IMG/VR virus record: IMGVR_UViG_3300001097_000065
Span: 1-24,140 of that record
Direction: 5' to 3' (one strand)
DNA length: 24,140 nt
DNA from: a virus
Shown here: positions 1-24,140 of the stretch, in pieces
Numbering within the stretch: the first letter of the stretch is position 1
Layout: every line of letters begins with the position of its first letter
Position numbers and translations under genes: made by a program
Notes under the pieces: generated by a model
The model's input: the letters and a program-made list of their open reading frames with translations, nothing else
Told to the model about the DNA's origin: nothing
Databases searched by the model: none

Positions 1-3000
1 ATCTTGTAATTGAAAATGAAGGTGATCGTGGAACATTTTATATTTGGATAAATGGTGGGTATGTAACATTTACTCCACAGTATAAATGGCAACTGGGATC
101 TGAAGAGGTTGTTAATAATACCAATTTTGTAACAGACTTGACATCCCCAGACCTATTCAACAATGATATATCTGGCAGCCCAACATACAGAGAGTTTCAA
201 TACCTACGTGGCATTCGTGTTGTTGTAGATACAATGAATAAGTTTGACTCAACATTTGATTTAATTGAAATGTCTCCAAGATTAGTTGTTGATATTTCTG
301 ACAAAGTTATAGATTTTAAAATTACAAAAACACTTTCAGACATAGGCATTACATCTTTACCAGTTGGTCAACTGCTTGCCTCAAATGGAACTATATCATT
401 ATTTGATGATGATCAAGCGTTTAATGATCAAAATAATCTTAGCATTATTTCAGACTATGTAAGAAAAAATATAAAGTTTAATTTTTATGAAGTAATTCTT
501 GATGTTGATGGGTTTGACTATTACGTTCCAATAAAAACCTTATACTCTGAAGGGTTTCCACAAGCAGATGTAACGGCAGGAACACTGTCTATTAACCTTA
601 GAGACTTTTTCTTTTTTTTAGAATCAATGCCCGCCCCAAGACTTTTAACAACAGAGACATCTTTAAGTTATGCAATTACAACTTTACTTGACTATATTGG
701 CTTTACAAATTATTCTTTCAAAAGAACTGAAGGAGAATCAGATCCAATAATTCCATATTTTTTTGTAGCACCAGATCAAAATGTTGCACAGGTTTTAAAT
801 CAACTTGCTCTTGCAACACAGACGGCAATGTTCTTTGATGAATATAATAACTTTATCGTAATGAGTAAAGACTATCTCATGCCTACACTAGAGCAAAGAT
901 CAACAGACTTTGTTTTTTCTGGATCTAATAATCAAACAGACACTGGTGTGACAGAAAATGCAACATCTGGAAATTTACCTAACATTATATCCATAGCATC
1001 AAAAGACAAAAAAATCTATAATGATGGAAAGATTAACTATACAAGTAGATACATCCAAAGATCTTATGGAACAATTAGACAGTCCAGTATGGTTGATCAA
1101 AATAAAACTTGGATCTACAAGCCTGCGCTACTTTGGGAAGTTTCGGGAACAGATAATACAAAAACAATAAATGAAGTCGCTTCAAAGCAGGGTAGTTATG
1201 TATTAGGAGCAATGCCATTAAACTCTAATATACCCTCTGTAGCACCAACAGTAGTTAATCATGCCATAACAAATAACCTAATGGACCTAGGAGAAAACAT
1301 CTATTGGCTAACCAGATACAATGGATACCTATACTCTAATGGTGAAATTATTAGATATGATGCAGCAGAGTTTAACATAACTGGAGTTGGAAATGTTTTT
1401 ATTAGCAATAACCAAGAGTATCAAAAATACTTTGCTTCAATTTCTTTTAATGGAAAAATCTATCCTACAGGATTAATAAGAATCTATACGGTTCCTTATT
1501 ATGAAACTGTTGATGGAATTAATAGATTGCAAAATGGAGCAGTCGTAGAGCATGGTCGTGGTCAGTTTGGAACAGCCATAACTAGCCACACTGCTGGAAT
1601 AAATGACTATTGGTCAAACAATGAATATGTTCGTGGCTGCAATATGCAAGCAGGGTACATGTTTACAACACAATTAGATCAAGACGTTACCTATCCTTCT
1701 ACAACTGTAGGTGCTGCTGGAGTAGACAATGTTCTTGCAAGACAAACAACACGCAATGGTGTTATTAAAAACTTTATGGCAAATAATTACTTAACAGAAA
1801 CATCAGTTAATAATTTAAAAAGTACAGAAACTGGAACTATTCAGTCATCTGCCTTGGTAATGAATGGTCCATCTTTTAAAACAACTGAAACACCACTTAA
1901 CTTTATTTCTTATGTTTATAAACCATTAAATAATGCTTATAAGCATTTTGGAACAAGAATTAGAGTTGTTGGAAAAATTGAAAATAATATCAACAGAACC
2001 CAAACACCTATTGGAAGTACAACTTACTACCAGGCTTCTGGAGTTCAACCAGATCAGAATGTAAATATTGGTGGTGGCTCTGGAGGTTTGGCTATTCTTC
2101 TTAATCCAGAAACTAACAACGGATATTACTTTGAAATTATTGCGTTAACAGAAGATAACGTTACTTCATATTTAAAATTAAATACAAAAGGTGAGGCTGA
2201 AAAGTCTATCAATAATGTTGTTTTTTATAAGATTAAAAAAGACTCTTCAAATAATGATGCTATTCCAGTTAAACTTTACGGAGGTCTTTCAAAAATACTT
2301 GTCGATGATGGAAGATTTACAGGTCAGTATCGAATGGCGGGAGAAGAAAATCCAACAGTTTATGATCTCTCTGTAGAGTATCAAGACATTGGAAAAACCA
2401 GAAGGTTCTTTTTATACATAAATAATAAATTAATTAAAATTGTTGATGATAAAGATCCACTGCCAATTTATAACAATATGGCTTTGTTTACTCGTGGTTC
2501 ATCACGATGCATGTTTGAAAACATTTATGCTCTTTCAGAAAACTATTCTCAGAACAGTGTATTTACTGTTGGAGAAACACTAGCATCTTCTTTGTCTGAA
2601 GGAAAGATCAATGCAAATGAATCTTTTAGAAAGTATGCCATGAGCGGAGTAGTTCAATCAACTTATTTATCTGGAGTTAGTGCACAAGAACCACCAAAAT
2701 ATAATATGTATTTTGAAGAATTTGGTTCCATTATGCGTGAATGTGCTTACTTTAATATTAAATATGATCGTGCATACCCAGCATTATACGCACAACTATC
2801 TCCAACCTTTAATAGAATTAAGGGCTATACAACTTCTGGATTTAGAGCAGACTCATACGGGGCAGAATTTTTAATATTTAATGCAACAGATAAAGCGTTA
2901 AGTCTAGATGAAACTACTGGAAACTTTTTAAGAATTCAAGGAATTACATTTACACAAGATACAACGCATGAATTAAGTGTTGATGAATATTTTAAAAAAC

Positions 3001-3392
3001 GTGGAAATCTTGCAGACCCAGAGTTTAAAGGTGATACCTTAGTTTATTCTCCTCTTGTAGAAAAAATAAAGTATGATGAAATTAGACAGAGTAGAATTAT
3101 TTATGGTAAAAATGATTTTAGTATTGATAGTATTTATATTCAAACTCCAGATGATGCTGAAGAACTAATGGGTTGGATTATTAATAAAATCATGCATCCT
3201 AAAAAATCTATTGGCATTAATATATTCTCAATACCAACATTACAACTTGGAGATATTGTTACTATTAATTATAAAGACTCTACAAATCTAGACTTAGTAA
3301 CACCAGATTCAACTAGGTTTGTTGTTTATAATATTGAATACTCTAGAGGAGTAGAGGGACCAGATATGACTGCATATTTGAGTGAGGTATAA
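1..3392 (+). CDS. large phage tail protein (hub/minor tail type), 5'-truncated by window edge
   Basis: The reading frame is open from base 3 to the TAA at 3390-3392, about 1129 codons, with no stop before the left edge. The TTG at 138 is therefore not the true start and the gene begins outside the window. The protein is a very long, Asn/Thr-rich structural protein. Roughly residues 626-846 (DNA 1879-2540) look like an inserted concanavalin/LamG-type beta-sandwich: Gly-rich strands, a GYYFEI strand and a late RRFFLYINNKL strand. The C-terminus, with a PTLQLGDIVTINY stretch and an ending in MTAYLSEV, is typical of tail hub or minor tail proteins that close the tail tip. It heads a run of tail genes with a 4-base gap to the next, so a distal-tail role in host recognition is likely. 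The family call is from style and context; I recognise no catalytic motif. Confidence 0.7.
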   Translation, partial: LVIENEGDRGTFYIWINGGYVTFTPQYKWQLGSEEVVNNTNFVTDLTSPDLFNNDISGSPTYREFQYLRGIRVVVDTMNKFDSTFDLIEMSPRLVVDISDKVIDFKITKTLSDIGITSLPVGQLLASNGTISLFDDDQAFNDQNNLSIISDYVRKNIKFNFYEVILDVDGFDYYVPIKTLYSEGFPQADVTAGTLSINLRDFFFFLESMPAPRLLTTETSLSYAITTLLDYIGFTNYSFKRTEGESDPIIPYFFVAPDQNVAQVLNQLALATQTAMFFDEYNNFIVMSKDYLMPTLEQRSTDFVFSGSNNQTDTGVTENATSGNLPNIISIASKDKKIYNDGKINYTSRYIQRSYGTIRQSSMVDQNKTWIYKPALLWEVSGTDNTKTINEVASKQGSYVLGAMPLNSNIPSVAPTVVNHAITNNLMDLGENIYWLTRYNGYLYSNGEIIRYDAAEFNITGVGNVFISNNQEYQKYFASISFNGKIYPTGLIRIYTVPYYETVDGINRLQNGAVVEHGRGQFGTAITSHTAGINDYWSNNEYVRGCNMQAGYMFTTQLDQDVTYPSTTVGAAGVDNVLARQTTRNGVIKNFMANNYLTETSVNNLKSTETGTIQSSALVMNGPSFKTTETPLNFISYVYKPLNNAYKHFGTRIRVVGKIENNINRTQTPIGSTTYYQASGVQPDQNVNIGGGSGGLAILLNPETNNGYYFEIIALTEDNVTSYLKLNTKGEAEKSINNVVFYKIKKDSSNNDAIPVKLYGGLSKILVDDGRFTGQYRMAGEENPTVYDLSVEYQDIGKTRRFFLYINNKLIKIVDDKDPLPIYNNMALFTRGSSRCMFENIYALSENYSQNSVFTVGETLASSLSEGKINANESFRKYAMSGVVQSTYLSGVSAQEPPKYNMYFEEFGSIMRECAYFNIKYDRAYPALYAQLSPTFNRIKGYTTSGFRADSYGAEFLIFNATDKALSLDETTGNFLRIQGITFTQDTTHELSVDEYFKKRGNLADPEFKGDTLVYSPLVEKIKYDEIRQSRIIYGKNDFSIDSIYIQTPDDAEELMGWIINKIMHPKKSIGINIFSIPTLQLGDIVTINYKDSTNLDLVTPDSTRFVVYNIEYSRGVEGPDMTAYLSEV

Positions 3393-3396
3393 ATAA

Positions 3397-4359
3397 ATGT
3401 TTGAGACATCAAGATTTGTAGGAATACCTTCAGCAAGTTCTGCTTCACAGTCTACTGGAATGACAAATAAATCTGCAACACCAATAAAAGTTACTGTTGA
3501 AAAAGGTGATACGTTAACTTCTATTGCTAAAGAAAATAATACAACAGTAAAAGCAATTCTTGCAGCAAATCCTAAATTTACAGAACAAGCCAAATATCAA
3601 GGTGGAAAGATGATTTGGTCTGGAACAAAAGTTGTAATTCCTCCTAAATTTTCTACACCAGCAAAAACAAATACTCCTGTAGTAGATGTTCCTAAAACAG
3701 TTGAACCACCACTAGATACCTCAACTACATCAACACCAGCGACAACAGATACAGCGACAACAGATACAGCGACAACAGATACAGCGACAACAAATACAAT
3801 AACAACAAATACAATAACAACAAATACAACAACAAGTCGTGGCGGATATACAAATGCAACTCCTATAACACCAGCAGATATAACAGCCGTTTCTGTTGCT
3901 GCTGGGCTACCTCCAGCACCACCAGTAAAGACTGCGCCAATAGATACAATATTATTTGATAATAATGAAGTTCCAATTGAGGTAATGACAGACCTTATTT
4001 TTGAAAATATTGGAGGGCATGAATTAATTAACATTGCTCGTAATGATATTATTAATGGTCAACAGATTTCTTATCAACCCATTAAAAATATATCTTCAAT
4101 CCAGCAACAGTATAATCCAAACAATATTGTTAGTCTTCAGTCTACCTCCGATAAGTATTTTGCTAACTTTTCAATAAAATTAGAAAATAAAATACCACAA
4201 TTAGGAACGGGTCCAGATGGTGGGAGTATTTATATTGATCCTAATAATGGGAATATAGTAATTGAAATTATAAATGTAGAGTTAGACGAGCAGGTAGAGG
4301 TAGAAATTACCGTAAGTGGTACAATATATGAAGCGGAATTTGGAGAAATAGTATCATGA
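3397..4359 (+). CDS. LysM-domain tail-associated protein with TDTAT repeat linker
   Basis: This 320-aa protein starts at ATG 3397 with GAGGT about 9 bases upstream. Residues about 31-84 form a LysM domain: a VEKGDTLTSIAKEN first strand and helix, an AILAANPKF helix, and a GTKVVIPPKF closing strand. LysM domains bind N-acetylglucosamine in peptidoglycan. A Thr/Pro-rich linker of five-residue repeats follows (about 95-148), then a C-terminal domain ending in an acidic beta-rich segment (VELDEQVEVEI). There is no signal peptide, so it is likely a virion part rather than a secreted protein. In many siphophages a LysM-bearing baseplate protein sits next to the tail hub. Here the linker suggests a flexible cell-wall-binding arm on the tail tip. 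The LysM call is firm; the virion location is inferred from its neighbours. Confidence 0.75.
   Translation: MFETSRFVGIPSASSASQSTGMTNKSATPIKVTVEKGDTLTSIAKENNTTVKAILAANPKFTEQAKYQGGKMIWSGTKVVIPPKFSTPAKTNTPVVDVPKTVEPPLDTSTTSTPATTDTATTDTATTDTATTNTITTNTITTNTTTSRGGYTNATPITPADITAVSVAAGLPPAPPVKTAPIDTILFDNNEVPIEVMTDLIFENIGGHELINIARNDIINGQQISYQPIKNISSIQQQYNPNNIVSLQSTSDKYFANFSIKLENKIPQLGTGPDGGSIYIDPNNGNIVIEIINVELDEQVEVEITVSGTIYEAEFGEIVS
3739..3828 (+). repeat. 15-bp coding tandem repeat, six units
   Basis: Six in-frame 15-bp units start at 3739, 3754, 3769, 3784, 3799 and 3814. The first three are identical (GCGACAACAGATACA). The last three drift to AAATACA endings and to ATAACA beginnings. They encode a five-residue Thr-rich repeat (ATTDT, then ATTNT/ITTNT) in the linker of the LysM protein. 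Units stay in frame, so copy number changes would lengthen or shorten the linker without breaking the gene. Confidence 0.9.
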
Positions 4360-5510
4360 TAACTAACACTGGCAAAAGCATTATAGGTAAATATATGATT
4401 GGTCAGGCTCCAGCCTATGCCTCTTATATTGCCATTGGATGTGGACCAACACCGTTAGATACAGAAGATGTTCAAGCAGATTTTTCTGCAAAAGAGGCTT
4501 TAGACTTTGAGATGTTTAGAGTTCCCATATCATCTAGAGGGTTTGTTAATGAAAACGGAATAAATAAAATTGTACTAACAGCAGAGTTGCCTACTGAAGA
4601 ACGATATGAAATTACAGAGATTGGACTATACTCTGCAGGATCAAACCCTTCTGCTGGTGCATATGATAGCAAAACAGTATTTGCTTTTACTACTGCTGAA
4701 AACTGGCAATACCATACAGAGGCTGCAGCGACTGCAATCAATCTATATTCTTCGCCATTAGATGATCCAGAAGACGACAACATTATTGCTGTTGCAGATC
4801 CTGTCTTTCAAACAAATGCAGATAACTCTATTTTTTATAAATCAAGTCGCGCATCTAGATATGAAAGATGTAGATTTTTAAATAACATAATTTTTATTCA
4901 AGGTGATGATGCTGATCTTACAATCAGTGAAGATAGCGGTCCAACACAAGATCGTTTTGTTATTGAGGCTGGATCAAACCACATACACTTAACTGGAGCC
5001 AATGTTGATTTTACAAGAAACTCTCCAACTGATGAACTTAAGTTAGCGTTTTCTTTAGTAAACAAAGATGGTGATTCGTCTGCAATTCCAGAAACAGTAA
5101 GAATCCTTGTTGACTTTGCTTCAACTGATGACGGGTCTGGAGAGTTTGCAAGGTTTGAAGCAGAGATAAATCATGGAACATCTGGCAATCCAGAACTAGT
5201 TCAAGATTTTGAAACAAATAGATATTTTGTTGTAACTAAACAACTACAAGACCTGTATACAAGTGCAAACTTTACGTGGAATGCTGTAACTGTTGTAAAA
5301 ATATATGTTTCTGTTATTGATAGTGGGGTACCATCAGATAACTACTACGTAGGACTTGATGCCATTAGACTAGAAAATGTAGCAACTGTTAACCCTCTTT
5401 ATGGGCTTACTGGATACTCTTTAATTAAAACCAATAATGCTGAAACAATTATTAAGTCTCCGAATACAAGTAATTATATTGAATTTAGATTTTCAATAGG
5501 TGTAACATAA
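4356..5510 (+). CDS. tail-fibre-like structural protein
   Basis: This 384-aa protein starts at an ATGA overlap with the previous stop, with GGAG about 10 bases upstream. The N-terminal 110 residues carry the pattern of tail-collar or fibre adaptor domains: an opening IIGKYMIG, an AIGCGPTPL turn, then YEITEIGLYS, a short motif common in phage fibre N-termini (DUF3751-like). The C-terminal two thirds is beta-rich, with alternating hydrophobics and an acidic FVIEAGSNHIHL region. It could be a jelly-roll or carbohydrate-binding module. It lies between the LysM protein and three smaller structural genes, so it is probably part of the host-contacting fibre. The N-terminal resemblance is by eye; the C-terminal domain assignment is a guess. 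Confidence 0.6.
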   Translation: MITNTGKSIIGKYMIGQAPAYASYIAIGCGPTPLDTEDVQADFSAKEALDFEMFRVPISSRGFVNENGINKIVLTAELPTEERYEITEIGLYSAGSNPSAGAYDSKTVFAFTTAENWQYHTEAAATAINLYSSPLDDPEDDNIIAVADPVFQTNADNSIFYKSSRASRYERCRFLNNIIFIQGDDADLTISEDSGPTQDRFVIEAGSNHIHLTGANVDFTRNSPTDELKLAFSLVNKDGDSSAIPETVRILVDFASTDDGSGEFARFEAEINHGTSGNPELVQDFETNRYFVVTKQLQDLYTSANFTWNAVTVVKIYVSVIDSGVPSDNYYVGLDAIRLENVATVNPLYGLTGYSLIKTNNAETIIKSPNTSNYIEFRFSIGVT

Positions 5511-6010
5511 TGGCTAATGAAAATATTAAAAAGGTTAGAGTTCAGCAAGATAGTCTTCCAACAATAAACAGTATTACTGAAAAGTATAATGTTAGATATC
5601 GAGTTATCTCTGAAGATAAAAACAGAGTATCTCATTGGTCACCTATTGTAACTCTTGATCCAGAGTATATTTATACTTCAGGAAATATTACAATTGCTTC
5701 TTCTACATTAACTACCGCTGCTTGGGACACAGTAACAGTTAAAATTGGAACACAAACAATAAGACAAGCAAAAGATTATGATGTTTGGGTAAAATGGAGC
5801 AAGGCAGCAGGGGATGGAGACTTTAATTATGTTCAAAGAATCTCTGGCAATTCTGTTACTCTTGTGCACCCAACAACATTTTTTATTAACGGGGTAGATC
5901 AAGAGGAGGCACCAAATAGAATTACTATTGAAGTATACTTAAAGGGTGAACCAATATCAAGAACATCTACAAACCTTTTAGTTTATAGCCCAGCAATACA
6001 TACGATCTAG
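5510..6010 (+). CDS. putative tail or fibre protein, unknown family
   Basis: This 166-aa protein starts with a TAATG overlap, with AGGTG about 8 bases upstream. I do not recognise the family. Its composition is beta-strand-rich. Around residues 25-55 it reads YNVRYRVISEDKNRVSHWSP, a pattern like the start of a fibronectin-III or other Ig-like sandwich, and a second beta half ends in a LLVYSP strand. There is no signal peptide, transmembrane segment or catalytic motif. Its position in the tail-fibre run and its strict coupling to the fibre-like gene upstream suggest a small virion appendage protein. Confidence 0.55.
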   Translation: MANENIKKVRVQQDSLPTINSITEKYNVRYRVISEDKNRVSHWSPIVTLDPEYIYTSGNITIASSTLTTAAWDTVTVKIGTQTIRQAKDYDVWVKWSKAAGDGDFNYVQRISGNSVTLVHPTTFFINGVDQEEAPNRITIEVYLKGEPISRTSTNLLVYSPAIHTI

Positions 6011-6019
6011 TGATATAAT
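6011..6019 (+). promoter_or_regulatory. possible extended -10 promoter (TGATATAAT)
   Basis: TG at 6011-6012 and a perfect TATAAT at 6014-6019 form an extended -10 element in the 18-base gap before the ATG at 6029. No -35-like hexamer is visible at 16-18 bases upstream. A transcript starting about 7 bases downstream would begin at the ATG, giving a nearly leaderless mRNA. The GGAG at 6020-6023 also serves as a Shine-Dalgarno for transcripts read from upstream. It is supported mainly by recurrence of the same TGnTATA(A/C)T pattern at three other gene starts in the window. Confidence 0.35.
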
Positions 6020-6028
6020 GGAGATATA

Positions 6029-6472
6029 ATGGCAAGAGTACCGCTACCAGAACGAGGGCAACCTCTAGATGTAACATATATTTATCAGTTGGCTGATACT
6101 ATTAATGATTTATCTACCCAGGTTTCTTCAGCAACTTATAATTACACTACGGTAGACACTGTGAGTGCGGGTAAACAGAGCGTTAAAACCTCTGAGGCTC
6201 GTATGATTGGTGGATATGTTGAAGTTGCAAATAACTCAACTGTGAGCGCAGGAAACGAAAAGACATTCTCTTATGACTTTCCTAGCGACTTTAAGTATCA
6301 ACCTATAGCAACTGCTACTCCAGTTAATATTGGTAATACACCCGCTGGACAAAATGTAAGCATTATTTTAAAAACAGTTACAACATCAAGAATAGAAGGA
6401 ATTGTACGTTTTGGTGCTTCTGGAGATTTATCTTTAGCAGTTAACCTAATTATTCTTGGTATACCAAACTAA
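6029..6472 (+). CDS. putative small fibre/appendage protein, unknown family
   Basis: This 147-aa protein starts at ATG 6029 with GGAG five bases upstream. Its start, MARVPLPERGQPLDV, and the following helix (YIYQLADTINDLSTQ) are a pattern seen in short phage fibre or head-decoration proteins: a short helical attachment region, then a beta domain. The rest alternates hydrophobic and polar residues with a repeated TVSAG motif at about residues 43-47 and 70-74, and ends in LIILGIPN. It has no signal peptide or membrane segment. It is the last gene of the tail run before the replication genes. A virion role is inferred from context; there is no recognised domain. Confidence 0.55.
   Translation: MARVPLPERGQPLDVTYIYQLADTINDLSTQVSSATYNYTTVDTVSAGKQSVKTSEARMIGGYVEVANNSTVSAGNEKTFSYDFPSDFKYQPIATATPVNIGNTPAGQNVSIILKTVTTSRIEGIVRFGASGDLSLAVNLIILGIPN
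6456..6467. repeat. 12-bp perfect palindrome TTGGTATACCAA
   Basis: A perfect 12-base dyad lies in the last codons of the gene ending at 6472, 20 bases before the first replication-module gene. It contains TGGTATACC, one base from the extended -10 motif found elsewhere in the window. It could be an operator or a weak promoter, or be chance at the end of a coding region. Confidence 0.4.
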
Positions 6473-6487
6473 TCTTAGGGGTGAGAA

Positions 6488-6679
6488 GTGGTTTTTTGCA
6501 AAAAATGCAAAGGTCGTATGTTTGTTGATAGACAATACACTACAACAGAACATATGGAAATATTCTGTATGTTGTGTGGGTTAAGAAAGTTTTTTCATCC
6601 ACCATCAGAAAGTGAGCAAGGTAGATGGATACTGCAAAAGGAAAAATCCAGAGCCAACAATACAATAACGAGTCTGTAA
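6488..6679 (+). CDS. small zinc-ribbon protein
   Basis: This 63-aa protein starts at GTG 6488, chosen because AGGGG lies at 6477-6481 with good spacing; no ATG lies near it. It has two CxxC knuckles, CKKC at residues 4-7 and CMLC at about 27-30, separated by about 20 residues. This is the layout of a single zinc ribbon. The C-terminus is a charged tail without motif. Such one-ribbon proteins in phages usually bind nucleic acid or polymerase, but the partner cannot be told here. The gene runs 55 bases into the next one, an unusually long overlap for this window. Confidence 0.6.
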   Translation: MVFCKKCKGRMFVDRQYTTTEHMEIFCMLCGLRKFFHPPSESEQGRWILQKEKSRANNTITSL

Positions 6680-7167
6680 TAAAGGGAAACCAAAAGATTT
6701 GGTTTTTAAATAAAGACTTAGTTAGACTGTATCATTCATCACGATCTACTGGGATGGTGACTGTTTATAATATAAACAAAGATAGAATTGAAACATGCTT
6801 AAGGTCTGACTTTAGAAAAAATAGACAAAGAGCATATACTGTTGCGGAGACTGCTAAGTTAGTTAATCGTCACAGAAAGTATATGCCAAGTTTAATTAAA
6901 CGAGGAGTCATCCCAAGACCTATTGGTTCAAGCCTTGATGGTAAAACTGGATGGCAAATAAGATCTTATTACTCAGAAAATCATGTAAAAGAGATTCGTG
7001 CTATACTTGCATCAATACATATTGGACAACCAAGAAAAGATAAATTAATAACAAATAATATGACTCCTACAAGCCAAGAGTTGACACGGAGAATGGGAGA
7101 CGGTATACTTACATATACAAGAACAGAAGACGGACGATACATTCCAGTATGGTCTGAAAGTATTTAA
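6625..7167 (+). CDS. putative HTH DNA-binding protein
   Basis: The frame from ATG 6625 gives 180 aa. Its clearest part is a helix-turn-helix of the MerR/excisionase kind at about residues 70-100: AYTVAETAKLVNRHRKYMPS, then LIKRGVIPRPIG. There the first helix carries the tandem Ala/Val pattern and the GVIP turn resembles the wing entry. The protein is strongly basic, with many Arg and Lys before the HTH. The start is uncertain: ATG 6625 overlaps the zinc-ribbon gene by 55 bases with only AAGG close by, and the in-frame ATG at 6754 would remove 43 residues but keep the HTH. As the first larger gene after the tail genes it may regulate the replication module. That role is inferred only. Confidence 0.55.
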   Translation: MDTAKGKIQSQQYNNESVIKGNQKIWFLNKDLVRLYHSSRSTGMVTVYNINKDRIETCLRSDFRKNRQRAYTVAETAKLVNRHRKYMPSLIKRGVIPRPIGSSLDGKTGWQIRSYYSENHVKEIRAILASIHIGQPRKDKLITNNMTPTSQELTRRMGDGILTYTRTEDGRYIPVWSESI

Positions 7168-7185
7168 AATAGAAATGGGTGGGTA

Positions 7186-7395
7186 ATGGAAAACGAATCA
7201 ACAAAGGTAAATGTAACTCTGGGATATACGCTTAATCTGGGCAACTTTCAATCTTTAAGACTTGATCTTGGAGTTGTAGATTCTAAGCGTGATGGAGAAA
7301 GCACAGAGCAGGCTTTTGAGCGTGTGTATAAGTTTGTAGAAGACAAACTAACAGACAAGATTAAAGAAGCACAAGAAGAAGCCTCAGAAGCATAA
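7186..7395 (+). CDS. small phage protein of unknown function
   Basis: This 69-aa protein starts at ATG 7186 with a GGGTGG run just upstream. The N-terminal half (about 7-33) is beta-like: VNVTLGYTLNLGNFQSLRL. The C-terminal half is one acidic and basic amphipathic helix (EQAFERVYKFVEDKLTDKIKEAQEE). I do not recognise the family. It ends in a TAATG overlap with the gene before the helicase, so it belongs to the replication operon. The fold outline (strand pair plus helix) could suit a small binding protein; no function is assigned. Confidence 0.6.
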   Translation: MENESTKVNVTLGYTLNLGNFQSLRLDLGVVDSKRDGESTEQAFERVYKFVEDKLTDKIKEAQEEASEA

Positions 7396-7703
7396 TGGCT
7401 GAACGCAAAGACCGCATGGCTTTGCTTAGTAGATATAGCAAGTTACATACTGCAAAGTACGAAGTAAAGCCATCTCTTAATTTAAATGTAGAGCAGTGGG
7501 CTTCTGATGCTCTTGTAGAGTCTTACGGAATTAGCAAGTGTTATGACTTATTAGATTATTACTTTAAGGTAGGACAAGTTCATAGTTGGAATTATTTTGC
7601 ATACAATGCAGAAAAAATTCTTAATGGTAAACTAGAAGCAGAAGAAGATATTAAACAAAGAATAGAAGGTAGAAAATTGGCAAGGAAGTGGCTAAGTGAA
7701 TAA
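7395..7703 (+). CDS. small alpha-helical protein upstream of helicase; possible helicase loader
   Basis: This 102-aa protein is TAATG-coupled to the gene before it and overlaps the helicase gene by eight bases. It is predicted all-helical and basic with many aromatic residues: a WASDALVESYG helix, a YDLLDYYF helix, a SWNYFAYNAEKIL helix and a charged C-terminal helix ending in KWLSE. Small helical proteins directly before a phage DnaB-type helicase gene are often helicase loaders, such as gp59 or DnaI-like factors. The position and size fit, but no loader-specific motif or ATPase site is present. Take this as a hypothesis from context. Confidence 0.6.
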   Translation: MAERKDRMALLSRYSKLHTAKYEVKPSLNLNVEQWASDALVESYGISKCYDLLDYYFKVGQVHSWNYFAYNAEKILNGKLEAEEDIKQRIEGRKLARKWLSE

Positions 7704-8922
7704 TACAGAAGCAAGAGTTATATCAGCACTACTTAAAGATAAACAAATGCACGTTTTATTGCAAGCCAATGTTGAGAACCTTCTTAGAACACATAATGAT
7801 ATTTGGAATTTTATTCGACTATACTTTGAAAATAACGGAAGCGTTCCACCAGTATCTCTTGTTGTTGAAAAGTTTAGAGATTTTCAACCAGTTGAAGGAA
7901 TAGGGGCAACAAAGCATCACCTTGAAGAATTGCAAACAGAATATCTAAATGATAGCCTTAAGGATATTCTTAGATCTGCAGCAGGTGAAGTACAAGGTGG
8001 AGAAGGTTCAAAAGCGCTAGAAGAACTTATTACAAAAACATCAGAATTAAAAAAGAACACTTCTACAATTCGTGATATTGATGCAACTGATTTAGATTCT
8101 GCTGTAGCATATTATGAACATGTACAGAAGATGAAAGAGACTGGTCAACTTGGTATTAAAACTAATCTTCCAGGGTTCGATAACTATCTACCTTCTGGAA
8201 TTATGCCAGGTCAACTTGGAGTATTCCTTGCTTATCCTGGAATTGGTAAATCTTGGATGGCTTTATACTTTGCAGTGCAAGCATGGAAGCAGGGTAAATC
8301 ACCTTTAGTTATTTCACTTGAAATGTCTGAGACTGAAGTTCGTAATCGTGTATTTGCAATTATGGGTGAAGGGGTTTGGTCACACAGAAAGTTAAGCAAT
8401 GGTGAAGTTGAGTTAGACATGCTTAAGAATTGGCACAAGAATAAAGTTGAGGGTAGACCAGAGTTTCATATTATTTCAAATGATCAAGGTGGAGAAATAA
8501 CTCCTTCAGTTATTCGTGGAAAGATTGATCAGTACAAGCCAGACTTTGTTATTGTAGACTATCTACAACTAATGAGTCCAAATCAAAAAGCAGATAGTGA
8601 AACGGTACGAATGAAGAACCTTTCAAGAGAACTTAAACTAATGGCTATTAGCGAAGAAGTTCCTATTATTGCTATCTCATCTGCGACACCTGATGATGTT
8701 AAAGACCTCAGCAGCGCCCCTACACTGGGTCAGACAGCATGGTCTAGACAGATTGCTTATGATGCTGACTGGGTTATGGCTTTAGGTCGTGCTACAAATA
8801 GCGATATTATTGAATGCGTATTTCGCAAAAATCGTAATGGTTTTATGGGAGATTTTTTAGTTCAGGTAGATTTTGACAAAGGTTACTATCGTTACAAAGA
8901 CATGGAAGATTTAAATCAATGA
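7696..8922 (+). CDS. replicative DNA helicase, DnaB type
   Basis: This 408-aa protein starts at GTG 7696, chosen for the AGGAAG at 7682-7687. It has a short helical N-terminal region (about 1-140), then a RecA-fold ATPase. The Walker A is AYPGIGKS at 179-186 and the Walker B is VIVDYL with Asp288. Following segments RELKLMAISEEVPIIAISS and an Arg-rich stretch near the end match the H3/H4 motifs of hexameric 5'-3' fork helicases. The total length is slightly short for DnaB (usually about 450), mostly from a reduced N-terminal domain. It is flanked by a possible loader and by the primase in an ATGA overlap, the usual primosome order. Helicase identity is firm. Confidence 0.92.
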   Translation: MNNTEARVISALLKDKQMHVLLQANVENLLRTHNDIWNFIRLYFENNGSVPPVSLVVEKFRDFQPVEGIGATKHHLEELQTEYLNDSLKDILRSAAGEVQGGEGSKALEELITKTSELKKNTSTIRDIDATDLDSAVAYYEHVQKMKETGQLGIKTNLPGFDNYLPSGIMPGQLGVFLAYPGIGKSWMALYFAVQAWKQGKSPLVISLEMSETEVRNRVFAIMGEGVWSHRKLSNGEVELDMLKNWHKNKVEGRPEFHIISNDQGGEITPSVIRGKIDQYKPDFVIVDYLQLMSPNQKADSETVRMKNLSRELKLMAISEEVPIIAISSATPDDVKDLSSAPTLGQTAWSRQIAYDADWVMALGRATNSDIIECVFRKNRNGFMGDFLVQVDFDKGYYRYKDMEDLNQ

Positions 8923-9839
8923 ATGATATTTATACAGAAGAACAAATTAGACGAGTCTTAAATGGTATTGGCACAGACGTAGAAGCAGAGTTTGGAAACG
9001 AACTAATTATTTATTGTCCTTATCATAATAACAGTAGAACTCCAGCAGGAGAAATATCAAAAGAGCATGGAAGGTTTTTTTGTTTTGGCTGCCAAGTTAC
9101 AAAAAGTTTAGAAGAATTTGTTATGACAGTATCAAACAGAACATACTTTGAGGCTGTCAGATATATTAAAGGCAAGAGTCAAGAAACTGATTTAACAAAT
9201 GTTATTAACAAAACGCTTTATAGTCCACCAGATTTTGTTCAATATGATGAGTTACTTATTAAAAGATTAAACAATCAGGCTATGGAATCTCCAAGAGCAG
9301 TTAAATACTTTGAAGGTCGTAAGATTACAAAAGAATCTATGGTTAAGTTTTCTTTAGGTTATTCAGAAAAGCAAGACTCTGTTACTGTTCCAATGCACAA
9401 CCATGATGGATTATGTTTGGGCTTTGTTGCTAGAACAATTGAGGGTAAAGAGTTTAAAAATACCCCAGGACTTCCAAAAAGTAAGATCTTGTTTAATCTT
9501 AATAGAATTAAAACATCAAGCACCGTATACGTTGTAGAATCATCCTTTGATGTAATACGACTAGATCAAATAGGTTTCCCAGCAGTTGCAACTCTGGGTG
9601 CTAATGTGTCTGTTTCACAAATCAGACTATTAGAAAAGTACTTCAACAACGTTGTACTAATAGCAGACAATGATGAAGCAGGAGTTATTATGACAGAAAA
9701 GTTAGTAGAAAAACTTGGGTCAAGAGTAACTGTTGTTAATCTAGATAAAAAATATAAAGACATAGGCGATATGGATGATGAGTCAGTAAAGAAACTTGAG
9801 TTTCAGTTTGACAATTCCATAGTGGCTATGCTAAAATAA
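8919..9839 (+). CDS. DNA primase, DnaG type
   Basis: This 306-aa protein starts at an ATGA overlap with the helicase, with GGAAGA about 9 bases upstream. A CHC2-like zinc site is formed by Cys33, His36, Cys55 and Cys58 (CPYH ... CFGC). A TOPRIM catalytic domain follows: the acidic VVESSFDV with Glu208, then LIADNDEAG with Asp251 and Asp253, which bind the Mg2+ needed for RNA primer synthesis. At 306 residues it is about half of a bacterial DnaG and lacks the C-terminal helicase-binding domain. Contact with the helicase must therefore use other parts or the neighbouring small proteins. Identity is firm from both motif sets. Confidence 0.9.
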   Translation: MNDIYTEEQIRRVLNGIGTDVEAEFGNELIIYCPYHNNSRTPAGEISKEHGRFFCFGCQVTKSLEEFVMTVSNRTYFEAVRYIKGKSQETDLTNVINKTLYSPPDFVQYDELLIKRLNNQAMESPRAVKYFEGRKITKESMVKFSLGYSEKQDSVTVPMHNHDGLCLGFVARTIEGKEFKNTPGLPKSKILFNLNRIKTSSTVYVVESSFDVIRLDQIGFPAVATLGANVSVSQIRLLEKYFNNVVLIADNDEAGVIMTEKLVEKLGSRVTVVNLDKKYKDIGDMDDESVKKLEFQFDNSIVAMLK

Positions 9840-9867
9840 ATATAACAAACAAAAGGAGAAGAATATG
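9840..9867 (+). promoter_or_regulatory. leader with strong Shine-Dalgarno for the ssDNA-binding gene
   Basis: The 25-base gap before ATG 9865 holds ATATAACAAAC, then an AAAGGAGAAG Shine-Dalgarno, the best in the middle of the window. Nearly the same leader occurs at 15628 and 20132. It marks a gene likely translated at high level. Whether the ATATAA part is also a promoter -10 is unclear, because the transcript would then start very near the Shine-Dalgarno. Confidence 0.5.
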
Positions 9868-10521
9868 AGCGTAGTAAAGGGACTCAAAAACATTAATGCC
9901 CTGCTCGAAAAACCAAAGTATGATGAAAACTCACCAAAGGTAAAGTGGCTAAAACTTGCTGATGGTCAAGCAGTAAAAATTCGTTTTATTGAGGAACTAG
10001 ATGAAGACTCTGCAAACTATAATCTAGAACGTGGTCTTGCTCTAGTTGTAAAAGAACACACAAATCCAAAAGACTATAAGCGCAAGGCTGTAGATACTAT
10101 GGAAGCAGAAGGTCGTGACTGGGCAGAAGAGATGCATCGTAAAGATCCAAAGGCTGGCTGGAGAGCACGCCTTCGTTTCTATTGCAACGTTCTAGTAGAC
10201 GATGGTATTGAAACACCCTATGTTGCTATCTGGTCAATGGGTGTAAGCAAGCAATCAGCATTTAATACAATTCGTGAGTATGTTCTTGAAACAGGAAGCA
10301 TATCAAATGTACTTTGGAAAGTAAAGCGTAATGGTCAGGGAACTGAAACATCATACACAATTATTCCAGGTGCTCCAGACAAAGAACCATTTTCTTGGGG
10401 TGAAGTAAAACCTTATCCTCTTGAGTTGGCATTAAAGAACATCCCATATGCCGAACAAGAAGCATTCTATTTGGGCTTTGATGGTCCATCAACTTCTTCT
10501 GCTACCAACATCGACTGGTAG
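9865..10521 (+). CDS. putative single-stranded DNA-binding protein
   Basis: This 218-aa protein follows the strongest leader in the region, with AGGAGAAG before the ATG. Its N-terminus, VKWLKLADGQAVKIRFIEEL, is the strand pair seen at the start of gp32-like or actinophage ssDNA-binding proteins. The core is beta-rich with basic and aromatic residues (GWRARLRFYCNVLV, SYTIIPG). The C-terminus, SSATNIDW, ends in an acidic and aromatic tip reminiscent of the SSB tail that recruits partner enzymes. It sits between primase and polymerase and would be needed in large amounts, which fits the leader. The family assignment is moderate; I see no motif that proves it. Confidence 0.55.
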   Translation: MSVVKGLKNINALLEKPKYDENSPKVKWLKLADGQAVKIRFIEELDEDSANYNLERGLALVVKEHTNPKDYKRKAVDTMEAEGRDWAEEMHRKDPKAGWRARLRFYCNVLVDDGIETPYVAIWSMGVSKQSAFNTIREYVLETGSISNVLWKVKRNGQGTETSYTIIPGAPDKEPFSWGEVKPYPLELALKNIPYAEQEAFYLGFDGPSTSSATNIDW

Positions 10522-10524
10522 TAG

Positions 10525-13500
10525 ATGAATTACGTAGGCTTACACGTACACACACACTATTCATTATTTGATGGTGTTGCTACTCCAGAAGAATATATAG
10601 ACCGAGCAGTTGAACTTGGTATGCCAGCATTGGCTATCACAGATCACGGAACTTTATCTGGGCATCGGGAACTGTACCGCATTGCAAAAGCAAAAGGTGT
10701 AAAGCCTATTCTTGGCGTAGAAGGATATTTTTGTCCAGATCGATTTGATAAAAGGGCAAAAGCAGAACGCACTGAGCCAACTGATATGATTTATAATCAT
10801 ATTGTCCTTCTCGCTAAGAACCAACTTGGGTTAGAAAACCTAAACAAGATAAATGAAATTGCTTGGACTGAAGGATACTTTAATAAGCCACGCTTTGACT
10901 TTGAAGTTCTTGAAAAGTATGGCGAAGGTATTATTGTTTTATCTGGATGTCTAAGCGGTATCATTGCTAAAGCACTTGAACATGGAGAATATGCTCAGGC
11001 TAAGAAACACATTGAATGGTTTAAGAGAGTATTTGAAGATGACTTTTATATGGAACTTATGCCACACAATGGAGCAGAAGTAAACAAGCAACTTGCAGAT
11101 CTTGCTGATGAATTTAAGATTCAAACTGTTATTACACCAGATTGTCATCATGTTGATGAATCACAAAAAGAAATTCAAGAATTTAAACTATTGATGAACT
11201 CGCATGCAAAGGTTCAAAAAGATGTTACATACGAAAAATCTAAGAAGCAAGATGGAATGATGAAGCGTCTTGACTATCTATATGGAGAAGATCGTAAGAT
11301 GTCATTTAACAAGTTTGATATTCACCTTCTTTCATATGATGAAATGAAGTCTGCCATGGAATTGCAGGGTATTGACAGAGAAGACATGTATATTAACTCT
11401 ATGCTTATTGCTGATAAGGTAGAGGACTACGACATTAAAGATGGACTAAATCTGCTACCAGTACAGTATAAGAATCCAGATAAAGAACTTAAGGCTCTTG
11501 CACTTGATGGTTTGAAAGAAAAAGGTTTAGATACAAACACTGAATATCTTGATCGTCTCAATGAAGAATTGACCATTATTCAAGATAAGTCTTTTGCTCC
11601 ATACTTTCTTGTTGTAAGTAATATGATTACTTGGGCAAAGAAAGAAGGAATTATGGTTGGTCCAGGTCGTGGATCTTCTGCTGGTTCATTGGTTTGTTAT
11701 TCACTTGGCATTACAGAGATTGATCCTATTGAGCATGGTCTTTTGTTTTTCCGTTTCATTAACCCTGATCGTAATGATTTTCCTGATATTGATACAGATA
11801 TTCAGGATAACCGTCGTGAAGAAGTAAAGGATTATTTAGTTAGACAGTATAGACACGTTGCATCTATTGCTACATTCCTTCAGTTTAAAGACAAAGGGGT
11901 TGTACGAGATGTAGCACGAGTTCTTGACATTCCATTAACAGATGTTAACAAAGTTCTTAAACTTGTAGATACTTGGGATGATTTTTGTTCATCAAAGACT
12001 ACAGTCTGGTTTCGTGATAAATATCCAGAAGTAGAAATATATGGAGAAAAACTTCGTGGTAGAATTCGTGGAACAGGAATCCATGCTGCTGGTGTTGTAA
12101 CTAGCAAAGAGCCAATATTCAGACACGCTCCAATGGAAACAAGATCAAGCACTGGCAGTGATGAACGCATTCCAGTTGTTGCTGTTGATATGGAAGAAGC
12201 AGAAAGAATTGGATTAATTAAGATTGATGCACTTGGACTTAAAACATTAAGTGTTATGCAAGACACAATAAAGATGATTAAAAAGAATCATTTTAAAGAA
12301 ATTAAACTACTTGAAATTGATTTAAAAGATGCAAATGTTTATGAGATGTTATCAAGCGGGTATACAAAAGGGGTGTTTCAGTGTGAAGCAACACCATATA
12401 CAAACCTTCTTGTTAAGATGGGTGTAAAAAACCTTAATGAACTTGCAGCATCAAATGCTTTAGTTAGACCTGGCGCTATGAATACTATTGGTAAAGATTA
12501 TATTGCTCGTAAACATGGAAAGCAAAACGTATCTTATAGTCATCAAATTATGAAACCATTTACGGAGGATACTTATGGCTGTGTTTTATACCAGGAACAA
12601 GTTATGCAAGCATGCGTACACCTTGGCGGTATGTCCATGTCGGAAGCAGATAAAGTTAGAAAGATCATTGGAAAGAAAAAAGATGCTAAAGAGTTTGACG
12701 TATTCAAAGACAAATTTGTTAAAGGTGCTTCTACCTATATTAGTCCCAATCAGGCTCTTGATCTATGGCATGACTTTGAAGCGCATGCGGGATACTCGTT
12801 CAACAAGTCTCACGCAGTTGCTTACTCTACAGTCTCGTATTGGACGGCGTGGTTAAAGTATTACTACCCTCTAGAGTTTATGTATTCACTATTAAAGAAT
12901 GAAAAGGATAAAGATGGAAGAACTGAATATCTTATTGAAGCAAAGAGAATGGGGATTAGCATTAAACTACCTCATATTAACGATTCGGATAAAGATTTTA
13001 AAATTGAGGGTAAGGGTATTAGGTTTGGACTCAGTGCTATCAAGTACATATCTGACACAATCGCAGAAAGATATATTGCAGCACGACCATTTGGTTCTTA
13101 CAAAGAACTTGAAGAATTTACGTTTACTAAAGGTAATGGAGTAAATAGTCGTGCACTACAGGCACTAAAAGTTATTGGTGCTGCAAACTTTTCTGACAAT
13201 CCACGCAATGAAGAAGAGATTAAAGAAAATCTTTATGACTATCTAAATCTTCCAGAGTTTAATATTACAGTTCCTTCTCACTATCACGCCTTTATACAAG
13301 AGGTTTGTGACTTTGAAGAGCGTGGTTCATTTATTCTTATGGGCATGGTAAAAAGCATTAAGCGTGGAAAAGGTTGGTCAAGAGTTGAAGTTTTAGATAA
13401 GACTGGATCAATTGGTATTTTTGATGAAGAGCAAACCAGTATTGAACCAGGAAAAACATATCTTTTACTTGCTACAGATAACAGAATTGTTTCTGCTATT

Positions 13501-13797
13501 CCAGTTGATGAGATTAAAGGATCTTCAAATGCACTCATTAAGTTCTTAAACTATAAGCAATTGCCATTTACAGATGAAGAAATGTTTGTTGTATCATTTA
13601 AACCAAGAATAACTAAGGCTGGAAAAAAGATGGCTTCTCTTACTTTGGCAGACACCAGTAGAGATCTTCATCCAGTTACAGTTTTTCCAACATCTTTTGC
13701 ACAGGCATATATGCATATTGAAGAGGGTAACTCATACAAGTTTAAATTTGGAAAGACTAAGGATGGAACAATCATAATGGAGGAAGTAAGTGTTTAA
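10525..13797 (+). CDS. dnaE: DNA polymerase III alpha subunit, DnaE type
   Basis: This 1090-aa C-family polymerase would replicate the phage genome. The PHP domain opens with HVHTHYSLFDG (His7, His9, His11), then ITDHGTLSG, GVEGYF and PDCHHVD, so the usual metal-binding residues are present and could support proofreading. The palm has GPGRGSSAGSL (phosphate contact) and FPDIDTDI with catalytic Asp423 and Asp425. The third is Asp568 in IKIDALGLKTL. Fingers, a helix-hairpin-helix region and one or two OB folds near the end follow (GMVKSIKRGKGWSRVEVLD and KKMASLTLADTSRDLHPVTV). Length is close to bacterial DnaE (about 1160). No beta clamp, clamp loader or epsilon exonuclease gene is in the window. 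The start has no clear Shine-Dalgarno and probably depends on coupling to the gene just upstream. Confidence 0.95.
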   Translation: MNYVGLHVHTHYSLFDGVATPEEYIDRAVELGMPALAITDHGTLSGHRELYRIAKAKGVKPILGVEGYFCPDRFDKRAKAERTEPTDMIYNHIVLLAKNQLGLENLNKINEIAWTEGYFNKPRFDFEVLEKYGEGIIVLSGCLSGIIAKALEHGEYAQAKKHIEWFKRVFEDDFYMELMPHNGAEVNKQLADLADEFKIQTVITPDCHHVDESQKEIQEFKLLMNSHAKVQKDVTYEKSKKQDGMMKRLDYLYGEDRKMSFNKFDIHLLSYDEMKSAMELQGIDREDMYINSMLIADKVEDYDIKDGLNLLPVQYKNPDKELKALALDGLKEKGLDTNTEYLDRLNEELTIIQDKSFAPYFLVVSNMITWAKKEGIMVGPGRGSSAGSLVCYSLGITEIDPIEHGLLFFRFINPDRNDFPDIDTDIQDNRREEVKDYLVRQYRHVASIATFLQFKDKGVVRDVARVLDIPLTDVNKVLKLVDTWDDFCSSKTTVWFRDKYPEVEIYGEKLRGRIRGTGIHAAGVVTSKEPIFRHAPMETRSSTGSDERIPVVAVDMEEAERIGLIKIDALGLKTLSVMQDTIKMIKKNHFKEIKLLEIDLKDANVYEMLSSGYTKGVFQCEATPYTNLLVKMGVKNLNELAASNALVRPGAMNTIGKDYIARKHGKQNVSYSHQIMKPFTEDTYGCVLYQEQVMQACVHLGGMSMSEADKVRKIIGKKKDAKEFDVFKDKFVKGASTYISPNQALDLWHDFEAHAGYSFNKSHAVAYSTVSYWTAWLKYYYPLEFMYSLLKNEKDKDGRTEYLIEAKRMGISIKLPHINDSDKDFKIEGKGIRFGLSAIKYISDTIAERYIAARPFGSYKELEEFTFTKGNGVNSRALQALKVIGAANFSDNPRNEEEIKENLYDYLNLPEFNITVPSHYHAFIQEVCDFEERGSFILMGMVKSIKRGKGWSRVEVLDKTGSIGIFDEEQTSIEPGKTYLLLATDNRIVSAIPVDEIKGSSNALIKFLNYKQLPFTDEEMFVVSFKPRITKAGKKMASLTLADTSRDLHPVTVFPTSFAQAYMHIEEGNSYKFKFGKTKDGTIIMEEVSV

Positions 13798-13833
13798 TAA
13801 AATAAAAATAAATGTATGGAAGGTAATATCACA

Positions 13834-14850
13834 ATGTCAGTAACAATGGAAGACGTGCTCGCACAACTTAATCCCAAGTTAAGAAAGACCATTATGGTTG
13901 GTGATTCAGTACCACCAACAGAGTATGCTCAAACACCTAGTTTTGGCTTAAACCGCGCTCTTAATGGAGGTCTTCCGTATGGCAGACAGGTACTTGTCTG
14001 GGGCTCTAAATCGTCTGCAAAATCCTCTCTATGCCTTCAGATGATAGGTATAGCACAGAAGGAAGGAAAGATCTGTGCATGGATTGATGCTGAGATGTCA
14101 TACGATAAGGTCTGGGCAGAACGACTTGGGGTAGACTCATCAAAACTTATCTACTCACAGGCTAGAACAATTAATGAGATGGTTGATGTTGGAACTAACT
14201 TAATCAATGCTGGAGTTGATATTGTTGTGATTGACTCAATTACATCTTTGCTTCCCGCTATTTATTTTGAAAAAGATTCAGATGAACTTAAGCAATTAGA
14301 AAATACTAAACAAATTGGTGCAGAGTCTCGTGACTTTAGTAACGCATGGAAGATGATTAACTATTCTAACAATAAGGTTAAGCCAACTCTTTTTGTATTG
14401 ATTTCTCAATCTCGTAATAACATTAACGCAATGTACACAAGCCAGCAGCCAACAGGTGGTCAGGCAACTAAATTTTATTCGTCAACAGTTATTAAACTGT
14501 TCTCATCAGAATCTGATAATCAAGCCATCAAGGGCAAGATTAAGATTGGTGATAAGTTGATTGAAGAAAAAGTTGGCAGAAAGATTAGATGGGAACTGCA
14601 GTTTTCCAAAACTTCTCCAGGATTTCAATCAGGCGAGTATGACTTTTACTTTAGAGGAGATGAAGTTGGAATTGACTCTATTGGAGATCTTGTAGATACA
14701 GCAGAGGCATCAGGATTAGTTAATAGAACTGGAGCATGGTATCAGTTAGACGATGGTACAAAGGTTCAGGGGAGAGATGGTTTTATTAATCGTGTTAAAG
14801 AAGACTTAACCTTACAAGAAGAACTTAAAAATAAGTTGATCAATGGCTAA
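13834..14850 (+). CDS. RecA/UvsX-type recombinase
   Basis: I chose ATG 13834 (MSVTMEDVLAQ) because GGAAGG at 13818-13823 lies 10 bases before it; the in-frame ATG at 13816 has no Shine-Dalgarno. The product is about 338 aa. It binds ssDNA and ATP and catalyses strand exchange for recombination-dependent replication and repair. The Walker A is GSKSSAKSS, where RecA has GPESSGKTT, so the last Gly is Ala. T4 UvsX has a similarly altered loop. The Walker B is DIVVIDSITSLLP, and LFVLISQSRNNI matches the region before the L2 loop. A Gly-rich TGGQATKFYSS follows, as in RecA. The family is secure; activity with the altered loop is inferred from UvsX. Confidence 0.9.
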   Translation: MSVTMEDVLAQLNPKLRKTIMVGDSVPPTEYAQTPSFGLNRALNGGLPYGRQVLVWGSKSSAKSSLCLQMIGIAQKEGKICAWIDAEMSYDKVWAERLGVDSSKLIYSQARTINEMVDVGTNLINAGVDIVVIDSITSLLPAIYFEKDSDELKQLENTKQIGAESRDFSNAWKMINYSNNKVKPTLFVLISQSRNNINAMYTSQQPTGGQATKFYSSTVIKLFSSESDNQAIKGKIKIGDKLIEEKVGRKIRWELQFSKTSPGFQSGEYDFYFRGDEVGIDSIGDLVDTAEASGLVNRTGAWYQLDDGTKVQGRDGFINRVKEDLTLQEELKNKLING

Positions 14851-15025
14851 AGAATTTACTGTATATTCAGGACAGTTTCTATGTAAAAACTGTGGTGTTG
14901 AAGTAACATCGTTAAGATACTGGGCTGAAAGTGGAGACGCTACTTGGATGTGTTTGAATAAACATATATCTAAGGTTAATCTTCTTCCTATTAAAAAAAG
15001 CAAAAAGGATTTTGCTAATGAGTGA
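14843..15025 (+). CDS. small zinc-binding protein, unknown function
   Basis: This 60-aa protein starts at ATG 14843, overlapping the recombinase gene by eight bases. It has one CKNC knuckle at residues 14-17 and a second Cys and His near residues 37-41 (WMCLNKH), a likely CCCH-type zinc site. The C-terminal 15 residues are Lys-rich (PIKKSKKDF), which suits nucleic-acid contact. No family is recognised. It sits between a recombinase and a small nuclease, so a role in the recombination set is possible but unproven. Confidence 0.55.
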   Translation: MAKEFTVYSGQFLCKNCGVEVTSLRYWAESGDATWMCLNKHISKVNLLPIKKSKKDFANE

Positions 15026-15302
15026 AAGAGGAGAGTCTAAACGGATAGGCGCTAAGCAGCATAAAAACTCTGGTAGAAATAATACTAAAGGTGATGCTTC
15101 TTGGCATAACTTTGTTTTAGATTTTAAAGAATGCTCTAAATCATTTACTCTTAATCAAGATGTTTGGGCTAAGGTTGTGACAGATGCCTTAAAGAAAAGC
15201 ATGGATCCAGCATTAGTTATTGTTTTAGGCGAGGGTACACAGAAGGTGCGTTTGGCAATCATAGAGTTAGAGTTACTAGAACAGTTAATAGAGGGAGAAT
15301 AG
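15018..15302 (+). CDS. small PD-(D/E)XK nuclease, possible Holliday junction resolvase
   Basis: I chose ATG 15018 because AAAGGA at 15004-15009 lies eight bases before it; the in-frame TTG at 15012 is too close. The product is 94 aa. A basic N-terminus (SKRIGAKQHKNSGRNN) leads to KGDASWHNFVLDFKECSKSF. There the GD and the later DFK fit the D...(D/E)xK core of the PD-(D/E)XK fold, and a PALVIVLG strand with KVRLAII follows. The size and order (basic helix, GD, DxK, strand) recall Hjc-like resolvases and small phage nucleases that cut branched DNA. Genes for a recombinase, a Cas4-like exonuclease and a RuvC-like enzyme lie nearby. Nuclease fold is probable; the substrate is inferred. Confidence 0.6.
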   Translation: MSERGESKRIGAKQHKNSGRNNTKGDASWHNFVLDFKECSKSFTLNQDVWAKVVTDALKKSMDPALVIVLGEGTQKVRLAIIELELLEQLIEGE

Positions 15303-15303
15303 T

Positions 15304-15615
15304 ATGACACAAGAAACAGGGCAGACAACACTTGAAATGATTAATGGTTTGGCAGAGATTGCAGAGTTTATGGAAGATGAAGAACTCAATATTGCTTTAA
15401 CTATGATTGCTAAGTTAATCATTAAACCAGACATTCCAGCACCAGTTGCTAGTATTGAAATTGTAAGGCTTCAGGCAATTGCAGGAAAATTGGCTTTAAA
15501 GGCTACTTGGATGGCAAATGTAGACAAAAATAACAGAGCAAAAAAGAACATTTATTACACAGCAGCAGAAGCAGTCAACAACTTGGTATCAGCACTTAAA
15601 TACATAATGCGCTAA
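15304..15615 (+). CDS. small helical protein of unknown function
   Basis: This 103-aa protein starts at ATG 15304 with GAGGGAGAA just upstream. It is predicted almost all alpha-helical, acidic in its first half (EIAEFMEDEELNIALTMI) and more basic at the end, with no Cys, transmembrane segment or catalytic motif. A Pro-containing turn (KPDIPAPV, about 47-54) splits it into two helical bundles. I do not recognise it. It is followed by a promoter-like gap, so it may close the transcription unit that begins upstream. Confidence 0.5.
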   Translation: MTQETGQTTLEMINGLAEIAEFMEDEELNIALTMIAKLIIKPDIPAPVASIEIVRLQAIAGKLALKATWMANVDKNNRAKKNIYYTAAEAVNNLVSALKYIMR

Positions 15616-15617
15616 CC

Positions 15618-15650
15618 TGGTATACTTATATAAAACAAAGGAATATAATG
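15618..15650 (+). promoter_or_regulatory. extended -10 promoter and leader before the Cas4-like gene
   Basis: TGGTATACT at 15618-15626 forms an extended -10 (TG, one base, TATACT) in a 32-base gap between genes. No good -35 hexamer is seen 16-19 bases upstream; TG may compensate. ATATAAAACAAAGGA follows, giving a Shine-Dalgarno before ATG 15648. The leader resembles those at 9840 and 20132. It likely starts transcription of the Cas4-like, zinc-finger and RuvC-like genes. Confidence 0.5.
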
Positions 15651-16463
15651 ACAAAAAGTTTATTACAGCAGGTTATGCTTAAGGCTGTTTCTAAAAAAAG
15701 TACCATTGTAGATGGAGACGCTTTAATTGAAAAGATTAAGTCTGGATACGTAATTAATCGTGGTCCAAAGTTTCAAACTAAAAAAACGTTTGCTCCATCC
15801 ACAATAGCCTACTCTCACGGAGAGTGTCCAAGATATTGGTATTTGGCTTTTGATGGTGCTACATTTGAAGATAATGCAGATGCCTATGGCGCAGCAAATA
15901 TGACTGCAGGAACTCTATCCCACGGAAGAATCCAGGATGCGATGATGAATGCTGGTGTTGCTAAGATTTATCGTGATGATGATAATAATCCAACAACAGA
16001 ATTTAAAATTAGATATGATGATCCACCAATCTTTGGATATGGTGATGCAATGCTTGACTGGGAAGGCGAAGAGGTTGTTGGAGAAATCAAAACAATGCTC
16101 AACGAGGGATTTGAGTATCGTAAAAACTCAATGAAGCCAAAGTCTGGTCATCTAATTCAATTACTTATTTACATGAAGATACTTGGAAAGAAAAAAGGAG
16201 TTCTTATTTATGAAAATAAAAACAACCACGAACTACTAGTATTGCCAATTGAGGTTGGAGATTACTATCGTCAATGGGTTGATCAAACCTTTCAATGGAT
16301 GAGAGATGTTCGTAAGGCTTGGGTAGATAGAACTCTTCCAACAAAAAATTATCGTGCCAACTCAAAGATATGTAAGACTTGCCCTATCAAGGCAGCCTGT
16401 GATGAAGCAGGTACTGGAGTCCTTAAAATCAAATCTATGGAGGGGTTGATTGAAACTTTGTGA
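15648..16463 (+). CDS. Cas4-like PD-(D/E)XK exonuclease with Fe-S cluster
   Basis: This 271-aa protein is a RecB/Cas4-family nuclease. The visible active site is His92, Asp133 in GYGDAML, Glu146 and Lys148 in GEIKT, then Gln171 and Tyr175 in the QxxxY motif. Four cysteines fit a Cas4/AddB-type 4Fe-4S cluster: Cys60 (HGECPRYWYL) and a C-terminal group at 242, 245 and 251 (CKTC ... AAC). Phage members usually process DNA ends for recombination; there is no CRISPR array here. It has a promoter-like leader and an AAAGGA Shine-Dalgarno. The next gene overlaps its end by 14 bases, suggesting a unit with the following zinc-finger and RuvC-like genes. Confidence 0.85.
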   Translation: MTKSLLQQVMLKAVSKKSTIVDGDALIEKIKSGYVINRGPKFQTKKTFAPSTIAYSHGECPRYWYLAFDGATFEDNADAYGAANMTAGTLSHGRIQDAMMNAGVAKIYRDDDNNPTTEFKIRYDDPPIFGYGDAMLDWEGEEVVGEIKTMLNEGFEYRKNSMKPKSGHLIQLLIYMKILGKKKGVLIYENKNNHELLVLPIEVGDYYRQWVDQTFQWMRDVRKAWVDRTLPTKNYRANSKICKTCPIKAACDEAGTGVLKIKSMEGLIETL

Positions 16464-16740
16464 CAGATGTGATATTTACTTTAATCCCAAGGTAACTTAT
16501 CAAATTTATTGTAGTGTTAAGTGTAGAGACGCTGCAACAAAGGATAAGATTACCGAAAGGTATCAAGTAACTCGTCGTCAAAAAAGAAAAGGAAAAGTTA
16601 GAAATTGTGTAGGTGGTTGTGGAGTTCAACTATCAATCTATAATGATTCTGGATTTTGTTCTAATTGTAATGTTAGTGAAAAAACAGTAGCAAAAATGTT
16701 AAAAGAGTTGAAAGGCTTTATAGACTATGAGCAAGAATAA
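16450..16740 (+). CDS. small double zinc-ribbon protein
   Basis: The frame starts at TTG 16450 with a strong GGAGGGG at 16439-16445, although spacing is only four bases. The product is 96 aa with two zinc sites. The first has CDRC at 4-7 and YCSVKC at about 19-24. The second has CVGGC at about 54-58 and FCSNC at about 70-74. The middle is strongly basic (TRRQKRKGKVR). The first half resembles the short zinc fingers found next to HNH nucleases in phages, but no HNH residues follow. It overlaps both neighbours, so it is likely made with the Cas4-like and RuvC-like nucleases and may bind DNA for them. Confidence 0.6.
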   Translation: MKLCDRCDIYFNPKVTYQIYCSVKCRDAATKDKITERYQVTRRQKRKGKVRNCVGGCGVQLSIYNDSGFCSNCNVSEKTVAKMLKELKGFIDYEQE

Positions 16741-17317
16741 GTGGGGCATGGAAGTTCAACCAGAACGAGTATGTGCCATAGATGCAAGTACTAACAGCCT
16801 TGCATACGCTATCTTTCATGGCAAAGAACTTAAAGAGTATGGCAAGATTAACTTTGAAGGTAAAGATATTTATGAAAAAGTTATTGATGCTGGAAGAAAA
16901 TCAAAAGGTTTTTTTGAGCATGTCGTAAATGTAGATGCTATTGTTATTGAGCATACGGTCTACGTTAACAGTCCAAAAACTGCTGCCGATCTTGCCCTTG
17001 TTCAAGGGGCTTTGCTTGGAGCCGCTGGTCAATCAGGTATTCGTATTATCGGTAAGGTATCTCCTATCACTTGGCAAAACTACATTGGTAATAAAAAAAT
17101 ATCTAAAGAAGAAAAAGCAATCATCATTGCTAGAAATCCTGGCAAGTCTGTTTCTTGGTATAAAACATATGAAAGAAACCTTCGGAAGCAAAGGACTATA
17201 GATTTTATGGAATTTGAATATAAAAGAGTGGTTGCAGATAATGATGTGGCTGATGCTTGCGGTATTGGTCATTGGGCTGTAAACAATTGGATCAAGGCGA
17301 TTGGGGTTGACAAATAA
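16727..17317 (+). CDS. RuvC-like Holliday junction resolvase
   Basis: This 196-aa protein starts at ATG 16727, overlapping the zinc-ribbon gene by 14 bases. It has the RNase H fold signature of RuvC: the first strand AIDASTNSLAYAIF with Asp19, the second VIEHTVYV with Glu75, a helix with ADLALVQGALLGAA, and the C-terminal acid cluster in DNDVADACGI (Asp173 and Asp176). These four acids are the catalytic set that cuts four-way junctions with two Mg2+. RuvC-like enzymes in phages resolve replication and recombination intermediates before packaging. Length is near the family norm of 170-200. The residue assignment is by pattern, not structure, but the order and spacing fit well. Confidence 0.85.
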   Translation: MSKNKWGMEVQPERVCAIDASTNSLAYAIFHGKELKEYGKINFEGKDIYEKVIDAGRKSKGFFEHVVNVDAIVIEHTVYVNSPKTAADLALVQGALLGAAGQSGIRIIGKVSPITWQNYIGNKKISKEEKAIIIARNPGKSVSWYKTYERNLRKQRTIDFMEFEYKRVVADNDVADACGIGHWAVNNWIKAIGVDK

Positions 17318-17321
17318 CATT

Positions 17322-17477
17322 ATGACTGGTAAACTATATACAAGTGAGACTTTTATGCGTAAACGCTATGTTATGGATAAAAAGACTCCAGAAGAGATTG
17401 CAAAAGAGTGTGGGTGTACTGTGGAAACAGTCTATGTCTACCTTGCTAAATTTGGATTAAGGAAGTCAAAACGATGA
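17322..17477 (+). CDS. 51-aa helix-turn-helix protein
   Basis: An ATG at 17322, four bases after the RuvC-like stop, opens a 51-codon frame ending with TGA at 17475-17477. After a short basic lead, residues about 22-45 read TPEEIAKECGCTVETVYVYL. This is a clean HTH pattern (helix, CGC turn, recognition helix) like those of sigma-type and resolvase-type small regulators. The end is basic (GLRKSKR). No Shine-Dalgarno is visible, so translation probably relies on coupling. Small HTH proteins of this type are common in actinophages. The regulated target is unknown. Confidence 0.6.
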   Translation: MTGKLYTSETFMRKRYVMDKKTPEEIAKECGCTVETVYVYLAKFGLRKSKR

Positions 17478-17602
17478 AAAAAAGTCAAAAACTTTTAATC
17501 GCTATCGGAGTTGCTGGAGCAGTTGGTATAACATTTGTTATGACTGCGCTAAAGGGCATGCCAGAGGCATTTGATTGGGAAGAGGATGAGTCCAGTGAGT
17601 GA
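17474..17602 (+). CDS. 42-aa single-pass membrane protein
   Basis: An ATGA overlap at 17474, with AAGGAAG at 17459-17465 eight bases before it, opens a 42-codon frame ending at 17600-17602. A Lys-rich start (MKKSQK) is followed by one hydrophobic segment (LLIAIGVAGAVGITFVM, about 7-23) and a Trp-containing acidic tail (EAFDWEEDESSE). This is a type of tiny membrane protein often seen in actinophage genomes with an acidic tail after the helix. No function is known to me. The overlap on both sides supports it as a real gene. Confidence 0.6.
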   Translation: MKKSQKLLIAIGVAGAVGITFVMTALKGMPEAFDWEEDESSE

Positions 17603-17846
17603 TCATACAGAGTTAAAGATTACCGTTGATCAGGTTAATCACCCACTTCACTACACCTCTGATCCAAGTGGTATAGAAGCAATTCAAATTACTAGACATC
17701 GAAATTATAATATTGGAAATGCTTTTAAGTATTTGTGGAGAGCAGGACTTAAAGATGAAGCAAAAACAATTCAAGACCTTGAAAAGGCAATTTTTTATAT
17801 CAAAGATGAAATTAATAGATTAGATGGCAAATATAATGTCAACTGA
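17595..17846 (+). CDS. DUF3310-like protein
   Basis: I chose GTG 17595 because AGAGG at 17581-17585 lies nine bases before it, and the eight-base overlap is the same as at several other junctions here. ATG 17586 or TTG 17571 in the same frame are possible. The product is about 83 aa. The block VNHPLHYTS, followed by IEAIQITRHRNYNIGNAFKY, then LWRAGLKDE and DLEKAIFYIKDEI, is the hallmark of DUF3310 (SaV-like), found in many phages beside replication or nucleotide genes. Its molecular function is not established. Confidence 0.75.
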   Translation: MSDHTELKITVDQVNHPLHYTSDPSGIEAIQITRHRNYNIGNAFKYLWRAGLKDEAKTIQDLEKAIFYIKDEINRLDGKYNVN

Positions 17847-18372
17847 AGAAGAGATGGTCAAGCATCTTGACATGATGAATACTGTTGTTGGAGAATACCT
17901 AAAGGGCAGTGATCCAACTCAAATCTCAAAAGAATTAGCAGTACCAAGAGTTCGTGTAGTTGCTTTTATTGATGAGTGGAAAGAAAAAACATCCAACAAC
18001 ATTGCTATTCGTGCTCGTGCTAAAGATGCACTGGCTGGTGCTGACGCACACTACAGCAAACTTATTTTAAAGTCATATGAAGTTATTGATGAAGCATCGA
18101 TGACTAGCAATCTTAGTGCAAAAACTGCTGGAATCAAACTTGTTATGGATATTGAATCTAAAAGAATTGATATGCTACAGAAGGCTGGTCTTCTTGAAAA
18201 TAAAGAACTTGCAGAAGAGATGGTTGAGATTGAGCGTAGACAAGAAGTACTTGTAGGAATTCTTAGGGATATTGCATCTTCTCACCCAGAAGTTAGAGAC
18301 ATTATTATGCGTCGCCTTTCTGCAATTGCAAAAGAGGGCGAGGTACTTACAGTTGTCCACGATGTTCAATGA
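17824..18372 (+). CDS. putative terminase small subunit
   Basis: This 182-aa protein starts at ATG 17824, overlapping the DUF3310 gene; ATG 17836 is an alternative. No strong Shine-Dalgarno is seen. Residues about 25-50 look like an HTH for DNA recognition (GSDPTQISKELAVPRVRVVAFI). After that comes a long helical region with charged heptads (LLENKELAEEMVEIERRQEVL) suited to oligomerising, and a short acidic end. It lies directly before the large terminase and overlaps it by 11 bases, the standard position of TerS, which binds the packaging site and regulates TerL. The call is from domain layout and position. Confidence 0.65.
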   Translation: MANIMSTEEEMVKHLDMMNTVVGEYLKGSDPTQISKELAVPRVRVVAFIDEWKEKTSNNIAIRARAKDALAGADAHYSKLILKSYEVIDEASMTSNLSAKTAGIKLVMDIESKRIDMLQKAGLLENKELAEEMVEIERRQEVLVGILRDIASSHPEVRDIIMRRLSAIAKEGEVLTVVHDVQ

Positions 18373-20137
18373 TTTCTTTGAAGTACTTAAAGAAAATCAT
18401 TTTGTTGAAAAACCTGTTGATGCAAAGACATTTGTTGAATCACCAGAGTATCTTGGGCAGCCACCCCTCTCACAAATTCAATACGACATAGTAGAAGCAA
18501 TGAGCCAGATATATCGTCAAGAAGATCTTAGAGGTATTATGGGTGATGTTGCAGGAGATGCATACTATAAAAAATTTACCAAGAATGAAATCATTCTGCA
18601 ATTAGGCAAGGGTAGCGGAAAAGACTTCGTATCTACAGTAGCATGCGCATATGTAGTGTACAAGATGCTATGTCTAAAGGACCCAGCAGTGTATTATGGC
18701 AAGCCTGCAGGAGATGCTATTGATATTATTAACGTTGCTATTAACGCTCAACAAGCAAAGAATGTTTTCTTTAAAGGTTTTAAAACTAAGATTGAAAGGT
18801 CCCCTTGGTTTGCTGGAAAGTATAATCCAAAAGCAGATTCAGTTGAATTTGATAAGTCAATTACAGTTTACTCTGGTCACTCAGAGCGTGAGTCTCATGA
18901 AGGTTTAAACCTTTTTATGGCAGTACTTGATGAAATTTCAGGGTTTTCATCTGAAGTTGGAACTGGCAATGACCAAGGAAAGACTGCAGAAAATATATAC
19001 AAAGCATTTCGTGGTAGTGTAGACTCTCGTTTTCCTGATCTTGGAAAGGTAGCACTACTATCATTCCCAAGATATCAAGGAGACTATATAACTCAAAAAT
19101 ATGAATCTGTTATTGCAGAAAAAGAAACAATTGAAAGAAAACATACGTTTATCATAAATGAGGAATTACCACACGATGATCCTGGAAATCAATTTGAAAT
19201 ATCCTGGGACGAAGACATAATAATTTCATACAAAATACCAAAGGTATTAGCATTTAAAAAACCAACTTGGGAAGTAAATCCAACACGTAAGATAGAAGAC
19301 TTTAAGATTGCTTTCTATACAGACCTTGCAGATGCAATGATGCGTTTTGCTTGCATGGCAACCTATTCATCTGATGCGTTCTTTAAAGACAGGCTTAAAC
19401 TAGAAAAGGTTATGACACTTAGAAACCCCTTAGATAGTTTTAGAAGGTTTGATGAATCTTTTAAACCAGACCCAGATAAAATATATTACATACACGCAGA
19501 CCTTGCACAAAAACACGATAAGTGTGCAGTTGCTATTGCTCACGTAGATCGTTGGGTAAATATTCAAGTAATCAAGGATTATGAACAGGTAGCACCCATC
19601 GTAGTAGTAGATGCAGTAGCATGGTGGGAACCAAGATCAGAAGGACCAGTAAATTTATCAGAGGTAAAGCAATGGATTATGAATCTACGTAGACAAGGGT
19701 TTAACCTTGGCATGGTTTCATTTGACCGTTGGCAGTCTTTTGACATTCAAAACGAATTACAAGCAGTAGGAATAAGAACTGAAACGGTTTCTGTTGCAAA
19801 AAAACACTACGAGGATTTAGCAATGATGATTTATGAGGAGCGTGTGGCAATCCCCATGATCCCTATATTGCTAGAAGAAATGTCTGAGTTAAAGATTATG
19901 AAAGGCAATCGTGTAGATCACCCTAGAAAAAAATCTAAAGACTTAGCAGATGCTCTTTGCGGAGCAGTTTTTGGTGCAATATCTCATACACCTAAGACTA
20001 ATAATACTGAGATAGATGTCCATACTTGGAGTTCTTCAACTCGGCTTGCACAAAAGCAAGAGGGTATGATAGACTTGGATAATAGGGAAATGCCTAACGA
20101 TGTTAAAAATTTCCTAGACAGGTTCAATTTAATATAA
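18362..20137 (+). CDS. terminase large subunit
   Basis: I chose ATG 18362 (MFNDFFEVLKENHF), which overlaps the TerS stop; the open frame upstream has no good start signal. The product is 591 aa. The N-terminal ATPase has Walker A LGKGSGKDF at 81-89 and Walker B LFMAVLDEI with Asp190 and Glu191. The last Walker A residue is Asp where Ser/Thr is usual. The C-terminal RNase H-like nuclease has Asp380 (IHADLAQKHD), Asp455 (VSFDRWQS) and Asp527/Asp530 (KSKDLADALCG). It powers DNA packaging and cuts concatemers. Normally portal and head genes follow terL, but here secreted proteins do. The call is firm. Confidence 0.92.
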   Translation: MFNDFFEVLKENHFVEKPVDAKTFVESPEYLGQPPLSQIQYDIVEAMSQIYRQEDLRGIMGDVAGDAYYKKFTKNEIILQLGKGSGKDFVSTVACAYVVYKMLCLKDPAVYYGKPAGDAIDIINVAINAQQAKNVFFKGFKTKIERSPWFAGKYNPKADSVEFDKSITVYSGHSERESHEGLNLFMAVLDEISGFSSEVGTGNDQGKTAENIYKAFRGSVDSRFPDLGKVALLSFPRYQGDYITQKYESVIAEKETIERKHTFIINEELPHDDPGNQFEISWDEDIIISYKIPKVLAFKKPTWEVNPTRKIEDFKIAFYTDLADAMMRFACMATYSSDAFFKDRLKLEKVMTLRNPLDSFRRFDESFKPDPDKIYYIHADLAQKHDKCAVAIAHVDRWVNIQVIKDYEQVAPIVVVDAVAWWEPRSEGPVNLSEVKQWIMNLRRQGFNLGMVSFDRWQSFDIQNELQAVGIRTETVSVAKKHYEDLAMMIYEERVAIPMIPILLEEMSELKIMKGNRVDHPRKKSKDLADALCGAVFGAISHTPKTNNTEIDVHTWSSSTRLAQKQEGMIDLDNREMPNDVKNFLDRFNLI

Positions 20138-20160
20138 ACAAACTAACAAGGAGAAAAATG
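20132..20160 (+). promoter_or_regulatory. leader with strong Shine-Dalgarno for the Ala/Thr-rich secreted protein
   Basis: ATATAAACAAAC at 20132-20143 is followed by AAGGAG and then ATG 20158. The leader resembles the ones at 9840 and 15628. It suggests the secreted protein is made at high level. I cannot tell whether ATATAA is a true promoter; there is no TG extension or -35 in view. Confidence 0.45.
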
Positions 20161-21291
20161 AATTCATTCAAGAAAATCTCAATTGCTATCGCTGCAGCCC
20201 TAGCAATTACAAGTCTATCTACAGTTTCAGCAACGGCAGCCCCGTTAGTTGTTACAGTAGCAACTGCAGCAAACACGACAACGGCACTTGCACCTTCAAC
20301 AGTTGCAGTGCCAGCAACAAATGTAATTGCTGCGGGTAATACTATTGCACTTGCTGCAACAGCAGATACAGCAACAGCGGTTACATTTACAGCATCAGGA
20401 GCAGTTCGTTTAGTAACTGCACTTAATACAACAGATGCACCAAAGACAGTTGCTTCAGGGGTTACATCCACTTCAGCAACATCGGCAGGAACCGCATTGA
20501 CAGTTTATGCCTACACAACATCAACAACAGTTGGATCTGTTACCATTACAAATGGTGCCTATTCAACAATCGTTTATATTCAGGGTACAGCAGGAGTAGC
20601 AGCAAACATTGCTCTATCAGTACCAACATCAACAGCAGTAGGAACAACTCCTACATTTGCTGTATCAGCAACAGATGTATTCGGGAATCCCGTTGCATCA
20701 GAAGCAGTTGCAGTAACATTAATTGGAGCAACATTCTCTGATGCTTCAATCACAAAGACACTTACAACTTCAGCAGTCACTTCAGCAGCAGGCGTTACTC
20801 CAGTAACAGTCCTTGGTTCTGCTACAGGAACACTTGCTACAGCAGTTGCAGGTTCAGTTACAGTGGTTGCAACAGATGCAGCAATTGCAGCAACAGCAAC
20901 TGGTTTGCCAGTAGCAGTCAAGTCAGCAATTGCAACATTTGTAGTATCAGATCTTGCTACTCAGATCGCAGCATTGACAGCACAGGTTGCTGTACTAACT
21001 AATGCTAATTTAGTTGCAAAAGCAGCAGCAGAGGCAACAGCAGTTTCAGTTAAGTTAGCAGCAGATGCAGCACTTGTAATTTCTAAAGCAGAAACAGCAA
21101 AAGCAATTGCAGATGCAGTAATAGAAAAGATTGCAGCAACAGCATCTGCTAAGGCAGCAACAGATCTTGCAACAGCATCTGCTAAGGCAGCAACAGATCT
21201 TGCAACAGCAACTTATAAGGCACAGTACAATGCTCTTGCTAAGAAGTGGAATGCAAAGAATCCTAAGACTAAGGTTGCGTTAAAGAAGTAA
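20158..21291 (+). CDS. secreted Ala/Thr-rich surface protein, Ig-like, with Lys-rich C-terminus
   Basis: This 377-aa protein begins with a classical Sec signal: MNSFKK, a hydrophobic core (ISIAIAAALAITS), then ATAAP with a cut near residue 28. The mature part is very rich in Ala, Thr, Val and Ser and beta-like. Residues about 155-235 resemble a Big/invasin-type Ig domain (TPTFAVSATDVFGNPV). After that comes a helical Ala-rich part with a repeat (about 270-350) and the basic end KKWNAKNPKTKVALKK. There is no LPxTG or lipobox. The style recalls surface proteins of low-GC planktonic actinobacteria and differs from the tail proteins upstream. It has a strong AAGGAG leader and ends in a terminator. 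A cell-surface or envelope role is likely; function is unknown. Confidence 0.65.
   Translation: MNSFKKISIAIAAALAITSLSTVSATAAPLVVTVATAANTTTALAPSTVAVPATNVIAAGNTIALAATADTATAVTFTASGAVRLVTALNTTDAPKTVASGVTSTSATSAGTALTVYAYTTSTTVGSVTITNGAYSTIVYIQGTAGVAANIALSVPTSTAVGTTPTFAVSATDVFGNPVASEAVAVTLIGATFSDASITKTLTTSAVTSAAGVTPVTVLGSATGTLATAVAGSVTVVATDAAIAATATGLPVAVKSAIATFVVSDLATQIAALTAQVAVLTNANLVAKAAAEATAVSVKLAADAALVISKAETAKAIADAVIEKIAATASAKAATDLATASAKAATDLATATYKAQYNALAKKWNAKNPKTKVALKK
21138..21203 (+). repeat. 33-bp direct tandem repeat, two copies
   Basis: Two adjacent perfect 33-base copies (21138-21170 and 21171-21203), with seven more matching bases after, lie near the end of the secreted-protein gene. 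They encode an 11-residue Ala-rich helix repeat (TASAKAATDLA). The unit is in frame, so slippage would change the helix length only. Confidence 0.9.
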
Positions 21292-21307
21292 TCAGTCCAA
21301 CACTAAG

Positions 21308-21335
21308 GGGAGTCATTAACTTGGCTCCCTTTTTT
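21308..21335 (+). terminator. rho-independent terminator after the secreted-protein gene
   Basis: The arms GGGAGTC (21308-21314) and GGCTCCC (21323-21329) form a seven-base stem with one G-T wobble pair and an eight-base loop. Six T residues follow (21330-21335). It lies 17 bases after the stop at 21291 and 12 bases before the next -10 element. Confidence 0.85.
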
Positions 21336-21346
21336 GTTGCTTAAAA

Positions 21347-21355
21347 TGGTATAAT
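21347..21355 (+). promoter_or_regulatory. extended -10 promoter for the PA14 gene
   Basis: TGGTATAAT (TG, G, perfect TATAAT at 21350-21355) lies right after the terminator and 30 bases before ATG 21386, the only gap of this kind in the accessory part. No -35 hexamer is seen at 16-18 bases; the extended -10 can act without it. The transcript would start near 21362. Confidence 0.6.
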
Positions 21356-21362
21356 AAAACTA

Positions 21363-21383
21363 TTAGTCACCACCACAGACTAA
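21363..21383 (+). other. 5'-leader hairpin before the PA14 gene
   Basis: TTAGTC (21363-21368) and GACTAA (21378-21383) pair in a perfect six-base stem around a nine-base loop. It would lie at the very 5' end of the transcript from the promoter at 21350 and stop two bases before the ATG at 21386. There is no normal Shine-Dalgarno in this leader, so the hairpin may affect mRNA stability or initiation. Confidence 0.5.
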
Positions 21384-21385
21384 AG

Positions 21386-23533
21386 ATGGAGTTAAAAATA
21401 CTAAAAAGATTGTTGCGTGTAGCCCTTGTATTGATCTTAGCCTTATCCCCGCTTGTCTTGTTGGTAGATAAGGCTCACGCAGCCTCTGCAGGGCTTGTAG
21501 CCAAGGTTTATGACTGTCTTGGATACAATGATTCTCCCCCAATGCCCTGTAATGACTCAGCCCCAATAATTACAACTACTGTTCCTAATATAGACCTTCA
21601 GTGGGGTGGTGGATCAGTTTTAGGTGGTCCCTCAGAAGATGTTCAAGTTCATTTTTCAGGGTATATAGTAAGCCCAACAACACAAAACATATCATTCTTA
21701 GCAACAGCAGATGATGGAACCCGATTATATATAAATGATACATTATTAACAGATGATTGGGTAGATAAGGGTGGTGGAGGAACTACCTCTGAGCCAATTG
21801 CTTTTACTGCTAATCAGCCTAAAAAGATAGATCTTTGGTATTATGAAAATGGTGGCGGAGCCAATGTATTTTTAAATTGGGATATTGGTCAAGGTATGCA
21901 AATTATTCCAGCATCAGCATTTTATCAAACAGATCCTGGATATACAGCACCTCCACCTCCAGCAACACCATCAATTACTCCAATATCAAACCTACAATAC
22001 ACTTTAGGTTCTCAAAACATTGCCCTAACTTGGGATTCAGCAACAGCACAGAATACAACTTTAAGAATATATTTAATTAATTTTTATGATTTAGATACAG
22101 CAACAGCAACAACATCTGGTGGATGGGGTATATGGAACTATGTATCTCAAGGTCACTCATACAATTTTCCATACTATTTATTAACTGGAAGTAATCCAGT
22201 AACTACTGGTTGGGGTCCCGTAAGAATTTGTATTCAGGCATCAAGTGAAGATCCAAATGCTGGACTAAATGGGATTAGGTCTGAGCCAGTGTGCGTTGAT
22301 ATAGATGTTGTAGATCCACAAATAGCAATTGATGTTGAAACTGAAAGACTTAGATTGGTAGAAGTTGCTAGAGTAGCAGAGGTAGCAAGACTTGCAGAAA
22401 TTGCTAGAGTTGCAGAAGTGGCAAGATTAGCAGAAGTAGCAAGACTTCAAGCAGAAGCAGCAGCACTGTTAGCAGCACAACAAGCAGAGGCTGCAAGGTT
22501 AGCAGAAATTGCTAGAGTTGCAGAAGTGGCAAGATTAGCAGAAGTAGCAGAAGCAGCAAGAGTTCAAGCAGAAAGACAGGCTGCTATAGCAGAGGCTGCT
22601 AGAGTAGAAGCAGAAAGACAGGTAGCCCTTGCCGAAGCAAACAGAATTGCTGCAGAAGCAGCAGCAGCAAAAGCAGAAGCAGATAGATTAGAGGCAGAGG
22701 CTGCTGCAATTAAGGCTGAAGCAGATAGAGTTGCTGCAGAACTTGCTGCTCAGAAAGCAGAAGAAGATAGAATTAAGGCTGAAGCAGAAGCCCAAGCAGC
22801 CGAAGAAGAAAGAATAAAGGCTGAAGAGGATGCTAAAGCCAAGGCAGAAGAAGAAGCCAAACTATTAGCAGAACAAAAAGCACAAGAGAAAGCAGATGCA
22901 AAAGCAAAAGCAGATGCAGAAGCAAAGGCTAAAGCAGATGCAAAAGAATTATCAGATAAGCAGGCACAAGAAAAAGCAGATGCTCAGGCTGAAAAAGACA
23001 AACTTGCTGCTGAAGAAAAAGCAGAACAAGAGTTAATTGATAAAGCAAAAGATGGTGAGGCTACTCAAGAAGAAAAATTAGCGATTGCAGAAGTTCTTAT
23101 TTCATCACTTGCACCAGGAGAGTCCTTATCTGCAGCAGAAGTCAAAGCAGCAGGAATTGAGTACAAAGACCTTCCGCTAACAATCCCAGTAGATGTTAGA
23201 ACAGATGAACAAGGAAATGCAGTTGTAATAACAGCAGAAGTCGCTGCTCAAGTTGAACTAATATCAACTCCAGCCGCATTTGCTGCAGAATTATTTTCAA
23301 ATCCAGGAGCAGCATTAGCAGCACTTGGAAGCATTGGAGCAGATATGTCTCCAGCAGAAAGAGAAGAAGCAACCGAGATAGTTGTTGTAACAGTTGTTGC
23401 TACAGGGGCTGCAATAGCAGCAGCAGGAGCAGCAGGATCCACTGGAGGAGGATCGTCTAATTCAGGCGGTGGCTCAGGTGGAGGAGGCTCTTCAGGAGAA
23501 TCCAAGGGTATGAGAAGGAGGAAAGGAAAGTGA
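21386..23533 (+). CDS. secreted PA14-domain protein with long coiled coil and C-terminal membrane anchor
   Basis: This 715-aa protein starts with a Sec signal (basic KILKRLLR, hydrophobic VALVLILALSPLVLLV, AHA cut near residue 32). Residues about 34-182 form a PA14 domain, a carbohydrate-binding beta barrel: ATADDGTRLYINDTLL, then IDLWYYENGGGANVFLNW. Cys44 and Cys55 may form a disulfide. A second beta domain (about 195-310) is followed by a continuous Ala/Glu/Lys-rich helix (about 313-553), TolA-like. A small domain then leads to one hydrophobic segment (IVVVTVVATGAAIAAAGAA, about 664-682), a Gly/Ser-rich stretch and the basic end KGMRRRKGK. This is the layout of an envelope-anchored protein with a long stalk. 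It is a partner or rival to the secreted protein before it. Function is unknown. Confidence 0.7.
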   Translation: MELKILKRLLRVALVLILALSPLVLLVDKAHAASAGLVAKVYDCLGYNDSPPMPCNDSAPIITTTVPNIDLQWGGGSVLGGPSEDVQVHFSGYIVSPTTQNISFLATADDGTRLYINDTLLTDDWVDKGGGGTTSEPIAFTANQPKKIDLWYYENGGGANVFLNWDIGQGMQIIPASAFYQTDPGYTAPPPPATPSITPISNLQYTLGSQNIALTWDSATAQNTTLRIYLINFYDLDTATATTSGGWGIWNYVSQGHSYNFPYYLLTGSNPVTTGWGPVRICIQASSEDPNAGLNGIRSEPVCVDIDVVDPQIAIDVETERLRLVEVARVAEVARLAEIARVAEVARLAEVARLQAEAAALLAAQQAEAARLAEIARVAEVARLAEVAEAARVQAERQAAIAEAARVEAERQVALAEANRIAAEAAAAKAEADRLEAEAAAIKAEADRVAAELAAQKAEEDRIKAEAEAQAAEEERIKAEEDAKAKAEEEAKLLAEQKAQEKADAKAKADAEAKAKADAKELSDKQAQEKADAQAEKDKLAAEEKAEQELIDKAKDGEATQEEKLAIAEVLISSLAPGESLSAAEVKAAGIEYKDLPLTIPVDVRTDEQGNAVVITAEVAAQVELISTPAAFAAELFSNPGAALAALGSIGADMSPAEREEATEIVVVTVVATGAAIAAAGAAGSTGGGSSNSGGGSGGGGSSGESKGMRRRKGK
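22394..22549 (+). repeat. 48-bp direct repeat in the coiled-coil region
   Basis: A perfect 48-base copy at 22394-22441 recurs at 22502-22549, 108 bases apart, inside the PA14 gene. Both encode the same AEIARVAEVARLAEVA stretch. Identity at the DNA level, not just the protein, points to recent duplication within the stalk. Confidence 0.85.
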
Positions 23534-23700
23534 TGAAAATCATCAAAGATATGATAGATCAAGCATGGACACTCCTAGGTATGTTTATCGCCTGGGTTGT
23601 CTTAGATGGTAGCGCAAAAGATGTTGTTGGATACGGAATTGTATTCACGCTAATATTCTGGGCACTAACATATAAAATTAGAAATAGAGAGGAGGACTAG
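23533..23700 (+). CDS. small two-helix membrane protein, possible holin
   Basis: A TGATG overlap at 23533, with a strong GGAGG and AAAGGAA just before, opens a 55-codon frame to TAG 23698-23700. There are two hydrophobic segments, one at about 11-25 (AWTLLGMFIAWVVL) and one at about 31-47 (VVGYGIVFTLIFWALTY). A short turn (DGSAKD) separates them, and a charged end follows (KIRNREED). Small size, two membrane helices, a charged tail and its position before another membrane protein fit a class II holin that opens the membrane at lysis. There is no enzyme nearby to confirm it, and an anti-holin or other membrane factor is also possible. Confidence 0.6.
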   Translation: MKIIKDMIDQAWTLLGMFIAWVVLDGSAKDVVGYGIVFTLIFWALTYKIRNREED

Positions 23701-23701
23701 T

Positions 23702-24004
23702 ATGAATAGTGTAAAAAATATTAATAATATCCTCATGCGTATAGTTGCCGTCTTTGCTGCTAATGGTTTGGCAGTTATTGGAGCAGGAGCAATTGCAGGC
23801 GTTGGAGTAACAACAGCAGTCACTATTGCTGGACTAACAGCGGTAGCAGCAGTTGTAGAGAAGTTGGCTCGTGCATTTATGGATGATGGCAAACTTTCAG
23901 CAGATGAAATTAATGCAGCATTTTCAACGGTAGACAAAAATGCAATTACTGAAGAAGATCAAGTTGTAGCCAAGCGTAGAGCCACCACAAGAAAGACTAA
24001 ATAA
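23702..24004 (+). CDS. small membrane protein, possible holin
   Basis: This 100-aa protein starts at ATG 23702 with GAGGAGG just upstream. It has two hydrophobic segments, at about 11-33 (LMRIVAVFAANGLAVIGAGAIAG) and about 34-51 (TTAVTIAGLTAVAAVV). An amphipathic region follows (EKLARAFMDDGKLSADEINAAF) and a basic end (AKRRATTRKTK). The DDGKLSADE loop resembles an EF-hand-like calcium loop but lacks a full set of ligands. Actinophage holins often show this layout of membrane pair plus charged tail. It ends 27 bases before a terminator-like hairpin. Together with the gene before it this would be a two-gene holin pair; direct proof is lacking. Confidence 0.6.
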   Translation: MNSVKNINNILMRIVAVFAANGLAVIGAGAIAGVGVTTAVTIAGLTAVAAVVEKLARAFMDDGKLSADEINAAFSTVDKNAITEEDQVVAKRRATTRKTK

Positions 24005-24024
24005 TTAAACATTATTTACCTTAC

Positions 24025-24054
24025 TTGACTACCCCTCCCAGAGGATGATATACT
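24025..24054 (+). promoter_or_regulatory. promoter with -35 TTGACT and extended -10 TATACT
   Basis: TTGACT at 24025-24030, an 18-base spacer and TATACT at 24049-24054 with TG at 24046-24047 form a near-consensus sigma-70-type promoter, the best in the window. The transcript would start near 24061. The spacer contains the left arm of the hairpin at 24032-24082, so the promoter and the terminator overlap. Confidence 0.65.
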
Positions 24055-24082
24055 TAAAAGTATCTAATTGGGAGGGGTTTTT
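24032..24082 (+). terminator. terminator-like hairpin that also holds the next gene's Shine-Dalgarno
   Basis: CCCCTCCC (24032-24039) and GGGAGGGG (24070-24077) pair perfectly over eight bases, followed by five T residues (24078-24082). The 30-base loop has a small inner stem, ATACTT with AAGTAT. The right arm also reads GGAGGGG, seven bases before ATG 24085, and so serves as a Shine-Dalgarno. Confidence 0.65.
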
Positions 24083-24084
24083 CC

Positions 24085-24140
24085 ATGACTTGTATTGCTG
24101 TTGTGCGTCAAGATGACAAGGTTTATATGGCTGGTGATCG
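24085..24140 (+). CDS. start of a proteasome/HslV-like Ntn-hydrolase, truncated by window edge
   Basis: From ATG 24085, with GGAGGGG seven bases before, the frame is open to the right edge. Only 19 residues are visible: MTCIAVVRQDDKVYMAGDR. The pattern (Met then Thr, a short hydrophobic strand, a charged turn, a second strand and GD) matches the N-terminus of proteasome beta and HslV-type proteins. There, removal of Met exposes Thr as the catalytic nucleophile, and the second strand leads to a conserved Asp. Such proteases are known in some phage genomes. The residues agree well but are too few to be sure; the full gene lies outside the window. Confidence 0.55.
   Translation, partial: MTCIAVVRQDDKVYMAGD

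Follow-up and report, generated by a model that had tools for sequence, protein, structure and literature searches.

Helices rich in Ala, Glu and Lys or Pro-rich rods cross the envelope in TolA, in TonB spacers and in C-terminally anchored Gram-positive surface proteins. Freshwater actinobacteria are among the commonest bacteria of lakes. To our knowledge, how their phages meet the cell envelope is largely unknown.

Among described phage proteins, the unimolecular spanin gp11 of phage T1 is an exported protein that spans the envelope (PMC6139136). Among the reported actinophage lysis proteins, LysZ of corynebacteriophages and LysF1a/LysF1b of mycobacteriophages have one or two membrane helices (PMC13056207). 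An action on the envelope lipoglycan was proposed for LysZ, and mycobacteriophage lysis cassettes pair a two-helix LysF1a with a one-helix LysF1b (PMC13056207). The lectin MpPA14 binds its sugar through a Ca ion, which two consecutive Asp residues hold in place (PMC8092209).

The phage protein described here joins known parts, a PA14 lectin fold and a predicted spanin-like topology, to a new one, an anchor family absent from every library searched. Its domain layout, its pairing with a small gene, the swapping of its modules and its lysis neighbourhood were established by computation. The window is the whole stretch of viral DNA that was analysed (24,140 nt).

Layout of the stalk protein

The open reading frame at 21386-23533 (+) encodes 715 aa with the following parts.

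21386..21481, +: Sec signal peptide, residues 1-32 (sequence; model helix 2-25; hydropathy)
21494..21925, +: PA14 domain, modelled residues 37-180, candidate sugar-binding head (PF07691; Foldseek; profile)
21968..22303, +: FN3-like beta domain, residues 195-306 (model; weak FN3 matches in relatives L074 and L114)
22316..23050, +: Ala/Glu/Lys stalk, helices 311-510 and 526-555 (model; tandem repeats)
23066..23344, +: conserved alpha/beta anchor domain, residues 561-653, phage-specific family (model and family comparison)
23351..23434, +: C-terminal hydrophobic (membrane) helix, residues 656-683 (model; hydropathy)
23435..23530, +: Gly/Ser linker and basic end RRRKGK, residues 684-715 (sequence)

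The signal peptide was read as the N-region MELKILKRLLR, a hydrophobic core and the region KAHA|AS, with cleavage expected after AHA. Its hydropathy maximum was 2.93 (12-residue window). The stalk was modelled as an unbroken helix of 200 residues (311-510) followed by the helix 526-555, about 230 helical residues in all, and the first rod is about 30 nm long in the model. The helical state is well founded on the sequence; the straightness is a property of the model. The stalk DNA carries tandem repeats of 18 and 42 nt. Elsewhere in the window, a 15-nt tandem repeat (six copies, 3737-3828) lies within the gene of a LysM-domain protein (3397-4359). The pLDDT was about 85 for the PA14 core, about 65-75 for most of the stalk and about 58-78 for the anchor domain. 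The C-terminal helix is Ala-rich and moderately hydrophobic (Kyte-Doolittle maximum 2.22), and the 32-residue Gly/Ser-rich tail behind it is disordered in the model. No LPXTG-type motif was present at the C-terminus, and the Pfam search gave no Gram_pos_anchor match.

The original prediction had named a signal peptide, a PA14 domain, a long Ala/Glu/Lys helix and a C-terminal membrane helix with basic end. All of these parts were confirmed, the PA14 domain with 32.7 bits for PF07691 (Pfam cut-off 24). Overlooked were the FN3-like domain (about 195-306), the anchor domain (about 561-653) and the small downstream gene P55. The same order of parts was found in 78 full-length relatives (window included) and thus is not due to chance. 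A C-terminal stretch with a hydropathy of at least 1.6 was detected in 77 of these 78 proteins.

PA14 and FN3 domains are known from phage tail proteins, and minor tail proteins occurred among the weaker Foldseek matches. A virion protein was considered, in which the PA14 head would bind the receptor as part of a tail fibre or spike. This is very improbable. Cleavable-type signal peptides and C-terminal hydrophobic helices were found across the family, the protein is strictly paired with the predicted membrane protein P55, and no PHROG tail match was obtained. The gene also lies outside the tail block of the window, where a minor tail protein is encoded at 3-3392. The claim of an envelope stalk instead of a virion layout was upheld by the conserved export signal and anchor, two stalk chemistries and the lysis neighbourhood, and is supported as far as the anatomy is concerned.

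The PA14 head

Two sites of the head were compared with solved PA14 lectins.

21710..21715, +: Asp109-Asp110, candidate Ca/sugar-binding pair (alignment with relatives and solved PA14 lectins)
21848..21853, +: Asn155-Gly156, putative counterpart of Gln-Gly in the PA14-lectin ligand loop (by-eye alignment)

With Foldseek, the model matched the PA14 domains of RsgI3 and MpPA14, the lectin of a Marinomonas RTX adhesin in its sugar-bound form; for MpPA14 the TM was 0.65-0.69 (normalised by target) and the identity 15-19%. The profile search yielded RsgI3 with E 8e-29 and an RTX adhesin PA14 domain with E 3.5e-8. Asp109-Asp110 is invariant in 19 PA14 relatives, and its place in the alignment matches the Asp pair of the solved lectins. 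Because of these fold and profile matches and the aligned, invariant Asp pair, sugar binding by the head is likely. A further PA14 protein is encoded by Pelagibacter phage HTVC008M (L047, 3746-5071) soon after the curli genes csgF, csgG and csgB; it is perhaps part of another phage-made surface structure.

Exchange of heads and stalks

By motif, PA14 heads occurred in at least 31 of the 78 full-length proteins, and Pfam added L050, L058 and L074. Another beta-domain head with a TFG motif was found in about 26 of the 78. The head of L114 is SUEL-lectin-like (28.8 bits, below the cut-off of 31.4); in whole contigs SUEL gave no match, neither in the relatives nor in the controls. Single-linkage clustering merged nearly all heads and was not used. 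In L005 the anchor, P55 and a Pro-rich stalk are kept; the head is absent.

Two types of stalk were distinguished. The 36 distinct Ala/Glu/Lys helices have a median of 248 residues (37 nm) and the 24 distinct Pro-rich stalks one of 126 residues (39 nm if fully extended), the similarity of the medians depending on the chosen thresholds and on the assumed rises per residue. The similar median reach of two unrelated stalk chemistries suggests that the stalk is a spacer. L050 has a PA14 head on a Pro-rich stalk.

An adhesin or brush would make the infected cell sticky or coated and lead to clumping or grazing resistance, aiding transmission. The fold match to an RTX adhesin lectin and a layout like that of long-stalked adhesins agree with this, and the headless Pro-rich form suits a brush. 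However, late timing would leave little time for such an effect and the strict link to P55 is not explained by it. We regard it as unlikely.

The head and stalk DNA of the window is 99-100% identical to that of L003. In contrast, identity is 68-87% in most 150-nt bins of the terminase and 50-64% where the anchor begins. These differences indicate that head and stalk were exchanged recently, with the border at the stalk-anchor junction. Furthermore, five protein pairs have a head identity of at least 90% and an anchor identity below 75%.

Such exchange of sugar-binding heads would be expected for receptor masking. A displayed lectin would cover the glycans of the infected cell or of debris and stop adsorption or loss of progeny, and the heads would track the host glycans. 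The predicted export and anchoring of the stalk protein are in line with this, and the slot of the neighbouring exported protein varies too. On the other hand, the gene is placed among late and lysis genes, which is late for the exclusion of a second phage, and the headless L005 exists. A head shared with the phage's own tail proteins was looked for in ten records and was not found; PA14 occurred outside the stalk protein in none of the ten, so no module is shared with tail proteins. Taken by itself masking is rather doubtful; as a close rival of lysis it is nearly as likely.

The partner protein P55

The stop of the stalk gene overlaps the start of a small gene.

23533..23700, +: P55, 55 aa, two hydrophobic stretches (obligate partner)

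The members of the P55 family have 54-60 aa and an invariant core, IDQxWTLLGMFIAWVVLDGSAK. The gene lies downstream of the stalk gene, overlapping it or within 14 nt. P55 was present in 40/40 assessable loci selected by the anchor. Conversely, the anchor was located just upstream in 76/76 assessable loci selected by P55, and pairing was again 76/76 in a second P55 sample, whose contigs are partly the same as in the first. At least 600 P55 matches were obtained in each of two scans, and the counts of 76/76 refer to the matches listed. Two of the loci have an extra gene for a small membrane protein of 74 aa, which separates P55 from the stalk gene (L067:835-1059, L068:5777-6001).

Two hydrophobic stretches were recognised by eye; with a strict 19-residue scan at most one exceeded 1.6, at about 1.62-1.66. 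Two membrane passes are probable, not certain. Regarding known holin families, P55 gave no PHROG match, and its Pfam matches were below the cut-off and to non-holins. Co-evolution of P55 and anchor was examined as well and was not supported, the correlation being 0.17 with anchor similarity and 0.18 with head similarity. P55 may be in contact with the stalk protein. In general, P55 is a conserved, predicted membrane protein, nearly invariant over more than 100 loci.

Distribution and host

With the anchor region as query, 41 relatives were identified among viral contigs, and the stalk-protein family comprises at least a hundred relatives. Thus the protein is not the single oddity for which it had been taken: its family is large and modular and has an obligate partner. 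The anchor region matched none of the PHROG, Pfam and NCBIfam models, and comparison of its fold (model pLDDT 64) with the PDB gave nothing at E <= 0.001. Neither the anchor nor P55 was detected in named phages, and Yaboi, a related Streptomyces phage, is without anchor, P55, PA14 and CHAP. The statement of the original prediction that no phage protein of such layout is described still holds as far as PHROG, NCBIfam and named phages were searched.

Bacterial surface proteins often contain PA14, FN3 and Pro-rich regions. The phage could therefore have picked up a surface-protein gene of its host in recent times that plays no part in the phage cycle. In 395 Actinomycetia genomes, however, the anchor was not found with an alignment that does match phage contigs, and 231 pattern matches in GTDB genomes included no confirmed one. 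Even the best matches to the head in cellular genomes reach no more than about 30-42% identity, and the anchor is kept across many phages. Of all explanations considered, a carried host gene is the least probable.

WhiB was encoded in all nine longer relatives (9/9) and in Yaboi. WhiB is described as confined to Actinobacteriota and as a key marker for recognising actinophages (PMC10202952). Thus, the host is probably an actinobacterium. The terminase is 51% identical to that of Streptomyces phages of the Stanwilliamsviridae. A freshwater origin is suggested by the low-GC, WhiB-bearing relatives together with general knowledge of such phages.

Gene neighbourhood

Two further genes of the window flank the stalk gene and P55.

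20158..21291, +: second exported protein, Ig-like part and Ala-rich coil, without C-terminal TM (variable slot upstream)
23702..24004, +: holin-like protein of 100 aa, hydrophobic N-terminal half (phrog_443 holin, E 9e-4)

The nine longer relatives (42-127 kb) each contain exactly one anchor, and P55 and the CHAP endolysin were likewise matched with confidence only once per contig. In eight of the nine, the endolysin is encoded on the same strand 2-7 kb from P55, not adjacent to it; the nine share synteny and are not independent cases. In a frequent arrangement, the terminase is followed by the exported Ig-like protein, the stalk protein, P55, the holin-like protein and the HslV-like protein, and the endolysin precedes or follows them.

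The holin-like gene is the next one of the same run after P55, and its homologue in L068 directly precedes the CHAP endolysin. The best match of the holin-like protein is phrog_26427, labelled as nuclease, a label which looks wrong. Small membrane genes follow the stalk gene in L067, L068 and L213. One of them, just downstream, encodes a protein of 122-126 aa that has a single hydrophobic stretch near its N-terminus and ends in a charged tail, and which resembles the kind found in mycobacteriophage lysis cassettes in size and layout.

Several neighbours were noted in addition. The slot between terminase and stalk gene holds the second exported family (20158-21291; L002:2006-3712; L013:5854-7809) and shows wholesale replacement between phages whose flanking parts share 98% identity. 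This protein was not found in 198 host genomes. Near the holin-like gene, relatives encode an HslV-like Ntn-hydrolase (phrog_1040 in L009, 12821-13375), the apparent start of which is also seen at 24086-24140, where the window breaks off. An exported subtilase (PF00082) is encoded near the stalk region in L009 (13926-14858) and L005 (7023-8168), and an exported protein of L211 (6224-7357) appears by eye to be like PstS-type phosphate-binding proteins.

Proposed function

The best explanation is a late, envelope-spanning lectin pole acting at lysis. It is held tentatively, somewhat short of an even chance. The neighbourhood favours it somewhat over masking. Topology, sugar binding, late timing and lysis role are inferred as follows. 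The host Sec pathway would export the stalk protein late, and the C-terminal helix would keep it in the cytoplasmic membrane of the host, where the basic tail would point inwards and P55 would probably accompany it. On the outer side of this membrane would lie the alpha/beta domain, the rigid rod would pass through the wall and the head could reach the surface glycans. The predicted reach of the sugar-binding tip is about 30-40 nm from the membrane. Holin and endolysin would first open the membrane and cut the wall. Then the membrane-to-glycan tether would loosen the outer glycan layer and the progeny could leave. This would resemble the action of a unimolecular spanin, with a lectin tip in place of the lipid.

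Counted for lysis were the signal peptide and C-terminal hydrophobic helix found family-wide, the obligate, mostly overlapping P55 with its two hydrophobic stretches, and the CHAP endolysin 2-7 kb away in 8/9 relatives, with one anchor, P55 and CHAP each. The small membrane genes after the stalk gene in L067, L068 and L213, the two stalk types of similar reach and the heads with sugar-binding folds point in the same direction, as do WhiB in all nine relatives, which argues for an actinobacterial host, and the anchor not being found in cellular genomes. Counted against it were an endolysin that is near but not adjacent in syntenic, non-independent relatives, a P55 similarity that follows the anchor no better than the head, and the moderately hydrophobic, Ala-rich C-terminal helix. 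Furthermore, the hosts presumably have a single membrane, so a spanin may be needless. The headless L005 was counted against lysis as well, and because of it a simple membrane-to-wall link via the head is weakened.

In a wider reading, many freshwater actinophages would use a device for lysis or exit that forms a class of its own. It would be a pole rooted in the membrane and tipped with a lectin, whose heads and rods can be exchanged and whose small membrane partner is nearly invariant, and it would break or manage the outer glycan layer. This is possible, but well short of an even chance, and the same grading jointly covers a head recombination that would follow the host glycans. If true, the module would show how phages get through the envelope of actinobacteria when they leave or how they protect their burst, and the sugars on host surfaces could be read from the swapped heads.

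Comparison with known systems

The UniProt relatives of the stalk protein are unnamed proteins of uncultured phages only. A0A6J5Q5W7 (35% identity over 708 columns), A0A6J5NEV5 (56% over 167) and A0A6J5NGG5 (47% over 124), PA14, FN3, SUEL and TerB-like proteins of uncultured Caudovirales, are probable family members. Their names derive from domains only, without an assigned function.

The Ala/Glu/Lys helix or Pro-rich rod crossing the envelope is common to this family and to TolA, TonB and Gram-positive surface proteins. TolA and TonB are anchored N-terminally, whereas the anchor of the window protein is C-terminal; the Gram-positive surface proteins differ by the LPXTG motif, missing here, and by the phage origin of the window protein. 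With the PA14 lectins (MpPA14, other RTX-adhesin PA14 domains and the RsgI3 PA14 pair) the head shares the beta-sandwich fold and the Asp-Asp site. In contrast to these, it is a single domain on a phage-encoded stalk, with low identity to MpPA14 and predicted binding.

LysZ and LysF1a/LysF1b are likewise actinophage proteins with membrane helices, but the window protein has a C-terminal anchor and a large head and stalk; LysZ was both likened and set apart by description only. As in the unimolecular spanin (PMC6139136), the protein would be exported, with the outer end N-terminal and the sole membrane helix C-terminal, would span the envelope and may belong to the lysis genes. Its signal peptide is without lipobox, there being no Cys in the cleavage region, and thus it is not a member of the unimolecular spanins. 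A sugar-binding-type head takes the place of the lipid, the family proteins have about 450-970 aa, the host is probably an actinobacterium and P55 is the partner.
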